This document shows positions 1 through 64,000 of a stretch of DNA of 64,000 nucleotides, piece after piece. The DNA is from Erythrobacter sp. SD-21 (lineage in GTDB: Bacteria > Pseudomonadota > Alphaproteobacteria > Sphingomonadales > Sphingomonadaceae). The position numbers were made by a program, and so were the translations under genes. Location of the stretch: the NCBI RefSeq assembly GCF_000181515.1, contig NZ_ABCG01000002.1:372001-436000 (forward strand). The letters run 5' to 3'. The notes under the pieces were generated by a model. The model did not search any database. It was not told the DNA's origin and was given only the letters and a program-made list of their open reading frames with translations. Position 1 is the first letter of the stretch; every line of letters starts with the position of its first letter.

Positions 1-256
1 GGTCGACCGGATCGACCAGATCGAACCTGCGCTCGAGGCCGGAGCCACCCGCCTGCTGCTCGACAACATGGAACCTGCAACCCTGCGCGAAGCCGTCGCG
101 CTGGTCGCCGGCCGGGTACCGACCGAGGCGAGCGGCGGGATAAATCTCGATACCATCCGCGCCAAGGCCGCGACGGGGGTCGACTATGTTTCGGTGGGAA
201 GATTGACCCAGAGCGCGCCGGCCGCCGATATCGGGCTGGACTTCACGCGGCTCTGA
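1..256 (+). CDS. nadC: Nicotinate-nucleotide pyrophosphorylase (carboxylating), C-terminal part
   Basis: Last 84 residues of quinolinate phosphoribosyltransferase, the cytosolic enzyme that turns quinolinate and PRPP into nicotinate mononucleotide, CO2 and PPi in de novo NAD synthesis. The frame is open from base 2, so the gene begins outside the window. LLLDNM, EASGGI and the VDYVSVGRLTQS segment are family hallmarks of the C-terminal barrel, and the protein ends a few residues later, as the family does. The next gene starts 38 bases downstream on the same strand. Confidence 0.93.
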   Translation, partial: VDRIDQIEPALEAGATRLLLDNMEPATLREAVALVAGRVPTEASGGINLDTIRAKAATGVDYVSVGRLTQSAPAADIGLDFTRL

Positions 257-294
257 CCCTTATCAAAAGATGAGGACAGAAAGAGAAAAAAGCC

Positions 295-717
295 ATGCGG
301 CCCAAGGCGATCCGTACATTCGAGTTGCTCTATTTCGGCGCGATCGTGCTCGTGCTGGCCAACGCCGTGCGCGACTATGCCGCCATGCGCGAATCCGCCG
401 CCGGCGATCTCGTGCGCCGCGGGCTCGATCCCGATACTCTGCTGGTTGCGAGCATCGCTTTCGTGGTCGGCATCATGGTGGTGCTGTGGTTCATGGCCGC
501 ACGCCTCAGGGTCGGCTTCGTGCGCTATGTCATGGTCGGCCTGCTGGCGTGGCAGGCCTGGCCCGTCGTGACCGCCCTGTCGGAAGATCGCGGTGGCGGC
601 ATCATCGTCGCGGCCGCCTCGGTCGTGTTGCAGCTTTTGGCCATCGTTTTCAGCTTCCTGCCCGAAGCGCGCGCGTGGTTTGCAGGCGACGATGCAAGCC
701 TGCGCAGCGATCCGTAA
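295..717 (+). CDS. Small four-helix membrane protein, unknown function
   Basis: A 140-residue protein with four hydrophobic segments (about residues 9-26, 50-70, 74-95 and 101-122), so probably an inner-membrane protein. No catalytic or binding motif is visible and I do not recognise a named family with certainty. A purine-rich stretch (gaaagagaaaaa) precedes the ATG. It overlaps the start of the RNase T2 gene by 26 bases, which suggests the two are co-transcribed after nadC. The tail (ARAWFAGDDASLRSDP) is hydrophilic. Confidence 0.75.
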   Translation: MRPKAIRTFELLYFGAIVLVLANAVRDYAAMRESAAGDLVRRGLDPDTLLVASIAFVVGIMVVLWFMAARLRVGFVRYVMVGLLAWQAWPVVTALSEDRGGGIIVAAASVVLQLLAIVFSFLPEARAWFAGDDASLRSDP

Positions 718-1411
718 AGTTGCCAGCCTCGTGGCAGCAGCGATTGCCGCAATGCTGCCCTTGCCCGCCTTCGCGCAGGCCTATCAATGCAGCCTGCCGC
801 GCAGCGTGGAGGTCCCGCGTGTCTCGACCGAGGCCCCGCGCCGCCTGCGGGTTACCGGCTATACGCTCGCGCTGAGCTGGTCGCCCGAATTCTGCCGCTT
901 CCGCGAAAGCCAGCGCCGCCACGCCCGCCAGTGCTCAGGCCGCGAGGGACGTTTTGGCTTTACCGCCCATGGCCTCTGGCCCGAAAGCGGGGGAGGCTGG
1001 CCGCAATGGTGCGGGGGCCGCGACATGAGCGCTGTCGAACTGCGCAAGAGCCTCTGCATCAGCCCCGACGCCTCGCTGGTCACCCGCCAATGGGAAAAGC
1101 ATGGCACCTGTATGGCGAACGCCCCTGCGACCTATCTCAAGGTCACGCGCATCCTCTACAATGGTCTGCGCTGGCCCGATTTCGTCCGCATCAGCCGCGA
1201 GGACGACCTTACCGCCGGCACCATCCGCACCCGCTTGGCCGACGCCAATCCGGGCTGGTTTCCCGAGGCGATCGGCGTCCACCTCGACCGCAAGGGTTGG
1301 CTGGAGGAATTGCGCCTTTGCTACGACAAGCGCTTCATGCCCAAGGCCTGCGACCGGCGACGTTTCGGGGCGGGGGATGAACATGCGGCGAAGATCTGGC
1401 GGGGGCTGTAA
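692..1411 (+). CDS. Secreted ribonuclease T2 family protein
   Basis: A 239-residue RNase T2-type endoribonuclease. Such enzymes cut single-stranded RNA through a 2',3'-cyclic phosphate in the periplasm or outside the cell. Both active-site blocks are present: CAS I as HGLWPE (catalytic His at about 93) and CAS II as WEKHGTC (His at about 137, with the Glu and Lys just before it). The ATG at 692 gives a signal peptide (MQACAAIRK, a hydrophobic core, then AFA-QA). The longer frame from 593 reads through the preceding gene and would bury that signal. Several cysteines fit disulfides. Role inferred: nutrient scavenging or periplasmic RNA turnover. Confidence 0.9.
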   Translation: MQACAAIRKVASLVAAAIAAMLPLPAFAQAYQCSLPRSVEVPRVSTEAPRRLRVTGYTLALSWSPEFCRFRESQRRHARQCSGREGRFGFTAHGLWPESGGGWPQWCGGRDMSAVELRKSLCISPDASLVTRQWEKHGTCMANAPATYLKVTRILYNGLRWPDFVRISREDDLTAGTIRTRLADANPGWFPEAIGVHLDRKGWLEELRLCYDKRFMPKACDRRRFGAGDEHAAKIWRGL

Positions 1412-1473
1412 TTCACGCGCGAACGTGAGCCGTCGCTTGGGGCGTTGCGATAATTTGTGGAGTCAAGAACGTC

Positions 1474-1725
1474 ATGAATTTTCGGGATAACGACTGGATT
1501 GCACTAGTTAAAGCGACGCGCGAGAAGTTTGGCGTATCCATACAGGATGCTCATGACCTGATTTTCTCTGACGAAGAAATGCGCAGGCTCGTAACTAGGA
1601 TCAATCAGAACCTTCGATGTCGCACGATGGCCTCGAAAGACATAGCGCAAAACGGCAAGGCCTCCCGTTTCGTAAGAGATGGCGAACGGATCAAGTTTCG
1701 CCGTATCGACGGACAACGCGATTAG
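1474..1725 (+). CDS. Small hypothetical protein, 83 aa
   Basis: Begins ATG after a weak purine-rich site (tggagtc, about 11 bases upstream). The stretch [20 protein letters not shown] loosely resembles the C-terminal helix of ribosomal protein L7/L12, but the similarity is too short to assign a family. The rest is basic ([18 protein letters not shown], then RIKFRRI). The region is visibly less GC-rich than its neighbours. It lies alone between rnase T2 and the convergent tadA gene, with its stop only 31 bases from the tadA stop. Function unknown; it could be a lineage-specific or acquired gene. Confidence 0.55.
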
Positions 1726-1756
1726 TCTGAAATTCGGTCGTTTGCAGGCCGACAAT

Positions 1757-2212
1757 TTACCGCCGCCCCCTGAAAAAATCGCGCAGCATCTCCGCCGCCC
1801 TTTCCTCGCCAAGCCCCGCGTAGACCTCCGGCTTGTGCAGGCATTGCTCCTGCTCGAACACCCGCGCTCCATGCTCCACCGCGCCGCCCTTGGGGTCGCT
1901 CGCGCCGTAATAGACCTTGGCCAGCCGCGCGTGGACGATGGCGCCGGCACACATGGCGCAGGGTTCCAGCGTGACCCAGAGTTCGCATGTCGTGAGGCGT
2001 TCCTGCCCCAGTGCCTCGGCGGCGCGGCGAATCGCGAGAATTTCGGCGTGGGCGGTGGGATCGCAAGTTTCGCGAGGGGTGTTGTGGGCCTCGGCGATGA
2101 TCGCCCCGTCGCGCGTAATAACCGCACCCACCGGCACCTCGCCTGCCGCCGCGCTCGCCTCGGCCAGCTCGAGCGCGCGATTCATGGGTTGCGGGAGAGT
2201 CCAGGAAGCCAT
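1757..2212 (-). CDS. tadA: tRNA adenosine(34) deaminase TadA
   Basis: A 151-residue zinc deaminase that converts A34 to inosine in the anticodon wobble position of tRNA-Arg(ACG). The catalytic HAE motif is at residues 55-57, where the His binds zinc and the Glu shuttles protons. The second zinc half-site PCAMCAG is at 84-90. Both match the cytidine/deoxycytidylate deaminase fold, and the length is normal for TadA. It stands alone, divergent from rpmB. A free nucleoside or guanine deaminase is the main alternative, but [15 protein letters not shown] is typical of TadA. Confidence 0.93.
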
Positions 2213-2371
2213 ACCAGCGCCTCGCTAGCCCCCGGCGGGCCAGCGCGCAACGCGCTTGACGATTCGCACCCTCACCGCTATGCGCGCCGCTTTCCGGGAA
2301 TAGTGAGCCCCCGACCCGCCCACACGCGGTCACGGGAACTCGCCCCGCCCATTCGAACGAAGAGACTTATC

Positions 2372-2659
2372 ATGTCGCGTATTTGCGAACTCACCGGCAA
2401 AGGCCGCCAGGTCGGCAACAATGTGAGCCACGCCAACAACAAGACCAAGCGCGTCTTCCTGCCGAACCTGCAGAACGTCACGCTGATGAGCGAGAAGCTG
2501 GACCGCAGCTTTAAGTTCCGCGTCTCGACGCAGGGCCTGCGTTCGGTCGAGCACAATGGCGGCCTCGACAACTGGCTGATGAAGACCAGCGACGAGAAGC
2601 TGTCGGCCAACGCGCTCAAGGTGAAGCGCGAGCTGAAGAAGGCCGCCGCCGCCTCCTAA
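2372..2659 (+). CDS. rpmB: 50S ribosomal protein L28
   Basis: A 95-residue L28 protein of the large ribosomal subunit. It begins [20 protein letters not shown], the diagnostic N-terminus, and has the KRVFLPNLQ block and a basic, alanine-rich tail. The ATG at 2372 is chosen because it matches the family start exactly; the long upstream reading frame is antisense to tadA. An intrinsic terminator follows at 2702-2733. Confidence 0.97.
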
Positions 2660-2701
2660 GGTCTGGCGGCGCTTCGGCGTCGGTTCTCAATCGATCACGC
2701 G

Positions 2702-2733
2702 AAAGGCGCGCGGGGCTTACCTGCGCGCCTTTT
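2702..2733. terminator. Bidirectional rho-independent terminator, rpmB / phytase-like gene
   Basis: An inverted repeat AAAGGCGCGC (2702-2711) pairs with GCGCGCCTTT (2723-2732) and is followed by a short T run on the plus strand and preceded by A residues, giving T's on the minus strand. It sits between the convergent ends of rpmB and the phytase-like gene and overlaps the last 17 bases of the latter. Confidence 0.75.
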
Positions 2734-3721
2734 GCCGTGCCTGCTCGCCGCCCGTCTTCTGACGCAGGTCCCAGCGCAGCTTGAGCAGATAGGTGTGCTG
2801 GTAGCTGGCGAAATTGTCGTCCGAGATCAGCCACAGGCTCCAAGTGCCGTCACGCTCGTCGACCACGGCGAGGCCTTCGTAATTGTCGCTGGGGAAAGGC
2901 TCCTCGATCCGGGCGAGAAAGCGGCTTTCCACCTCTGCATCCGCCTCAATGTCCGCAGGATCGAGAATCAGGAGCAGGGCAGGAAAGCGCGGCGGCAGCC
3001 ACAGCTCCAGCCCGCGCATCAGGACCACGATCTTGCCATTGGGCAGCACGACGGCGTCCGAGGGGCGAAACCCGGGGCGACCCAAGAAGGTGAAGGGGAT
3101 CGGCTCGGCGCCCTCGGTCGGGTCGGAGGGGTAGAGCAGAGCCGCGTGGCGCGCATGGCCGGGCGAATGCTCCTCGATCACCACGAAGCGTCCGTCGCGT
3201 AGGCGCACCAGCGATTCGGGGCCCGAATTGCTGCCCCAGTCCTTCATCTCCGGCGGGCGGACTTGGCTTTGCCGTCGCAGTTTCGGCCCGAAGCGAATGA
3301 TCTGCTGCGCCCATTCCAGCCCCGCCCAGACCGTGCCGGTCGCAGGGTCGATGGTGAGTGATTCCAAATCGACATGCGTCTTGTCGGCGCGTTCGAAATT
3401 CAGGAATTTGGCGAGGCGCGGAGGCGCATTCGAACGGTCGGGACGGGGCAAGTGCATGAGCCGCCCGGCGTCGCTTCCGGCGAGGAATTCGCCGCTCGGC
3501 CGCATCACCAGCGCCGAGTAACCGCCGAAATGGTCGTTCTCGCTGGAAAGCTCCCACGCCCCGTCGAGCACGAGCGGGCCCGAACGCAGCCGTTCCACGT
3601 CGAGGCGTTCGATCGTCACCGGCGAGGTGTAATCGGGCGGCGCGGGCTCGCTGCGCACGAAGGTACCGGGCGCAAGGCCGAGCGCCACCAGGAGGGCAAG
3701 GGTTTTGCGTTTCACGGGCAT
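2717..3721 (-). CDS. Esterase-like activity of phytase family protein (secreted)
   Basis: A 334-residue exported protein with the beta-propeller-like 'esterase-like activity of phytase' domain (PF13449 type). The first 25 residues form a signal peptide (MPVKRK then a leucine/alanine core). Blade motifs include FGGYSALVM, HVDLESLTIDP, GPESLVRLRDGRFVVIEE, FRPSDAVVLPNG and the closing NYEGLAVVDERDG-WLISDDNF. In this family the acidic residues bind calcium. The substrate is unknown. The gene is separate from the M23 peptidase gene by 45 bases and the two may form one unit, transcribed from the peptidase side. Confidence 0.82.
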   Translation of the reverse strand: MPVKRKTLALLVALGLAPGTFVRSEPAPPDYTSPVTIERLDVERLRSGPLVLDGAWELSSENDHFGGYSALVMRPSGEFLAGSDAGRLMHLPRPDRSNAPPRLAKFLNFERADKTHVDLESLTIDPATGTVWAGLEWAQQIIRFGPKLRRQSQVRPPEMKDWGSNSGPESLVRLRDGRFVVIEEHSPGHARHAALLYPSDPTEGAEPIPFTFLGRPGFRPSDAVVLPNGKIVVLMRGLELWLPPRFPALLLILDPADIEADAEVESRFLARIEEPFPSDNYEGLAVVDERDGTWSLWLISDDNFASYQHTYLLKLRWDLRQKTGGEQARQKARR

Positions 3722-3766
3722 CGCCGTGGCGCTGCTAGTCTGTCGCTACCCTGAGCGAAAGCCGCG

Positions 3767-4693
3767 TCATGGCATGGGCGGCAGGAAAAGCAGCGGATCA
3801 AGGCGATTGCCCTTCCACACGAGGCTCCAGTGAAGATGCGACCCCGTCGCGCGTCCGGTGGCCCCAACATTGCCAAGCGCCTGCCCTTGCCGGACCGTTT
3901 CGCCCTCGCTGACGGAAAGCTGCGAAAGGTGGATGAAGGCGCTGTTGAGGCCGGCCCCATGGTCGAGGATGATGATCCCCCCTTCGAGGCTGAAGCCGGT
4001 CCGCGCGAGGACTACCACGCCATCGGCAGGGGCTACGAAGGGTGTGCCGTTGCCCGGCGCGATGTCGATGCCCGAATGGTAGCTGCCCGGCTCGCCGCGA
4101 TAGATCCGCTGGCGCCCGAAGCGGCCGGAAATGCGTCCGGTGACCGGCCAGATGAACTCCTGCCGCCATCCTTGCGCGTCCGTTTCCCGCTCGCGCGCTT
4201 CCTTGATCGCCAGCCATTCCGGCTCGCGTGTGGCCCACCACGCCTCGCCGCCACCACCGGTGCCCTTGGCTACATTGATGCGCTCGATGTCCCAAGCGCG
4301 CGGGGCAATGGCGAGCGGCTGGACAAGGCTGCGCCCGATCTTGTGCTCGGCCGTAAGCAGGAGCGAGGATGGCGAATCGCGGTCGAAAGCGGCGAAGAAA
4401 TTGCCGTCCTCGTCGAAACTGACTGGCGTGTCGCCGATCATCGCGGACTGCGTGCCTTCGGGCAGCGTCCCGCGCACCCAGCCACCCTGCGTCAGAGCGC
4501 TATCTTCCAGCGTAATTTTGAGGTCGACCGTGCGAGCGAGAGCAGGCTCCTCCGCCAGCTCAGGCTTGGCGACCTCGGCAGGCTCCACAACTTCCTCCGC
4601 CACCAGAGCGGTCATGATATCGACCTGCGGCGTTGCCACCGAACAGGCGCTCGCAGCGAAAAAGAGAAGCGGTGCGACCCTTCGCAGGTTCAC
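3767..4693 (-). CDS. M23 family metallopeptidase (possible lipoprotein)
   Basis: A 308-residue envelope endopeptidase of the LytM/M23 family, which cleaves peptidoglycan cross-bridges. Zinc ligands are visible as HSGID (His206, Asp210) and SHLHW (His286, His288), so the enzyme looks active rather than a degenerate activator. The N-terminus has a hydrophobic stretch ending AASAC17, a weak lipobox. A long acidic linker (residues 30-55) and a beta-rich domain precede the catalytic domain. Its start codon overlaps the stop of the DUF2093 gene by 4 bases (ATGA), so the two are probably translationally coupled. Confidence 0.9.
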   Translation of the reverse strand: MNLRRVAPLLFFAASACSVATPQVDIMTALVAEEVVEPAEVAKPELAEEPALARTVDLKITLEDSALTQGGWVRGTLPEGTQSAMIGDTPVSFDEDGNFFAAFDRDSPSSLLLTAEHKIGRSLVQPLAIAPRAWDIERINVAKGTGGGGEAWWATREPEWLAIKEARERETDAQGWRQEFIWPVTGRISGRFGRQRIYRGEPGSYHSGIDIAPGNGTPFVAPADGVVVLARTGFSLEGGIIILDHGAGLNSAFIHLSQLSVSEGETVRQGQALGNVGATGRATGSHLHWSLVWKGNRLDPLLFLPPMP

Positions 4694-4905
4694 GGTTTCA
4701 GCCGCTCGGTCGCCAGTTCGGCGCTGGCGTAGGCTTCCTGGTGCTCGACCGACCAGTAACGCAATTCCTCAAGCGGGATCGGCACGCCGCTGGCGGCGCA
4801 GAAGACATGGTTGCCCGTGCGCAAGACGCGAAATCCGTTGGGTCCGTAATGCAGCTTGGCCTCGCCCGGGGGCGGGCCGGCGTTCTTGTTCATCAACATG
4901 GGCAT
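4690..4905 (-). CDS. DUF2093 domain-containing protein
   Basis: A 71-residue protein matching the alphaproteobacterial DUF2093 family: LHYGPNGFRVLRTGNHVFCA followed by SGVPIPLEELRYWSVEHQEAY. The function is unknown. The family is small, cytosolic and commonly sits beside xseA, as here, where xseA ends 18 bases upstream. The order xseA, DUF2093, M23 peptidase suggests one transcript. Confidence 0.85.
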   Translation of the reverse strand: MPMLMNKNAGPPPGEAKLHYGPNGFRVLRTGNHVFCAASGVPIPLEELRYWSVEHQEAYASAELATERLKP

Positions 4906-4923
4906 TATCCTAGCAGGACGTGT

Positions 4924-6390
4924 CTATCCGAACAAATCGTCCTGCGCCGACGGCGTTCGTTTTTTCGGCGCGGCGCGCTTCTTCGGCGGGGTCGGCCAGG
5001 AAGGCGGCGCGGCATCGCCGGTCGAGACCGCCAGATCGCCATCGCGGAACTTGAGCGTCAGCGCAGCCTCCTTCGCCGCTTCGGCGCGGTCGGTCAGGGT
5101 GCGGCCGCCGCTCGTGGTGACGCGGACATAGCCACGGCTAAGCGGACGATCGGGGTGGAGCTGGCTCGCCAGCCGGGCAAGCGCGTCGAGCTGGCTGCGC
5201 TTCTCGCCCAGCGGCCGCGTGAGCAGGCTCGGCGGCAGGCGCAATCCATCGAGCTTGTTCTTGCCTTCGCGCACAATCCCCTTGAGCGTGCCGGGAGAAA
5301 ACCGGTGCCGCGCCAGCGCCTCGCGCGCCTTGCCGGTGCGGTCCATCAAGCCGCGGCGCAGGGCTTCGGCGAGATCGTCGAGCGCCTGCCCTTGCGGTTG
5401 GAGCAGCGTTTGCGCGGAAGGCAGCCGGTCGGCGCGCGCCTCCAGCCGTTCGCGTCCCAACTGCACGGGGCGCAGGATCGCGCGTTTGGTCCGCGCTTCG
5501 AAATCGGCCAGCGTTGCGGCCAGTTCGGCGCGGACGGGCACGGCGATCTCGGCCGCCGCGGTCGGTGTCGGTGCGCGACGGTCGGCGGCGTAGTCGGCCA
5601 GCGTCGTGTCGGTCTCGTGCCCGACGGCGCTGATCGTGGGGATCGAGCATTCGGCGATGGCGCGCACCACCTGTTCCTCGTTAAAGCTCCACAAATCTTC
5701 GATCGAGCCGCCGCCGCGCGCAACGATTACAAGGTCGGGCCGGTCGGGATGGCCCTCCGGCAGGTGCGAGAAACCGCGCACCGCGCCCGCGACCTGCTCC
5801 GCCGCGCCCTGCCCCTGCACCAGCACCGGCCACACGACCACGCGGCTCGGGAAACGGTCGGCAAGGCGGTGGAGGATGTCGCGAATCACCGCCCCGGTCG
5901 GCGAGGTGACGACGCCGATGGTCTTCGGCAGGAACGGCAGGCGGCGCTTGCGGCCCTCGTCGAACAGCCCTTCGGCCGCCAGCCGCGCGCGGGTCTTTTC
6001 CAAGAGCGCCAGCAGCGCGCCTTCGCCCGCCAGTTCCATCCGCTCGACCACGATCTGGTATTTGGAGCGCCCCGGGTAGGTGGTCAGCTTGCCCGAGGCG
6101 ACCACCTCCAGCCCGTCCTCCGGGTTGAACGGCAGACGCTGCGTGTTGCCGCGCCACATGACCGCGTCGATCACCGCTTTTTCATCTTTCAGCGCCGCGT
6201 AGAGATGCCCCGAAGCCGCGCGCTTCACGCCCGACAGTTCGCCGCGCAGCCGGACAAAACCGAAACGGTCCTCCACCGTGCGTTTCAAAATATTCGAGAT
6301 TTCGCTCACCGAGAGCGGCTCGGCGTTGTCGCCGGGGCGGCGCTTCGCTACCAAGCCGTCAGTGTCATCATCTGGGAAATCGGCGGCCAT
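4924..6390 (-). CDS. xseA: Exodeoxyribonuclease VII large subunit
   Basis: A 488-residue large subunit of exonuclease VII, which degrades single-stranded DNA in both directions as a complex with XseB. It has the N-terminal OB-fold ([19 protein letters not shown], about residues 26-125), the catalytic core with [18 protein letters not shown] and [17 protein letters not shown], the [23 protein letters not shown]-type block, a long coiled region and a lysine-rich tail ([11 protein letters not shown]). The ATG at 6390 is chosen because the family begins about there; a longer upstream frame is antisense to purD. Its start codon overlaps that of purD on the other strand. Confidence 0.95.
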
Positions 6391-7666
6391 GAATATCCTT
6401 TTGCTCGGCAGCGGCGGACGCGAACATGCGCTGGCTTGGAAGGTGGCGCAATCGCCCCGATGCGACAAGCTGTGGGTGAGCCCTGGCAACCCCGGCATGG
6501 AAGAATGCGCGCAATGCGTCGCCCTCGATAGCAGCGACCACGCGGCCGTGGTCAAGTTCTGCGAAGAAAACGCGGTTCAGCTCGTCGTGATCGGCCCCGA
6601 AGTGCCGCTTGTCGAGGGGTTGGCGGATAGCCTGAAAACCGCCGATATCCTGAGCTTCGGCCCATCGAAAGCCGCCGCGCAGCTCGAAGGCAGCAAGAGC
6701 TTCACCAAGGAATTGTGCCAGCGCGCCGGCATCCCCACCGCCCGTTTCGAACGATGCACCTCGCTCGAGGCGGCCTGGGGCGCGCTCAAGAAATTTGATG
6801 CGCCTTTCGTTCTCAAGGCCGATGGTCTGGCGGCGGGCAAGGGCGTGGTGATCGCGGAAACCCGTGACGAGGCGCAGGAAGCCTTGTCCGAAATGTTCGA
6901 CGGCAAGTTCGGCAGTGCGGGCAGCGAAGTCGTGATCGAACAGTTCCTCACGGGCGAGGAAGCGAGCTTCTTCGCGCTGACCGATGGCGAGACGATCGTG
7001 CCGCTCGCCAGCGCGCAGGACCACAAGCGCGTGGGCGATGGCGACGAAGGCCCCAACACGGGCGGCATGGGCGCCTATTCGCCCGCGCCGGTGCTGACCG
7101 ATACCCTTCGCGAGCAGGCGATACGCGAGATCATCGAGCCGACCGTGCGCACCATGCGCGAAGAAGGCATGCCCTATTCGGGCGTACTCTATGCCGGGCT
7201 GATGCTGACAAACACCGGTCCGCAGCTGATCGAATACAACGTACGCTTCGGCGATCCGGAATGCCAGGTGCTGATGATGCGGCTGGAAAGCGACCTCGTC
7301 GAGCTGATGCTGGCCTGCGCCAAGCGGCGACTGGGCGAGATCGAGGCACCAAAGATGAGCGACGACTTCGCGCTGACCGTGGTGATGGCTGCCGAAGGCT
7401 ATCCCGGCACACCGAAGAAGGGTGGCAGCATCGATCTGGGCAAGGCCGAGGCGAATGGCGCCAAGGTCTTCCACGCCGGGACCAGCCGCGAGGGCGACCA
7501 GCTCGTCTCGAGCGGCGGCCGCGTGCTTAATGTCACAGCAAAGGGCTCAAGCGCCACCGAAGCGCAGCGCGCGGCCTACGCTGCCGTCGACGCGATAGAC
7601 TTCGCCGATGGCTTTTGCCGCCGCGACATTGGACAGCGTGAGGTGCGCCGCGAGCGGCATGGGTGA
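6389..7666 (+). CDS. purD: Phosphoribosylamine--glycine ligase
   Basis: A 425-residue GAR synthetase, the ATP-grasp enzyme that joins glycine to phosphoribosylamine in purine synthesis. The protein starts [18 protein letters not shown], the exact family N-terminus, with later blocks [47 protein letters not shown] and [12 protein letters not shown]. The ATG at 6389 is used because the longer frame is antisense to xseA. The start codon shares two bases with the xseA start codon, so the two genes have no separate intergenic promoter and each must be transcribed from inside the other. Confidence 0.96.
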
Positions 7667-7750
7667 GGTATTCTACCGTCGGGAATGTCAGCTTTCGGGC
7701 AACCTAGTCGGTAGCTGGTAGGACTGAAATTGGGGTGGTTAGCGGACGCC

Positions 7751-8056
7751 TTAAATCCCTACAATCTCATCCCAAATGAAAGCCAAAATAGCTATCAAAA
7801 GAATCGACGAAGGTAAGGCAATGAAGATAAGGCTTGTCCATTTGTAGGACCAAAAGCCATTCCGCTGATCCTCTGGGACCAATCGTGCAAACGGCCAAAT
7901 CTGTATAAAAGTGTTCACCGCCGCGATTGTTGGGGCGATAATCAGCATGCCCAAAAAGCTCGCGTCGGGGTCGCTGCTTGAGAGAATGACACCTGCCAAC
8001 AGCAGCATGACAAAGGTAATAACGTAGCAGACGGTCAGATAGCGTTTGAGCGACAT
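7751..8056 (-). CDS. Hypothetical membrane protein, 101 aa
   Basis: Contains three or four hydrophobic stretches (about residues 8-26, 34-55, 72-98) and a short charged loop (ARLVPEDQRNGFWSYKW), so it is probably an inner-membrane protein. No family is recognised. The gene is clearly lower in GC than its surroundings and lies between purD and a cluster of short dispersed repeats, which fits a lineage-specific or acquired gene. The ATG at 8056 begins MSLKRYLTVC. Function unknown. Confidence 0.6.
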   Translation of the reverse strand: MSLKRYLTVCYVITFVMLLLAGVILSSSDPDASFLGMLIIAPTIAAVNTFIQIWPFARLVPEDQRNGFWSYKWTSLIFIALPSSILLIAILAFIWDEIVGI

Positions 8057-8080
8057 CTACTCGGGCTAGCTCGCTTGCCC

Positions 8081-8126
8081 AATGTCCGCAATTAGGTCGT
8101 TAGCGGAATGTCCGCTTTTTTCTGAA
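8081..8126 (+). repeat. Dispersed intergenic repeat, copy A
   Basis: Starts aatgtccgcaattaggtcgt and continues tagcggaatgtccgctttt. The central block GTCGTTAGC and the flanking GTCCGC are shared with copies B (8645-8688) and, in part, C (24147-24186, minus strand). It lies in the gap between the membrane-protein gene and the lipoprotein gene. Confidence 0.6.
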
Positions 8127-8177
8127 AAGCGAGTTTAGCTGCCAGTCCGCTTTTGGCGGCACGCACAACGCGGCTGA

Positions 8178-8207
8178 ATGTCCGATTATGGGGTAGAAAG
8201 CGGACAT
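8178..8207. repeat. Dispersed intergenic repeat, copy D (inverted ends)
   Basis: ATGTCCG (8178-8184) and CGGACAT (8201-8207) form perfect inverted ends around a 16-base centre. The ends match the ATGTCCGC ends of the other copies. The apparent ATG at 8178 lies inside this element, which argues against using it as the start of the lipoprotein gene that follows. Confidence 0.6.
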
Positions 8208-8228
8208 GGCCGAACCTACGGTGGTGTC

Positions 8229-8630
8229 ATGAAAACCGCTTCGATTGCTTTAGGCTTTTGTCTGGTCCTGATCAGTTGCCAGAAACCAAATTGGGTGACA
8301 ATCGATCTTCCAGCGTCTCCCGACGGCGCCTTCAGATCAAAGCTGGAAACCCTATCAGAAGGCGGTGGCCTTTACGTGTCACGACAGGGTGAAAAATGGG
8401 CGGAATATCGGTGGTTGTCTTACGGACAGTGTGCTGGTGCTGAACTGTATTGGGCCGCAAACAATGATTTGATCCTAGCCTATGATCGAATTGAATTAAG
8501 CTATTTCGTCGATGCACCCGACGCTTGGGGTGGGGCAAAGGTCCTATTGTGTAACAAGAGGAATAGCGATTGCCCCACGGCAAAATCGAGAGTCACTCAA
8601 ATTCCGAGTTGTAACGATTTTCAGGTCTAA
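8229..8630 (+). CDS. Putative lipoprotein, 133 aa
   Basis: The ATG at 8229 gives MKTASIALGFCLVLISCQ, a signal peptide ending in a lipobox (LISC), so the protein is probably lipid-anchored. The upstream in-frame ATG at 8178 lies in a repeat and would displace the signal. The mature part has four further cysteines (GQCAG, VLLCNKRNSDC, PSCNDF) that could form disulfides. No family is recognised. Like the membrane gene at 7751 it is AT-richer than the genome average and is bracketed by copies of the same repeat. Confidence 0.6.
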   Translation: MKTASIALGFCLVLISCQKPNWVTIDLPASPDGAFRSKLETLSEGGGLYVSRQGEKWAEYRWLSYGQCAGAELYWAANNDLILAYDRIELSYFVDAPDAWGGAKVLLCNKRNSDCPTAKSRVTQIPSCNDFQV

Positions 8631-8644
8631 CGCTAAAATTGCTT

Positions 8645-8688
8645 CGACGTCCGCAAATGGGTCGTTAGCTGAAATTCCGCTTTCTGCC
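8645..8688 (+). repeat. Dispersed intergenic repeat, copy B
   Basis: Reads gacgtccgcaaatgggtcgt then tagctgaaattccgctttctgcc. It aligns over about 40 bases with copy A, sharing GTCCGCAA, GGTCGTTAGC, TTCCGCTTT. It lies immediately after the lipoprotein gene and before the end of the acyl-CoA dehydrogenase gene. Confidence 0.6.
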
Positions 8689-8714
8689 AAAACAGGCGCG
8701 AAACTGCCTTCCGC

Positions 8715-9845
8715 TCAAGCCAGCGAAACGTGCCGCTTTAGGTGGTGATCCACGCTGCCGAATTCGCTTTCGAAGATCGTCAGGCGCTTGAAGTAGTGGC
8801 CGATCGCATATTCGTCGGTCACGCCGTTGCCGCCGTGAATCTGGACCGCTTCCTGTCCGATGAAACGGGCCGACTGGCCGACGCCGACCTTGGCCGCTGA
8901 GGCCGCGCGCTTGCGTTCCTTTTCGCCCGCATCGAGCTTGATCGTGGCGAGATAGGTCAGCGATACCGCGGTCTCGTAGGCGGTGTACATGTCGACCATG
9001 CGGTGCTGGAGCACTTGGAACTTGCCGATCGGCACGCCGAACTGCTTGCGCTGCTTGGAATATTCGAGCGTCATCGCGTGGGCGACCTTCATCGCTCCGC
9101 AGGCTTCGGCGCAGTGGGCGGCAATGGCTTCGTCGGTGACCTGCTCGATCAGCGGCAGGGCTACGCCTTCCTCGCCGATCAGTGCGTCGGCGGGGACCGA
9201 GACATTCTCGAAATAGACTTCCGAGGCGCGGCGGCCGTCGACCGTTTCGTAGTCGCGCGTGGTGACGCCGTCTGCCGACTTGTCGACGATGAAAACGCTT
9301 ACGCCCTCTGCATCGCGGCGCCCGCCGCCGGTGCGCGCGGTGACGACGAGGTGGCTCGCCCAGGGCGCGCCGATGACGACCGCCTTGTGGCCGCTAAGAA
9401 CATAGCCGTCGCCGTCTTTCTTGGCGGTGGTTTCGAGGTCGGCGTAATTGTAGCGCCCGCGCGGTTCGGCATAGGCGAAGGCGAAGACGCGGCTGCCGTC
9501 GATGATGGCGGAGAGGTGCTCTTCGCGCTGCGCATCGCTGCCTGCGTGCTTCAGGAAGCCGCCTGCGCAGACCACGGTGGGGACAAACGGCTCGACCACG
9601 AGGCCTTTGCCGAATTCCTCCATCACGATCATCGCATCGATCGCGCCGCCGCCGAAACCGCCGACTTCCTCGCTGAAGGGCATGCCGAGAATGCCGAGTT
9701 CGGCCAGCTGTGCCCAGATTTCGGGCCGCCATCCGGCATCGCTTGCGATGGCTTCGCGGCGGGTTTCCCAATCATATTGCTCACGGACGAGGCGCGACAG
9801 ACCGTCGCGGACCATGTCCTGTTCTTCGGTGAAGTTGAAATCCAC
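8715..9845 (-). CDS. Acyl-CoA dehydrogenase, small-subunit type
   Basis: A 376-residue flavoprotein of the acyl-CoA dehydrogenase family, which introduces the alpha-beta double bond into acyl-CoA substrates using FAD. N-terminal helix FTEEQDMVRDGLSRL, middle beta domain (FAFAYAEPRGRYN, LSGHKAVVIGA) and C-terminal helical domain (YSKQRKQFGVPIGKFQVLQH, IHGGNGVTDEYAIGHYFKRL) are all present. The closing segment lacks the usual YEGT/YGGS motif that its partner gene has. With the adjacent larger dehydrogenase it resembles the two-subunit (pimeloyl-CoA or steroid-CoA type) enzymes. Substrate unknown. Confidence 0.88.
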   Translation of the reverse strand: MDFNFTEEQDMVRDGLSRLVREQYDWETRREAIASDAGWRPEIWAQLAELGILGMPFSEEVGGFGGGAIDAMIVMEEFGKGLVVEPFVPTVVCAGGFLKHAGSDAQREEHLSAIIDGSRVFAFAYAEPRGRYNYADLETTAKKDGDGYVLSGHKAVVIGAPWASHLVVTARTGGGRRDAEGVSVFIVDKSADGVTTRDYETVDGRRASEVYFENVSVPADALIGEEGVALPLIEQVTDEAIAAHCAEACGAMKVAHAMTLEYSKQRKQFGVPIGKFQVLQHRMVDMYTAYETAVSLTYLATIKLDAGEKERKRAASAAKVGVGQSARFIGQEAVQIHGGNGVTDEYAIGHYFKRLTIFESEFGSVDHHLKRHVSLA

Positions 9846-9874
9846 GGGTCTCTCTCCGCTCGTTCTCTCAGACC

Positions 9875-11074
9875 TTACAGGCCGAGGATCATTTTCGTGA
9901 TGATGTTGCGCTGAATCTCGTTCGATCCGCCGTAGATCGAGGTCTTGCGCATGTTGAAATAGGTTTCCGCCGCATGCGCCGAATAGTCGGGGCCGACCGG
10001 ATATTCGTTGCTGCCGGTATCGTTCGCGACGCTGTGATAATAGGGCGCGGCATAGCTGCCGACTGCCTCCAGCGTGAGCTCGGTCAGGCGCTGCTGGATT
10101 TCGGTGCCCTTGATCTTGAGGATCGAGCTTTCCGGCCCCGGCCCCTTGCCTGCCTGCTCGCCCGCCAGCGTGCGCAGCTCGGTGATCTCGAGCGCGGCCA
10201 AGTCGATTTCGAGCTGGCTGACCTTGCGGGCGAATTCGAAATCTTCGATCAGCGGTTCGCCATCGACCGTCTCGTTCGCGGCGATTTCGCGCAGCTTTTC
10301 GACGCCGCGCTTGGAGCGCGCGACACCGGCAATGCCGCTGCGTTCGTGCGCGAGCAGGAACTTGGCATAGGTCCAGCCCTTGTTCTCTTCGCCGACGAGG
10401 TTTTCGACCGGCACGCGGACGTCGGTCAGCCAGGTTTCGTTGACCTCGTAACCGCCGTCGAGGAGCTTGATGGGCTTTACCTCAACGCCGGGCGTTTTCA
10501 TGTCAACGAGGATGAAGCTGATGCCCTCCTGAGGCTTGGCGGCATCGGTGTCGGTGCGGCAGAGGAAGAAGCCCCAGTCGGCATATTGCGCCAGCGTGGT
10601 CCAGGTCTTTTGGCCGTTGATGACATAATGATCGCCATCGCGCACGGCTGTGGTCTTGAGCGAGGCGAGGTCCGAACCTGCGCCGGGTTCGGAATAGCCC
10701 TGGCACCACCACACCTCGCCGCTGCGGATGCCGGGGAGGTGCCTGGCCTTCTGTTCTTCGCTGCCGAAGGTGTAGATGACGGGGCCGACCATGGAGACGC
10801 CGAAGGGCAGCGGCATGATGGCGTTCACCCGCGCGTTTTCTTCCGACCAGATATAGCGCTGCGTCGGGGTCCAGCCAGTGCCGCCATACTGCTCGGGCCA
10901 GGCGGGGACCGACCAGCCCTTTTCGCCGAGGATCTTGTGCCAGGCGAGGAAATCCTCGCGCGAGAGGTCTTCGCGCAGGCCCACATCGCCGAGGTGTTTG
11001 GGATAGTTTTCCTCGATGAAGGCGCGAACCTCTTCGCGGAAGGCCTGTTCTTCGGGGGTGAAGTCGAGATTCAT
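9875..11074 (-). CDS. Acyl-CoA dehydrogenase, large-subunit type
   Basis: A 399-residue acyl-CoA dehydrogenase. Motifs: LDFTPEEQAFREEVRAFIEE at the start, WCQGYSEPGAGSDLASL (FAD/substrate), INGQKTWTTLAQYADW, and the C-terminal SIYGGSNEIQRNIITK. The ATG at 11074 follows a ggagag site and matches the family start; an upstream in-frame extension of 24 residues has no support. The gene lies 29 bases upstream of the second dehydrogenase and the pair is probably one operon encoding a heteromeric enzyme. Which subunit carries the catalytic Glu needs a structure-based alignment. Confidence 0.9.
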   Translation of the reverse strand: MNLDFTPEEQAFREEVRAFIEENYPKHLGDVGLREDLSREDFLAWHKILGEKGWSVPAWPEQYGGTGWTPTQRYIWSEENARVNAIMPLPFGVSMVGPVIYTFGSEEQKARHLPGIRSGEVWWCQGYSEPGAGSDLASLKTTAVRDGDHYVINGQKTWTTLAQYADWGFFLCRTDTDAAKPQEGISFILVDMKTPGVEVKPIKLLDGGYEVNETWLTDVRVPVENLVGEENKGWTYAKFLLAHERSGIAGVARSKRGVEKLREIAANETVDGEPLIEDFEFARKVSQLEIDLAALEITELRTLAGEQAGKGPGPESSILKIKGTEIQQRLTELTLEAVGSYAAPYYHSVANDTGSNEYPVGPDYSAHAAETYFNMRKTSIYGGSNEIQRNIITKMILGL

Positions 11075-11276
11075 AGGGTCGCTCTCCGCTGCCTGTCCGC
11101 TGGTGACCCGGATCACCGGGCTCGTTCGCGGCCCGGTTTTCACCAAGCGCGGCGCGGACGCAAGGTTGCAAATCGAAATTCTTAACGCGGAGCGCGCTGA
11201 TGGACGGGCGCCGGGGCGGCCCCGCCGCTACGGAGAGGCCGGGGTGGCGGGCGAGAAGAAAAAGTGCGCCCCATGC

Positions 11277-11302
11277 AAAAAACCCCGCCGTTTCGGGCGG
11301 GG
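11277..11302 (-). terminator. Rho-independent terminator of the adenosine kinase gene
   Basis: CCCCGCC (11283-11289) pairs with GGCGGGG (11296-11302) around a 6-base loop. On the minus strand the hairpin is followed by six T's (11282-11277). It lies 31 bases past the stop of the kinase gene. Confidence 0.85.
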
Positions 11303-11332
11303 CTTTCGTGTTCTTCGATCAAACGCCGCGGA

Positions 11333-12328
11333 TCAGGCGAGCTTTTCGGCGACCAGCGCCTTGAGGTCCTTTTCGCTGCGCGCACCGATGTGGCTGATGA
11401 TCTCACCGGCGCAGATGGCGCCCATGCGCAGGCAGGTTTCGAGGCCCTCGCCGCGCGTGTGGCCGGTGAGGAAGCCGGCGGCGAAAAGGTCGCCCGCGCC
11501 GGTGGTGTCGACGACCTTGTCGATCGGCTCGGCGGCGACTTCGACGCGCGTGCCGTCCTGGATCGCAACCGCGCCCTTGGCGCTGCGGGTGGCGACCACG
11601 GTCGGGACTTTGCCCTTCAGCGCGTCGAGACCGGCCTCGAAATCCTGTTTGCCGGTGAGCGAAGCCAGCTCGTGCTCGTTGACGAAGAGGATGTCGATCT
11701 TGCCCTCTTCGATCAGCGCGCGGAAATCGTCGCCGTGACGGTCGATCACGAAGCTTTCCGACGCGGTGAAAGCGACCTTGCGGCCGGCATCGCGCGCTAC
11801 GTCGATGGCGCGGCGCATGGCGCTGCGCGGCTCTTCCGGATCCCAGAGGTAGCCTTCGAGATACAGAACGCCGCCGCTGGCGATCAACTCTTCGTCGAGC
11901 GCGGCGGGCGGCAGGAATTGCGATGCGCCGAGGAAGGTGTTCATCGTCCGCTCGCCATCGGGCGTGACAAAAATAAGGCACCGCGCGGTCGGCGGTTCGG
12001 CGTCGCGCGGCGCGGTGTCGAAATCGATGCCCACGGCGCGGATGTCATGCGCGAAGATGTCGCCCAGCTGGTCCTTGGCGACCTGCCCGACGAAGGCGCA
12101 CTGCGCGCCGAGAGCAGCCATGCCTGCGAGCGTGTTGGCGGCCGAACCGCCCGAAATCTCGGTGGCGCGACCCATGGCGTCGTAAAGCTCCTTCGCGCGC
12201 TCGGTGTCGACGAGGGTCATGCCGCCCTTGGCAAGGCCCAGCTCCTCGATGAGCTCGTCGGAACAGGGGGCCATCACATCGACGATGGCATTGCCGATCG
12301 CGACGACGTCGTAACGGGGGTCGGTCAT
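11333..12328 (-). CDS. Adenosine kinase (PfkB family sugar kinase)
   Basis: A 331-residue PfkB/ribokinase-family kinase that probably phosphorylates adenosine to AMP in purine salvage. It has the N-terminal DVVAIGNAIVDVMA, the SGGSAANTLAGMAALGA substrate block, the NEHELASLTG segment and the second PfkB signature DTTGAGDLFAAGFLTG with the catalytic Asp. This subfamily is annotated as adenosine kinase in alphaproteobacteria; a different nucleoside or sugar as substrate cannot be excluded from sequence. Monocistronic, with its own terminator. Confidence 0.88.
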   Translation of the reverse strand: MTDPRYDVVAIGNAIVDVMAPCSDELIEELGLAKGGMTLVDTERAKELYDAMGRATEISGGSAANTLAGMAALGAQCAFVGQVAKDQLGDIFAHDIRAVGIDFDTAPRDAEPPTARCLIFVTPDGERTMNTFLGASQFLPPAALDEELIASGGVLYLEGYLWDPEEPRSAMRRAIDVARDAGRKVAFTASESFVIDRHGDDFRALIEEGKIDILFVNEHELASLTGKQDFEAGLDALKGKVPTVVATRSAKGAVAIQDGTRVEVAAEPIDKVVDTTGAGDLFAAGFLTGHTRGEGLETCLRMGAICAGEIISHIGARSEKDLKALVAEKLA

Positions 12329-12449
12329 GAGTACTCCGGTAGAATCTGGTGCAGGGGTGTTGGCTTGTCGGGCGCGGTTAGCGGTTCATCGCGCGAAGGC
12401 CAAGGGCGGCGTTGACTTCGGCGCCACGCCGCGCGATTCGCTTGGGCCT

Positions 12450-13136
12450 ATGATTTCGCTCCCGCGCGCCCTTGCCCTGTCCCTCAGCCAGCTGGGCGAT
12501 CCCGCAATCCTGAGGGTGCTGTTCAAGAGCCTGGCAATCACGCTGGCGATCTTCGCGGTACTCGGCTGGGCGCTGAGCTACGGATTTGCAGCAGGGCTGG
12601 AGTGGGCCGGCCTATCCGATGCGGGCGGCGCGGGGACATTGCTTGCCATCGTGTCCACGCTGATCGGTGCCTGGCTGCTGTTCCGCTTCGTCGCCCTCTT
12701 CGTCCTGCAGTTCTTTGCCGAAGACGTGGTCCGGGCTGTCGAGGCGCGGCATTACCCCGGGGCCGCCAGCGCGGCGCGTTCGCTCGCCTTGGGCGAAGAA
12801 TTGCGCAACGGCTTGCGCTCCACCCTGCGGGCGTTTGCGGTCAACACCATCGCCCTTCCCTTCGCACTTGCCTTGCTGGTGACCGGTGTGGGCACGGCTC
12901 TCCTGTTCTGGGCGGTGAACGGCTACCTCTTGGGCCGCGAGCTCCAGGACATGGTTTGGCTCCGCCACCGGCAGGACGAGACCGAGTCCGCGCCGCTCGG
13001 CCAGGGCCAGCGCTTCCTTCTCGGCGGGGCGATCGCGGGTTTGCTGATGGTCCCTTTCCTCAATTTGATCGCTCCCGTAATGGGCGCGGCGGGCGCCACA
13101 CACCTCGTGCACGGCAGGAGAACCAAACTTGCGTAA
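12450..13136 (+). CDS. EI24/CysZ-like integral membrane protein
   Basis: A 228-residue protein with the layout of the EI24 (CysZ-type) family: MISLPRALALSLSQLGDPAI, then hydrophobic helices at about 22-50, 62-85, 125-160 and 187-215, with a conserved NGYLLGRELQDMVWLRH stretch between the last two. CysZ of enterobacteria is a sulfate channel, but the family is broad and no cysteine-synthesis gene is adjacent, so transport of sulfate is only a possibility. The ATG at 12450 is chosen because the upstream frame is non-hydrophobic and overlaps the kinase promoter region. It overlaps the next gene by 8 bases. Confidence 0.78.
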   Translation: MISLPRALALSLSQLGDPAILRVLFKSLAITLAIFAVLGWALSYGFAAGLEWAGLSDAGGAGTLLAIVSTLIGAWLLFRFVALFVLQFFAEDVVRAVEARHYPGAASAARSLALGEELRNGLRSTLRAFAVNTIALPFALALLVTGVGTALLFWAVNGYLLGRELQDMVWLRHRQDETESAPLGQGQRFLLGGAIAGLLMVPFLNLIAPVMGAAGATHLVHGRRTKLA

Positions 13137-13557
13137 GATCGCCGTCCTGCTGACTTTCGCCGCCGGTCTTTCCGGCTGCATGAGCGCGCCGAAAACCTAT
13201 TCGCCGACGCGTCAGCTACCGGTCACGACGACCCGCCCGCCGCCCCAGCAGCCGGTACAGCCAGCGCCCTCGGGCGGGCGGTTCATCGCCCCGAAGGTCA
13301 TGAATGTCGCCGGGCTCGAGGGAGTGATCGGACGCGATGCGACCGCGCTCGCCAATATCTTCGGGCCGCCGCGGCTCGAGGTGAAGGAGGGTGACGCGAT
13401 GAAGCTGCAATTCAGCGGCAGTCCGTGTGTGCTCGACATATACCTCTACCCGCTGAGGCCCGGCGCCGAGCCGAGCGCCACTCATGTCGAAGCGCGGCGG
13501 GCGAGCGATGGGGAAGATGTCGACCGGGCGGCCTGTGTCCGCGCACTGCGCAGGTAA
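13129..13557 (+). CDS. Putative lipoprotein, 142 aa
   Basis: Starts at TTG (13129), supported by an AGGAG site at 13116-13120 eight bases upstream and by the resulting signal peptide, with lipobox LSGC17. After the anchor comes a proline/glutamine linker (PPPQQPVQPAPSGG), then a compact domain: GLEGVIGRDATALANIFG-PPRLEVKEGDAMKLQFSGSPCVLDIYL, resembling small outer-membrane assembly or SmpA-like domains but not firmly assignable. The 8-base overlap with the membrane-protein gene suggests translational coupling and a shared envelope role. Confidence 0.75.
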   Translation: MRKIAVLLTFAAGLSGCMSAPKTYSPTRQLPVTTTRPPPQQPVQPAPSGGRFIAPKVMNVAGLEGVIGRDATALANIFGPPRLEVKEGDAMKLQFSGSPCVLDIYLYPLRPGAEPSATHVEARRASDGEDVDRAACVRALRR

Positions 13558-13618
13558 CCCCGCCTTAACTGTGATCGCCTAGGTTCGGCCCCGAACGACC
13601 AAGGGGGCGAATTCGACC

Positions 13619-14548
13619 ATGACTGCACAGTTTCAGGCCATCGCACAGCGCGTGGGCGCCGATGGAACGGTAACACCGCTCGAAGTGCAGACGCTACGCC
13701 AGGAATGCTGGCCCGACGGGCGCATCTCACAAGGGGAAGCCGAAGCGATCTTCGCGCTCAACCGTCAGCTCAGCGAGCGCGGCCCGGAATGGACCGATTT
13801 CTTCGTCGAGGCGATCGGCGAGTTCGTCATCAACCAGATGGAGCCGCGCGGCTATGTAAGCGAGGCGAATGCGGCGTGGCTGATGGAACAGATCGACGCC
13901 GACGGAAAGCTCGGCTCCTTGGCCGAACTCGAAGTGCTCGTGCGCGTCTTCGAGCGCGCGCAGAACGTGCCGCTTGCGCTCAAGGACTACGCCGTGCGCC
14001 AGATCGAGCGCGCTGTCCTTGAAGGGACCGGGCCGACGCACGACGGCGGAGAGCTCGAAGCGGGGAATGTCAACGAAAGCGAGGCGAAGCTGCTGCGCCG
14101 CGCGATCTTTGCGCCCGCCAGTGAACGCCCGGCGGCCTTTGGGAAGAACGAAGCCGAAATGCTCTTCCGTTTGAAGGACGCGACGCTCGGCGCGGACAAC
14201 TCGCCCGAGTGGAAGCACCTGTTCGTGCAGGGGGTGGCGAACTATTTGCGGGGCTATTCGGATGCCGATGCGCAGATCAGCCGCCAGCGCGCTTCCGAGC
14301 TCCAGGCCTTCATGGCCGACACCAACCACGGCATCGGCAGTTTTCTCGGCCGCGTGGCGCGGAGCCGTCCGACCGGCTTCGGTAACCTCTTCGATGATGG
14401 CGGAAGTGCTCCGTCGCCTGACGAGAGCGTTGCCGCCACACAGGATGTGACGCGGAGCGATAAGGACTGGCTCGACGCGAAAATCGGCGCGGATGGCAAG
14501 GTGGACGAATACGAGCGCGCCTTGCTCGATTTCCTCGCCGAGCAGTGA
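13619..14548 (+). CDS. Internally duplicated hypothetical protein, 309 aa
   Basis: A soluble, acidic, helical protein of unknown function with no signal peptide. Two halves look homologous: TLRQ-x12-EAEAIFALNR-x6-PEWTDFFVEAIGEFV (about residues 25-73) and LRRA-x18-EAEMLFRLKD-x8-PEWKHLFVQGVANYL (about 160-211). Calcium-loop-like strings recur (DADGKLG, GADGKVDEYE, and VGADGTVT near the N-terminus), so EF-hand-like calcium binding is possible. A ribosome site (aaggggg) lies 9 bases before the ATG. Monocistronic; the following suf operon is convergent. Resemblance to TerB-like helical domains was considered but not established. Confidence 0.78.
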   Translation: MTAQFQAIAQRVGADGTVTPLEVQTLRQECWPDGRISQGEAEAIFALNRQLSERGPEWTDFFVEAIGEFVINQMEPRGYVSEANAAWLMEQIDADGKLGSLAELEVLVRVFERAQNVPLALKDYAVRQIERAVLEGTGPTHDGGELEAGNVNESEAKLLRRAIFAPASERPAAFGKNEAEMLFRLKDATLGADNSPEWKHLFVQGVANYLRGYSDADAQISRQRASELQAFMADTNHGIGSFLGRVARSRPTGFGNLFDDGGSAPSPDESVAATQDVTRSDKDWLDAKIGADGKVDEYERALLDFLAEQ

Positions 14549-14580
14549 TCAGCGGCGGGGCACGAGAGCCTCGCCTGCGA

Positions 14581-14940
14581 TCAGACCATGAAGCTTTCGC
14601 CGCAGCCGCAGGCGCCCTTGGCGTTGGGGTTCTCAAACACGAAACCGGCGGAGAAATCGTCCTCCACCCAGTCCATCGTGCTGCCGACGAGGTAAAGCAC
14701 GCTGGCGCCGTCGATGTAGAAAATGCCGCCGGGCGTTTCGATCTTCTCGTCGAACTTGGTTTCCTCGGTGACGTAATCGACCGAATAGGCGAGACCCGAG
14801 CAGCCGCGGCGCGGGGTGGACAGCTTTACGCCGATCGCATCCTCTGGCGCCTTGGACATGAGTTCGGCAATCCGCTCCTCCGCGCGCGGCGTCAGGATCA
14901 CGGCGGCCTTGGGTGCGGGGCGGGTGGTGGTCTCGCCCAT
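14581..14940 (-). CDS. sufA: Iron-sulfur cluster assembly protein SufA/IscA family
   Basis: A 119-residue A-type carrier that receives Fe-S clusters from the SufBCD scaffold and passes them to client proteins. The three ligand cysteines are Cys47 (RRGCSGLAY) and Cys111/Cys113 (GACGCGESF), the family signature. It is the last gene of the suf operon; its ATG overlaps the stop of the preceding sufT-like gene by one base (TGATG). A 33-base gap separates it from the convergent duplicated-protein gene, with no obvious terminator. Confidence 0.93.
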   Translation of the reverse strand: MGETTTRPAPKAAVILTPRAEERIAELMSKAPEDAIGVKLSTPRRGCSGLAYSVDYVTEETKFDEKIETPGGIFYIDGASVLYLVGSTMDWVEDDFSAGFVFENPNAKGACGCGESFMV

Positions 14941-15443
14941 CACAGCATCCCCAGTTCGAGGCGCGCTTCGTCGGTCATCTTGTCGGGGCCCCAAGGCGGG
15001 TCCCACACGAGATTGACTTCGGCATCGCGCACACCCGGCACGCTGGCAGCGCGCAGTTCGACTTCGCCCGGCATGGTTTCGGCGACAGGGCAGTGCGGGG
15101 TGGTGAGCGTCATGATGACCCTCACATCGCATTCGTCGTCGACCTCGACCCCGTAGATCAGGCCCAGATCGTAGATGTTCACCGGAATTTCCGGATCGTA
15201 GATCTCCTTCAGCGCGTCGACCACCGCCTGCTGCAGCTTGCCACCCGCGCCGGTTGCGCCTTCGGCTTCGGGCTGCTTGGCGAGGAAGCCTTCGAGGTAA
15301 TCGCGCTTGCGCTCGAGTTTTTCGCTCGCCGTTTCGTCGGGGTCGATGGCATCTTCGACACGCGCACGGGGCGGCTTGCCGACAATCGTATCTGCCGGCG
15401 AGGGGGCGGCGATGAAGTCCTTGTCGTCCGAGGGTTTGTTCAT
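14940..15443 (-). CDS. SUF system Fe-S assembly protein, MIP18/DUF59 family (SufT-like)
   Basis: A 167-residue protein whose C-terminal 100 residues are a DUF59/MIP18 domain: VVDALKEIYDPEIPVNIYDLGLIYG, then MTLTTPHCPVAETMPGEVE containing the conserved cysteine, and VNLVWDPPWGPDKMTDEARLELGM. Such proteins assist Fe-S maturation of target proteins. The N-terminal 65 residues are charged and probably disordered, a common extension in suf-operon members. Overlaps sufS by 4 bases and sufA by 1, so it is translationally coupled on both sides. Confidence 0.92.
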   Translation of the reverse strand: MNKPSDDKDFIAAPSPADTIVGKPPRARVEDAIDPDETASEKLERKRDYLEGFLAKQPEAEGATGAGGKLQQAVVDALKEIYDPEIPVNIYDLGLIYGVEVDDECDVRVIMTLTTPHCPVAETMPGEVELRAASVPGVRDAEVNLVWDPPWGPDKMTDEARLELGML

Positions 15444-16669
15444 CCGAAAATCCTCCGGGTCCTTTCAATTCCGCGCAGCAGCGCGTCGATGTCGCTTTCG
15501 TCGCTGTAGAGACCGAAACTCGCCCGCGCGGTGGCGGGGATGCCGAGATGGGCCATCAGCGGCTGCGCGCAATGGTGTCCGGCGCGGATCGCGACGTGTT
15601 CTTCGTCCAATATGGTGCCGAGATCGTGCGGGTGAACCCCGTCGAGCGCAAAAGACACGATGCCCGCGCTTTCTTCGGGGCCGAACAGTGTCACCGCATT
15701 CAGCTTGCGCAGTTCGTCGCGCAGCGTGCGAGCAAGTCCCGCCTCGTGGGCGAAGAGTTTGTCTGGGCCCAGCGCGTCGACGTAATCGATCGCCGCGTGG
15801 AGCGCGATCGCCTCGGTGATCATGGGGGTGCCCGCCTCGAAGCGCTGTGGGGGCGGGGCATAGGTGGTCCCGCCGAAGGCCACGGTCTCGATCATCGCGC
15901 CGCCGCCCTGATAGGGGGGCATGTGCTCGAGCAGTTCCTCGCGTGCCCAGAGCACGCCGATGCCGGTCGGGCCGTAGAGCTTGTGGCCGGAGAAGGCGTA
16001 GAAATCGCAATCGAGCTCCGCCATGTCGAGCGCCATGCGCGGCGCGGCCTGGCAGCCGTCGAGCAGGATCTTGGCGCCGACCGAATGGGCAAGATTGGCT
16101 GCTTTGCGCGCGTCAAGGACCGAACCCAAGACGTTCGAAATGTGCGCCAGGGAAACCAGTTTGGTTCGCGGTGTCAGGAGCGCTTCGAGCCCGCCGAGGT
16201 CGATTTGACCGTCTGGCGTCAGTGGGCAAACCTCGATTTGCGCTCCGGTTCGCTCGGCAAGCATTTGCCAAGGCACGATATTCGAGTGGTGTTCGAGCGT
16301 GGAGAGGATGATCCGATCACCCTCGCCCAGCCGGGTCATGCCCCAGGTCGCAGCGACGAGGTTGATCGCCTCGGTCGCACCGCGCACGAACACCACCTCG
16401 TGATCGGATGTGGCACCGATGAACTCCGCCACGCGACGGCGGGCGGCTTCATAGCCCAGCGTCATCTGCGCCGAGCGGCCATAAACGCCGCGATGCACGG
16501 TCGCGTAGTCGCGGCCCAGCGCGCGGCTCATCGCATCGACCACGGATTGCGGTTTCTGCGCCGAAGCGGCGGTGTCGAGATAGTGCCAGACCTCGCCTTC
16601 CGGCGTCACGAGGCCCGGGAAATCGGCCTTTTGCGCCGAGACATGCGAAAGGGTGGCGATCTCGCTCAC
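15440..16669 (-). CDS. sufS: Cysteine desulfurase SufS
   Basis: A 409-residue PLP enzyme that removes sulfur from cysteine as an enzyme persulfide and supplies it to SufBCD. The PLP lysine is in FSGHKLYGPTGIGVLW, the catalytic cysteine in RAGHHCAQPLM, and the group II (SufS/CsdA) pattern is clear from LDTAASAQKPQSVVDAM at the N-terminus. No sufE or sufU gene is seen in the operon. Overlaps sufD by 4 bases. Confidence 0.95.
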   Translation of the reverse strand: MSEIATLSHVSAQKADFPGLVTPEGEVWHYLDTAASAQKPQSVVDAMSRALGRDYATVHRGVYGRSAQMTLGYEAARRRVAEFIGATSDHEVVFVRGATEAINLVAATWGMTRLGEGDRIILSTLEHHSNIVPWQMLAERTGAQIEVCPLTPDGQIDLGGLEALLTPRTKLVSLAHISNVLGSVLDARKAANLAHSVGAKILLDGCQAAPRMALDMAELDCDFYAFSGHKLYGPTGIGVLWAREELLEHMPPYQGGGAMIETVAFGGTTYAPPPQRFEAGTPMITEAIALHAAIDYVDALGPDKLFAHEAGLARTLRDELRKLNAVTLFGPEESAGIVSFALDGVHPHDLGTILDEEHVAIRAGHHCAQPLMAHLGIPATARASFGLYSDESDIDALLRGIERTRRIFG

Positions 16670-17418
16670 AGGTGCTTGTCCAGCTTGTCGAGCGCGGCTT
16701 GCAGCAGGCGTTCCTGCGCCTCCTCGTCATCGAGCGCCACCAACGCATCGCCGATAAAGGCTTGCACCAGCAGGCGGCGCGAAAGTTCGGGAGTCAAGCC
16801 GCGTGCCGCCATGTAGAAGCGCGCACTCTCGTCGAGCTGGCCGACGGTGGCGCCGTGGGCGCATTTGACGTCGTCTGCAAAGATTTCCAGCTGCGGCACG
16901 GCGTTCACGCTCGCACCCTTTTCGAGCAGCAGGCCCTTGAAGTCCTGCGCGGCGTCGGTCTTCTGCGCGTGGCGCACCACTTCGATTTGCCCAAGGAAAT
17001 TGCCCGCGCCGTTGCCCCAGTGGACCGCCCGAACGGTCTGGTTGCTGGTTCCATCGGGCTCGGCGTGGGTGGTCCGGGTGACGAATTCGCGTACAGTGTC
17101 GCGTCCGCCGACCGTGATGCCGCCCATCTCGAAATGCGCGCCCTTGCCGAGGGTTACCTCAACTTCGACCCGCGCGTAATCTGCCGAAGCAATGACGCCA
17201 AACAGTTCGAACCGCGCGCCTTCACCGACATTCACGCGCAGGCGGGTCACTTCGGTTTCGCCGGAATTTTCTTCGGTTACGAGCAGCAGTTCACGCGCGC
17301 TCTCGCCCGCCGCTACATCTATTTGGCGCCATGCAAGGTCGCTGTCGCGCAAGCGGTCGACCGCGGCATAGCGCCACGCCTCGTCCTTGCGAGTGGGGAG
17401 AGTCGCGACGTCGCTCAT
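16666..17418 (-). CDS. sufD: Fe-S cluster assembly protein SufD
   Basis: A 250-residue SufD, shorter than the roughly 400-residue enterobacterial protein because the N-terminal helical domain is nearly absent; this short form is typical of sphingomonads. The beta-helix core shows LLLEKGASVNAVPQLEIFADDVKCAHGATVGQLDESARFYM, where the His of CAHGAT is expected at the SufB-SufD cluster site. It pairs with SufB and SufC in the scaffold. Four-base overlaps with sufC and sufS. Confidence 0.93.
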   Translation of the reverse strand: MSDVATLPTRKDEAWRYAAVDRLRDSDLAWRQIDVAAGESARELLLVTEENSGETEVTRLRVNVGEGARFELFGVIASADYARVEVEVTLGKGAHFEMGGITVGGRDTVREFVTRTTHAEPDGTSNQTVRAVHWGNGAGNFLGQIEVVRHAQKTDAAQDFKGLLLEKGASVNAVPQLEIFADDVKCAHGATVGQLDESARFYMAARGLTPELSRRLLVQAFIGDALVALDDEEAQERLLQAALDKLDKHL

Positions 17419-18167
17419 GCCGGCTCCGCCATCACCGCGTCATAGCCTTCTTTTTCGAGCCGCACGGCAAGTTCGGGGCCGCCGGTCTTCACGATGCGGC
17501 CCTTGCTAAGGATCGAAACCTTATCCGGCTTCACCACTTCGAGCAGGCGCTGGTAGTGGGTGATGAGCAGCACGGCCTTGTCAGGCGCGCGCATGATCGC
17601 ATTGATCCCTTCACCCACCACCCGCAGCGCATCGATGTCGAGGCCGCTGTCGGTCTCGTCGAGTACGGCGAAAGTGGGGTCGAGAATACCCATCTGGACC
17701 ATCTCGGCGCGCTTCTTCTCGCCGCCCGAGAAACCAACGTTCACATTGCGCTTGAGCATGTCCATGTCGAGCTTGAGAAGGCCCGCCTTCTCCTTGGCCA
17801 ACTTCAGAAATTCGCCGCCCGCCAGCGGCTCTTCTCCGCGGCCCTTTCGCTGGGCATTCAGCGCCTCGCGAAGGAATTGCACGTTGGAAACGCCAGGAAT
17901 TTCCACGGGGTATTGGAAACCGAGGAAGAGGCCCGCCGCGGCACGCTCGTGAGGCTCCATTTCGAGCAGGTTCTTGCCATTAAAGCTGATCGAGCCTTCC
18001 GTTACCTCGTAGCCGGGACGGCCGCCGAGGACATAGGAGAGGGTCGATTTGCCCGCACCGTTTGGCCCCATGATTGCGTGAACCTCGCCCGCCGCCACTT
18101 CGAGAGTGAGGCCGTTGAGGATTTGCTTGCCGTCGATTTCGGCGGTCAGGTTCTTAATTTGCAACAT
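17415..18167 (-). CDS. sufC: Fe-S cluster assembly ATPase SufC
   Basis: A 250-residue ABC-type ATPase of the SufBC2D scaffold. Walker A is GPNGAGKSTLSYVLGG, the signature motif FSGGEKKRAEMVQM, Walker B FAVLDETDSGLDIDAL and the H-loop LLITHYQRLL. Unlike ABC transporters it has no membrane partner. It lies 11 bases downstream of an orphan gene inside the operon and overlaps sufD by 4 bases. Confidence 0.96.
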   Translation of the reverse strand: MLQIKNLTAEIDGKQILNGLTLEVAAGEVHAIMGPNGAGKSTLSYVLGGRPGYEVTEGSISFNGKNLLEMEPHERAAAGLFLGFQYPVEIPGVSNVQFLREALNAQRKGRGEEPLAGGEFLKLAKEKAGLLKLDMDMLKRNVNVGFSGGEKKRAEMVQMGILDPTFAVLDETDSGLDIDALRVVGEGINAIMRAPDKAVLLITHYQRLLEVVKPDKVSILSKGRIVKTGGPELAVRLEKEGYDAVMAEPA

Positions 18168-18178
18168 AATCTGTCCGG

Positions 18179-18844
18179 TCAGCTCGCGGGCGAACTGCTG
18201 TTTATCTCGTTCATGACGTAGGCGGCGGCGGGACAGGCATCGAGTTCGAGCATCATCGCCCCGGTTAGCCGCCCGAGTTCGGTTCGATAGGTAAGAAGCG
18301 CGCGTCTATCATCCTCGCTATATTCGTCCTTTGCATGGATCGCGCGAATCCGCGGCGCCGCGCTTTTGGCGTAATCCTGGCGCTTCTCGCGAAGGGTCTC
18401 GATACTGGCGACGCATTCGGCGGTCTTGGCATCGGCGAGGATTTCCTGCCGTTCTTCCGCCGTGATGACGGTCGCCCCGCTGACCCGATCAAGACCGGCA
18501 CCGCGTTCGACATGGATCCGGCGCAGGGTTTCGAACACATCAGCGACCGTCGCCGGGGGCGTTTCCGTTGTCTTGTCACGCCGAGCGAGGAGCGCGTTTG
18601 ATTCCGCTTCGAGTTTTTCCGCCCGTTCGGCGCAGCGCACCACGTCGGCGCGGTACTGGCTCTCGAAACCGAGGCCGTCACCGATGACGTAGGATCCGCT
18701 CCGCAAGCACAGCTTGTAATCGTCGACGAAGCCACCGATCAGCGCGGGATATTCCAGTTCCCACCCTGTATCGTACTCGGCTTCGATCTTCGTTGCAGAC
18801 TGTTGCGCAAAAATCAGGCTGGCGGCGGCGAGAGCGGTAGTCAT
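18179..18844 (-). CDS. Hypothetical exported protein inside the suf operon
   Basis: A 221-residue protein of unknown function. The first 15 residues ([15 protein letters not shown]) look like a short signal peptide, and the rest is helical and charged, with heptad-like stretches (CAERAEKLEAESNALLARRDK, TAEERQEILADAKTAE) that could form coiled coils. Four cysteines are spaced through it. It is embedded between the DUF559 gene (4-base overlap) and sufC (11-base gap), so it is transcribed with suf genes. A periplasmic protein in this position is unexpected; the relation to Fe-S assembly is unclear. Confidence 0.7.
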   Translation of the reverse strand: MTTALAAASLIFAQQSATKIEAEYDTGWELEYPALIGGFVDDYKLCLRSGSYVIGDGLGFESQYRADVVRCAERAEKLEAESNALLARRDKTTETPPATVADVFETLRRIHVERGAGLDRVSGATVITAEERQEILADAKTAECVASIETLREKRQDYAKSAAPRIRAIHAKDEYSEDDRRALLTYRTELGRLTGAMMLELDACPAAAYVMNEINSSSPAS

Positions 18845-19341
18845 GAGGGAACTCCTCGCGACGATGCGTTATGGGCGGCGCGCCTTTCGCGCTTGTCCGC
18901 GATGCGGCTGCGCATGCCGAGAGTGATACGCTGAAGGACGGCGTCCATATCCTCGAGGATGTCCTTGGCGGCGATGCGCATCACGCGGATGCCGACCGCC
19001 TCGAGGCTCTTGTCGCGGCGCTTGGCGAGCGTTTCGTCCTGCCCTTCCTCGTCGATCATGATCGCCATGCCGAGCTTGTGGCAGTTGAAATCGACGATCG
19101 CGCTGCCGACCACAGCGTGGCGCTTGAAGGTGAAGGGGCCCATGTCGGCCTTGGCGAACTTCTCGGCGAGTGCCTTGTGTGCCTCGGTCGAGTGCCGCCG
19201 CATATCGCGCGCCTGCTCGTGCAGCGCATCGAGCCGCTTCTCCGAAATCTCCCACCCGCGGCCCTTCTTCTTCAGCGCGGGTGCCGTGTCGGCGGTCTCC
19301 GAAGGATCGCGCAGTTGGAGGGTCTTGCGATCGGTCATCAC
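18841..19341 (-). CDS. DUF559 domain-containing protein inside the suf operon
   Basis: A 166-residue protein with a DUF559 (PD-(D/E)XK nuclease-like fold) domain at about residues 55-150: [31 protein letters not shown] then [21 protein letters not shown]. The usual second acidic residue of the VIEVDG stretch appears to be Met here (AIMIDEEG), so catalysis is doubtful. Both ends overlap neighbours by 4 bases (sufB and the exported orphan), so it is coupled to suf expression. Substrate and purpose are unknown. Confidence 0.75.
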
Positions 19342-20819
19342 CCCACACTCCCCTCAAGCGAGATCGCCAGCAGCTTCTGCGCTTCGACGGCGAATTCCAT
19401 CGGCAGCTCTTTCAGCACCTCTTTCGCAAAACCGTTGACGATCAGCGCGATGGCTTCCTCGTCGTCGAGGCCGCGCTGCATGGCGTAGAAGAGCTGGTCG
19501 TCGCTGATCTTGCTGGTGGTCGCCTCGTGCTCGATCTGCGCGCCGGGATTCTTCACTTCGATATAGGGCACGGTATGCGCGCCGCATTCGTCGCCGATCA
19601 GCAAGGAATCGCATTCGGTGCGGTTGCGCACGCCGTCGGCATTGGCCGCCACGCGCACGAGGCCGCGGTAGGTGTTGTTCGACTTGCCCGCCGAGATACC
19701 CTTGGAGATGATCGTGGAGCGACTACCCTTGCCGTTGTGAACCATTTTGGTTCCCGTATCGGCCTGCTGGTAGTTATTTGTAACCGCAACGGAATAAAAT
19801 TCGCCAACGCTATCTTGGCCGTTGAGCACGCAGCTGGGGTATTTCCACGTCACCGCGCTGCCGGTTTCGACCTGCGTCCAGCTGACCTTGCTGCGTGCAC
19901 CTTGGCAAAGTGCGCGCTTGGTGACGAAATTGTAGATCCCGCCCTTGCCGTTCTCGTCGCCCGGATACCAGTTCTGGACGGTCGAGTACTTGATCTCGGC
20001 ATCGTCCAGCGCGACCAGCTCGACCACGGCGGCGTGAAGCTGGTTTTCATCGCGCATCGGCGCGGTGCAGCCTTCGAGATAGCTGACGTAAGAGCCCTTT
20101 TCGGCAACGATCAGCGTGCGTTCAAACTGGCCGGTATTTTCGGCGTTGATGCGGAAATAGGTGGAAAGCTCCATCGGGCAGCGCACGCCTTCGGGCACGT
20201 AGACGAAGGTGCCGTCGGAAAAGACCGCGCAATTCAATGTCGCGAAGAAATTGTCTTTCTGCGGCACGACCTTGCCGAGCCACTTCTTCACCAGCTCGGG
20301 ATATTCGCGGATCGCCTCACTGATGGAAAGGAAGATGACGCCGGCCTTCTTCAACTCCTCGCGGAAGGTAGTGGCGACGCTGACACTGTCGAATACCGCG
20401 TCCACCGCGACCTTGCGCGCGCCCTTCACCCCGGCGAGCACTTCCTGCTCGGCAATCGGGATGCCCAGCTTCTCGTAAGTCTCGCGGATCGCCGGATCGA
20501 GTTCGTCGAGCGATTCCAGCTCGGGCTTCTTTTTCGGCGCGGCGTAGTAATAGGCGTCCTGGTAGTCGATTTCCGGATAGCCCAGCTTCGCCCAGTCCGG
20601 CTCCTCCATCTCCTGCCACATACGGAAGGCCTTGAGGCGCCAGTCGAGCATCCATTCGGGCTCGTTCTTCTTGGCCGAGATGAAGCGGACCGTATCCTCG
20701 GTCAGCCCCTTTTCGGCAAATTCGGTTTCAATGTCCGAAGACCAGCCGTGTTCGTATTCGGCCGCCTTGGCGGCGGCTTCCTTCGCTTCGCGGTCTTGGA
20801 TGTCCACTTGCTCGTTCAC
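19338..20819 (-). CDS. sufB: Fe-S cluster assembly protein SufB
   Basis: A 493-residue scaffold subunit on which nascent Fe-S clusters form with SufC and SufD. Diagnostic stretches: [87 protein letters not shown] and [20 protein letters not shown], with several conserved cysteines. The GTG at 20819 is chosen because it overlaps the rrf2 stop as GTGA and gives [11 protein letters not shown]; the upstream frame is antisense or shadow. First structural gene of the operon. Confidence 0.95.
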
Positions 20820-21226
20820 GCGAGTTCCTTTTCCTGCGCCAGTTGCACGAGGCTGATGCCAGCCAGCGCGCTGCGCAGCGTTTCGTTCACCAAGGGCCAA
20901 TGCGGCCGCACCCGGCAATCGTGATCGACCGAGCAATCGCTGCCTTCGATACACGCGGTGAGCGCAATGGGTCCCTCGACCGCCTCGACAATATCCGCCA
21001 GCGTGATTGCTGCCGCCGGGCGCGCCAGCTGCAATCCGCCGCCCGCCCCGCGCACCGAGCGCAGCAGGCCCGCCGCGGTCAGCTTGCTCACCAGCTTCTG
21101 CACCGTTGGCGCAGGCAGGCCGGTTTCAGCCGCCAGTTCGGACGCACTGACCCGGCCCCCGCCGCAATGGCGGGCTGCCTGGCTCATCGTGACGACAGCG
21201 TAATCTGCAAGGTTCGAAAGGCGCAT
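20816..21226 (-). CDS. Rrf2 family transcriptional regulator of the suf operon
   Basis: A 136-residue winged-helix regulator of the Rrf2/IscR family: [20 protein letters not shown] at the start, recognition helix in [19 protein letters not shown], and wing [14 protein letters not shown]. Three cysteines in the IscR-type arrangement (Cys92, Cys98, Cys104: [14 protein letters not shown]) suggest it binds an Fe-S cluster and senses cluster supply. It is the first gene of the suf operon and overlaps sufB by 4 bases, so autoregulation is likely. A palindromic candidate operator lies 8 bases upstream of the start codon. Confidence 0.92.
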
Positions 21227-21233
21227 GGCGTTA

Positions 21234-21256
21234 AATCGGACGATATCGTTCCGATT
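21234..21256. promoter_or_regulatory. Candidate Rrf2 operator upstream of suf
   Basis: A 10-base perfect palindrome ACGATATCGT (21240-21249) is flanked by AATCGG (21234-21239) and, after one extra T, CCGATT (21251-21256). It lies immediately upstream of the Rrf2 regulator start at 21226, where a repressor would block transcription or sit at the promoter. It does not match the enterobacterial IscR type 1 or RirA sequences I know closely, so its link to the regulator is inferred from position and symmetry. Confidence 0.5.
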
Positions 21257-21326
21257 AGTCAGCTATGAGCGCGGCGGGCCGATTTCAACGGAAAACCGCC
21301 TGTTGCGAGTCGTTAGCATCTAGGCG

Positions 21327-22238
21327 TCAGTCGGGTTTGCGGCCCAGAGCTTCGTCCTGATTGCCGCCGAACAAGTCGACGGATCCATAGCCGGCACTGC
21401 CCAGAGTGTCCTTCACTACGGAGCGCTCCTTGGGCTGCAAGCGGCGCGGGGTCCGCCCCGTGAAATGACGGATTTCCTTGATCATATGCGCCTGATCGTA
21501 AAACGCCTCGCGGATTTCCGCTTCGAGCTTGGGCGAAAGCTCGGGCATCGCGAGCAGGGTGGCCGCGCGAATGGCGCGATAGCGGCGAACCAGTCGCACT
21601 GGAGGCTGGCCGAAAAATTTGGTGACAAGACGCTGCACCTGCCGTTCCGAATAAGGCAGCGCGGCGTAGAGAGTTGCCAGTTCCGGCTTGAAGGACGAGG
21701 ACAGCCATTCAAGCGTTCGGTCGATGACCTGCTGGTGCCTTTCGGACAGCGGCGAGATGCCCTCGGCAACGATGGCAGCCAGTTCGTCGAGCGCCTCCCG
21801 TTCTCCGAGGCCACCGGCGTGGAGTTGGGTAACGAGGTCGTAAACGCGCGCCGCAAGTTCGTCCGACAGCACCTTTTCGACCGGCAGATAAGTGTCGCAA
21901 TATTTATCGACGGGGAGACCGGTCAATGCCGCCCAGCCACGGAAATTGAGAGAAACGCCAAGCATTACCGTGTGCGGTTCAAGCTCGAACCGGTGCGCCT
22001 GGGTCAGTGGGCATTGAAAAAAGGCGGCTCCGCCCCGCCCTACATCGCCAGAAGAAAAGCGCATCTTGCCGCCGCCCCGCACAGTCACGACGAGCTGTCC
22101 CGAGTAGGCGGGCATGTTGTCTTCGACCAGTTTGTCACCGGTCCGCAGAACATAAAGCGAATTCAGATAGGTCGCGATATCTGCCGGTGATTCCACCCAT
22201 TCAAATGCAAAAGGTTCTTTGTTTTCCTCTTCGCTCAT
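21327..22238 (-). CDS. AraC-type transcriptional regulator
   Basis: A 303-residue protein: an N-terminal sensing region (about 1-170) followed by an AraC-type DNA-binding domain (about 180-275) with LPYSERQVQRLVTKFFGQPPVRLVRRYRAIRAATLL and FYDQAHMIKEIRHFTGRTPRRLQ, the two helix-turn-helix units and the FTGRTPxxL signature. The ligand is unknown. It lies 30 bases upstream of the DUF885 gene stop, on the same strand, so a regulatory link to a neighbour is not shown. Confidence 0.88.
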   Translation of the reverse strand: MSEEENKEPFAFEWVESPADIATYLNSLYVLRTGDKLVEDNMPAYSGQLVVTVRGGGKMRFSSGDVGRGGAAFFQCPLTQAHRFELEPHTVMLGVSLNFRGWAALTGLPVDKYCDTYLPVEKVLSDELAARVYDLVTQLHAGGLGEREALDELAAIVAEGISPLSERHQQVIDRTLEWLSSSFKPELATLYAALPYSERQVQRLVTKFFGQPPVRLVRRYRAIRAATLLAMPELSPKLEAEIREAFYDQAHMIKEIRHFTGRTPRRLQPKERSVVKDTLGSAGYGSVDLFGGNQDEALGRKPD

Positions 22239-22268
22239 CCAGTTTGCGCCCCCGCTTGGTCCACCATC

Positions 22269-24083
22269 TTATTGCAGGCCCTGGCGCCGCGCTATCCAGT
22301 CGTTCACGTTTTCCTTCATGATCGAGAGCGGCACCGGGCCGTTGGTGAGGATTACATCGTGGAAGGCACGGATGTCGAAATCGTCGCCTAGTTCCGTTTG
22401 CGCGTGTTCGCGCAACTCCATGATCTTCAGCTTGCCGATCATGTATGCGGTCGCCTGTCCCGGCATCACTACATAGCGCTCAATCGCTTTGCGGATGTCC
22501 CCATCGGGATTGGGCGTATTTTCGGTGAGGTATGCAATCGCCTCCTCACGGGTCCAGCGCTTGTGATGGATGCCGGTGTCGACCACCAGGCGGCAGGCGC
22601 GCCACAGCTCCATGCCGAGCCGTCCAAAGTCGGAATAGGGATCGGTGTAGAAGCCCATGTCCTTTCCGAGTTCCTCCGAATAAAGCCCCCAGCCCTCGCT
22701 ATAGGCCGTCACCCCGCCAAAGCGCCGGAAAGGCGGAACATCGCCGAGCTGCGTCTGGATCGACAGCTGCAGATGATGGCCGGGCAGTCCCTCGTGGTAG
22801 GCCAGCGCTTCCAGTTCGTTGCGGCTCATGTCCTTGAGGTTGTAGAGATTGACATAATAGGTGCCCGGACGCGAATTGTCGGGTGCGGGACGCTGGTAAA
22901 AGGCTTTGCCGGCGCTCTTCTCGCGAAAGGCCTCGACCGGCTTGATGACCAGCGGATCGGTCGGCAGCGTCGAGAAATACTCGGGCAGCTTGGCCTCCAT
23001 CGCATCGAGCTTGGCCTCCGCATCAGCGAGATAGGCTTCGCGCGTGTCGTAAAAGAAGCGGTCGTTTGTGCGGGTGTACTCGAAAAACTCCTGCAGCGAG
23101 CCTTCGAAACCCACCTGCTCCATGATCGCACGCATCTCGCCATGGATGCGGGCCACTTCGCGCAGTCCGATCTGGTGGATCTGGTCGGGGGAAAGATCGG
23201 TCGTCGTGTAGCTCGCGAGCAGCGCCTTGTAATAGGCGGCCCCTTCCGGGAAGCGCCAGATACCGTCGTCGGTCGGCGCCATGACCTGTTGGCGCTTCAT
23301 TTCGGCAAGCAGGCTCTCGTAGGCGGGGCGGGCGGACTCGTTCCACGCCAGCTCGCCTTGCGCTACTAGTGCCACTGCATCCGCCGCCGTAAGATCGAGC
23401 GCTTCGACCTTGCTGCGAAAATCCTCCAGAATTGCGTTGTCATTCCGCGCCGCAAGAAGGTTCTCGATATCGGAGATGACATGGGGATAGACCCAGTCGG
23501 GCGGCATGATGCCCCTTTCCGCCCGCTCGCGCGATTGCGCGGTCAATGCTTTGATCGACGTGCCCAGCCCCTCAATGCGAGCAGCGTAGGCCTCGGCATC
23601 CGACGCATCGGAAACACGGTGGATGTTGATGAGGAAAGCGGGGAGGCTGCTCTGGGCCCCCCTCATCTGGTCGAACACGTAGCTGTATTCGCGATAGGGG
23701 AAGCGCGCCGCGCTCCGCTTCGCCATGGCGTCGAACAGGCGGTAGCTGAGCGCGTCCTCGCGCGAGAGCGTCCCAAGATCGTAGGTCTCGCGCATGGCAG
23801 CTGCCGTTGACTGGAGCAGTGCCTGCTCCTGCCGCGCAGCCTCATCCGAAACATCGTCCCAGCGCGCGTAGTCCTCGTCACGAATGCCGCGATAGGCCTT
23901 GCTCATCGGGGACAGGGCAAGCTGGGCGTTGTCGTAATCGGTAAATAGCTGGCCGAGCGTTACGTCTGCAGGGACCGGGGCAATGTCGCTTGAAACGGTG
24001 TCTGCCGGAGCGCGGTTCGTAGCGCAGGCAGAGAGGGCGACCAGCGATGCGCCCATGATGATTATTTGTGCGAAACGCTGCAT
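22269..24083 (-). CDS. DUF885 family lipoprotein (putative metallopeptidase)
   Basis: A 604-residue protein of the DUF885 family, which has a gluzincin-like fold. The motif YHEGLPGHHLQLS fits an HExxxHH metal site, with downstream YSEGWGLYSEELG as the usual second block. The ATG at 24083 gives a signal peptide and lipobox (ALSAC20), so the protein is probably anchored in the envelope. An upstream in-frame stretch of 75 codons reads through a terminator and a dispersed repeat and is not used. Peptide or ester substrate unknown. Confidence 0.9.
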   Translation of the reverse strand: MQRFAQIIIMGASLVALSACATNRAPADTVSSDIAPVPADVTLGQLFTDYDNAQLALSPMSKAYRGIRDEDYARWDDVSDEAARQEQALLQSTAAAMRETYDLGTLSREDALSYRLFDAMAKRSAARFPYREYSYVFDQMRGAQSSLPAFLINIHRVSDASDAEAYAARIEGLGTSIKALTAQSRERAERGIMPPDWVYPHVISDIENLLAARNDNAILEDFRSKVEALDLTAADAVALVAQGELAWNESARPAYESLLAEMKRQQVMAPTDDGIWRFPEGAAYYKALLASYTTTDLSPDQIHQIGLREVARIHGEMRAIMEQVGFEGSLQEFFEYTRTNDRFFYDTREAYLADAEAKLDAMEAKLPEYFSTLPTDPLVIKPVEAFREKSAGKAFYQRPAPDNSRPGTYYVNLYNLKDMSRNELEALAYHEGLPGHHLQLSIQTQLGDVPPFRRFGGVTAYSEGWGLYSEELGKDMGFYTDPYSDFGRLGMELWRACRLVVDTGIHHKRWTREEAIAYLTENTPNPDGDIRKAIERYVVMPGQATAYMIGKLKIMELREHAQTELGDDFDIRAFHDVILTNGPVPLSIMKENVNDWIARRQGLQ

Positions 24084-24146
24084 TACCCGGTTGCTCCTGC
24101 TTTGCTTGGATAGGCAAAGAGCATGCGAGACGCTGACAGTAAATGT

Positions 24147-24186
24147 AAAAATCCGCCATCGATGGTACGACCCAATGCGGACGTTC
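24147..24186 (-). repeat. Dispersed intergenic repeat, copy C
   Basis: On the minus strand it reads gaacgtccgcattgggtcgt and then accatcgatggcggattttta. The first 20 bases match copies A and B (GTCCGCAxTxGGTCGT), the second half diverges. It sits between the terminator and the DUF885 gene. Confidence 0.5.
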
Positions 24187-24187
24187 A

Positions 24188-24222
24188 AAAAAAGGGCGGC
24201 CCCGAAGAGCCGCCCTCTATAG
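24188..24222 (-). terminator. Strong rho-independent terminator ending an unassigned minus-strand transcript
   Basis: GGGCGGC (24194-24200) pairs with GCCGCCC (24209-24215) around a short loop; on the minus strand the hairpin is followed by seven T's. It reads towards the DUF885 gene but lies 105 bases before its start codon, and no protein gene on the minus strand ends here. It therefore terminates either a small RNA or an attenuated leader of DUF885. Confidence 0.75.
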
Positions 24223-24291
24223 GTGAGAACTCGTTGCATTGCTGCCTCGAGTCCTTCGGGTCGCAAAAATGGTGATAACCGAGGATCGTTT
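24194..24291 (-). ncRNA. Candidate small RNA or attenuator leader, about 100 nt
   Basis: A minus-strand TACAAT box at 24298-24303 would start a transcript near 24291 that runs to the terminator at 24188-24222. The predicted RNA contains pairable CCTCG and CGAGG segments that could form an internal stem before the terminator hairpin. There is no good -35 box and no match to a known RNA family that I can see; the boundaries are guesses. Confidence 0.25.
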
Positions 24292-24418
24292 TTTTTGATT
24301 GTATGCACGCGACAACTTGTAACGCGAAACGCAACTTTGACGGAATTTTACAATAGTGTGCCATCGGGGAACAGCGGCGCGATGGACAGTCCGGCGGGTG
24401 TGAGCCATAGGCCGCCTC

Positions 24419-25447
24419 ATGCTGTTCGATCTCGCCCGCCCTGCCCTGTTTTCCCTCGATCCCGAGCGGGCTCATGGCCTTACCCTCAAGGCGCTCCGCC
24501 TGACTGCTGGCGGCCGTCCCGCGCCCGCCGGAGCCCTGTCCACTGAGGTTGCAGGAATACGATTTCCCAACCCTCTCGGCATGGCTGCCGGTTTCGACAA
24601 AGATGCCGAGGTGCCCGACGAACTGCTTGGCCTCGGCTTCGGATTCGCCGAAGTCGGGTCGATCACGCCGCGCCCGCAGGCTGGCAATCCGAAGCCGCGC
24701 CTGTTCCGGCTGGTTGAGGATCGTGCCGTCATCAACCGGATGGGTTTCAACAATGGCGGGGCCGAGATTGCGGCCCGGCGCCTCGTCGCCCGGCAGGGTC
24801 GCCCCGGGGTGGTGGGCGTCAACATCGGTGCCAACAAGGACAGCGAGGACCGGATTGCCGATTACGCCACGATGGCGCGGGTCCTGGCCCCGCTGGCGAC
24901 CTATCTCGCGGTCAATATCTCAAGCCCCAACACGCCGGGGCTGCGCGCCCTGCAGGACGAAAGCGCGCTGACCGGACTGCTCGACGCCGTGTTCGAGGCA
25001 CGCGGCGAGGACGGGCCGCCGGTCTTCTTAAAGGTCGCCCCCGATCTCGAACCGGCCGATATCGACGCGATCGCCCGGATTGCCGCCGAAAAGAAACTCG
25101 GCGCGTTGATCGTTTCCAACACCACCATCACGCGCCCACCCCTTCGTTCGCGCTATGCGAAAGAGGCCGGCGGACTCTCGGGCGCACCCCTGCGCGACCT
25201 TGCCCTCCAGCGGGTGCGCGATTTCCGCACGGCAACCGGCGGGGCGATCCCGCTCGTCGGCGTGGGCGGGATTGCGAGCGCAGAGGATGCCTGGGCGCGG
25301 ATCAAGGCCGGGGCGAGCCTCGTCCAGCTTTACAGCGCGATGGTCTATAAGGGGCCGGGCCTGCCGCGCCGGATCACGCGCGGGCTCGAAAAACTGATGC
25401 GCCGCGAGGGCTACGCTTCGATTGAACAGGCGGTCGGAAGCGAATAG
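24419..25447 (+). CDS. pyrD: Dihydroorotate dehydrogenase (quinone), class 2
   Basis: A 342-residue membrane-associated flavoprotein that oxidises dihydroorotate to orotate with ubiquinone in pyrimidine synthesis. FMN and substrate motifs: FPNPLGMAAGFDKDAEV, RPQAGNPKPRLFRL, INRMGFNNGGAE and NISSPNTPGLRALQ, whose Ser is the class 2 catalytic base region, then GALIVSNTTITRP and PLVGVGGIASAEDA. The N-terminal helix (LFDLARPALFSLDPERAHGL) is the membrane-association region. GGT follows after 2 bases. Confidence 0.96.
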   Translation: MLFDLARPALFSLDPERAHGLTLKALRLTAGGRPAPAGALSTEVAGIRFPNPLGMAAGFDKDAEVPDELLGLGFGFAEVGSITPRPQAGNPKPRLFRLVEDRAVINRMGFNNGGAEIAARRLVARQGRPGVVGVNIGANKDSEDRIADYATMARVLAPLATYLAVNISSPNTPGLRALQDESALTGLLDAVFEARGEDGPPVFLKVAPDLEPADIDAIARIAAEKKLGALIVSNTTITRPPLRSRYAKEAGGLSGAPLRDLALQRVRDFRTATGGAIPLVGVGGIASAEDAWARIKAGASLVQLYSAMVYKGPGLPRRITRGLEKLMRREGYASIEQAVGSE

Positions 25448-25449
25448 CC

Positions 25450-27168
25450 ATGCCTCCCATGCTTCGCGCCCTCCCCTTGTCGCTCGCCGCCCTCGCTCTG
25501 CCGGGCTGCATTTCCTACACCCAGGCCGGACCTGCGGCAGAAGCATCCGCCTTCACCGGTGCCGTCAGCGCGGCCGACCCGCGCGCCGAGGCTGCGGGCG
25601 AGGAAATCCTGCGCAGGGGTGGCAGCGCGACCGATGCCGCGATCGCGGTGATGCTGGCGCTCACCGTGGTCGAGCCGCAAAGCTCAGGGATAGGCGGTGG
25701 CGGCTTCCTGGTGCGCGGGCAAGCCGATGGAGCGGCCACCACTTTCGACGGCCGCGAGACCGCGCCTGCGGGCGCGACACCCGACTGGTTCCTCGACGAG
25801 GCGGGCGAGGTCCTGCCCTATATGGAGTCGGTCCGCAGTGGGCTGAGCGTGGGCGTGCCCGGCAATATTGCGCTGGCCGCCAAGGCCCACGCCGCGCACG
25901 GGCGGCTCGAGTGGGCCACGCTGTTCGAACCGGCAGTCCGCCTCGCGCGCGAGGGCTTCCGCATCAATCCGCGCCTCAACAACTCGCTCGAAAGCGCGAA
26001 GAACCGCGCGGCCTTCAGCGCCGAAGGCCGCGCGCTCTTCTTCGATGCCGAAGGCGCAGCGCTGCCGGTCGGCACGTTGGTGCGCAACGAAGCGCTTGCC
26101 CGGACTTTCGAGGCGCTGGCCGCGCGCGGGCCTGAGGCTTTCTATGCGGGCGAGGCCGCACGGTTGCTCGCCACCACCATCGCCGCCGACACCCCCCGCG
26201 ACGGCGCGATGACCTACGCCGACATCGCCTCCTACGACGCGAAAGAGCGCGACGCGGTCTGCACGCCCTACCGCGCATATCGCATCTGCTCGATGGGGCC
26301 GCCGACCTCGGGCGGGATCGCGGTGCAGCAGATCCTCGGCCAGCTCGAACGCTTCGACCTGGCCGCACTGGGCGCGGACAATCCGGTCACCTGGCACCTG
26401 TTCCTCGAATCACAGCGGCTCGCCTATGCCGATCGCGAGATCTACCTCGCCGACAGCGATTTTGTCTCCGTGCCGGTCGCAGGCTTGCTTGATCCCACTT
26501 ACCTCGCTGAACGCAGCGCGCTGATCTCGCCCGACCGCTCACTGGCCGATCCGCAGGCCGGAAGCCCCCGCGGCGCACCGTTGGCGCTGGCCGATGGCGA
26601 CGAGCCGGTCGAGAACGGCACCTCCCACTTCGCGGTAGCGGACAGCGCAGGCACCATGGTCAGCTACACTTCGACCATCGAGGGCGCCTTCGGCTCGGGC
26701 CTCATGGTGGGCGGATTTTATTTGAATAACGAACTCACCGACTTCAGCCGCTCGCCGCAGGTTGACGGGCGGCTGGTGGCCAATCGCGTCGAGGGCGGCA
26801 AGCGCCCGCGCAGCTCCATGTCCCCGACCGTGGTCTACGATCCGGAAGGGCGGCCTTTCATGGTCGTGGGCGCAGCCGGTGGCAGCACCATCCCCGTGAC
26901 CACGGCGCGCGCGATCATCGGCGCTATCGATTTCGGGCTTTCCGCAGAAGGATCGCTCGGCCTACCCTTCACCATGGCCTTCGGCAGCCGTGTGCTGCTG
27001 GAAGAGGGAACCTGGCTGGAATCGTCTGCCGAGGCCTTCCGCGCACTGGGGCACGAGGAACTGATCATCCGCGCGGCCCCTATCAAAGGTGGCGCGCTGT
27101 TGCACAAGGCGGGCGAATGGCAGAGCGCCCGCGACCCGCGTCTCGAGGGACAACTCGAACTCCCCTGA
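25450..27168 (+). CDS. ggt: Gamma-glutamyltransferase, lipoprotein form
   Basis: A 572-residue periplasmic enzyme that cleaves the gamma-glutamyl bond of glutathione and related compounds; it matures by self-cleavage into two subunits. The nucleophile Thr is in NGTSHFAVADSAGTM (about residue 391), with GIGGGGFLVR in the large subunit and SSMSPTVVYDPEGRPFMVVGAAGGSTIP in the small subunit. The first 18 residues end LPGC, a lipobox, so the enzyme is probably membrane-anchored, unlike the free E. coli form. Two bases after pyrD, probably co-transcribed. Confidence 0.93.
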   Translation: MPPMLRALPLSLAALALPGCISYTQAGPAAEASAFTGAVSAADPRAEAAGEEILRRGGSATDAAIAVMLALTVVEPQSSGIGGGGFLVRGQADGAATTFDGRETAPAGATPDWFLDEAGEVLPYMESVRSGLSVGVPGNIALAAKAHAAHGRLEWATLFEPAVRLAREGFRINPRLNNSLESAKNRAAFSAEGRALFFDAEGAALPVGTLVRNEALARTFEALAARGPEAFYAGEAARLLATTIAADTPRDGAMTYADIASYDAKERDAVCTPYRAYRICSMGPPTSGGIAVQQILGQLERFDLAALGADNPVTWHLFLESQRLAYADREIYLADSDFVSVPVAGLLDPTYLAERSALISPDRSLADPQAGSPRGAPLALADGDEPVENGTSHFAVADSAGTMVSYTSTIEGAFGSGLMVGGFYLNNELTDFSRSPQVDGRLVANRVEGGKRPRSSMSPTVVYDPEGRPFMVVGAAGGSTIPVTTARAIIGAIDFGLSAEGSLGLPFTMAFGSRVLLEEGTWLESSAEAFRALGHEELIIRAAPIKGGALLHKAGEWQSARDPRLEGQLELP

Positions 27169-27275
27169 CAAGAGCGCGGCTCCACTTGCCGTAGGCGCGA
27201 CGGGAGCTTAAGCCCCCGCGTTCCGTTGGTCGCAAAACAAAAGAATAGAACAAAACTTTCGCGAGGAGCCTGCCT

Positions 27276-29078
27276 GTGCTGTCGGATATCGACTCCGCCA
27301 ATAACCTGGTCGAACTTTTCCTGAAACGCGCCGATGAGCGCCCTGATCGGGCCTTCCTCGGAGCAAAGCGCGACGGCGAATGGCAGACGATGAGCTGGGC
27401 CGAGGCGGCCGACCGCGTGTGCCTGCTCTCCGAAGCCCTGCTCGGCCTTGGCCTCAAACACGGCGACCGCGTGTGCCTCGTTTCCGAAAACCGTCCCGAA
27501 TGGTGCATCGCAGACCTTGCGATCATGGCTGCTGGCTGCATCACCGTTCCCGCCTATGTCACCAACACCGAGCGTGACCACGTCCATATTCTCGACAATT
27601 CGGGGTCCAAGGCGGTCATCGTCTCGACCGAAAAGCTGCTCGGCCCTGTCCATGGCGCCCTGCAAGCGACCGGCATTGCCGACCATGTCATCGGCATCGA
27701 GGACCTTCACCGCCAGCAATCGGGCAGCTTCGGATACCAACAGTGGGACGCGCTGGTCCAAGGCGACGCTGCAGCGGCGCGCAAGGCGGTCGAGGAGCGG
27801 ATTGCCCATATCGGTCGCGGCGACATCGCTTGCATCATCTACACCAGCGGCACCGGCGGTGCCCCACGCGGCGTGATGCAGCACCACGGCGCCATCCTGT
27901 GCAATATCGCGGGCGCAGCCGAGATCCTGATCGAGGATTTCGGCATCGACGACGAGGAACGCTTCCTCTCCTTCCTGCCCGCCAGCCACGCATACGAGCA
28001 TACCGGCGGCCAGTTCCTTCCCATTAGCGTGGGCGCGCAGATCTATTATTCGGAAGGCCTCGAAAAGCTCGCCAGCAATATCGAGGAAACCAAGCCGACC
28101 ATCATGGTCGTCGTCCCGCGCCTATTCGAAGTACTGCGCACGCGCATCATGAAGCAGGTCACCAAGCAGGGTGGCCTAGCCGAAAAGCTGATGAACACCG
28201 CGCTCGAAGTCGGCGAGCGCCGCGCCGAGGGCAAGAAGCAGTTCGGCGACGGGCTTAAGGACGCCGTCGTCGGCCGCCTGCTCAAGTCCAAGATCCGCCA
28301 GCGCTTCGGTGGCCGGATCAAGGCGATGGTTTCTGGCGGCGCGCCGCTCAATCCCGAAGTCGGCATCTTTTTCGAGAGCATGGGTCTCACCATGCTGCAG
28401 GGTTACGGCCAGACCGAGGCCGGGCCCGTCGTCGCCTGCAACCGCCCGGCCGCCGGCATCGCCATGCACTCGGTTGGTCCGGCCATGCGGGGGGTCGAGG
28501 TTAAGATCGCCGAGGATGGCGAGATACTCTGCCGCGGCGAGCTCGTCATGCACGGCTACTGGCAGAACGACGCCGAGACCGAGCGCACGATCAAGGACGG
28601 CTGGCTCCACACCGGCGACATCGGCCATCTCGACGAGAAGGACCGCATCGTCATCACCGACCGCAAGAAGGACATGATCGTCAACGACAAGGGCGACAAC
28701 ATCGCTCCGCAAAAGGTCGAGGGGATGCTGACGCTGCAGCCCGAGATCGGCCAGGCCATGGTGGCGGGCGATAAGCGTCCTTACATCGTCGGTCTGATTG
28801 TGCCCGACGCCGAATGGGCTCTCGACTGGGCCAAGGCGAACGGCAAGAAGTTCGACCTCAAGACGCTGCAGGACGATCCCGAATTCTGCACCGCGGTGCG
28901 CAAGGCGGTCGACCGGGTGAACAAGGATCTCTCGGTGATCGAAAAGGTCCGCCAGTTCACCTTCGCGGACGAGGGTTTCACCATTGAGAACGAGGAAATG
29001 ACCCCCTCGATGAAAATCCGCCGCCACAAGATCAAGGACCGCTATGGGGAGCGGCTCGACGGGCTTTACCGCAGCTAA
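27276..29078 (+). CDS. Long-chain acyl-CoA ligase, AMP-forming
   Basis: A 600-residue adenylate-forming enzyme that activates fatty acids to acyl-CoA through acyl-AMP. The ATP-binding loop reads YTSGTGGAPRGVM instead of the usual YTSGTTGxPKGV, with a Gly at the second Thr position and Arg for Lys. Later motifs are normal: QGYGQTEAGPVV, GWLHTGDIGHLDEKDRIVITDRKKDMIV and KLxDLKTLQDDPEF. The SQ/DKGDNIAPQKVEG segment is typical of FadD-like ligases. The start is GTG (27276), with gcgagga about 10 bases upstream. Confidence 0.9.
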   Translation: MLSDIDSANNLVELFLKRADERPDRAFLGAKRDGEWQTMSWAEAADRVCLLSEALLGLGLKHGDRVCLVSENRPEWCIADLAIMAAGCITVPAYVTNTERDHVHILDNSGSKAVIVSTEKLLGPVHGALQATGIADHVIGIEDLHRQQSGSFGYQQWDALVQGDAAAARKAVEERIAHIGRGDIACIIYTSGTGGAPRGVMQHHGAILCNIAGAAEILIEDFGIDDEERFLSFLPASHAYEHTGGQFLPISVGAQIYYSEGLEKLASNIEETKPTIMVVVPRLFEVLRTRIMKQVTKQGGLAEKLMNTALEVGERRAEGKKQFGDGLKDAVVGRLLKSKIRQRFGGRIKAMVSGGAPLNPEVGIFFESMGLTMLQGYGQTEAGPVVACNRPAAGIAMHSVGPAMRGVEVKIAEDGEILCRGELVMHGYWQNDAETERTIKDGWLHTGDIGHLDEKDRIVITDRKKDMIVNDKGDNIAPQKVEGMLTLQPEIGQAMVAGDKRPYIVGLIVPDAEWALDWAKANGKKFDLKTLQDDPEFCTAVRKAVDRVNKDLSVIEKVRQFTFADEGFTIENEEMTPSMKIRRHKIKDRYGERLDGLYRS

Positions 29079-29080
29079 AT

Positions 29081-29461
29081 ATGCGAAATGCAGCGATAAT
29101 CCTCGCCGGCACCCTTCTGCTGGGCGGCTGCACCACGCGGCAGCATATCAGCGACGCGCTGCCTTCGGCGCTCGAAGCGGGCTGGGAGGGCGAGCGGGTC
29201 TGCACGCTCCAGCACCAGACCGACACACACCGCGTGCTTCGCTGCACCTTCCCGCCGGGCGTGGGGCATGAACGGCACTACCATCCGCCGCATTACGGCT
29301 ACGCGCTGAGCGGCGGCACGATGCAGCTCACCAGCGAAACCGGCACGCGCACAGCGACGCTGGCGACGGGTTCGAGTTATTCGAGCGACGGCGTGGAGTG
29401 GCACGGGGTGGTCAATGTGGGCGAAACCACGGTGACCTACCTAATCGTGGAAGAGCTTTAG
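29081..29461 (+). CDS. Cupin-fold lipoprotein
   Basis: A 126-residue protein with a signal peptide and lipobox LGGC17, then a single small cupin domain: FPPGVGHERHYHPPHYGYALSGG, where the HxHxxxxxH-like cluster could bind a metal, and GSSYSSDGVEWHGVVNVG as the second histidine block. It starts 2 bases after the ligase stop and is probably translated from the same message. Substrate unknown. Confidence 0.8.
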   Translation: MRNAAIILAGTLLLGGCTTRQHISDALPSALEAGWEGERVCTLQHQTDTHRVLRCTFPPGVGHERHYHPPHYGYALSGGTMQLTSETGTRTATLATGSSYSSDGVEWHGVVNVGETTVTYLIVEEL

Positions 29462-29949
29462 GCCTCTTTTAGAGTCTTTAAACACGTCAAATCGGAAGTG
29501 AGATTTCGCACTTGGTCGCAAATTGAGCGACTATCGTTGCTCGCTTGTCGAAGCAGCTCTTTTTGGTCTTCTTGAGTCCAGAGTCGGTCAGGGGTCACAT
29601 CTTTCTCGTCTCTAGGCAAATGGCGGGTCACGATGACCATCTGACCCATCGCATCGAAAAGTGTAGTGACAGTCGCATGGGCTAGCAGATGACGGAAATG
29701 TCGATTTGTGGACCACCGATCAATGCGTTTGTCGAGCGCTTTGCATTTCCTAGTGCCAACTTTCTGTAAACGGTTGCGGACCTCGTTAAGCGAGGACAAA
29801 GAACCGTTGGCAATTGGAAGCTCCAGCGCGACAGACAATCTGCCCAAAGCTTGCTCTGCTTTAGCAAAGTGATCGAGCACCAACCCCATCCATTTGTGCG
29901 GTTCAATGTCTCCTTGAATCTGCGATTGGACTTTTTGTTGAACGGTCAT
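29458..29949 (-). CDS. Hypothetical protein with HEPN-like Rx4H motif
   Basis: A 163-residue helical protein, much lower in GC than its neighbours, overlapping the end of the cupin gene by 4 bases on the opposite strand. The string FRHLLAHAT contains R-H-L-L-A-H, which fits the Rx4-6H motif of HEPN RNases, but no antitoxin partner of the usual kind is adjacent and the rest does not confirm the family. It is probably an acquired gene. Function unknown. Confidence 0.6.
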   Translation of the reverse strand: MTVQQKVQSQIQGDIEPHKWMGLVLDHFAKAEQALGRLSVALELPIANGSLSSLNEVRNRLQKVGTRKCKALDKRIDRWSTNRHFRHLLAHATVTTLFDAMGQMVIVTRHLPRDEKDVTPDRLWTQEDQKELLRQASNDSRSICDQVRNLTSDLTCLKTLKEA

Positions 29950-29981
29950 ACGTTTGAACTGTGATCAGTCCGCCAAGACTG

Positions 29982-30509
29982 TCATGCAGACACTTCCTCG
30001 ATGAACTCCGGGAAGAAGCTAGGCGCTCGGTCGCTCCACCCCGGTGCGGTTGCGGCGGCTTCGCTCAGGCTCTGCAGGAGCATCTTGCGACGTTCGGGGC
30101 GGATCTGCGGGAGCGCGGCGGCGGCGCAGAAGGCGCTTGGTAGCCAGGGGCGGGCCTCGGGACCGAGCAGGCGCTCGTAAAGGAAGCGGAAGGCCGAGAA
30201 ACACTCGATGCGCTCCTGCGCGAGGTCGAAGGCCGCGACGCGGGTGATCTTGCCGATAAAGCTCTCGATCGCGTCGAAGCCCGATTCGTGCGGGATCGCG
30301 CCGCGCAGGGCCTTCAATTCTTGATAGGCGACATACTGGCTGCGTATCGCGGCGGTTTCGCCCTGCGTGCGGCCCCAGATGCGGAACGCGTCGCAGCGGC
30401 TGAGGCCGATATCGAGGCTGCGCCGGATGTAACGCTGTTCGGCCGCGGTGAAGCTGGCGAACTCGCGCATTTCGGCAATGGTCAGCGATGCGGCATTGGT
30501 AACGGCCAT
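29982..30509 (-). CDS. Hypothetical protein, 175 aa
   Basis: A soluble, alpha-helical, acidic protein without signal peptide or membrane segment. Notable stretches are FTAAEQRYIRRSLDIGLSRCDAFRIWG and ERIECFSAFRFLYERLLG. No domain or catalytic pattern is recognised. GC content and codon use look normal for the genome, unlike the adjacent 29458 gene. The two orphans share orientation and are 32 bases apart; ThiS-ThiG lies 61 bases upstream. Confidence 0.6.
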   Translation of the reverse strand: MAVTNAASLTIAEMREFASFTAAEQRYIRRSLDIGLSRCDAFRIWGRTQGETAAIRSQYVAYQELKALRGAIPHESGFDAIESFIGKITRVAAFDLAQERIECFSAFRFLYERLLGPEARPWLPSAFCAAAALPQIRPERRKMLLQSLSEAAATAPGWSDRAPSFFPEFIEEVSA

Positions 30510-30570
30510 GATTCGATTCCCTTCGTCGAATCACAGTCTCCGCTAAGATGGTTAATTTTTGATGGTGGGG

Positions 30571-31542
30571 TTAGATAAGTCCCGCCAGCGGGCTCGAGGG
30601 ATCGGCGTATCTGCGCCGACCCATGCGTCCTGCAAGGTAGGCATCGCGCCCGGCCTCCACGGCCAGTTTCATCGCGCGCGCCATGCGGATCGGGTCCTTG
30701 GCCTCGGCGATTGCAGTATTCATCAGGACACCGTCGCAGCCGAGCTCCATCGCCACCGCCGCGTCCGAGGCGGTGCCGACGCCTGCATCGACAAGCACCG
30801 GCACACTCGCGCCCTCCACGATCAGGCGGATGGTAACCTGGTTCTGGATGCCGAGACCCGAGCCGATCGGCGCGCCCAACGGCATGATCGCCACCGCGCC
30901 TGCCTCTTCCAGCTGCTTCGCCGCGATCGGATCGTCGACGCAATAGACCATCGGCAAGAAGCCTTCCTTCGCCAGCACCTCGGTCGCCTTCAGCGTTTCG
31001 CGCATATCGGGATAGAGCGTTTTCGCCTCCCCCAGCACCTCGAGTTTCACGAGGTCCCAACCGCCCGCCTCGCGCGCGAGGCGCAGCGTGCGGATCGCGT
31101 CGTCGGCGGTGAAGCAGCCGGCGGTGTTGGGGAGATAGGTGGTTTTCTTGGGGTCGATGTAATCGGTCAGCATCGGCGCCTTGGGATCGCTGACGTTGAC
31201 CCGGCGCACCGCCACGGTGACGATTTCCGCCCCGCTCGCCTCGAGCGCGGCAGCGTTCTGCTCGAAATCCTTGTATTTTCCCGTGCCGACGATGAGGCGG
31301 CTCTTGAAGGTCCGGCCCGCCACGCTCCACGTGTCGTCGGCCTGCCCACCGCCCACGAAATGCACGATCTCCAGCGTATCGCCTTCGGCAAGCGCGTGCT
31401 TCTCCAGCTCGCTGCGCGGCGCGATCGTACCGTTATGCTCGACCGCCACCTTGGCAGGATCGAGTTCGAGCTCGCGAACGAGCTGGGCGATGGAGGTGGC
31501 GGCGGTGCGGCGGCTTTCGCCGTTGACGGTCAGGGCAATCAT
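30571..31542 (-). CDS. thiG: ThiS-ThiG fusion protein (sulfur carrier and thiazole synthase)
   Basis: A 323-residue protein that joins ThiS (about residues 1-66) to ThiG (about 70-320) in thiamine synthesis. The ThiS part (MIALTVNGE to EIVHFVGGG) ends in the carrier's Gly-Gly, immediately followed by a four-residue linker. The ThiG part has [28 protein letters not shown] with the Schiff-base lysine, and [15 protein letters not shown]. The ATG at 31542 is chosen because GGGGGC lies 5 bases before it; a GTG at 31554 is an alternative. No other thi gene is adjacent. Confidence 0.93.
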
Positions 31543-31554
31543 AGCCCCCGCCAC

Positions 31555-31959
31555 TTAGTCCCCGCAGCGCTCCTTGCAAGCGGTGGAGTGGCAATGACGC
31601 ATATTGAGGATGTGGCCGAGCGAGACCAGCGCGACGCCGATGATCGTCAGCACCGCTTCCTTGTAGCCATGCGGCACGGCCAGCGCCGCGCCCATGAAAG
31701 TAAGGCCGGTCATCGCGATCACGAAGGGCATCGCCATCCGGTGGCGCAGCGCGCCCCAGCCGATGGCGACCGCCGCGACAAGGGTCGCGACCACGAGGCC
31801 CCAGCGGTGGATATCGGGTGCGAGGAAGAACTCCCCGCCGATGCCGAGGCCCGAAACGAGCACGATGCTGGCGAGGCAATGCAGCGCGCACAGGCCCGAC
31901 AGGCCGATACCGATACGGTCCAGCCGCTGGCGAATCGGATTGATGGCGCGTTGCAACAT
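31555..31959 (-). CDS. MerC domain-containing inner-membrane protein
   Basis: A 134-residue MerC-type membrane protein with four helices. The N-terminal helix carries GLCALHCLASIVLV, where the two cysteines four residues apart are the metal-contact signature, and the C-terminus ends in histidine/cysteine residues (NMRHCHSTACKERCGD). MerC imports mercury; in sphingomonads such proteins are often linked to Zur and zinc. The ATG at 31959 places the start after a palindromic operator; an upstream in-frame start at 31986 would lie inside it. Confidence 0.8.
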   Translation of the reverse strand: MLQRAINPIRQRLDRIGIGLSGLCALHCLASIVLVSGLGIGGEFFLAPDIHRWGLVVATLVAAVAIGWGALRHRMAMPFVIAMTGLTFMGAALAVPHGYKEAVLTIIGVALVSLGHILNMRHCHSTACKERCGD

Positions 31960-31973
31960 GTCACGATAGATAT

Positions 31974-31986
31974 GTGATAGTATCAC
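31974..31986. promoter_or_regulatory. Zur/Fur-like palindrome before the MerC gene
   Basis: GTGATA (31974-31979), G, TATCAC (31981-31986) is a perfect 13-base palindrome lying 15 bases upstream of the MerC start codon. It falls between a weak -35 (TTGTAA, minus strand) and the TSS region, as expected for a repressor. It resembles the AT-rich core of alphaproteobacterial Zur boxes, but the regulator is not in the window. Confidence 0.4.
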
Positions 31987-32102
31987 CTGTTACAAGAGCG
32001 GGTTGCAAAAAGGAACGCAGTTCGTCGCTTGCGGCGCGCGCTACGCCGATTGAACCATTTGCACTTGCGAAATGACGCGCGCGCGGCAAACAGACGCAGC
32101 CC

Positions 32103-33125
32103 ATGACCGAGAGTGTTTCCCGCGCCCGCCCCAACCTGCTGGCCAGCTGGCTTTTCGCCGTCGCCGCGCTTGTCGTGATCATCGTCACGGTGGGCGGCAT
32201 CACGCGCCTTACCGAAAGCGGCCTGTCGATCACCGAGTGGAAGCCGCTCCTTGGCGCTCTCCCGCCGATGAGCGAGGCCGACTGGCAGGCCGAGTTCGAG
32301 CTCTACAAGCAGATCCCCGAATACACCCAGATCAACGGGCCGGCGGGCATGGATCTGGAAGCCTTCAAATCGATCTACTGGTGGGAATGGATCCATCGCC
32401 AGCTAGGCCGCCTGATCGGGCTCGCGCTGGCCGTACCGCTGGCGATCTTCGCGGTGCGCAGGATCATTCCGCAGGGCTACTTTTGGCGGCTCTTCGCGCT
32501 CGTCGCACTCGTCGGCCTGCAGGGCAGCTTCGGCTGGTGGATGGTCGCCTCGGGCCTCGAGACGCGTACCGATGTCAGTCATTTCCGCCTCGCCATCCAC
32601 CTCTGCACCGCGCTGATCCTGCTGGGCGGCCTGGTCTGGACCGCGTTGGACCTCAAAGCGTTGGCCAAGGGCGACAGCCACCCTGCACGCCTGCGCCCGG
32701 TAGCGATCTGGACCGGGACCATCCTCTTCGTGCAATTGCTGCTCGGCGCCTGGGTGGCGGGGCTCAACGCGGGGCTTGCGTCGGACAGCTGGCCGCTGAT
32801 GCAGGGCCGCTTCCTACCCGAATTCGACAACGCGCGGGGCCTGTTCTGGGCGATGGCCCATGACCCCTTCCTCATCCACTGGATGCACCGCTGGTGGGCC
32901 TGGGTCGCGGTGGCGGCGCTGGTAGTCATGGCGCGAAGGGTAAAGCCGGTGAACCGCAAGGCGTCGATCGCCATCCATGCGGCCTTCGGAACCCAGATTC
33001 TGCTCGGCATCGCGACGGCGATGAGCGGCGTCGAATTCCACCTCGCGGTGCTGCACCAGCTGGTAGGAGCCTTGCTGGTCGCTGCATACGCTTGGGGCGC
33101 GCACGCCCTCGGACGGAGTGCATGA
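32103..33125 (+). CDS. ctaA: Heme A synthase, COX15/CtaA family
   Basis: A 340-residue inner-membrane enzyme that oxidises heme O to heme A for cytochrome c oxidase. Eight hydrophobic segments are visible. Markers: GGITRLTESGLSITEWKPLLGALPPM, YWWEWIHRQLGRLIGL, SFGWWMVASGL, HFRLAIHL, LIHWMHRWWAWV and VEFHLAVLHQLVGALL, with the conserved histidines that bind heme. Overlaps cutA by 4 bases (ATGA). Confidence 0.95.
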   Translation: MTESVSRARPNLLASWLFAVAALVVIIVTVGGITRLTESGLSITEWKPLLGALPPMSEADWQAEFELYKQIPEYTQINGPAGMDLEAFKSIYWWEWIHRQLGRLIGLALAVPLAIFAVRRIIPQGYFWRLFALVALVGLQGSFGWWMVASGLETRTDVSHFRLAIHLCTALILLGGLVWTALDLKALAKGDSHPARLRPVAIWTGTILFVQLLLGAWVAGLNAGLASDSWPLMQGRFLPEFDNARGLFWAMAHDPFLIHWMHRWWAWVAVAALVVMARRVKPVNRKASIAIHAAFGTQILLGIATAMSGVEFHLAVLHQLVGALLVAAYAWGAHALGRSA

Positions 33126-33436
33126 CGGCGCTGATCTACTGCCCCTTTCCTGACAAGGAAAGCGCGGAAGCCATCGGCACGACGCTGCTCGATGAGGGGC
33201 TGGTCGGCTGCATCAATATCGGCGGTCCGATCCGCTCGCTGTACGCATGGGCGGGCGAGCGCGGCGAAGGAGAGGAAACTCCGGCTATTCTCAAGACCGA
33301 CGCGGCGCTGCTGCGGACGGCTATCGCGCGGCTGGAGGTCTTGCACCCGTATGAAAGCCCGGCAATAGCGGGATGGCCCTGCGAGGCGGGCGCAGCAACG
33401 CGCGAATGGCTGGCGGGGCTGAACGAGGGGAAATAG
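33122..33436 (+). CDS. cutA: Divalent cation tolerance protein CutA
   Basis: A 104-residue protein of the trimeric CutA1 family, named for copper tolerance; its true role is unclear. The family pattern TALIYCPFPDKESAEAIGTTLLDEGLVGCINIGGPIRSLYAW and LKTDAALLRTAIARLEVLHPYESPAIAGWP is complete. It starts inside the stop of the heme A synthase gene, so translational coupling is likely. Confidence 0.93.
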   Translation: MTALIYCPFPDKESAEAIGTTLLDEGLVGCINIGGPIRSLYAWAGERGEGEETPAILKTDAALLRTAIARLEVLHPYESPAIAGWPCEAGAATREWLAGLNEGK

Positions 33437-33662
33437 AATATGGTCGCTTGCCGGAGAGTTATGGCGATGCCTCTACTCGGCCCAGCAACCGGGTAATCGC
33501 TCTTGGGGTATTATTTTACCCCACCCGAGACCCGCAGAAACGCTTGACGAATCGCCCCTGCACCTCCATTTGGCGCTCGCTTAGCGGTTCCGGCGACGGG
33601 GCCGCGCAATCGTTTGGCGCCAACAGCACGGCGCTCTAACTCGAGCAAACGGACATTCAGCC

Positions 33663-34142
33663 ATGAAGGCTCTCACCAAGGTGACCCAGTCGGCCAAGCC
33701 GGCAGAGGTCGAAAAGGACTGGCACATCATCGACGCCGAGAATCTCGTCGTTGGTCGCCTCGCCGTCATCATCGCCAATCACCTGCGCGGCAAGCACAAG
33801 CCGAGCTACACCCCGCATGTCGATTGCGGCGATCACGTCATTGTCATCAACGCCGACAAGGTGAAGTTCACCGGCAAGAAGATGGACGACAAGATCTATT
33901 ACAAGCACACCGGCCACCCGGGCGGCATCAAGGAAACCACCCCGAACAAGGTTCTGGGCGGCCGTTTCCCCGAGCGCGTCCTCGAAAAGGCCGTGCAGCG
34001 CATGATCCCGCGTGGGCCCCTCGGCCGTGCGCAGATGAAGGCGCTCCACCTCTACAACGGCACCGAGCATCCGCATGAGGGCCAGAAGCCCAAGACGCTC
34101 GACGTCGCTTCGATGAACCGCAAGAACAAGGCTGTTGCATAA
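33663..34142 (+). CDS. rplM: 50S ribosomal protein L13
   Basis: A 159-residue L13 of the large subunit, beginning [20 protein letters not shown] and carrying the [33 protein letters not shown] and [12 protein letters not shown] blocks. Forms the conserved operon with rpsI; the stop overlaps the rpsI start by one base (TAATG). A TTGACG -35-like element lies at 33,543-33,548, about 115 bases upstream, without a convincing -10. Confidence 0.97.
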
Positions 34143-34666
34143 TGGCTGACGAAACCAAGAACGACACCGTCTCGGATCTCGCCGATCTGAAGGACATCGC
34201 TGGCGACGCGCCCCAGGGCGATTCGGCAGACATCGCCGCCAAGGCCGACGTTCCGCTGCGCGAGCAGGAGCTCGACGCCCAGGGTCGTGCCTATGCAACC
34301 GGTCGCCGCAAGGACGCCACCGCGCGCGTCTGGCTTGTTCCGGGCAGCGGCAAGATCACCATCAACGGCAAGGACCAGGAAGTCTACTTCGCACGTCCGA
34401 CCCTGCGTCTCGTGATCGATCAGCCGTTCGCCATTACCGAACGCCAGGGCCAGTACGACGTGGTCGCCACCGTCAAGGGCGGCGGTCTCTCGGGCCAGGC
34501 CGGTGCAGTCAAGCACGGCATTTCGCAGGCTCTCGCCAAGTACGAGCCGGCCCTGCGTTCGACGGTCAAGGCCGCCGGCTTCCTCACCCGTGACAGCCGC
34601 GTGGTCGAGCGTAAGAAGTACGGCCGTGCCAAGGCACGTCGTAGCTTCCAGTTCAGCAAGCGCTGA
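34142..34666 (+). CDS. rpsI: 30S ribosomal protein S9
   Basis: A 174-residue S9. It has an extra acidic N-terminal segment of about 45 residues ([20 protein letters not shown]...), characteristic of alphaproteobacterial S9, before the standard domain [44 protein letters not shown] and the tail [16 protein letters not shown] that reaches the P site. Second gene of the rplM-rpsI operon; terminator at 34711-34744. Confidence 0.97.
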
Positions 34667-34710
34667 TTTTGGGGCGCTGAGCGCCTCGAACCGGAGCTTA
34701 CCGGATACGA

Positions 34711-34744
34711 AAAGGGCGGTCCCACGCGGGGCTGCCCTTTTTCT
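34711..34744 (+). terminator. Rho-independent terminator after rpsI
   Basis: AAAGGGC (34711-34717) pairs with GCCCTTT (34734-34740), followed by TTCTTT. It lies 44 bases past the S9 stop codon and 20 bases before the end of the opposing small membrane gene. Confidence 0.75.
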
Positions 34745-34764
34745 TTGCGTGCTTTTGAGAAAGC

Positions 34765-34962
34765 TCAGCGCTGGATCATCATGATGCCCCACGCGAGCCC
34801 GGTTCCGAAAATGAACACCGGCCACGACCACCACAGCTCGTACTGGTAGATTTCCGCGCGGAAAATCATGAGCTGGCCGCCGCGCGAACCCTGGCTGCCG
34901 ATTACCAGCGCGACTACGAAGGCGAGAATGATACCGAGCGGTACAGCCTTGATGAATTCCAT
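34765..34962 (-). CDS. Small two-helix membrane protein, 65 aa
   Basis: Starts ATG at 34962 and encodes MEFIKAVPLGIILAFVVALV then a loop (GSQGSRGGQLMIFRAEIYQYELW) and a second helix (SWPVFIFGTGLAWGIMMI). Two transmembrane segments are clear. It sits inside a longer, otherwise meaningless frame, so start choice rests on the hydrophobic pattern. Family unknown. Located between the rpsI terminator and a metallophosphoesterase gene in the same orientation. Confidence 0.65.
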   Translation of the reverse strand: MEFIKAVPLGIILAFVVALVIGSQGSRGGQLMIFRAEIYQYELWWSWPVFIFGTGLAWGIMMIQR

Positions 34963-35030
34963 AGCGCCTGCCCCGATTAAGACCTGCAGGAATCGGCTCA
35001 AAGCGGTTGAGATTCGCCTAGCGGGGCTGG

Positions 35031-35891
35031 TTAATGCACCGGAGGGTCGACGCGCGGGACTTGCCGCACGGGCGCGACCGCCTCGCCCGGCTCGCGGGGG
35101 GGCAGGGCGTTTTCGGGCACATCGTCGATCTGCATATCGCGCGTCTCGACGTGCTCGAGATTGCGGACTGAAACGGATAGCGTCGCGCCATCCCATTCGA
35201 TCTCGTTGAAACTGGGCGGGGTCGAGCGGGTACGCTTCGAAAGCGTGCCGGCTCCGATCATGCGGACAGGCCCTTCCTCGGTGCTCTCCATGATATCGAA
35301 GGCATCGTGGACATGGCCGGAAAGTACTGCCTCGACCGGACGCTTCGCCAGTGCAAGCAGGGCCTTGTCGCCGTTCTTGGTGAGCGCGGTGCCTTGCGTA
35401 CCCACCTCGCGAAGCGGATGATGCACGGCAACAACCGCACGTGTGCCTTCGGGCAAGGCGTCGATGGCTGCGAGGCATTTTGCCAGCGCGTCATCCGTGA
35501 CCCAGCCCTTCGACCAATTGAGCCGCGGCTGTGCGCGCACGGCGGTTTTCAGCGGGACGATGGCCAGGCAGCCGAGATCGATTTCCTTTTCGACCTTTTC
35601 CTCCATCCCGCGAAACCGCTTGTACGGCGCGAAGAAGCGCTCGATCGGGTTGAAATAGGGCATGTCGTGATTGCCCACTTCCACCGTGACCGGGGCTTCG
35701 AGCGAGTTGATCCAGTGCGTCGCCGCTTCGAATTCGCGATGGCGGGCGCGCATGGTCAGGTCGCCAGTTATGGCCACCGCGTCGGGCCGCTTCTCGGAGA
35801 TTTCCTGCTTTACCCAGTCGAGAGCGCGGTTGTTCTCGAGCCCGAAATGAATGTCCGAAAGGTGGAAAATGCGCCGTGCGTCAGAAGCCAT
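35031..35891 (-). CDS. Metallophosphoesterase, calcineurin-like
   Basis: A 286-residue protein with the full set of di-metal motifs: LSDIHFG (Asp13, His15), GDLT, GNHD, HHPL and GHVH. The domain spans about residues 8-245, followed by a proline-rich tail (EPGEAVAPVRQVPRVDPPVH). Substrate unknown; cyclic nucleotide or phospholipid headgroup phosphodiesterases are possible. Overlaps the kinase-like gene upstream by 11 bases, which suggests one operon. Confidence 0.88.
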   Translation of the reverse strand: MASDARRIFHLSDIHFGLENNRALDWVKQEISEKRPDAVAITGDLTMRARHREFEAATHWINSLEAPVTVEVGNHDMPYFNPIERFFAPYKRFRGMEEKVEKEIDLGCLAIVPLKTAVRAQPRLNWSKGWVTDDALAKCLAAIDALPEGTRAVVAVHHPLREVGTQGTALTKNGDKALLALAKRPVEAVLSGHVHDAFDIMESTEEGPVRMIGAGTLSKRTRSTPPSFNEIEWDGATLSVSVRNLEHVETRDMQIDDVPENALPPREPGEAVAPVRQVPRVDPPVH

Positions 35892-36738
35892 GATGCGTCG
35901 CTAGCAGATCGACCTCGCAAGGGGCCACCGTGAACTTCGCGCGTGACGGCAAGGTCGCCGGTTCGCCATCAATCAGGACTTCGAGCGGGCTCCCGTCGCA
36001 GGTCTCTAGCTCCAGCTCGTCGACAAGGCCGAGGCGGGTGTGGGGACCTTCCCGGAAATTACGCCGTAGCAGCGCCCAGCTTTGCTGGAGGAATTCACCA
36101 GCCCCTTCGGCATGGAAAGCATCGAGCTGGATACCGCGGTGGCTGAGCGTGAACTCGATGAGCGGGTAGCCTTCTTGCTTTCCAACCTTCGGATTAATGC
36201 AACGAACCATTGCGCCTCCAGTCGTCTCTGCAACAGCTTCACTCGCGCCCTCCGCTATACCCGACAGGTCAAGATCGCGCATGGCTTCACGCACGCTTGC
36301 CCAAGAGGTGCCGGGGCCTGCGAGCAACCCCGCCAGCGCATCGCCAGCTTCACAGCGCGCCATGAGCGGGCGCACAACCCGAGATGCGCCGCTTGCAATG
36401 CGCTTGATAATAGTTTCGAGCGGCGCCTCGGGGCCATGCAAGCGCTTGCTCAGCAGATTCATCGTGCCACCCGGAAGCACGATGATCTCGCCGCCCCAGC
36501 CGGACAGTTTGGTGATGGCGGCGTTCAAAGTCCCGTCGCCAGTAAAGATCGCTATGCGTCCTATACCCTCGGCTGCCAGATCGCCTGCGGAGGGCAACTC
36601 ATCATCCGGGAAGCCGATCATTCGCGAAATAGCGAAACCCTGGTTGCGGCAGTGGTTCTCGATTGCGGCAACGGCTTGGTCGGAGTTGCTACCCGAACGC
36701 GAATTCGTGAGCAGCCATATCGGTTTATCGCGGGACAT
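35881..36738 (-). CDS. Diacylglycerol/lipid kinase-like protein
   Basis: A 285-residue protein of the DAGK catalytic-domain family, which uses ATP to phosphorylate lipids such as diacylglycerol or sphingoid bases. Motifs: TNSRSGSNSDQA, FTGDGTLNAAI (the GDGT ATP loop), IVLPGGTMNLLSKRL, and a C-terminal beta domain ending LIDGEPATL. The ATG at 36738 (MSRDKPIW) matches the family start. A lipid kinase is of interest in a sphingomonad, where sphingolipids occur, but the substrate is not shown. It overlaps the phosphoesterase gene by 11 bases. Confidence 0.88.
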   Translation of the reverse strand: MSRDKPIWLLTNSRSGSNSDQAVAAIENHCRNQGFAISRMIGFPDDELPSAGDLAAEGIGRIAIFTGDGTLNAAITKLSGWGGEIIVLPGGTMNLLSKRLHGPEAPLETIIKRIASGASRVVRPLMARCEAGDALAGLLAGPGTSWASVREAMRDLDLSGIAEGASEAVAETTGGAMVRCINPKVGKQEGYPLIEFTLSHRGIQLDAFHAEGAGEFLQQSWALLRRNFREGPHTRLGLVDELELETCDGSPLEVLIDGEPATLPSRAKFTVAPCEVDLLATHHGF

Positions 36739-36777
36739 GCTGCAAAAGCGCGCGCTCCCCGGCGTGGTTCCCGGCAC

Positions 36778-37044
36778 TCATATCCGGCCGCTCAGCACCA
36801 ACCATGCAGTGGCGAAATTGAACAGGGAATAGATGCCGTAGGCAATCGCCATCCCGTCCCATCCATTGGCCGTCAGCAACATGGCGGCGAGCAGGATCAC
36901 GAACTCGAATCCCAGTGAGAAGCGCCCCTTGCCCGATTTGTAGAAGGAGGGAAGCGCATCGAGCATCGGATGGCGGCTTTCCAGGACCGCCTTGTGGACG
37001 GCGAAATTGCCGATTCCGAACAGGAACAGGAGTATGACCAGCAT
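36778..37044 (-). CDS. Small membrane protein, 88 aa
   Basis: MLVILLFLFGIGNFAVHKAVLE starts with a hydrophobic helix, followed by a conserved-looking ESRHPMLDALPSFYKSGKGRFSLGFEF and two further helices. I recall similar proteins in Erythrobacter-type genomes, without an assigned function. No Shine-Dalgarno is visible before the ATG at 37044; a GTG at 37149 would add a 35-residue non-hydrophobic lead. Located 40 bases upstream of the lipid-kinase gene and probably in the same operon. Confidence 0.65.
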   Translation of the reverse strand: MLVILLFLFGIGNFAVHKAVLESRHPMLDALPSFYKSGKGRFSLGFEFVILLAAMLLTANGWDGMAIAYGIYSLFNFATAWLVLSGRI

Positions 37045-37246
37045 GGGGGGAGGATAGTCTTGCCATCCGCAGATTGCCAATGGCGCTTCGTCGGCGAAAC
37101 TCGGCCTTCCATCCAAAACGCCTCGGCACCGGTCGATTGCCACGTGCAATTACAGTTGTAGCTGGTCAATACAGTTCTCGCGGCGGGCCCTCTTCCCCAG
37201 TCCCCCAGACCCCAATCGGGCCCGCCGCAAACCTGGAGAGATGACC

Positions 37247-37537
37247 ATGAAAGTCCTTATCGCAGCAGTAGTCCTCGGCAGCATCGCCGCCCCCGCGATG
37301 GCCGAGAAGGTGAGCTTCGAAATCGAACATCGCGACCTCAACCTGTCGACGGCCGAAGGCCAGAAGGCGCTCGATCGCCGCATCGACAGCGCAGCCCGGA
37401 AGGCGTGCGGAGTCGATGCCAGCGCCACTGGAACCCGCATCCGTTCGAGCGATGCGCGCATCTGCTACCGGGAAATGCGCGCCAAGGCTCGCAAGCAATT
37501 CGCCGCGCTTACCGTGAGCGAAAAGAAAGGCGGCTGA
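37247..37537 (+). CDS. UrcA family protein
   Basis: A 96-residue exported protein of the UrcA family, common in Sphingomonadales. Signal peptide MKVLIAAVVLGSIAAPAMA, then FEIEHRDLNLSTAEGQKALDRRIDSAARKACG and SDARICYREMRAKARKQFAAL, with the two conserved cysteines. The ATG at 37247 is preferred over 37241 because GGAGAG lies 6 bases before it. Function unknown. A long stem-loop terminator follows. Confidence 0.88.
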   Translation: MKVLIAAVVLGSIAAPAMAEKVSFEIEHRDLNLSTAEGQKALDRRIDSAARKACGVDASATGTRIRSSDARICYREMRAKARKQFAALTVSEKKGG

Positions 37538-37560
37538 CCCGACAGTCTGCCAGCCTTGCG

Positions 37561-37599
37561 CCCCGGCCGGACTGCAGTCCCCCGGCCGGGGCGTTTTTT
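37561..37599 (+). terminator. Rho-independent terminator after the UrcA gene
   Basis: CCCCGGCCGG (37561-37570) pairs with CCGGCCGGGG (37582-37591), then CGTTTTTTC. It ends the UrcA transcript and lies just before the stop of the convergent response-regulator gene. Confidence 0.85.
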
Positions 37600-37625
37600 C
37601 ATCTGGAATCCAAAACGATGCAGCC

Positions 37626-38363
37626 TTAGCGGCCGGCCATCGCCTTGACCTTGGGCAAATAGGTCCGCCCGATCCGCAGCGCTTCCCCGTCGTCCATTTC
37701 TGCCGACCACACACCCAAGCCATCGTGCCTCAAGCCCTTGATACGGTCCTTGCGGAGGATGGTGGAGCGATGGATGCGAATGAACGTCGCCGGATCGAGC
37801 CGCCTTTCGAGGCCCGCAATCGTCTGCAGCAGCAGGTAGGAACGGTCCTCCACGTGAAGGCGCACATAGTCGCGTTCGGCGTCGATGCGCGACACTTCCT
37901 CGGTGTCGATGCGGATCAGCTCGCTGCGATGGGGTATCCATAGTTCCTTGAGCCACTTGCTCGCTTCGCCGTTACCCTCACCGCGGCGCGCGAGTGCGCG
38001 CTGTATCGCGCGTTCGAGGCGTTCGGGTTTCACGGGCTTAAGCACGTAATCGACCGCGTCAATGTCGAAGGCCTCAACGGCGTAATTGTCATGCGCGGTC
38101 ACGAAAATCACGGCGGTTCGTTGCTTCTGCTTTGACAGCGACTTGGCGACCGACAGGCCGTCGACTTCCGGCATGGTCATGTCGAGCAGGATGAGATCGG
38201 GTTCGAGCGCCTCGACCAGCCGCAGCGCCTGCGCCCCGTCACTCGCCGTGCCGACCACGTGGAGGTCGGCCATCTTGGCGCAGATCACCTGCATGCGTTC
38301 GACCGCCAGCGGTTCGTCGTCGACAATCAGCGTACGCAGCGTTTCGGAGCTTTCTTCAGCCAT
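37626..38363 (-). CDS. LytTR-type response regulator
   Basis: A 245-residue DNA-binding response regulator. Receiver domain (about 10-125) with the phosphoacceptor aspartate in DLILLDMTMPEVDGL and the FVTAHDNYAVEAFDIDAVDYVLKPVKPERL stretch. C-terminal LytTR domain (about 140-240): IDTEEVSRIDAERDYVRLHVED and TFIRIHRSTILRKDRI. It is paired with the sensor kinase immediately upstream (8-base overlap); the two form one unit controlling unknown targets. Confidence 0.93.
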   Translation of the reverse strand: MAEESSETLRTLIVDDEPLAVERMQVICAKMADLHVVGTASDGAQALRLVEALEPDLILLDMTMPEVDGLSVAKSLSKQKQRTAVIFVTAHDNYAVEAFDIDAVDYVLKPVKPERLERAIQRALARRGEGNGEASKWLKELWIPHRSELIRIDTEEVSRIDAERDYVRLHVEDRSYLLLQTIAGLERRLDPATFIRIHRSTILRKDRIKGLRHDGLGVWSAEMDDGEALRIGRTYLPKVKAMAGR

Positions 38364-39576
38364 GCCTCACCATTGGTAGCCTGAGTTCGGTTTCATAGCC
38401 CCCGATACCCGTTCCGGAGGCGATCGTCGCCTCGCGGCCGAAACGCGCTTCGAGGCGGTCGCGCACATTGGCAAGGCCGATGCCGAAGCCGCCGGTGTGG
38501 CCCGAGGGCAGGCCCGGACCATCGTCGCTCACGCGCAGCACCAGCCGGCCGTATTCCTCGCGCGCGACGATGCTGATGGTCACGGGGCGGTTGCTGGCCG
38601 AAACGCCGTATTTGACCGAATTTTCCACGAGCGGCTGGAGGATCATGCCCGGCACCTTGAGCTGGCCCAGTTCCGGAGGCAGGTCGACATGGACCTTGAG
38701 CCGGTCGGGGAACCGCACCGCCTCGATCTCCAGATAATGTTCCTGCAGGTCGATTTCGTCGTCGAGGCTGACGTCGCCAGTCGAATCGTCGGCCAGCGAG
38801 TGGCGGTAGAAGCGCGAGATCGACTGGATCATCTCCTCCGCCCGGTCTTCTTTGCCGGTCATCACCAGTGCGGAGAGCGAATTGAGCGTGTTGAAGAGGA
38901 AATGCGGGTTCACCTGGTAGCGCAGGCTGCGCAATTCGGCGGCCTTGGCCGCGCTGCGGAAACGCTCGCCGCGGCGTTCGGCGGCACGGGCACGCGCTCC
39001 GGCAACGATGGCGAGGTACAGGGCCGCCCAGGCGAGCAGGAGGAAGTACCGGCTCAGCGCGAGATCGGTCAGGCGCCGCCAGTAATCCGCCAGCGTCGGC
39101 GCGGGTTCGATCACGATCGAGGCCGAAGGAGCAGGGGGCGCATTGTCCGCGCCGGGTTTCGACCCGTCTCCCGTCATCTGCGAGGGCACATCGAGCAGCA
39201 GGTTGCCCGATTCGTCCCGGCGGATGTTGAGACCGCGCTGTTCGCCGATCTTCTGCCGCACTTGGTCTTCGATGGGGGCGAAAACCATGGTGTTGATCTG
39301 CGCGATCGCGAGTGAGGCAGGGAGGGCGGCGACCAGTGCGATACCGACCTTGAGCGCGAGGCTGCGTTGGTCGAACAGGCGCAGGAACAGCCACAGCAGG
39401 ACAGTCACGCCACCGCCGGCGACACAGACGACCAGGCGGCGCCACAGGAGCTCGTCCTGCAGCTCCAGCCCGACCACAACGCCGCGCGCGGTGATCAATA
39501 TGAAATACGCGGTCCAGAGGCCGAGGATGGAGAAAAGCACCACCTTGGCCGATACGCGCGGCGACTCGTTATTCAT
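38356..39576 (-). CDS. LytS/YehU-type sensor histidine kinase
   Basis: A 406-residue integral membrane kinase. Hydrophobic segments at about residues 12-35, 48-68, 75-98 and 160-200 form the sensor region, followed by the His_kinase domain YQVNPHFLFNTLNSLSALV (phosphorylated His in PHFLFN) and the ATPase domain with LQPLVENSVKYGVS and VSDDGPGLPSGHTGGFGIGLANV. The ATG at 39576 is chosen over 39642, whose extra N-terminus has no support. Overlaps the LytTR regulator by 8 bases; the signal is unknown. Confidence 0.92.
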   Translation of the reverse strand: MNNESPRVSAKVVLFSILGLWTAYFILITARGVVVGLELQDELLWRRLVVCVAGGGVTVLLWLFLRLFDQRSLALKVGIALVAALPASLAIAQINTMVFAPIEDQVRQKIGEQRGLNIRRDESGNLLLDVPSQMTGDGSKPGADNAPPAPSASIVIEPAPTLADYWRRLTDLALSRYFLLLAWAALYLAIVAGARARAAERRGERFRSAAKAAELRSLRYQVNPHFLFNTLNSLSALVMTGKEDRAEEMIQSISRFYRHSLADDSTGDVSLDDEIDLQEHYLEIEAVRFPDRLKVHVDLPPELGQLKVPGMILQPLVENSVKYGVSASNRPVTISIVAREEYGRLVLRVSDDGPGLPSGHTGGFGIGLANVRDRLEARFGREATIASGTGIGGYETELRLPMVRHG

Positions 39577-39675
39577 CTGAGGTTCACTGTTCAAAACAGG
39601 CTTTTTTTGCCCTACGCAGGCGCGCTTGGCCAGCGCCGCCATCGACGGCGCTAGGGCGTTGGTCGAGCGCTAATG

Positions 39676-41202
39676 CTATTCGGCCGGTTCGACCTCGCCT
39701 CGCGCAATTTTCTCGCGCCATTTGGCAGGGGCCAGCGTATGCACATTGTTGCCGCGCGCATCCACCGCCACCGTAACAGGCATGTCCTGCACCTTAAATT
39801 CGTAAATCGCTTCCATGCCGAGATCCTCGAAGGCCACGACTTTGGCGCCCTTGATCGCACGGCTCACGAGATAGGCCGCACCGCCGGTAGCCATAAGATA
39901 GGCAACCTTGAAGCGGCTGATCACTTCGACTGCATCATGCCCGCGCTCGGCCTTGCCGATCATCGCAAGCAGGCCGAGGTCGAGCATCATTTCGGTGAAC
40001 TTGTCCATCCGCGTTGCCGTGGTCGGACCAGCCGGGCCGACGACTTCGCCCATCACCGGATCGACCGGGCCAACGTAATAGATCGCGCGGCCCTTGAAAT
40101 CGACCGGCAGTTCCTCGCCCTTTTCGAGCATCTCGTGAATGCGCTTGTGCGCCGCGTCGCGCCCGGTGAGCATGTTGCCCGAAAGCAGCAGGCGGTCACC
40201 ATGCTCCCAGCCAGCGACTTCTTCGGGCGTAAGTTTGTCGAGGTCGACGCGCTTGGCCGCCGCGTCCGGCTGCCAGGTGACGTCGGGATATTCGTCGATA
40301 TTGGGCGGATCGAGATAGGCCGGGCCAGATCCGTCGAGCGTGAAATGCGCGTGGCGCGTGGCGGCGCAGTTGGGGATCATCGCGACCGGCTTGCCCGCCG
40401 CATGGCAAGGCGCGTCGAGGATCTTCACGTCGAGGACGGTGGAAAGGCCGCCCAGCCCCTGCGCGCCGATGCCCTGCGCGTTCACCGCGTCGAAGATGTG
40501 GATTCGCAATTGCTCGAGATCGGTCTGCGGCCCTCGCTCTTTCAGCTGGCCCATGTCGATCGGGTCCATGAGGCTGAGCTTGGCGAGCTTCATGCAATGC
40601 TCCGCCGTGCCGCCGATTCCGATGCCGAGCATGCCGGGCGGACACCACCCTGCACCCATCGACGGCAGTTGCTCGACCACCCAATCGACGATGTTGTCAC
40701 TGGGGTTCATCATCTTGAACTTGGACTTGTTCTCGCTGCCCCCGCCCTTGGCGGCGACATCCACGTCGATCGTGTCGCCCGGCACCATTTCGACCGAGAG
40801 CACGCTGGGCGTGTTGTCGCGCGTGTTGCGGCGCGTGAAGGCCGGATCGGCGAGGATCGAGGCGCGCAGCTTGTTGTCGGGATGGTTATAAGCCTGGCGC
40901 ACGCCTTCATCGACCACTTCCTGCAGGCTGCGGGTCGTGTCGAGGCGGCAGTTCATGCCCCATTTGATGAAGACGTTGACGATACCCGTATCCTGGCAGA
41001 TCGGGCGATGACCTTCCGCGCACATCCGGCTGTTGGTGAGGATCTGCGCAATTGCGTCCTTTGCCGCCGGACCTTTCTCCGCCTCATAGGCTTTACCCAG
41101 CGCGCGGATGTAATCCATCGGGTGGTAGTAGGAGATGTACTGGAGCGCGTCCTTCACGCTCTCGATAAGGTCTTCTTCCTTGATGACCACCATGTCGCTC
41201 AT
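39676..41202 (-). CDS. Fumarate hydratase class I
   Basis: A 508-residue iron-sulfur fumarase that interconverts fumarate and malate in the TCA cycle. Cysteines for the [4Fe-4S] cluster are in RPICQDTGIVNVF, AGWCPPGMLGIGIGGTAEHC and the C-terminal region around IPNCAATRHAHF. Other markers: NKLRASILADPAFTRRNTRDN and VGPAGPTTATRMDKF. Start chosen at ATG 41202 (MSDMVVIKEEDL); MVVI at 41193 is an alternative. The single-chain class I form of alphaproteobacteria. Confidence 0.94.
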   Translation of the reverse strand: MSDMVVIKEEDLIESVKDALQYISYYHPMDYIRALGKAYEAEKGPAAKDAIAQILTNSRMCAEGHRPICQDTGIVNVFIKWGMNCRLDTTRSLQEVVDEGVRQAYNHPDNKLRASILADPAFTRRNTRDNTPSVLSVEMVPGDTIDVDVAAKGGGSENKSKFKMMNPSDNIVDWVVEQLPSMGAGWCPPGMLGIGIGGTAEHCMKLAKLSLMDPIDMGQLKERGPQTDLEQLRIHIFDAVNAQGIGAQGLGGLSTVLDVKILDAPCHAAGKPVAMIPNCAATRHAHFTLDGSGPAYLDPPNIDEYPDVTWQPDAAAKRVDLDKLTPEEVAGWEHGDRLLLSGNMLTGRDAAHKRIHEMLEKGEELPVDFKGRAIYYVGPVDPVMGEVVGPAGPTTATRMDKFTEMMLDLGLLAMIGKAERGHDAVEVISRFKVAYLMATGGAAYLVSRAIKGAKVVAFEDLGMEAIYEFKVQDMPVTVAVDARGNNVHTLAPAKWREKIARGEVEPAE

Positions 41203-41378
41203 CGCTGCCAATTCCCATGTTGCAGATTTGCGCTCCCCGATAGGCGCGTTTGCGGCCATCGGTCAAAGCGCTTGGACACAAGAGGTCTTGCGCCTAAGGC
41301 AACCGGCGATTGGCGCGCCTCCCGACCACAGGGCTTGCCAAGCCGTGTTATCAATGTAATACAGCCTTCGGATTTCTT

Positions 41379-41972
41379 ATGCAGACGACCAAGACCCGCC
41401 CCGACTACACCGCCGCAAGGAAGGCGATGATCGACAGCCAGCTGCGCACCAGCGGCGTCAACGAAGCGTTTGTTCTTGAACGCATGGGCACTGTCCCGCG
41501 CGAGGATTTCGTGCCCGAGGCGGCAAAGGGTACGGCCTACATGGACCGCGCGATCCGTCTTGAAGGCGGCGGCTCGCTGCCTGCTCCGCTGTTCCACGGC
41601 GCGATGCTGGCCGAAGCCCGTCCGACGGCGGAGGACACGGTCCTCGTCATCGATGGCGGCAGCGGCTACCTGACCGCGCTGGTCGAGCCGCTGGTTTCGT
41701 CGGTGAAGACCATTTCCGCCGCAGAGGCCCTGTCGGCCAAGAAAGGCAATTACTCGCTCGTGCTGGTGGACGGCGCGATCGAACATGTTCCGGCCACTAT
41801 GGCCAAGCTGGTGGCCGAGGGCGGCCGGATAGTCACCGGTCTCGTCGAGCGCGGCGTCACTCGTCTCGCCACGGGCCGCAAATCGGGCAAGGCGCTCGCG
41901 CTGCTGCCGCTCGCCGAAATGGGCGTGCCGCGCATGGGCGCGTTCGACAAGCCGGAGAGCTGGAGCTTCTGA
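41379..41972 (+). CDS. Shortened protein-L-isoaspartate O-methyltransferase-like protein
   Basis: A 197-residue protein with the start of a Pcm domain: YTAARKAMIDSQLRTSGVNEAFVLERMGTVPREDFVPEAAKGTAYMDRAIRLEGGGSL and the SAM-loop-like VLVIDGGSGYLTALVEPL. The stretch that normally follows the loop, about 35 residues including the acidic residue for SAM and the GDG motif, is missing; SLVLVDGAIEHVPATMAKL follows directly. The enzyme may therefore be inactive or altered. It lies directly before tolC, an arrangement common in alphaproteobacteria. The ATG at 41379 gives MQTTKTRPDY. Confidence 0.85.
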   Translation: MQTTKTRPDYTAARKAMIDSQLRTSGVNEAFVLERMGTVPREDFVPEAAKGTAYMDRAIRLEGGGSLPAPLFHGAMLAEARPTAEDTVLVIDGGSGYLTALVEPLVSSVKTISAAEALSAKKGNYSLVLVDGAIEHVPATMAKLVAEGGRIVTGLVERGVTRLATGRKSGKALALLPLAEMGVPRMGAFDKPESWSF

Positions 41973-41992
41973 ATATGATGAGGGGAGGGGTC

Positions 41993-43486
41993 GTGAAGAA
42001 ACTGGCACTGTCGTGCAGCGCATGTGCGCTCGCGCTCGCGGCAAGTCCCGCGCAGGCGGACACGCTGCAGGAAGCGCTGACGCAGGCCTATACCAACAAC
42101 CCGACGATCGAGGGCGCCCGTGCGAACCTTCGCGCAACGGACGAAAATGTGCAGATCGAGCGCTCGGCCGGTCTCCCATCCGCCGAAGCTACTGCTGCGG
42201 CGACTGAATTCGTCCGCCAGAGCGATGCCAACCGGGCATTTTCTCCCGAGCGTGCGCTGACGGTCGGCGTCGATCTGGGCGTGCCCCTCTATTCTGGCGG
42301 TGCCGTCAAGAACAGCGTCCGCGCGGCCAAGGACCGTATCGAAGCAGGCCGCGCTGACCTGCGCGGAACCGAAAGCGCGATTTTTACCCGGGTCGTCGCC
42401 GCCTATATGGACGTGCTGCGCGGCCAAGCACTCGTTGCACTGTCGGCCAACCAGGTCGATGTACTCGGGGTGAATGTTCAGGCCACCTCGGACCGGTTCG
42501 AAATCGGCGACCTCACGCGCACCGACGTGGCGCAGTCCCAGGCCCGTCTCGCCATCGCGCAGGGCGACCTGCGCAGCGCGCAGGCCAATCTGATCGCCGC
42601 GCGCGAGGATTATATCGCGCTGGTCGGAGAGGCTCCGACCGACCTTCAGGCACCCCCGCCGCTCCCCGGTCTTCCGGCAAGCGCCGAGACGGCAGTCGAT
42701 GTGGCGCTGGAAAACAATCCCGATCTTATCGCCGCGCGCGAACGCGCTGCCGCTTTCGGTTACGATATCGAGGTAGCCGGCGCGAGCCGCCTTCCGCGGA
42801 TCTCCGTTTTTGCCGGCTACGACTACCAGAATTTCCTCGGCACCAGTCCGGCGCGCGTTTTCGATCCCGATGATCCGAGCGTCCCTCTGGTACCGGCAGA
42901 CCAGACGACCGCCGCCGCGCAGGCTGGCGTCTCGCTGCGCGTTCCCATCTTCCAGGGTGGGCGCCCCGCAGCCTTGCAGCGACAGGCAACCGCACGCGCG
43001 ACCGCCGCTCTGGAGCAGGTGATCGCTGCCGAACGCGATGTGATCGCACAAGTCCGCTCGGCCTATTCGAGTTTGCAGGCGAGCCTTGCCATCATCGAAA
43101 GCTCGCAATCGGCGGTCGACGCCGCTGCGCTCAGCCTCGAAGGCGTGCGGGCGGAAAACTCGATCGGCAATCGCACCATCCTCGACGTGCTCAACGCCGA
43201 GCAAGAACTACTGCAGAGCCGCGTCCAGCTCGTTACCGCGCGGCGCAACGCCTATGTTGCGGGCTTCTCTCTGCTCGCTGCCATGGGCCGCGCCGAGGCG
43301 CGCGATCTGGGACTGGGCGACGAGGGCGTGCTTTACGATCCGCTCACCAATTACGAGCGCGTCAGCGGGCGGATCTGGGACTGGGATCGCGATCCCGCGC
43401 CTGAGGCCACCAGCACTTCGACCGCGACCGTTCCTGCACAAACAGCGGACATTCCCGAGATTGCCGACGAGCCGGTTAGCAACTAG
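41993..43486 (+). CDS. tolC: TolC family outer membrane protein
   Basis: A 497-residue outer-membrane efflux channel that forms trimers with inner-membrane pumps. Signal peptide VKKLALSCSACALALAASPAQA. Two OEP repeats are visible, with DTLQEALTQAYTNNPTIEGARANLRATDENVQIERSAGLPSAEA, the long helices QVDVLGVNVQATSDRFEIGDLTRTDVAQSQARLA, and YDYQNFLGTSPARVFDPDD. The start is taken as GTG 41993, preceded by AGGGGAGGGG; ATG at 41975 would add six residues that include this sequence. Follows the Pcm-like gene by about 20 bases. Confidence 0.93.
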   Translation: MKKLALSCSACALALAASPAQADTLQEALTQAYTNNPTIEGARANLRATDENVQIERSAGLPSAEATAAATEFVRQSDANRAFSPERALTVGVDLGVPLYSGGAVKNSVRAAKDRIEAGRADLRGTESAIFTRVVAAYMDVLRGQALVALSANQVDVLGVNVQATSDRFEIGDLTRTDVAQSQARLAIAQGDLRSAQANLIAAREDYIALVGEAPTDLQAPPPLPGLPASAETAVDVALENNPDLIAARERAAAFGYDIEVAGASRLPRISVFAGYDYQNFLGTSPARVFDPDDPSVPLVPADQTTAAAQAGVSLRVPIFQGGRPAALQRQATARATAALEQVIAAERDVIAQVRSAYSSLQASLAIIESSQSAVDAAALSLEGVRAENSIGNRTILDVLNAEQELLQSRVQLVTARRNAYVAGFSLLAAMGRAEARDLGLGDEGVLYDPLTNYERVSGRIWDWDRDPAPEATSTSTATVPAQTADIPEIADEPVSN

Positions 43487-43546
43487 CATCGCCTCACGGT
43501 CCCGAATCGGGAACGGACAGGGTTTGAGCAGGGGACATATCGCGCA

Positions 43547-44050
43547 ATGCAGAATCACGGCGAACCGTCGGTCGAAGAGATCCTCGATTCGATCAAGAAA
43601 GTGATCGCGCGCGACAGCGAGACGCGTGCCGCGGCCATGCCCCAGCGCCGACGCGGCCTCGTGGCCGGCGGGGCCGATCCAGTCGATGCCGAGGAAGCCG
43701 AAGACGTGCTCGAACTGGGCGCGGGGCTGGGCGAAGAGCTCATCCTCGAAGACGATGCCGATCTCGACGCCGTCTATGGCGAGGAGCCGGGCGAAGACGA
43801 GGCCGAGGAAGACGGCCTGATCGCCGACGCCACGCGCAGCGCGATGCAGCAGAATTTCGCCGCGCTCACCATGCTCGCCAAGCCCGGCAAGCACCCGCAG
43901 ATCGTGCGTCAGGGCGAAACCTCGCTCGAAGGGCTGGTGCGCGAGATGCTCCGTCCGATGCTGGCCAAGTGGCTCGACGACAACCTGCCCGGGATGGTCG
44001 AAGGACTGGTAAAGGCCGAAATCGCCCGCATCGCCGGCAAGAAGCGCTAA
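43547..44050 (+). CDS. popZ: PopZ-type polar organizing protein (DUF2497)
   Basis: A 167-residue acidic protein of the PopZ family. PopZ forms a matrix at the cell pole that holds ParB-parS centromere complexes and other proteins. The N-terminal helix PSVEEILDSIKKVIARDS (client-binding) and the C-terminal helices SLEGLVREMLRPMLAKWLDDNLPGMVEGLVKAEIARIAG (oligomerisation) match the family; the middle is acidic and disordered. In Caulobacter popZ precedes valS; here an S9 peptidase gene follows instead. Two candidate parS sites occur elsewhere in this window. Confidence 0.85.
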   Translation: MQNHGEPSVEEILDSIKKVIARDSETRAAAMPQRRRGLVAGGADPVDAEEAEDVLELGAGLGEELILEDDADLDAVYGEEPGEDEAEEDGLIADATRSAMQQNFAALTMLAKPGKHPQIVRQGETSLEGLVREMLRPMLAKWLDDNLPGMVEGLVKAEIARIAGKKR

Positions 44051-44092
44051 GCCCCTTCTACAGCGACAGATTGCGCGCTACACCGCGCAGCC

Positions 44093-46201
44093 ATGACAAC
44101 ACGCATCAGGGTCGCCGTCCCGCTCGCCAGCGCCATTGCGCTCCTCGCCACCCCGCTCGCCGCACAGGACGCGCACGAACCGATGCGGGCGGAAGACCTA
44201 GTGACGATGCCGCGGCTCGGCAGCCCCACGGTTTCTCCCGACGGCACCTTGGCGGTCTATTCGGTCACCATGACAGATAGCGAGAGTTTCGCCCGGTCGA
44301 GCCAGCTCTATCTGCGCTCACTCGCCAACACCGAGGCGAAGCCCGCGGAAATCGACCTTGAAGGTAGCGGCGCAACATTCGGCGGCGACGGCTGGCTCTA
44401 TTACCTCACCAGCAACGCCGACAGCGACAGCACGCAGGTCTGGCGCGCCCGCATCGGCGCGGATGGCAGCGTGACTGGCGCCAGCCAGGTGACCGACATT
44501 GCGCGCGGCGTGAACGGTTTCCACGTCTCCGACGCGGGCGACCGCATCGCGATCTGGACCGATATCGCGCGCAGCTGCACCGCGATTGACTGCGACGACA
44601 GCGCCAAAGCCTATGCGCCCGGCCCCGGCGACGGGCGGCTTTACAACGCGGAAGACGGTTTCTTCCGCCATTGGGACGCCTGGGAAACGCCCGGCACCTA
44701 CAGCCGCGTCTTCGCCTTCCCGCTGGAAAACGGTGTGGCCACCGGTACCGGCATGGCGGTCGACGGCCCCATGGGCGCCGGCGGCCCAAGCGGCGATACG
44801 CCGGGCGCGCCTTTCGGCGGCGGCGAGGATATCGCTTTCGCGCCCGATGGGTCCGGCATCTACTTCGCCGCGCGCGAGGCCGGGGCCGAGGAGCCGCACA
44901 GCGTCAATTTCGACATCTGGTGGAGCGACCTCTCCGGCTCCGCACCCCTCAATCTCACCGCGGCCAACGAAGCGCTCGATCTGCTGCCGACGCCTTCGCC
45001 CGACGGCCAGTTCCTCGCCTATGTCGCCATGGCGCGCCCAGGCTATGAAGCGGACCGGCAGGTGGTCATGCTGCGCGACCTCAAGAGCGGGGTGACCACC
45101 GCGCTAACGGGCGATTTCGACCGCAGCTTCGGCAGTCTCGCATGGACGCCCGACTCGCGCTGGCTGGTGGCCACGGCGCAGGACGTGCTCGACACGCCCG
45201 CTTTCCGCATCGATCCGCGCAGCGGCGCGGTCGAGAAGCTCGACCTGATGGCAGGCAACGAGGCGCATCTCGGAAACCTCACACCGCTGTCTTCGGGCGG
45301 TATCCTCTTCACGCGCGATTCGATCGGCGCGCCTGCCGAACTGTTCCTGTCGAAGAACTGGGGCATGGCGGAACCGCTGACGCAGGTAGCCGCACCTACA
45401 ATCGGCCAGTTCGCCCCCGTCGTGGTCGAACGCTTCAGCTTTCCCGGCGCCAATGGGGACACGGTCTGGGGCCAGATCACCAAGCTGGAAGGGCACGAGG
45501 GCCCCATCCCGGCCATCCTCTATGTCCATGGCGGACCGCAGGGTTCGTTCAACGATGGCTGGTCGAGCCGTTGGAATCCGCGCGTCGTCGCAAGCCAGGG
45601 CTACGCCGTCATCTCGGTCGATTTTCACGGCAGCACGGGCTACGGGCAGGCCTTTACCGACAGCATCAACGGCGATTGGGGCGGCAAGCCGCTCGAAGAC
45701 CTCAAGCTGGGCCTCGCCGCCGCGCTCGAACGTGACGATCAGATCGACGGCAGCCGCGCCTGCGCGATGGGGGCAAGCTATGGCGGCTACATGATGAACT
45801 GGATTGCGGGCAACTGGCCCGACCGGTTCGACTGCCTCGTCCAGCACGACGGGCTCTTCGACATGCGCAGCTTCTATTATACGACCGAGGAACTGTGGTT
45901 TCCCAAGTGGGATTTCGGCGGAAGCTACGCCGAAAACCCGGAGAGCTACGAGCGCTGGAATCCGGTGAATTACGTCGAAAACTGGAAGACGCCGATGCTG
46001 GTGATCGCGGGCGAAAAGGACTTCCGCGTGCCCTATACGCAGGGCCTCGCTAGCTTCACCGCGCTGCAAGAACAGGGCGTGCCGGCGCAGCTGCTGGTCT
46101 TCCCGGAAGAGAATCACTGGGTGCTGGGCGCGAAGAATTCGCTCCAGTGGCACAACACGGTCTTCGCCTGGCTCGACCGCTGGCTGAAGCCGGATGAGTA
46201 A
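44093..46201 (+). CDS. S9 family serine peptidase, exported
   Basis: A 702-residue prolyl-oligopeptidase-type enzyme with a signal peptide ([25 protein letters not shown]). An N-terminal beta-propeller (about 40-430: [31 protein letters not shown]) covers the alpha/beta hydrolase domain with the catalytic Ser in [12 protein letters not shown] (about 565), Asp in GEKDFRVPY and His in EENHWVLG. Peptide substrates of such periplasmic enzymes are typically short. Overlaps the ferredoxin gene by 8 bases. Confidence 0.93.
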
Positions 46202-46568
46202 GAAAGGCCTCGCCAAGGCGCAGGCGGCACTCGGCAAGATCGGCGGCGAGACCGCGCAAAGACAGATTTTCCTATGCGCGATCAGCGAGAAGCAGAAATG
46301 CTGTTCGCGCGAGGACGGCAAGGCCGCGTGGAATTACCTCAAGAAGCGCCTGAAGCAGCTCGATCTGGTGGGGCGGGGCCGCGTGGTCCAGCGGACCAAG
46401 GCCGATTGCCTGCAGATTTGCGCGCACGGCCCCATCGCCGTCGTCTGGCCGGAAAACGTCTGGTACCACTCCTGCTCCGAGGAAGTGCTCGAAGCGATCA
46501 TCCAGCGCCACCTCATTGGTGGTGTACCGGTCGAGGAATACCGGCTGCGCAGCGCCGAAGATGACTAG
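46194..46568 (+). CDS. Thioredoxin-like [2Fe-2S] ferredoxin domain protein
   Basis: A 124-residue protein with the cysteine pattern of thioredoxin-fold ferredoxins: Cys28 and Cys36/37 ([14 protein letters not shown]), then Cys72 and Cys76 ([10 protein letters not shown]), plus Cys94. It probably carries a 2Fe-2S cluster. Overlaps the peptidase gene by 8 bases; its stop overlaps the stop of the convergent membrane gene by 4. Electron partner unknown. Confidence 0.85.
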
Positions 46569-46864
46569 TCTTCGTCGATCCGGTTGTCGGGCAGGTTGTT
46601 ATCGACCGATTCGTCGTGCCCCGTGCCGGATGACAGGAACACCAGCCCCATAAGCGCGCTCGCCAGCAGCATCACGAAACCGACGCCGAGCGCGGTGGCG
46701 ATGTAGAAGTGCACCGAAACCTCGCCGCCAAACTTGTAGAGCAGCGCCAGCGCGATGAGCACCAGGCCGAGCGTGACGAGGAACATGAAACGCATGATCC
46801 GCCGGTAACGCGCCCAAGCGAAGGCGGCCGCTTCGGGATCGTCGAGAGGTGATTTGCCAGTCAT
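46565..46864 (-). CDS. Small two-helix membrane protein, 99 aa
   Basis: Two transmembrane helices ([21 protein letters not shown] and [25 protein letters not shown]) between a charged N-terminus ([19 protein letters not shown]) and an acidic tail ([17 protein letters not shown]). The ATG at 46864 follows GGGAGAGGCG; upstream in-frame ATGs lie further away. No named family recognised. Confidence 0.7.
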
Positions 46865-46976
46865 CGCCTCTCCCATGGCCCTCATGCGTGCCACTGGCAA
46901 CGCCCCAAAATGCGCCGATTCGCCATTTCGCCGCAAAAATGGCATCCTCCCCGACACTGGTATCGTGGAGGCGTGC

Positions 46977-47408
46977 ATGAATATCGCGAAGCTTATCGAA
47001 TCCCGCAGCAGTTCCGACATCATTTCGGTCACGGTGGACCAACCGGTAAGCGATGCAATCACCCTTTTGGCCTCTAAGCGGATCGGCGCCCTGCCGGTCA
47101 TGGAGGAAGGCCGGGTCGCAGGCATCTTTTCCGAGCGCGATGTGATTTACCGCCTCGCGCATGAAGGCGAGACCTGCCTTTCGCGCCGGATCGGCGAGGT
47201 GATGACCTCGCCTGCAATCACGGTGGAGCGCAGCATGCTCGTCGACCAGGCGCTGGCGCTGATGACCCGCCGCCGCATCCGCCACCTGCCCGTTATCGAT
47301 GGCGAGGCGATGTGCGGGTTCATCTCGATCGGCGATCTCGTCAAATCGCGGATGGACGAGGTCCAGCACGAGGCCGACGCCATGCGCGATTACATCGCTC
47401 ACGCTTGA
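46977..47408 (+). CDS. CBS-pair domain protein
   Basis: A 143-residue protein made of two CBS domains: ISVTVDQPVSDAITLLASKRIGALPVMEEGRVAGIFSERDVI and SPAITVERSMLVDQALALMTRRRIRHLPVIDGEAMCGFISIGDLV. Such proteins bind adenine nucleotides and act as energy or redox sensors. The ATG at 46977 follows gtggaggc. No fused effector domain; the partner is unknown. Confidence 0.92.
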   Translation: MNIAKLIESRSSSDIISVTVDQPVSDAITLLASKRIGALPVMEEGRVAGIFSERDVIYRLAHEGETCLSRRIGEVMTSPAITVERSMLVDQALALMTRRRIRHLPVIDGEAMCGFISIGDLVKSRMDEVQHEADAMRDYIAHA

Positions 47409-47439
47409 GGCCGGGCCTCGCGCTCCCTACATCACCCGC

Positions 47440-47769
47440 ATGGCCGAAATGCTCACCCTGACCCCAGCCGCCGCCAAGCGCGTTGCTGCCATCGCCGACA
47501 AGCAGGCGAAACCCCCGGTCCTGCGCCTATCGGTGGAGGGCGGGGGATGTTCCGGCTTCCAGTACAAGTTCGACCTCGCCGAAGGGCCGGAAGACGACGA
47601 TTCGGTGAGCGATACCGATGGCGTGAAGCTGGTCGTCGATTCGGTCAGCCTCGACCTTGTGGCGGGCAGCACGGTCGACTTCGTCGAATCGCTGGGCGGC
47701 GCGGCTTTCCGCGTCGAGAACCCCAACGCTGCGGCCGGGTGCGGCTGCGGATCGAGCTTTGGGATTTAG
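47440..47769 (+). CDS. A-type Fe-S carrier, ErpA/IscA family
   Basis: A 109-residue A-type carrier with Cys37 (GGGCSGFQY) and Cys101/Cys103 (GCGCGSSFGI). It is a second such carrier, separate from sufA at 14.6 kb. The ErpA-type end (VENPNAAAGCGCGSSFGI) suggests delivery to respiratory or isoprenoid enzymes. Start taken as ATG 47440; ATG 47449 is possible. Confidence 0.92.
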   Translation: MAEMLTLTPAAAKRVAAIADKQAKPPVLRLSVEGGGCSGFQYKFDLAEGPEDDDSVSDTDGVKLVVDSVSLDLVAGSTVDFVESLGGAAFRVENPNAAAGCGCGSSFGI

Positions 47770-47807
47770 ATTAGACCCGCGGCGATGCTTGAGGCATGGA
47801 TGCCTCC

Positions 47808-48593
47808 ATGAAAATCGCCACTTTCAACATCAACGGTATCAAGGCGCGCCTGCCGCGCCTCCTCGAATGGCTCGAGGAAACCCGCCCCACCGTCGCCTGT
47901 CTGCAGGAAATCAAGACGATGGACGAGGGCTTCCCGGCGGAAGAGTTCGAGAAGATTGGCTACCAGGCCATCTGGCACGGGCAGAAGAGCTTCAACGGCG
48001 TGGCGATCCTCTCCGACGGGACCAAGCCGGTCGAAATCCAGCGCGGTCTGGACATCGACGGGCCGAAGGAAGGCGAGGGCGAACAGGCGCGCTATCTCGA
48101 AGCCGAGGTGAACGGGATTCGTATCTGCAACCTCTACCTGCCCAACGGCAACCCGCATCCGGGGCCCAAGTTCGACTACAAGCTGGCCTGGATGGAGAAA
48201 CTGCGCGGGCGCATGGCGCAGATCTGGGCCGAGGAAGTGCCGGCCGTCGTGCTCGGCGATTTCAACGTTATTCCCGAAGACAAGGACGTCTGGTCGCCCA
48301 AGGCCATGGCCAGCGACGCCTTGATGCAGCCCGAAAGCCGCGACGCGTACAGACGCTTCCTCGCCAACGGATGGACCGATGCGATCGACACGCTCAATCC
48401 CCGCGGCGGGGTGTGGACCTATTGGGATTACCAAGCCGGCGCTTGGCAGCGCGATCACGGATTCCGGATCGATCACCTCCTGCTCTCGCCCGAAACCGCC
48501 GACCGCATGGTCTCCGCCGGTGTCGACAAGGAATACCGCGGGCGCGAGAAGTCGAGCGACCACACGCCCGTCTGGGTCGAATTGCGCGACTGA
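47808..48593 (+). CDS. xthA: Exodeoxyribonuclease III
   Basis: A 261-residue DNA repair enzyme (AP endonuclease and 3'-exonuclease) of the endonuclease/exonuclease/phosphatase fold. Motifs: MKIATFNINGIKARL, CLQEIKTMDEGFP, NLYLPNG, VLGDFNVIPEDKDVW and SSDHTPVWVEL, with the catalytic Asp-His pair at the end. The ATG at 47808 gives the usual family N-terminus; the in-frame ATG at 47796 adds four residues and has a poorly spaced GAGG. A terminator follows. Confidence 0.92.
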   Translation: MKIATFNINGIKARLPRLLEWLEETRPTVACLQEIKTMDEGFPAEEFEKIGYQAIWHGQKSFNGVAILSDGTKPVEIQRGLDIDGPKEGEGEQARYLEAEVNGIRICNLYLPNGNPHPGPKFDYKLAWMEKLRGRMAQIWAEEVPAVVLGDFNVIPEDKDVWSPKAMASDALMQPESRDAYRRFLANGWTDAIDTLNPRGGVWTYWDYQAGAWQRDHGFRIDHLLLSPETADRMVSAGVDKEYRGREKSSDHTPVWVELRD

Positions 48594-48604
48594 GCACACA
48601 AAAA

Positions 48605-48633
48605 GGCCGCCGCACGCTGGCGACGGCCCTTTC
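48605..48633. terminator. Bidirectional terminator between xthA and the SleB-type hydrolase gene
   Basis: GGCCGcCGC (48605-48613) pairs with GCGaCGGCC (48620-48628) with one mismatch. T's follow on the plus strand; five A's precede it on the plus strand and give TTTTT on the minus strand, serving both convergent genes. Confidence 0.75.
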
Positions 48634-48654
48634 TGTCTCTTCGCTATCCGCTAA

Positions 48655-49299
48655 TCAGCGATAGAAGATGTGCGTCTTGATCGCGGCGCGGCGCGTCATG
48701 CGCGAAGCCCAGCGCGGCTTTACGTAAGTCGCGTGGAAATAGAGCGAATCCTGCGCCTCGCTGTCCCACAGGCCCTGATGAGCGATGCGGGCAATCGCAG
48801 TGGCGCGCTTCCACGCGTCCGAGCCGGTCTTGATGCGGGGCATCGATCCGCCGCGCACGAAGCTGAACTGGGCGCGCTGGTAGACGACGCCGCAATAGCT
48901 TTCGGGGAAACGGCTCGATTCCGAGCGGTTGATCACGACCTGCGCCACGGCCAGCTGGCCGGCCAGCGGCTCGCCGCGCGATTCGAAATAGACGGCGCCG
49001 GCAAGGCAGCGCATTTCGTCGGAAAGTTCGCCTGTAGCCGGCATCGCAGCGACGAGGTCGCGCAGGCTATCGGCCTGGGGCAGGTTTCCGGTGAATTCCT
49101 GGGTTGCTTCCTCGGGAAGCTCCTGGATCACTTCTTCGCTGACGAAGACCGGAACCACCTCTTCGGTGAGTTCGGCAATCGGCTCGGTGACCTCGGATTC
49201 GGTCGCCTGGGCGACCTGTGCGCCGGTTTCTTCCGCACCGGCAAACGTTGCAATCATAGTTGCGGCGGCTGCCGCAAAACCAAGAACAGACTTTCGCAT
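48655..49299 (-). CDS. Cell wall hydrolase, SleB-type
   Basis: A 214-residue exported protein with a signal peptide (MRKSVLGFAAAAATMIATFAGAEE), an acidic alanine/glutamate-rich linker (about residues 25-85) and a C-terminal hydrolase domain (Hydrolase_2/SleB): MRCLAGAVYFESRGEPLAGQLAVAQVVINR, YCGVVYQRAQFSFVR and ALYFHATYVKPRW-like SLYFHATYVKPRWASR. The catalytic Glu is in YFESRGE. It probably cuts peptidoglycan during growth. First of the nine-gene minus-strand group leading away from the presumed origin. Confidence 0.88.
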   Translation of the reverse strand: MRKSVLGFAAAAATMIATFAGAEETGAQVAQATESEVTEPIAELTEEVVPVFVSEEVIQELPEEATQEFTGNLPQADSLRDLVAAMPATGELSDEMRCLAGAVYFESRGEPLAGQLAVAQVVINRSESSRFPESYCGVVYQRAQFSFVRGGSMPRIKTGSDAWKRATAIARIAHQGLWDSEAQDSLYFHATYVKPRWASRMTRRAAIKTHIFYR

Positions 49300-49500
49300 A
49301 GTTCCGCTTATCTGGGCGGTGAGTAGCTGTCGCAGGCTGGGAACCGGTGCGCGTTGCTTGCGTCTGGCAAATTCTGGTTCCGTTAGCGGGCCTGCCGCTT
49401 GCTCCCCGTCTGCGTGCTAGTCCATCGACCCCATTGCCAATCGGACTGCCTGCGCATCGAAGCTGGGGTGTCAAATAGTCTCATTTGAAACCGCGTCAAG

Positions 49501-49842
49501 TTAACGCGGGGATGAATCTACCAGCCGTTCCACTTCGGGACCGTCGAGTTCGACGAACCAGCAGTCGGGATCCTGACGTTGCCTTTTGGCGACATATTCG
49601 TCGAATTCCTGTGGATTTTCAGAGTTCTGCTCACGTGTGCAAGTGAAGCGCCGGGACCCGTCCAACTGCGGCATACGCTCCCACAGGCGTGCATTATTGC
49701 CACTATGCATGGTTAATATCACCACGGTCCCAGCATCGTATTCACCCTTTTGCAAGACCATTCCGAACCCGCCGAGGCCTTGGGCAAGCTTGATGAGGCC
49801 GGCCACTTCGAGATGCGCGGGCAGCCGCGCTTCTTCGGTCAT
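49501..49842 (-). CDS. DUF1491 family protein
   Basis: A 113-residue protein of the alphaproteobacterial DUF1491 family: RLPAHLEVAGLIKLAQGLGGFGMVLQKGEYDAGTVVILT and YVAKRQRQDPDCWFVELD. Function unknown. It overlaps the upstream thioesterase gene by 4 bases, so they are translationally coupled. Confidence 0.85.
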   Translation of the reverse strand: MTEEARLPAHLEVAGLIKLAQGLGGFGMVLQKGEYDAGTVVILTMHSGNNARLWERMPQLDGSRRFTCTREQNSENPQEFDEYVAKRQRQDPDCWFVELDGPEVERLVDSSPR

Positions 49843-50297
49843 CCCTGGTAACCAGCCAGGCTGGAGAGGGGTATCCGCGATTTCATGAAGGTGCCCGTGC
49901 CGCGTCCGATTTCCTCGCCCTCGGCATCGACCAGCCGCGATTCGGCCACGAAAACGCGGCGGCGTCCGCTGACCCAGCGCCCCTCGGCCACGACCTTGCC
50001 ATCGCGCACGGGCTTGCTGAAATGGAGGTTGAAGCTGGTGGTGAGGAGGAAGCGGTCAGTGACCAGCGTGTTCGCGGCGTAGAAAGCCGCATCGTCGAGC
50101 ATCTTGAAATAGATCGTACCATGCGCCGCACCGGCAGCGTGGAAGCAATCCTCGGTCACGTCGAAGGTGATTCGCGCAGTCCCCTCGCCGGTCACTTCGA
50201 GCGCCGAGGCGAATTGTCCGTTGACCGGGGCGGAGGCATACAGGCTTTCCAGCGCACGCCAATGCGTCTCGGCTCCGCTACTCGCCGCCCCGTTCAT
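49839..50297 (-). CDS. PaaI-type acyl-CoA thioesterase
   Basis: A 152-residue hot-dog-fold protein: TEDCFHAAGAAHGTIYFKMLDDAAFYAANTLVTDRF with the HG-x-D/N pattern of the PaaI group, and LHFSKPVRDGKVVAEGRWVSGRRR. Substrate unknown. Coupled to the DUF1491 gene by a 4-base overlap. Confidence 0.88.
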   Translation of the reverse strand: MNGAASSGAETHWRALESLYASAPVNGQFASALEVTGEGTARITFDVTEDCFHAAGAAHGTIYFKMLDDAAFYAANTLVTDRFLLTTSFNLHFSKPVRDGKVVAEGRWVSGRRRVFVAESRLVDAEGEEIGRGTGTFMKSRIPLSSLAGYQG

Positions 50298-50321
50298 CGC
50301 TAAATTCCGTCCGTCCTTCGC

Positions 50322-50894
50322 TCAACCGCGCGGTTCGACCCAGCCGATCGAACCATCGGCGCGGCGATAGACCATATTATGTTTCTCGGTAGCCCCGTTC
50401 TTGAAGAACAGCGCGTTGGCGTTCTGCAGATCGAGCAGCATTACCGCGTCGGCGACCGAGCATTCGGGGATGAGCGCGCTGGTTTCCGCAATCACCGGCG
50501 GGCTGTCGTGCTCGACCTCGGCCTCGGTGTCGGAATCGGGGGCGGCGAGAATCGTATAGGCGGCTTCCTGTTCGCGCATGGCGTGGTCGGCCTGTTCGTG
50601 GCGGTCCTTGATTCGGCGCTTGTAGCGGCGCAATTGCTTTTCGATCTTAGCCGCTGCCGCATCGAAGGCCTGGTGGACGTCGTGCGCTTCGGCGTGGCCC
50701 TTCAGGATGAGGCCCTGCATCACATGCGCGACAATGTCGGAGGAGTAGGACCCGCCCGCGGCCTTGCCGAAGGTCACATGGCTGGAGATCGCGCGGTTGA
50801 AATACTTTTCAACGATGCCCTGCATTCGGTCTTCGACATGGGTCTGCAAGGCTGCGCCGGTGTCGATCTGGTGGCCCGAAACACGGATATCCAT
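50322..50894 (-). CDS. hpf: Ribosome hibernation promoting factor, long form
   Basis: A 190-residue long-type HPF that dimerises ribosomes in stationary phase. N-terminal sigma-54 modulation domain (about 1-110) with DIRVSGHQIDTGAALQTHVEDRM and HAEAHDVHQAFDAAAAKIEKQLRRYKRRI; C-terminal dimerisation domain (about 130-190) with LLDLQNANALFFKNGATEKHNMVYRRADGSIGWVEPRG. Start at ATG 50894 (MDIRVSGHQ) fits the family. Confidence 0.95.
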   Translation of the reverse strand: MDIRVSGHQIDTGAALQTHVEDRMQGIVEKYFNRAISSHVTFGKAAGGSYSSDIVAHVMQGLILKGHAEAHDVHQAFDAAAAKIEKQLRRYKRRIKDRHEQADHAMREQEAAYTILAAPDSDTEAEVEHDSPPVIAETSALIPECSVADAVMLLDLQNANALFFKNGATEKHNMVYRRADGSIGWVEPRG

Positions 50895-50966
50895 GAAGTA
50901 TCTCTCCTTTTAATCGCACCCCGGATTTTGACCGGCCCCGTCAGCCGGATGCAGTGCGCGGGATAA

Positions 50967-51656
50967 TTACCCCCAGAGAGGGTTTTCTATCCCGGCCATG
51001 AATTCGCGATGCCGCGCCAGCTCTTCCGGCGTCGGCGCATGCGGACGTGCCTCGCGCCTCGGACCGTCGGGAGCCTTGCGCACGGCGACGACTTCCGTCG
51101 TGATCTCCACAGCCGCGGTTTCGGCCGCGAGTTCGAGCCCGATCTGCCGGCCGCCCTTCAGTTCGACATAGACCTGCGCCAGCAATTCGGCATCGAGAAG
51201 CGCCCCGTGCTTCACGCGGTGGCTGCGATCAATTCCGTAGCGCGTGCAAAGCGCGTCGAGCGAGAGCTTCGCGCCCGGATGACGCTTCTTCGCCAGGGCG
51301 ACCGTATCGATCATGCGGCTCATGCACACCGCCTCACGCTCGCACAGCGCGAGTTCGGCGTTGAGGAAGCCGAAGTCGAAGCCCGCGTTATGCGCGATCA
51401 GCGGCGCGTCGCCGATAAAGTCCAGCAATTCGTGCGCGGTGTCGCGGAACAGCGGCTTGTCGGACAGAAAAGCGGCGGACAGGCCGTGCACCGCTTCGGC
51501 GCCGGCAGGCATGTCACGCTCGGGATTGTAATAGGCGTGGAAGGTGTTTCCCGTGGGTACGAGACTGACCATCTCGACGCAGCCGATTTCCACCATCCGG
51601 TCCCCAGTCCTGGGGTCCAAACCGGTGGTTTCGGTATCGAAGACGATCTCACGCAT
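50967..51656 (-). CDS. dnaQ: DNA polymerase III epsilon subunit
   Basis: A 229-residue 3'-5' proofreading exonuclease of the replicative polymerase. Exo I FDTETTGLDPRTGDRMVEIG (catalytic Asp and Glu), Exo II LIAHNAGFDFGFLNAEL, Exo III-epsilon HRVKHGALLDAELLAQVYVEL. C-terminal tail shows the clamp/alpha-binding region (EARPHAPTPEELARHREFM). It lies near the presumed origin, with coaE ending 52 bases upstream. Confidence 0.95.
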   Translation of the reverse strand: MREIVFDTETTGLDPRTGDRMVEIGCVEMVSLVPTGNTFHAYYNPERDMPAGAEAVHGLSAAFLSDKPLFRDTAHELLDFIGDAPLIAHNAGFDFGFLNAELALCEREAVCMSRMIDTVALAKKRHPGAKLSLDALCTRYGIDRSHRVKHGALLDAELLAQVYVELKGGRQIGLELAAETAAVEITTEVVAVRKAPDGPRREARPHAPTPEELARHREFMAGIENPLWG

Positions 51657-51707
51657 TAGCTAACCTATCGGACTCGTGCGCGCAGATTACAAGGGGGTTA
51701 CAAGTCC

Positions 51708-52325
51708 CTATTTCTGGCCCGCGCCCTCCATGCGTTCACTTCGAAGCGTAGCAATAAGCGTCAGCACTTCGTCCTCGGTCTCGGCCAGCGACTGGCCGGT
51801 ATCGATGACATAGGTCGCACGCTCACGCTTCTCGGCGTCGGGTGTCTGTAATCCAAGGATATGGGCGAATTTCTCCGGCGTCATGCCCGGCCGCGCCAGC
51901 ACTCGGGCGCGCTGCACTTCGGCCGGTGCCGAGACGACCACGATGCGGTCGACCAGGGCCTGGCCGTCTTTCTCGAACAATAGCGGGATATCGAAGACGG
52001 CGAAGGGCGCGCCGAAATGCTCGATCAGGAAAGCCTCGCGCCTGCGGGCGACAGCCGGGTGGACGATGGCTTCGAGGCGGGCGAGGGCTTCCGGATCGCC
52101 GAACACCTGCGCGCCGAGCTTTTCGCGCAGGACGCCGGTCTCATCGGTGCTTCCCGGAAATTCCGCCTCGATTGGCGGTACGAGTTCGCCGCCCGGTCCC
52201 TGCATGGCGCGCACCTCGGCGTCGGCGTCGAAGACGGGCACGCCCGCCGCTTCGAACATCGCGGCGACGGTCGATTTGCCCATGCCGATGGAGCCGGTGA
52301 GGCCGATGATCAGCGGTTTGGTCAC
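51708..52325 (-). CDS. coaE: Dephospho-CoA kinase
   Basis: A 205-residue P-loop kinase catalysing the last step of CoA synthesis. Walker A GLTGSIGMGKSTVAAMF, DADAEVRAMQGPGGELVPPI, AIVHPAVARRREAFL and FDIPLLFEKDGQ are all present. Overlaps aroE by 4 bases. Confidence 0.95.
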   Translation of the reverse strand: MTKPLIIGLTGSIGMGKSTVAAMFEAAGVPVFDADAEVRAMQGPGGELVPPIEAEFPGSTDETGVLREKLGAQVFGDPEALARLEAIVHPAVARRREAFLIEHFGAPFAVFDIPLLFEKDGQALVDRIVVVSAPAEVQRARVLARPGMTPEKFAHILGLQTPDAEKRERATYVIDTGQSLAETEDEVLTLIATLRSERMEGAGQK

Positions 52326-53173
52326 GCGGTGAGCCTTTCGCGCAGCTCGGCATCGTGCTCGCGCGGAGGTTCCTGCCCGAAGAAATGGGAGAAGGCCGCA
52401 GCCGCCTGGCCGATAAGCATGGCGAGCCCGTCGACGGTCTCGAAACCGGCCTTGCGGGCCGCCTTGAGAAAATCGGTCACCACCGGGTCGGTGACGATAT
52501 CGTAGGCAAGCGAGCCGGGCGGGGCGTGGCTCCAGTCGAAAGCGAGCGGGGGCTGGCCGCGCATGCCCAAGGGGCTGGCGTTGATCACGAGATCGCAGCA
52601 GCCCACGCGGTCGTCGAAGGCGAAGTCGGTGGCCTCGGCGAAATGCACGAGCGGGGCGGTATGGTGTTCGCCCGGTGCCAGTTCGTCCAGCAAGGTCCGC
52701 GCCTTGGCAGGATCACGCCCGGCTACCACCAGCGTGAAGCCTTCGCTGGCGAGGGCTGCGACTATCGCGCGCGCCGCGCCGCCGGTGCCGAGCACACGCG
52801 CCATGCGAAAATAATGCTGCTGCTTCAGTCGTGCGCGCAAGGGTTCGAGGAAGCCCGCCACATCGGTGTTGCGCCCGACGAGCGCGCCGTCTTTCGCGCG
52901 GTGGATGGTGTTCACCGCGCCCACCCGCTTGGCCAGCGGCTCGAGCCGGTCGACCAGCGGCAGCACCGCCTGTTTGTGCGGCATGGTGACGTTGCACCCG
53001 CGCCAGTTCGGGTCTTCGCGCCGCGCGGCGATGTAGGCGGGAAGGTCTTCCGCTGTGACGCGATGCGCGCGGTAGTCCGCGTCGAGGCCCAGCTTTTCGA
53101 ACCAGAAGCCATGGATTGCGGGCGATTTCGACTGGGCGATCGGATCGCCGATCACTTCGGCATAGTGGCTCAC
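52322..53173 (-). CDS. aroE: Shikimate dehydrogenase
   Basis: A 283-residue NADP-dependent enzyme that reduces 3-dehydroshikimate. Motifs: [33 protein letters not shown] with the catalytic Lys, [32 protein letters not shown] and [16 protein letters not shown]. The GTG at 53173 is used; it overlaps the maf stop as GTGA. Confidence 0.94.
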
Positions 53174-53766
53174 GAGGTGAGGACGCCTTCCTCGCGCAGC
53201 GCATCGAGCACCTGCAAAAGCGGCATGCCGAGCACGGTGAACTGGTCGCCCATGATGCTTTCGAACAATTGCACGCCGGGGCCTTCGATGCGGAAAACGC
53301 CCACGCAATAGGAAACCTCCGGCCACTCGGCCTCGAGATAGGCCGTGATGAAGTCTTCGGAGAGCTCGCGCACGCGGAGCCGCGCAAAATCCGACCCGAC
53401 CCAGAAGATCTGGCCGTCCTTCGCCAGCGCGGCAGCGCTGTGGAGCGTCATCACCTTGCCGGAAAAGAAGCGCAAATGCTCGGCGGCCTGCTCGCGGTTC
53501 GCGGGCTTGTCGAAACGGTGGCCATCGACCTCGACCAGCGAGTCGCTGCCGAGTACGATCCGCGCATCCGAAACGGCAGCTGCCTTGGCCGCGGCGAGGG
53601 CCTGCGCGACTTCGGTTGGTTCCGCCCTTTCCATCTCCGCCTCGAGCGCGCGCTCGTCGACATCGGCCGGATGCGCTTCGAACGCAACGCCGGCGGCTTC
53701 CAGCATGGCCTTGCGCGACGCCGAATTGGACGCGAGCACGATGCCGCCTCCTGCAAGAGCTCTCAT
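53170..53766 (-). CDS. maf: Maf family nucleotide pyrophosphatase
   Basis: A 198-residue Maf protein, which hydrolyses non-canonical or excess nucleoside triphosphates and can arrest septation when overproduced. [32 protein letters not shown] and the [15 protein letters not shown] block match. Coupled by 4-base overlaps to ppsR upstream and aroE downstream. Confidence 0.93.
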
Positions 53767-54656
53767 ATCGCTTTCACTCCCTCGAACTCGCCATCCCCGC
53801 GCTGGGCGCGCTCGCCATAAAGGCGGATGACCGCAGCTGCGGTCTCCTCGATCGAGCGGCGGGTCACGTCGATCACCGGCCAGCCGTTATCGGCAAACAT
53901 CCGCCGCGCGAAGGCCACTTCGCTCTTCACGCGCTCGTTGTCGACATAGTCCGTCTCCGCCTTTTCGTTGAGCGTCAGCAGGCGGTTGCGGCGGATCTGC
54001 ACCAGCCGTTCGGGCGCGGTGGTGAGACCGACGACCATCGGGTTCTTCAGTTCGAACAGCTTGGGCGGCGGCGGGCTCTCCACCACCAGCGGGATATTGG
54101 CGACCTTGTAGCCGCGGTTGGCGAGATAGATGCTGGTCGGTGTCTTCGAGCTGCGCGACACCCCGGCGAGCACAATGTCGGCCTGCTCCCAATTGTCCCA
54201 GCCGATCCCGTCGTCATGCGCGATCGTGAACTGGATGGCCTCGACGCGCTCGAAATAGGCCTTGTCCATCTGGTGCTGGCGGCCGGGACGGCCATGCGCT
54301 TCCTGTCCGAGCGCCTTTTCCAGCGCCTCGGTCACGCGGTCGAGAATGGGGACGGCGGGCAGACCGTCTTGCGAGCAGACCTCTTCCAGCCGCGCACGCG
54401 CTTCGGCGTTGACCAATGTGAAGAGCACAAGTCCCGGGTTGGCCTTGAGTTCAGGTACGATCCGGTCAAGATGCTGCTTCGAGCGCACCATCGGCCAGAA
54501 ATGGCGCACCACGGCGGCGTCGTCGAACTGCGCAAGCGCCGCTTTTGCAAGCATTTCCAGCGTTTCGCCGGTGCTGTCCGACAGGAGATGGAGGTGGATA
54601 CGGTCGGCTATGATTGCCTCGGATTTGGGGGTGTGGACAGCCTTGGGATAAACCAC
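53763..54656 (-). CDS. Pyruvate, phosphate dikinase regulatory protein (PPSR/DUF299)
   Basis: A 297-residue bifunctional kinase/pyrophosphorylase of the DUF299 family, which switches PPDK or PEP synthase by phosphorylation. [25 protein letters not shown] opens the domain; [28 protein letters not shown] is the P-loop signature. No ATG exists near the domain; the only standard start close enough is GTG at 54656, though it leaves 22 residues before the core. In Caulobacter and Rickettsia a homologous gene borders the origin opposite hemE. First of an overlapping gene set with maf, aroE and coaE. Confidence 0.9.
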
Positions 54657-54929
54657 GGGACAGGTCTGCCGACAAGTTCGGTGATGAATTCCGTCCCCGT
54701 TACGAGTCCTGTTCGGGCCCGATTCCCGCACAGCAAGGATCAAGTTTTGCAGAGGCTGGGGACAATGGGGAGAAGTTCGACTCGACTCAGGCCGCGTCAC
54801 GATTCGCCTGTGCCCACGCAAGCCTTCCATCGGGCCCGGAAATAGGGCAGGGGCGGCTTGTGCCCGATATCCACAGGGCCAACAGACTCCATCAATCCTT
54901 ATAATAACTAGGTATTATTGGACTCCTGA
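54657..54929. other. Candidate chromosomal replication origin (oriC)
   Basis: Gene-free gap of 273 bases between divergent ppsR and hemE, the site of the origin in Caulobacter and Rickettsia. DnaA-box-like 9-mers (consensus TTATCCACA): ATATCCACA (54867-54875, 8 of 9), TTGTCCCCA (minus, 54757-54765, 7 of 9), and in the ppsR start CTGTCCACA (minus, 54632-54640) and TTATCCCAA (minus, 54643-54651). The most AT-rich stretch, ATAATA-n6-TATTAT (54901-54918), could be the unwinding element. No CtrA-like TTAA-N7-TTAA site was seen. Confidence 0.55.
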
Positions 54930-55955
54930 ATGCCCGGTCTCCTTCTCGACACGCTCAACGGTACACGCTCTTCGCAGGTCCCTCTTTGGCTCATGCGCCA
55001 GGCAGGCCGGTACCTTCCCGAATATCGCGAGCTGCGCGCCCAAAAAGGCGGGTTCCTCGCCATGGCCTACGATAGCGAGGCGGCGTGCGAGATAACCTTG
55101 CAGCCCATCGACCGCTTCGGTTTCGACGGCGCTATCCTGTTTTCCGATATCTTGATCGTGCCCCATGCGCTTGGCCAGAATCTCGAATTCCTCGCGGGCG
55201 AAGGCCCCAAGCTCTCGCCACGGCTGGTCGATGCCTCGCTGGAATCGCTGACCCGCGCGCCCGAGCGCTACGAACCGATCTACGAAACGGTCCGCCTCTG
55301 CCGCCAACGTCTGCCCGAAGGGGTGACGATGCTGGGCTTTGCAGGAAGTCCCTGGACCGTGGCCACCTACATGGTGGCGGGCGAGGGCAGCAGGGACCAG
55401 CACGAAGCGCGCGCGCTCGCCTATCGCGATCCGGGCGAATTGCAGGCGATCATCGATACAATTGCGGAGCAGACGATCACCTACCTTTCCGGCCAGATCG
55501 AGGCAGGCGCCGAAGCGGTGCAATTGTTCGACAGCTGGGCAGGCAGCCTTGCTCCGAATGAATTCGAACGCTGGGTCATCGCGCCCAACGCGCGGATCGT
55601 GGCGGCGCTTGCCGAATTGCATCCGGATACGCCGGTCATCGGGTTTCCGAAGGGATCCGGCGAAAAATTGCCGGTCTATGCGCGCGAAACGGGCGTGAAG
55701 GCGGTCGGGGTGGACGAAACGCTCGATCCCGCCTGGGTGGCGCGCCAATTGCCGGCGGGCATGGCGGTTCAGGGGAACCTGGATCCGCTGCTGCTGCTGG
55801 CGGGTTCCGACCAGCTCGAAAAGCGCGTCCAAACGATCCTCGAGGCCTTCGCCGACCGGCCGCATGTTTTCAATCTCGGCCACGGCATCGACCGGCGCAC
55901 GCCGATTGCGCATGTCGAGCGGCTGATTGCCGCCGTGCGAGGCTGGCAGGGATGA
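54930..55955 (+). CDS. hemE: Uroporphyrinogen decarboxylase
   Basis: A 341-residue enzyme converting uroporphyrinogen III to coproporphyrinogen III in heme synthesis. Opening PLWLMRQAGRYLPEYRELR and GFAGSPWTVATYMVAGEGS are family signatures, with FDGAILFSDILIVPHALGQ. First plus-strand gene to the right of the presumed origin; hemJ follows after 31 bases. Confidence 0.96.
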   Translation: MPGLLLDTLNGTRSSQVPLWLMRQAGRYLPEYRELRAQKGGFLAMAYDSEAACEITLQPIDRFGFDGAILFSDILIVPHALGQNLEFLAGEGPKLSPRLVDASLESLTRAPERYEPIYETVRLCRQRLPEGVTMLGFAGSPWTVATYMVAGEGSRDQHEARALAYRDPGELQAIIDTIAEQTITYLSGQIEAGAEAVQLFDSWAGSLAPNEFERWVIAPNARIVAALAELHPDTPVIGFPKGSGEKLPVYARETGVKAVGVDETLDPAWVARQLPAGMAVQGNLDPLLLLAGSDQLEKRVQTILEAFADRPHVFNLGHGIDRRTPIAHVERLIAAVRGWQG

Positions 55956-55986
55956 AATCGGCGCGTCGATCGCCTAGATTGTCGGC

Positions 55987-56433
55987 ATGCAGGATGTACT
56001 TGTCATGACCTATCTCTGGCTCAAGGCGGGCCACATCATCTTCATGGTCTTCTGGATGGCGGGCCTCTTCATGCTGCCGCGCCAGATGATCTACTTGCAC
56101 CCCGCGGCACCCGGCTCCGAGGAATCGAAGCATTGGGAAAAGCGTATGGGATTGCTGCGCAAGGTAATCCTCACTCCCAGCATCGTCGTAGTGTGGGTTC
56201 TGGGCCTTCTCCTGGCCCAAACGCTGCTTGCGTGGGGTGAGGGGTGGCTCCACGCCAAATTGTCGCTTGTGGTGCTTCTGAGCGGCTTCCACGGCTATAT
56301 GGTCGCGCAATCGAAGAAGATGGCCGCGGGCGAGCGTCCGCTGACCGAGAAGCAGTTGCGCCTGTTGGGCGAGATTCCCGGCATTTTGCTCGCGTTGATC
56401 GTCATCACCGTGGTTGTTTACCGCAATATGTGA
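55987..56433 (+). CDS. hemJ: Protoporphyrinogen oxidase HemJ
   Basis: A 148-residue inner-membrane protein that oxidises protoporphyrinogen IX in bacteria lacking HemG and HemY. Four helices; the conserved His in LWLKAGHIIFMVFWMAGLFMLPR and the later KLSLVVLLSGFHGYMV match the family. Heme-pathway neighbour of hemE. Confidence 0.9.
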   Translation: MQDVLVMTYLWLKAGHIIFMVFWMAGLFMLPRQMIYLHPAAPGSEESKHWEKRMGLLRKVILTPSIVVVWVLGLLLAQTLLAWGEGWLHAKLSLVVLLSGFHGYMVAQSKKMAAGERPLTEKQLRLLGEIPGILLALIVITVVVYRNM

Positions 56434-56589
56434 CCGAAGCGGCTTCGCGATTGACGCGAGGCGAGCGGAATCCTATTTAAGCGGCCTCTACCGGCTACAG
56501 GCCCCGCATATCCGCCGGGGCCGGGTCCGCTTTCTCCAAGCCCATACCGACCTGCCGGCCACGCACACTCGAAATCTGAGTAAACATCT

Positions 56590-57855
56590 ATGCATCTCAA
56601 GGATTTGAAAGAGAAAACGCCGGCAGACCTCGTGGCCATGGCCGAGGAACTGGGCGTCGAAGGCGCATCGACCATGCGCCGGCAGGACCTGATGTTCTGC
56701 ATCCTTCGCGAACTCGCCGAAGACGAGGAATACGAAGAAAAGATCATGGGCATCGGCACCATCGAGGTGTTGCAGGACGGTTTCGGCTTCCTGCGCAGCC
56801 CCGAGGCGAACTATCTCGCCGGCCCCGACGATATCTATGTCTCGCCCAACCAGGTCCGCAAATGGGGACTGCGCACCGGCGACACGGTCGAAGGCGAGAT
56901 CCGCGCGCCCAAGGAAGGCGAACGCTATTTCGCGCTGACCAAGCTCTACAAGGTCAATTTCGACGATCCGGACGCGGTGCGCCATCGCACCAATTTCGAC
57001 AACCTCACGCCGCTCTATCCCGACGAGAAGCTGTCGCTCGACACGCTCGATCCGACGGTGAAGGACAAGTCCGCACGCGTGATCGACATCATCTCGCCGC
57101 AGGGCAAGGGCCAGCGCGCGCTGATCGTGGCGCCACCGCGTACCGGTAAGACGGTGCTGCTGCAGAACATCGCCAAGGCGATCACGGACAATCACCCGGA
57201 AGTCTTCCTGCTGGTCCTGCTTGTCGACGAGCGTCCGGAAGAAGTCACCGACATGCAGCGCAGCGTGAAGGGCGAGGTCATCTCCTCGACCTTCGACGAG
57301 CCGGCCAACCGCCATGTCCAGGTCGCCGAAATGGTAATCGAGAAGGCCAAGCGCCTTGTCGAGCACAAGCATGACGTCGTCATCCTGCTCGATTCGATCA
57401 CGCGCCTCGGCCGCGCCTACAACACGGTGGTGCCCAGCTCGGGCAAGGTGCTGACCGGCGGTGTCGACGCCAACGCGCTCCAGCGCCCGAAGCGCTTCTT
57501 CGGCGCGGCGCGCAACATCGAGGAAGGCGGCTCGCTCTCGATCATCGCCACCGCGTTGATCGACACTGGCAGCCGCATGGACGAGGTTATCTTCGAAGAG
57601 TTCAAGGGCACCGGTAACAGCGAAATCGTGCTCGACCGCAAGGTCGCCGACAAGCGTATCTTCCCGGCGCTTGATGTCGGCAAGTCCGGCACCCGCAAGG
57701 AAGAACTCCTGGTGGGCAAGGACCAGCTTTCGAAGATGTGGGTCCTGCGCCGTATCCTCATGCAGATGGGCACCATCGATGCGATGGAATTCCTTCTCGA
57801 CAAAATGAAGGATTCCAAGACCAACGAAGACTTCTTCGCGACGATGAACCAGTAA
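56590..57855 (+). CDS. rho: Transcription termination factor Rho
   Basis: A 421-residue hexameric RNA helicase that ends transcription. N-terminal domain ([22 protein letters not shown]) and cold-shock-like RNA-binding domain with [22 protein letters not shown]; ATPase core with Walker [16 protein letters not shown], Walker [12 protein letters not shown] and Q-loop [13 protein letters not shown]. Followed by a hairpin terminator. In the conserved order hemE, hemJ, rho near the alphaproteobacterial origin. Confidence 0.97.
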
Positions 57856-57881
57856 GCGATTACAATACAATGATAATCGTG

Positions 57882-57912
57882 AAGGGCCGCCGGATTGATC
57901 CGGGCGGCCCTT
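57882..57912 (+). terminator. Hairpin terminator after rho
   Basis: AAGGGCCGCC (57882-57891) pairs perfectly with GGCGGCCCTT (57903-57912); the following sequence (CTCGTTTC) is only weakly T-rich. Confidence 0.6.
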
Positions 57913-57918
57913 CTCGTT

Positions 57919-58316
57919 TCATCCCTTCATCGCTTCCAGCATCGCAGCCATCTGCTCCCACACTTTGTTTACCGCTTTAAGAGGCCGCACCATGACCTTG
58001 AAGTCGGTGATCAAGCCGTTCTCGTCGAAGCGGATAATATCGACCCGTTGACGTGAATGCCGTCCATTTCGGCGGTGAACTCGAGGCAAGCGTTCTCGCC
58101 ATCGACCAGTTCGCGGATATAGGTGAAACTGTCGTTACCCAGCGTCTGGCCGGCGGCGGAGAGATAGGCCACCACCAGATCGCGCCCCTTCTGCGGGGAA
58201 TGGACGACGGGGGAGTGGAAAGCTGTGTCCTCATGGATGATCGCGGCCAGCTCGGCGGGCAACGAGCCGTTTTCAATCACCTCATACCAGCGTGCCAATC
58301 CTTTTTCGGCGCTCAT
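57919..58316 (-). pseudogene. Frameshifted NTF2/SnoaL-type small protein
   Basis: Reading from ATG 58316 (MSAEKGLARWYEVIENGSLP) the frame codes a SnoaL/NTF2-like fold to HVNG, then stops prematurely (TGA at 58011-58013). Deleting the frame by one base at the C run 58044-58046 (CCC, one C short) restores VDIIRFDENGLITDFKVMVRPLKAVNKVWEQMAAMLEAMKG in the alternative frame, ending at 57919. The intact product would be about 132 residues. The start overlaps the glutamate synthase stop by 4 bases. A sequencing error is possible. Confidence 0.7.
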
Positions 58317-59905
58317 CCATCCCTCCTGAAGCTGTTGGCCCGGGCGGCTTCCCAATGCCGCGCAAGCGGTGTGGTCTGAGGCTTGTCGAGCAATACGCCT
58401 TCCTCGACAAAATAGTAGATCTTGTCGAACGCGTCCGAGCGCGCGCCGTTGATGCGTTCGCGCATGTCGAGCGGTTTCATTTCCCAGGGGGACTGAAGGC
58501 CCATGGCAATGGTGATCTCGCGCAGGGAATGCAGCGTCTGACGCTGGAAACGGGCGACGCGCGGGGCTTTGTCTTCAATCACGAGGCCGCGCTGGCGCCA
58601 TTCTTCCTGCGTTGCGATTCCGGTGGGGCAGGTTCCCTTGTGGCAGTTCATCGATTGGACGCAGCCGAGCGCGAACATGAAGGGGCGGGCGGCGTTGCAC
58701 CAGTCGGCTCCCAGCGCGAAGCTTTTGGCCATTTGTGCGCCGGAGTGGATCTTGCCCGAAGTGGCGATCTTCACCTTGTGCCTCAGGCCCGTGCCGACCA
58801 GCATGTTGCGCACGAAGATTTGCCCTTCGCGCAGCGGCATTCCGACCGAGTTGGAAAGCTCTAGCGGGGCTGCGCCGGTTCCACCTTCCGCGCCGTCGAC
58901 GGTGATGAAATCGGGATGCATTTCGGTTTCCAGCATGGCCTTGCACAGCGCGAAGATCTCGTGCGGCTGGCCGACACACAGTTTGATGCCGGTAGGCTTG
59001 CCGCCCGAGAGGTCACGCAAGCGGGTGACGAATTCCAGCAATTCGATCGGGGTGTCGAATTCCGGATGAGCGGCGGGAGAGTTTACGTCCTGCCCCTGCG
59101 GCACGCCCCGGGCCTCGGCGATTTCCTTCGTGACCTTGGCTCCGGGGAGCACGCCGCCATGGCCGGGCTTGGCGCCCTGGCTAAGCTTGAGCTCGATCAT
59201 CTTCACCTGATCGCTCGCCGCGTTGTCGCGAAACTTGTCCGGATCGAAGCGTCCGTCTTCCCGTCGCGCGCCGAAATAGCCGCTGCCCAGCTCCCAAATC
59301 AGGTCGCCGCCGGGTCCGCGGTGATAGCGGCTGATCGAGCCCTCGCCTGTATTATGCGCGAAATTGCCCAGCTTGGCGCCCATGTTGAGCGCCTCGATCG
59401 CGCGGGCGGAGAGCGAACCGAAGCTCATCGCAGAGATGTTGAGCAATGACGACGAGTAGGGCTTGGCGCAGCTGCCTTCGCCCACCGTCACGCGCCATTC
59501 CTCTGCCACATCGCTGGTGGGTGCGATGGAGTGGCCGACCCACTCGTATTCATCTGAATAGACGTCGAGCTCGGTGCCCATAGGATGCTTATCGAGATCA
59601 CCTTTGGCGCGCGCATAGACCAGCGAACGTGCTTGGTGGCTGAAGGGCCGCCCTTCAAGATCGTCCTCGACGATATAGGCCTGCGCGAAAGGCCGGAGGT
59701 CCTCCATCAGCCACCGAATTCGGGCGAGCAGTGGATAATTCCGTCTAAGAGTATGATCTGATTGGAAAAAATCCCAAATTGCCAGTGCGAGGGCTGGGAA
59801 AAGTAGCCACAGGCTCCACCTTGCAGACTCCCAAGCCCACGCGCCGGCCACGAGGACCAGCAGCCCGAACGGAACGAGATAGCGAAAGGGCAGGCGCTCG
59901 ATCAT
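58313..59905 (-). CDS. FMN-binding glutamate synthase family protein
   Basis: A 530-residue protein with two N-terminal helices (VPFGLLVLVAGAWAW and LWLLFPALALAIWDFF) and then the FMN/glutamate-synthase domain: LNISAMSFGSLSARAIEAL, GEGSISRYHRGPGGDLIWELGSGYFGAR, ITVDGAEGGTGAAPLELSNSVGMPL, CNAARPFMFALGCVQSMNCHKGTCPTGIAT with the Fe-S cysteines. It lacks the amidotransferase domain, so it is not classical GltB; substrate unknown. Its stop overlaps the start of the broken NTF2-like gene. Confidence 0.88.
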   Translation of the reverse strand: MIERLPFRYLVPFGLLVLVAGAWAWESARWSLWLLFPALALAIWDFFQSDHTLRRNYPLLARIRWLMEDLRPFAQAYIVEDDLEGRPFSHQARSLVYARAKGDLDKHPMGTELDVYSDEYEWVGHSIAPTSDVAEEWRVTVGEGSCAKPYSSSLLNISAMSFGSLSARAIEALNMGAKLGNFAHNTGEGSISRYHRGPGGDLIWELGSGYFGARREDGRFDPDKFRDNAASDQVKMIELKLSQGAKPGHGGVLPGAKVTKEIAEARGVPQGQDVNSPAAHPEFDTPIELLEFVTRLRDLSGGKPTGIKLCVGQPHEIFALCKAMLETEMHPDFITVDGAEGGTGAAPLELSNSVGMPLREGQIFVRNMLVGTGLRHKVKIATSGKIHSGAQMAKSFALGADWCNAARPFMFALGCVQSMNCHKGTCPTGIATQEEWRQRGLVIEDKAPRVARFQRQTLHSLREITIAMGLQSPWEMKPLDMRERINGARSDAFDKIYYFVEEGVLLDKPQTTPLARHWEAARANSFRRDG

Positions 59906-59915
59906 GCGCGCGTGC

Positions 59916-60614
59916 TCAGGCGAGATGCTCCTTGAAGAAATCGGCGGTCCGCCCGTCGGCTAGGTTCGCGGCCTTTTCGTCGCGGCGCTTGCCGAATTCG
60001 GTGGCAAACCCGTGGTCGAGTCCTTCGTAATCGTAGAGCGTCACCTTGGGGTGCTCGTCCAGACCGTCGTGCATCGCCTTCTGCGTGTCCTTGTCCACGA
60101 AGCCGTCTTCGGTGGGCACGTGAAGCAGGAGCGGATGGGCGATCGCGTGCTTTTCATTGAGCAGCCCGTCGATCCCGACGCCGTAATAGCCGACCGAGGC
60201 GTTCACATCGGTGCGTGCGGCGGTCATATAGGCGAGTCGGCCGCCGAGGCAGTATCCGACGCAACCGACCATTGCGACGCCTTCCTCTCGGCGAATGTGA
60301 TGGATCGTCGCCTCGATATCCCGAATGCCTTGGTCCTGGTCGAACTTTCCCATCAGGTCGAGCGCGCGCTGGAATTCCGGCTCTACATCGGGGTCGAGTT
60401 CCACGCCGGGTTCGAGCCGCCAGAACAAGTCGGGCGCCACCGCGAGATAGCCGTCTTCGGCCAGCTTGTCGCATTTGCGGCGAATGCCCGCATTCACGCC
60501 GAAGATTTCCTGGATCACGAGGATCGCCGCCTTTGGGGTATCGGCAGGGCGGGCGACGTAGGCCTTGAAGCTGGCGTCGCCGGACAGGGTGGCAATCGTT
60601 ACGGTCTCGCTCAT
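59916..60614 (-). CDS. Dienelactone hydrolase family protein
   Basis: A 232-residue alpha/beta hydrolase. The nucleophile is the Cys in VGYCLGGRLAYM, with the catalytic His in YEGLDHGFAT. AAILVIQEIFGVNAGIRRKCDKLAEDGYLAVAPDLFWR is the family opening. The ATG at 60614 follows GGGAGAG; the long upstream frame is shadow. Substrate unknown. Starts 11 bases before the glutamate synthase-family stop. Confidence 0.9.
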   Translation of the reverse strand: MSETVTIATLSGDASFKAYVARPADTPKAAILVIQEIFGVNAGIRRKCDKLAEDGYLAVAPDLFWRLEPGVELDPDVEPEFQRALDLMGKFDQDQGIRDIEATIHHIRREEGVAMVGCVGYCLGGRLAYMTAARTDVNASVGYYGVGIDGLLNEKHAIAHPLLLHVPTEDGFVDKDTQKAMHDGLDEHPKVTLYDYEGLDHGFATEFGKRRDEKAANLADGRTADFFKEHLA

Positions 60615-60726
60615 CGGTAAGGCTCTCCCTCGGGTCTCTAAGTGTCTTATGCTTGCATGACGCGCTATCCGGTCCCAGATAGGGCGCACAAACGCTCGCC
60701 ATGCAAGCCTTAACGGAGGAAACGCG

Positions 60727-60990
60727 ATGAAGGTCCAAATCGAAATCGACTGCACGCCCGAAGAGGCGCGGACCTTCATGGGCCTGCCTGACGTAGGTAA
60801 GGCGAACGACATCTATGTCGACATGATGTCGAAGGCGATGAAGGGTGTGACCAGTACTGATCAACTTCAGGATTATGCCCGCCAGCTCGCGCCGATGGGG
60901 CAGGCCGGGTTCAAACTGTTCCAAAGCTTCATGGAAGGCGCACAGGCGGCAAAGGGGCAGGGCAAGAAGCCCGACACCCCCAGCGACTAA
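60727..60990 (+). CDS. DUF6489 family protein
   Basis: An 87-residue protein matching the sphingomonad DUF6489 family: MKVQIEIDCTPEEARTFMGLPDVGKANDIYVDMM, with a lysine-rich tail. Function unknown. It precedes mnmE by 15 bases on the same strand, a position I have seen repeatedly in related genomes, suggesting co-transcription. Confidence 0.85.
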   Translation: MKVQIEIDCTPEEARTFMGLPDVGKANDIYVDMMSKAMKGVTSTDQLQDYARQLAPMGQAGFKLFQSFMEGAQAAKGQGKKPDTPSD

Positions 60991-61005
60991 GGTTTCATCC
61001 CGAGA

Positions 61006-62280
61006 ATGACCGACACGATTTTCGCCCTCTCCAGCGGAGCGCCGCCGGCTGCCATCGGTGTCGTGCGGATAAGCGGTCCGCTTGCAGGCGATACAGTCGA
61101 GGCGATGACGGGCGCCTTGCCCGGGGAGAGGCGGGCAAGCGTTCGAGCGGTCAAGGGCGCCGATGGTCGTGTGCTCGACCGGGCGCTGGTGTTGTGGTTT
61201 CCCGGACCCAAGACCGCGACCGGCGAAGATCTTGCCGAGTTTCACTGCCACGGGGGCAGGGCAGTTATTGCTGCGATCGAGGCCGATCTGGCAGCACGTG
61301 ACGGCCTCCGCCGCGCCGAACCGGGCGAATTTACCCGTCGTGCCTTCGCCAACGGTGTGATCGATTTAGCCGAGGCAGAAGGCCTTGGTGACTTACTTTC
61401 AGCTGAAACCGAATTGCAGCGGCGGGCTGCTGAGGCGGCTGCGGGTGGTGGCCTGTCCCAGAAGGTCGAGGGGTGGCGCTCGCGTGTGCTCGGACTCTCG
61501 GCCCTGGTGGAATCTCAACTCGACTTCGGCGACGAAGACGATGTCGGCGAATTGCCAGAAATGTTCCACGTGGAACTTTCGGGATTGTTAGGCGAATGGC
61601 GCCGCGCGCTTGATGCCCCTCAGATTGAGCGGCTCAAAGACGGTATACGTGTCGTGCTGGCCGGGCCCCCGAATACGGGTAAGTCATCTCTGTTTAACGC
61701 TCTTCTCGACGAGGGCGCGGCCATCGTCTCGGCAGAGGCAGGTACGACGCGCGATGTTATCGAGCGACCGATTGCGCTCGGCAGTGTTCCTTTCGTGCTG
61801 GTCGATACGGCGGGCTTGCGCGATGACAGTGCGGGAGAGATCGAGCGTATTGGTATCGATCGCGCTCGCGACCAGCTCGAACGAGCAGACATTGTCCTCT
61901 GGCTGGGCGATGAAGGGCGGGGGCCCGATGGGTGTCTTGAAATCGGTGCGCGCGTCGATCTGGGCGACTCCCGGAAAACCTCGCCGGATTACGAGGTTTC
62001 GGTTGTAACCGGTTCGGGGATCGAGGATTTGGTGCGAGGGCTTATTGAGAACTCGCGAAATCTGCTTCCGCGCCCGGGAGAGGTCGCGTTGAACTTTCGC
62101 CAGACCTCGGCGTTAAACGACGCGCATGAAGCGCTGCAAGGCATCGACGAAGGTGACGATGTCTTGTTGACGGGTGAGCGCCTTCGGCTCGCACGGCTTG
62201 CGCTCGATCGCTTGCTGGGACGTCATTCCACCGAGGACATGCTCGACGCGCTCTTTGGACGGTTCTGCATCGGCAAGTAG
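61006..62280 (+). CDS. mnmE: tRNA modification GTPase MnmE
   Basis: A 424-residue GTPase that, with MnmG, installs cmnm5 on the wobble uridine of several tRNAs. N-terminal TrmE domain (MTDTIFALSSGAPPAAIGVVRISGP), G domain (about 215-370) with GPPNTGKSSLFNALL and DTAGLRDDSAG, and the C-terminal FCIGK motif, where Cys is catalytic. A parS-like sequence lies inside the gene (61562-61577). Confidence 0.96.
   Translation: MTDTIFALSSGAPPAAIGVVRISGPLAGDTVEAMTGALPGERRASVRAVKGADGRVLDRALVLWFPGPKTATGEDLAEFHCHGGRAVIAAIEADLAARDGLRRAEPGEFTRRAFANGVIDLAEAEGLGDLLSAETELQRRAAEAAAGGGLSQKVEGWRSRVLGLSALVESQLDFGDEDDVGELPEMFHVELSGLLGEWRRALDAPQIERLKDGIRVVLAGPPNTGKSSLFNALLDEGAAIVSAEAGTTRDVIERPIALGSVPFVLVDTAGLRDDSAGEIERIGIDRARDQLERADIVLWLGDEGRGPDGCLEIGARVDLGDSRKTSPDYEVSVVTGSGIEDLVRGLIENSRNLLPRPGEVALNFRQTSALNDAHEALQGIDEGDDVLLTGERLRLARLALDRLLGRHSTEDMLDALFGRFCIGK
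61562..61577. promoter_or_regulatory. Candidate parS site 1 (inside mnmE)
   Basis: TGTTCCACGTGGAACT is a 14-of-16-base palindromic match to the ParB target TGTTTCACGTGAAACA (T-to-C and A-to-G changes are tolerated in known parS sites; only the last base breaks symmetry). Being in coding sequence does not exclude function; parS sites often lie in genes. Confidence 0.75.
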
Positions 62281-62290
62281 TCGCTGGGAT

Positions 62291-62306
62291 TGTTCCACGT
62301 GCAACA
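62291..62306. promoter_or_regulatory. Candidate parS site 2 (between mnmE and mnmG)
   Basis: TGTTCCACGTGCAACA differs from the symmetric form TGTTCCACGTGGAACA at one base. It lies 11 bases past the mnmE stop and 729 bases from site 1, a spacing typical of clustered parS sites next to parAB. Confidence 0.7.
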
Positions 62307-62352
62307 CTCTTAGCTCTTTGCCTGCTAGGCGCATTGCGGTATCGGCGCGGAC

Positions 62353-64000
62353 ATGCGGAATTTCGATATCATCGTAGTCGGCGGCGGACACGCCGGCGTC
62401 GAAGCGGCTTGCGTCGCTGCGCGCATGGGCGCAGCGACGGCACTCGTCAGTTTCGATCTCACGAAGATCGGCGCGATGAGCTGCAACCCGGCCATCGGCG
62501 GTCTGGGCAAAGGGCATCTCGTTCGCGAAGTCGACGCTCTCGATGGCGTGATCGGGCGCGCGGCCGATGCGGCGGCGATCCATTACCGGATGCTCAACCG
62601 TTCCAAGGGGAGCGCGGTCTGGGGGCCCCGGGTGCAGGCCGATCGAGCGCTGTTCCATCGTGCTGTTCAGGGGAACGTAAAATCGCAGGAAAGCCTCGAA
62701 CTGGTCGAGGGCGAGGCAGCATCATTGGTTCTCGAAGGGGGAAGGGTAACGGGCTTGGCGCTTGCCGATGGCTCGGCTCTCTCGGCCCCCGCGGTGATCC
62801 TGTGCACGGGCACTTTTCTAGGCGGGACGCTGTTTCGTGGTGAGGAGCGCTTCGAGGGTGGTCGCATCGGAGAAGATGCGGCGCGCGTCCTGGCGTCGCA
62901 GCTGCGCGAGGCCGACCTACCGATGGCTCGGCTCAAGACGGGCACGCCGCCGCGCCTCGACGGCAAGACCATCGACTGGGCGGTGCTCGAGGAGCAGCCC
63001 TCCGATGGGGAAGCGTGGACCATGTCGTCCCTTTCGACGCAGCGAATGAATCCACAGGTCTTCTGCGCCATCACCCGCACAAACGAAAAGGCGCATGACA
63101 TTATCCGCGTGAATCTCGATCGCTCGCCGCTTTTCTCGGGAGCCATCGGCGCTGCGGGTCCGCGCTATTGTCCCTCCATCGAAGACAAGATCCATCGCTT
63201 CGGCGATAGGGAGGGGCACCAGATTTTCCTCGAGCCCGAAGGCCTTTCGACCGATCTCGTCTATCCCAACGGCATCAGTACCTCGCTGCCGACGGATGTG
63301 CAGCACGACATGCTGCGCGCGATGAAGGGACTCGAGCGGGTCGAGATGGCGGTTCCCGGTTACGCGGTGGAATACGATCACATCGATCCTCGCGCGCTCA
63401 GGAGTTCGCTGGAGGTAAAGACAATTCCGGGCCTCTATTGCGCCGGGCAGATCAACGGGACCACGGGTTATGAGGAAGCTGCCGCCCAGGGTCTGGTCGC
63501 GGGCATGAGCGCCGCGGCGACCGTCCTGGGCCGCGAGCCGGTAGGTCTCGACCGGTCCAATTCCTATATCGCGGTCATGGTCGACGATCTGACGCTGCAG
63601 GGCGTCAGCGAGCCTTATCGCATGCTGACATCGCGCGCCGAATACCGGCTGCGGCTGCGTGCCGCCAATGCGGATACGCGCCTGACCGGGCTTGGCATCG
63701 AAGCCTGCCTTGTCGGAGCTGAGCGGGCCGAGTGGTTCAGCCACCGTGAAGAGCGGCGTTTGGTGATCGACAACCAGCTGGAGGAGGAGCTGCACGCCAA
63801 CACGCTCATCGAGGGCGGCATTCGAGCCAAGGCCGATCGCGGCTCGCAGCGCTTGAGGGAGTGGCTCAGGGGAGGGCAGATTTCCATCGAAGAGTTGGCG
63901 GGTATTGTGGGCGGGATAGACCCTCAGGACGCGCTTACCGTCGAGATGGTGGAGGACACGATTTACGAGCCCTATCTGTTGCGGCAGGAGGCGGAACTGC
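62353..64000 (+). CDS. mnmG: tRNA uridine-5-carboxymethylaminomethyl modification enzyme MnmG, N-terminal part
   Basis: A FAD protein that partners MnmE in wobble uridine modification; the gene is cut by the window end (549 codons present, about 610-630 expected). Starts [26 protein letters not shown] (FAD-binding Rossmann GxGxxG), then [62 protein letters not shown] and [23 protein letters not shown], all diagnostic of MnmG/GidA. It is not visible as a complete frame only because it runs off the end. Confidence 0.96.

Follow-up and report, generated by a model that had tools for sequence, protein, structure and literature searches.

The window, that is, the whole stretch of DNA analysed here, covers 64 kb (C18:372001-436000) of a 2.97 Mb genome in 19 unordered contigs. 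Nine consecutive minus-strand open reading frames, from 48655 through ppsR, turn their 5' ends toward a gap, and hemE, hemJ (55987-56433) and rho (56590-57855) run from it in the opposite direction. This layout had been described in an earlier note on the same DNA, and both the list of open reading frames and Pfam agree with it. Pfam places Kinase-PPPase/DUF299 (PF03618) in ppsR, URO-D (PF01208) in hemE, UPF0093 in hemJ and Rho in rho. The closest relatives by HemE are Sphingomonadales of the Citromicrobium, Tsuneonella and Erythrobacter type. No Rfam family matched positions 50000-60000 at the gathering score. The region before hemE is intergenic between hemE and a DUF299/COG1806 gene, as in origins of the hemE/COG1806 type, first mapped in Caulobacter. 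The two genes and the region between them are as follows.

53763..54611, minus strand: ppsR, DUF299 (Kinase-PPPase); start put at ATA 54611-54609 from Pfam and a start-codon comparison, where the earlier note had GTG 54656
54612..54929, unstranded: ppsR-hemE intergenic region, very probable oriC; 318 bp from the likely ppsR start, 273 bp if the start is GTG 54656; based on gene order, relatives' boxes and congener skew
54930..55955, plus strand: hemE, from Pfam

The earlier figure of 273 bases for the gap is correct provided that ppsR starts at GTG 54656. This codon was compared across a genus set of 25 congeneric loci, which includes the window's own and leaves out the second, weaker match of G017. 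An in-frame GTG counterpart (at -14 to -16) was found in only 12 of the 25, own included, and the codons between GTG 54656 and 54611 are unconserved by eye. For these reasons, an AUN codon at 54611 is, on comparison of the sequences, the likelier start of ppsR, and GTG 54656 is doubtful. At the codon where the relatives would start, 18 of the 25 loci carry ATA (3), ATT (8) or ATC (7), and in the remaining seven a GTG occupies this codon or the one after it; the same codon set would also result from an isoleucine conserved inside the protein. By eye, AGGA or GGAG, resembling a Shine-Dalgarno sequence, precedes the 54611 codon by 6-7 bases in several congeneric loci. Since the GTG start is unconserved, the origin boxes that had been thought to overlap the ppsR start codon probably lie upstream of the gene and not inside it.

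Six sites with at most two mismatches to the DnaA consensus were found in and beside the gap.

54867..54875, plus strand: DnaA box ATATCCACA, 8/9; at least 7/9 in 25/25 congeneric loci (own included), at least 8/9 in 8/25
54632..54640, minus strand: DnaA box CTGTCCACA, 7/9; at least 7/9 in 25/25 congeneric loci, at least 8/9 in 19/25
54643..54651, minus strand: weak DnaA-like site TTATCCCAA, 7/9; at least 7/9 in only 5/25 congeneric loci; overlaps block ATAAACCACGGGA
54757..54765, minus strand: weak DnaA site TTGTCCCCA, 7/9; at least 7/9 in 6/25 congeneric loci
54766..54774, minus strand: weak DnaA site TTCTCCCCA, 7/9; at least 7/9 in 8/25 congeneric loci
54593, minus strand: weak DnaA site, 7/9; at least 7/9 in 3/25 congeneric loci

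The 8-of-9 box of the earlier note is the one at 54867-54875. Its three 7-of-9 minus-strand boxes are also present (54632, 54643 and 54757), but the two placed inside the ppsR start are probably outside the gene, given the unconserved GTG; the sites at 54766 and 54593 are additional to it. Conservation of these 9-mers in related genomes divides the set. The boxes at 54632 and 54867 are kept genus-wide, whereas those at 54643 and 54757 are kept in few congeneric loci, so that, of the four boxes first described, the genus retains two as DnaA boxes. Two further stretches of conserved sequence were observed here. The block ATAAACCACGGGA (54648-54660) hardly varies among the 25 congeneric loci; it resembles the order-wide consensus and is not a DnaA consensus. 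The second, TCCACAGGGCCAAC (54870-54883), ahead of the AT-rich tract, is present in 25/25 congeneric loci and is longer than a DnaA box would require.

The boxes of the window are all imperfect, and no exact DnaA box occurs in its origin. Across the 64 kb, sites with at most one mismatch number 3 against a shuffle mean of 3.49, which is no enrichment, and those with at most two number 72 against a mean of 62.9, a count reached by 14 of 100 shuffles and hence no clear enrichment. A lone 8/9 box proves nothing by itself, because sites that good are at chance level in the window. These numbers would suit a gap that is a mere divergent promoter for ppsR and hemE, with oriC elsewhere, for example at dnaA. 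The arrangement of the sites is less ordinary: six sites with at most two mismatches fall within 292 bp. Neither the 64 kb nor 303 kb of the contig has another cluster as dense, and among first-order Markov sequences as long as the window, 0 of 200 reached six.

The comparison with relatives weighs further against a promoter alone. In 81 rows (80 relatives' loci and the window), the 450 bases before hemE were taken as the upstream region. These 36,127 bases contain 177 boxes with at most one mismatch, and 808,127 flank bases contain 83, so that near-perfect boxes are about 48 times denser before hemE than in the flanks. Exact boxes number 52 upstream of hemE and 11 in the flanks; before hemE, boxes with at most one mismatch are missing from six of the 81 rows. 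By eye, boxes recur near -300, -205, -185, -175 and -68 from the hemE start. When 75 loci were aligned with the window, its sites at 54632, 54757 and 54867 proved to be positional counterparts of the relatives' boxes. The 54867 box reaches at least 7/9 in 31/31 nearer relatives, the other 44 having no ungapped counterpart, and the 54632 box does so in 30/31 nearer and 40/44 wider relatives. At 54757, the counterpart in more distant Sphingomonadales is a stronger box (at least 7/9 in 36/44 distant and 13/31 nearer relatives); by this comparison, the box is decayed in the window's genus. The neighbouring gene is shared as well: of the 80 relatives' loci, which had been collected with HemE, 75 match ppsR on the upstream side of hemE. 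As for the other five, the contig of L033 stops about 130 bases before hemE, and L032, L048, L063 and L066 have no ppsR match, yet boxes stand before hemE in L063 and L066.

Directly between the conserved 54867 box and hemE lies a tract that could serve as the site of strand opening.

54890..54919, unstranded: AT-rich tract, candidate duplex-unwinding element; 7 of 30 bases G+C, lowest of all 30-mers in the 64 kb

This is the AT-rich palindromic tract of the earlier note, and the near-palindrome is visible in the sequence; by eye, it is kept in the nearest congeners only, and AT-richness at the same place is seen in the 25 congeneric loci. At a width of 40, eight other places in the 64 kb equal the tract in AT-richness, and the oriC region as a whole has 43% A+T. 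In the basal unwinding system, made up of a DnaA box plus DnaA-trios, three or more NAN trios stand in phase no further than 16 bases from a box (PMC8287927). Here the first trio run begins, by eye, about 19 bases past the box. In-phase T runs exceed those of shuffled sequences (0/300 reach them), but the control runs do so too, those of C and A within the genus and those of C in the wider set.

The position of the locus on the chromosome was examined by GC skew, a check proposed in the earlier note, for which a minimum elsewhere would count against the origin. In the closest congener (G024), which is 91% identical over the locus and consists of a single contig of 2,825,489 bases, 35 samples of 20 kb place the origin at the hemE locus. 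The skew contrast peaks at 1.08-1.12 Mb, a range that contains the locus (1.091 Mb), and 0 of 2000 permutations reach the peak value. In a more distant relative, Erythrobacter sp. NAP1, for which 40 samples were taken, hemE (2.677 Mb) is inside a broad cumulative minimum, and again 0 of 2000 permutations reach the value at hemE; the best contrast is at 2.75-2.87 Mb (0.0138), with hemE slightly lower (0.0126). The window's own genome gives a weak skew over 303 kb of the contig, with a shallow local minimum at window position 47531, 7.3 kb away. A crude count of open reading frames revealed no leading-strand gene bias around the locus.

Sequences resembling parS are found on the hemE side of the gap.

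62291..62306, unstranded: parS-like palindrome TGTTCCACGTGCAACA, 2 mismatches; control pattern 0 matches

In the entire 2.97 Mb, parS-like sites with at most two mismatches occur only at C18:434291, 436391 and 436756, all 7-10 kb from the gap; the last two are just past the window end, at 64391 and 64756. Clusters of such sites are also present in four related genomes (G001, G002, G004 and G003); three have them at 5-8 kb from hemE and one at 16-19 kb. The control pattern gave one match per strand in two of the four. Open reading frames resembling parA and parB were identified by eye at about 10-12 kb. Sampled skew resolves an origin only to about 40-80 kb, and the parS-like sites are 7-10 kb away on the right, so an oriC in the neighbourhood but outside the gap, close to rho, mnmE or parAB for instance, has to be weighed. 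We hold this to be scarcely probable at all: the gap is the densest cluster of DnaA boxes and GANTC sites in 303 kb of the contig, and the relatives' boxes concentrate in the 450 bases before hemE and not in the flanks.

The dnaA gene is on another contig (C14), not beside this locus. An origin adjoining dnaA was rejected, as the 400 bases upstream of the gene contain no site with at most one mismatch, two sites with two mismatches, and no cluster. Together with the congener skew, the parS-like sites and the box enrichment in relatives, which all indicate the gap locus, this makes it very improbable that the gap is only a divergent promoter. An altered specificity of DnaA as the cause of the weak boxes is not supported either, since its C-terminal motif GGRDHSTVIHA looks canonical by eye. 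Within 54612-54929, the CtrA consensus TTAA-N7-TTAA was not found, nor was an IHF site when two consensus forms were searched without mismatches. Sites of the TTAA-N7-TTAA form belong to Caulobacter and some others and are not universal; they are reported in Wolbachia and other bacteria by PMC1914354.

The gap between ppsR and hemE is thus the chromosomal oriC of this member of the Sphingomonadales (Erythrobacteraceae-like), of the hemE/COG1806 type, with a probability of about 95%. The claim of the earlier note that oriC is here has gained from the congener skew, the relatives' DnaA boxes, the nearby parS-like sites and parAB-like open reading frames, and the lack of a box cluster at dnaA. 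An origin is to be expected at this position, as relatives keep theirs at the same place, and what is unusual is some details of its marking. Placing the origin for the genus anchors replichore maps and copy-number gradients.

One such detail, absent from the earlier note, is a set of seven GANTC sites, the target of CcrM, within the 273-base gap.

54704..54708, unstranded: GANTC, kept in 18/25 congeneric loci
54721..54725, unstranded: GANTC, kept in 17/25
54779..54788, unstranded: tandem GANTC pair GACTCGACTC, kept in 22/25 and 25/25 (54784)
54801..54805, unstranded: GANTC, kept in 25/25; middle base G in 20, T in 5
54885..54889, unstranded: GANTC, kept in 22/25
54921..54925, unstranded: GANTC, ahead of hemE, kept in 20/25

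The density of GANTC is 1.77 per kb in the window and 1.40 per kb in 303 kb of the contig, and the gap is the densest place. Over the 25 loci of the genus, the origin has 19.8 sites per kb and the flanks 1.38, a 14.4-fold difference and the highest enrichment among 24 pentamers of that form (the runner-up, AGNCT, reaches 4.0-fold). Order-wide, in 76 loci, the values are 13.9 per kb at the origin and 1.85. Under a Markov null, seven GANTC in 273 bp were reached by 62 of 200 sequences, so clustering alone is not significant; the reason is that the genome avoids GANTC while the null does not. The case for GANTC rests on the observed background and on conservation. At 54801, the middle base differs between loci and GA and TC do not, a pattern that selection on the motif itself would be expected to produce. 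A rise of GANTC around ori has been reported in four alphaproteobacterial orders (PMC9836097).

The genome encodes one PF01555 methyltransferase, taken as CcrM, and also a GcrA. Exact DnaA boxes TTATCCACA number four in the genome, and the reversed control pattern is commoner (11). One of the four is just upstream of ccrM (C16:152562-152570; L203:1331-1339), near GANTC sites. The 25 congeneric loci, which include the genome's own and are the best of 31 genomes with a match, all have this box in exact form. Order-wide, among the best 30 loci of 105 genomes with a match (118 searched), 14 have an exact box within 200 bases of the ccrM start, some at other positions. In the available excerpts of a Caulobacter modelling paper (PMC2217572), a DnaA box upstream of ccrM is not reported.

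The other exact boxes were considered separately. Two are at 556 kb on C19, and a second origin there was rejected because they lie inside the coding sequence of ligA (identified by eye). Each of these two boxes stands beside a further box-like site (L096:6165-6510), and the pair may be due to chance or form a DnaA-titrating site. The fourth, C19:307850, is within the 3' end of an open reading frame. Also rejected was a second cluster of DnaA and GANTC sites on C18, 44 kb from oriC, which is a divergent intergenic region between nadD-like and peptidase-like open reading frames (by eye). This region (L091:14375-14600) has four weak DnaA sites, five GANTC and the motif TTAACCAT, and it looks like a promoter of the CtrA/CcrM type.

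In the mechanism that we infer for this origin, DnaA would dock on the two conserved boxes with the core TCCACA (54632 and 54867) and then fill the weaker sites between them. It would melt the AT-rich tract 54890-54919 beside hemE, where the helicase would be loaded and from which two forks would depart in opposite directions. ParB bound to parS, 7-10 kb off, would segregate the duplicated origins. CcrM would methylate the conserved GANTC sites, and firing of the origin would leave them hemimethylated.

The weak boxes and the presumably selected GANTC cluster of oriC, together with the exact DnaA box in the ccrM promoter, lead us to conjecture a two-way circuit in the genus, in which initiation is tied to CcrM methylation, and a fired, hemimethylated origin is held off until DnaA-timed CcrM remethylates it. 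We consider such a circuit rather unlikely. If the circuit is real, Dam/SeqA sequestration would have a counterpart in Alphaproteobacteria, working at an origin where no CtrA sites are recognisable. Speaking against the circuit are the mild effects of ccrM in Caulobacter (PMC3973325) and Agrobacterium (PMC11514494) and the influence of CtrA in Sphingomonas melonis, where CtrA is dispensable but is said to influence replication (PMC8116508). What is in print on CcrM and initiation is mixed: in a Caulobacter model, methylation of Cori is needed for reinitiation (PMC2217572), whereas a later study found the DNA-content profile unchanged upon loss of ccrM, which was not required for initiation control (PMC3973325).

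Whatever the status of the origin, the GANTC cluster could instead belong to methylation-dependent promoters of hemE and ppsR and have no part in initiation control, a reading to which we give somewhat less than an even chance. GANTC is over-represented intergenically in Alphaproteobacteria generally, the unchanged DNA content without ccrM in Caulobacter fits as well (PMC3973325), and in Agrobacterium altered CcrM levels affect ori2 and not noticeably the DnaA-dependent ori1 (PMC11514494). Five GANTC are also found in the divergent intergenic region on C18 mentioned above. However, nowhere else in 303 kb is GANTC as dense as at the origin, and the sites at 54779-54805, among the best conserved, are in the middle of the region, more than 120 bases from hemE and more than 160 from the likely ppsR start. 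The conserved cluster and the box in the ccrM promoter make it testable whether CcrM methylation gates initiation at alphaproteobacterial origins in which CtrA sites are not recognisable.

The origin described here has close counterparts. Caulobacter crescentus Cori (hemE / CC0001, COG1806) shares its flanking genes with this origin and likewise contains an AT-rich region (PMC1914354); its parS is no more than 8 kb away, its DnaA boxes are weak and not perfect (PMC4468827), and it has several GANTC sites (PMC3973325). The window's origin differs from Cori in having neither CtrA nor IHF consensus sites. In Sphingopyxis granuli TFA and other Sphingomonadaceae in DoriC, the predicted oriC is near hemE, with a conserved gene organisation, conserved putative DnaA boxes and an unwinding element (PMC4741004). 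The position and flanks (PMC4741004) and the GANTC enrichment around ori are already in print for Sphingomonadales. In contrast to the window, more distant members of the order keep stronger DnaA boxes, including at the position that is decayed here. The origin of Rickettsia prowazekii (hemE / RP001) has the same gene pair but is far more AT-rich, at 82.55% (PMC1914354) against 43% A+T in the window's origin.
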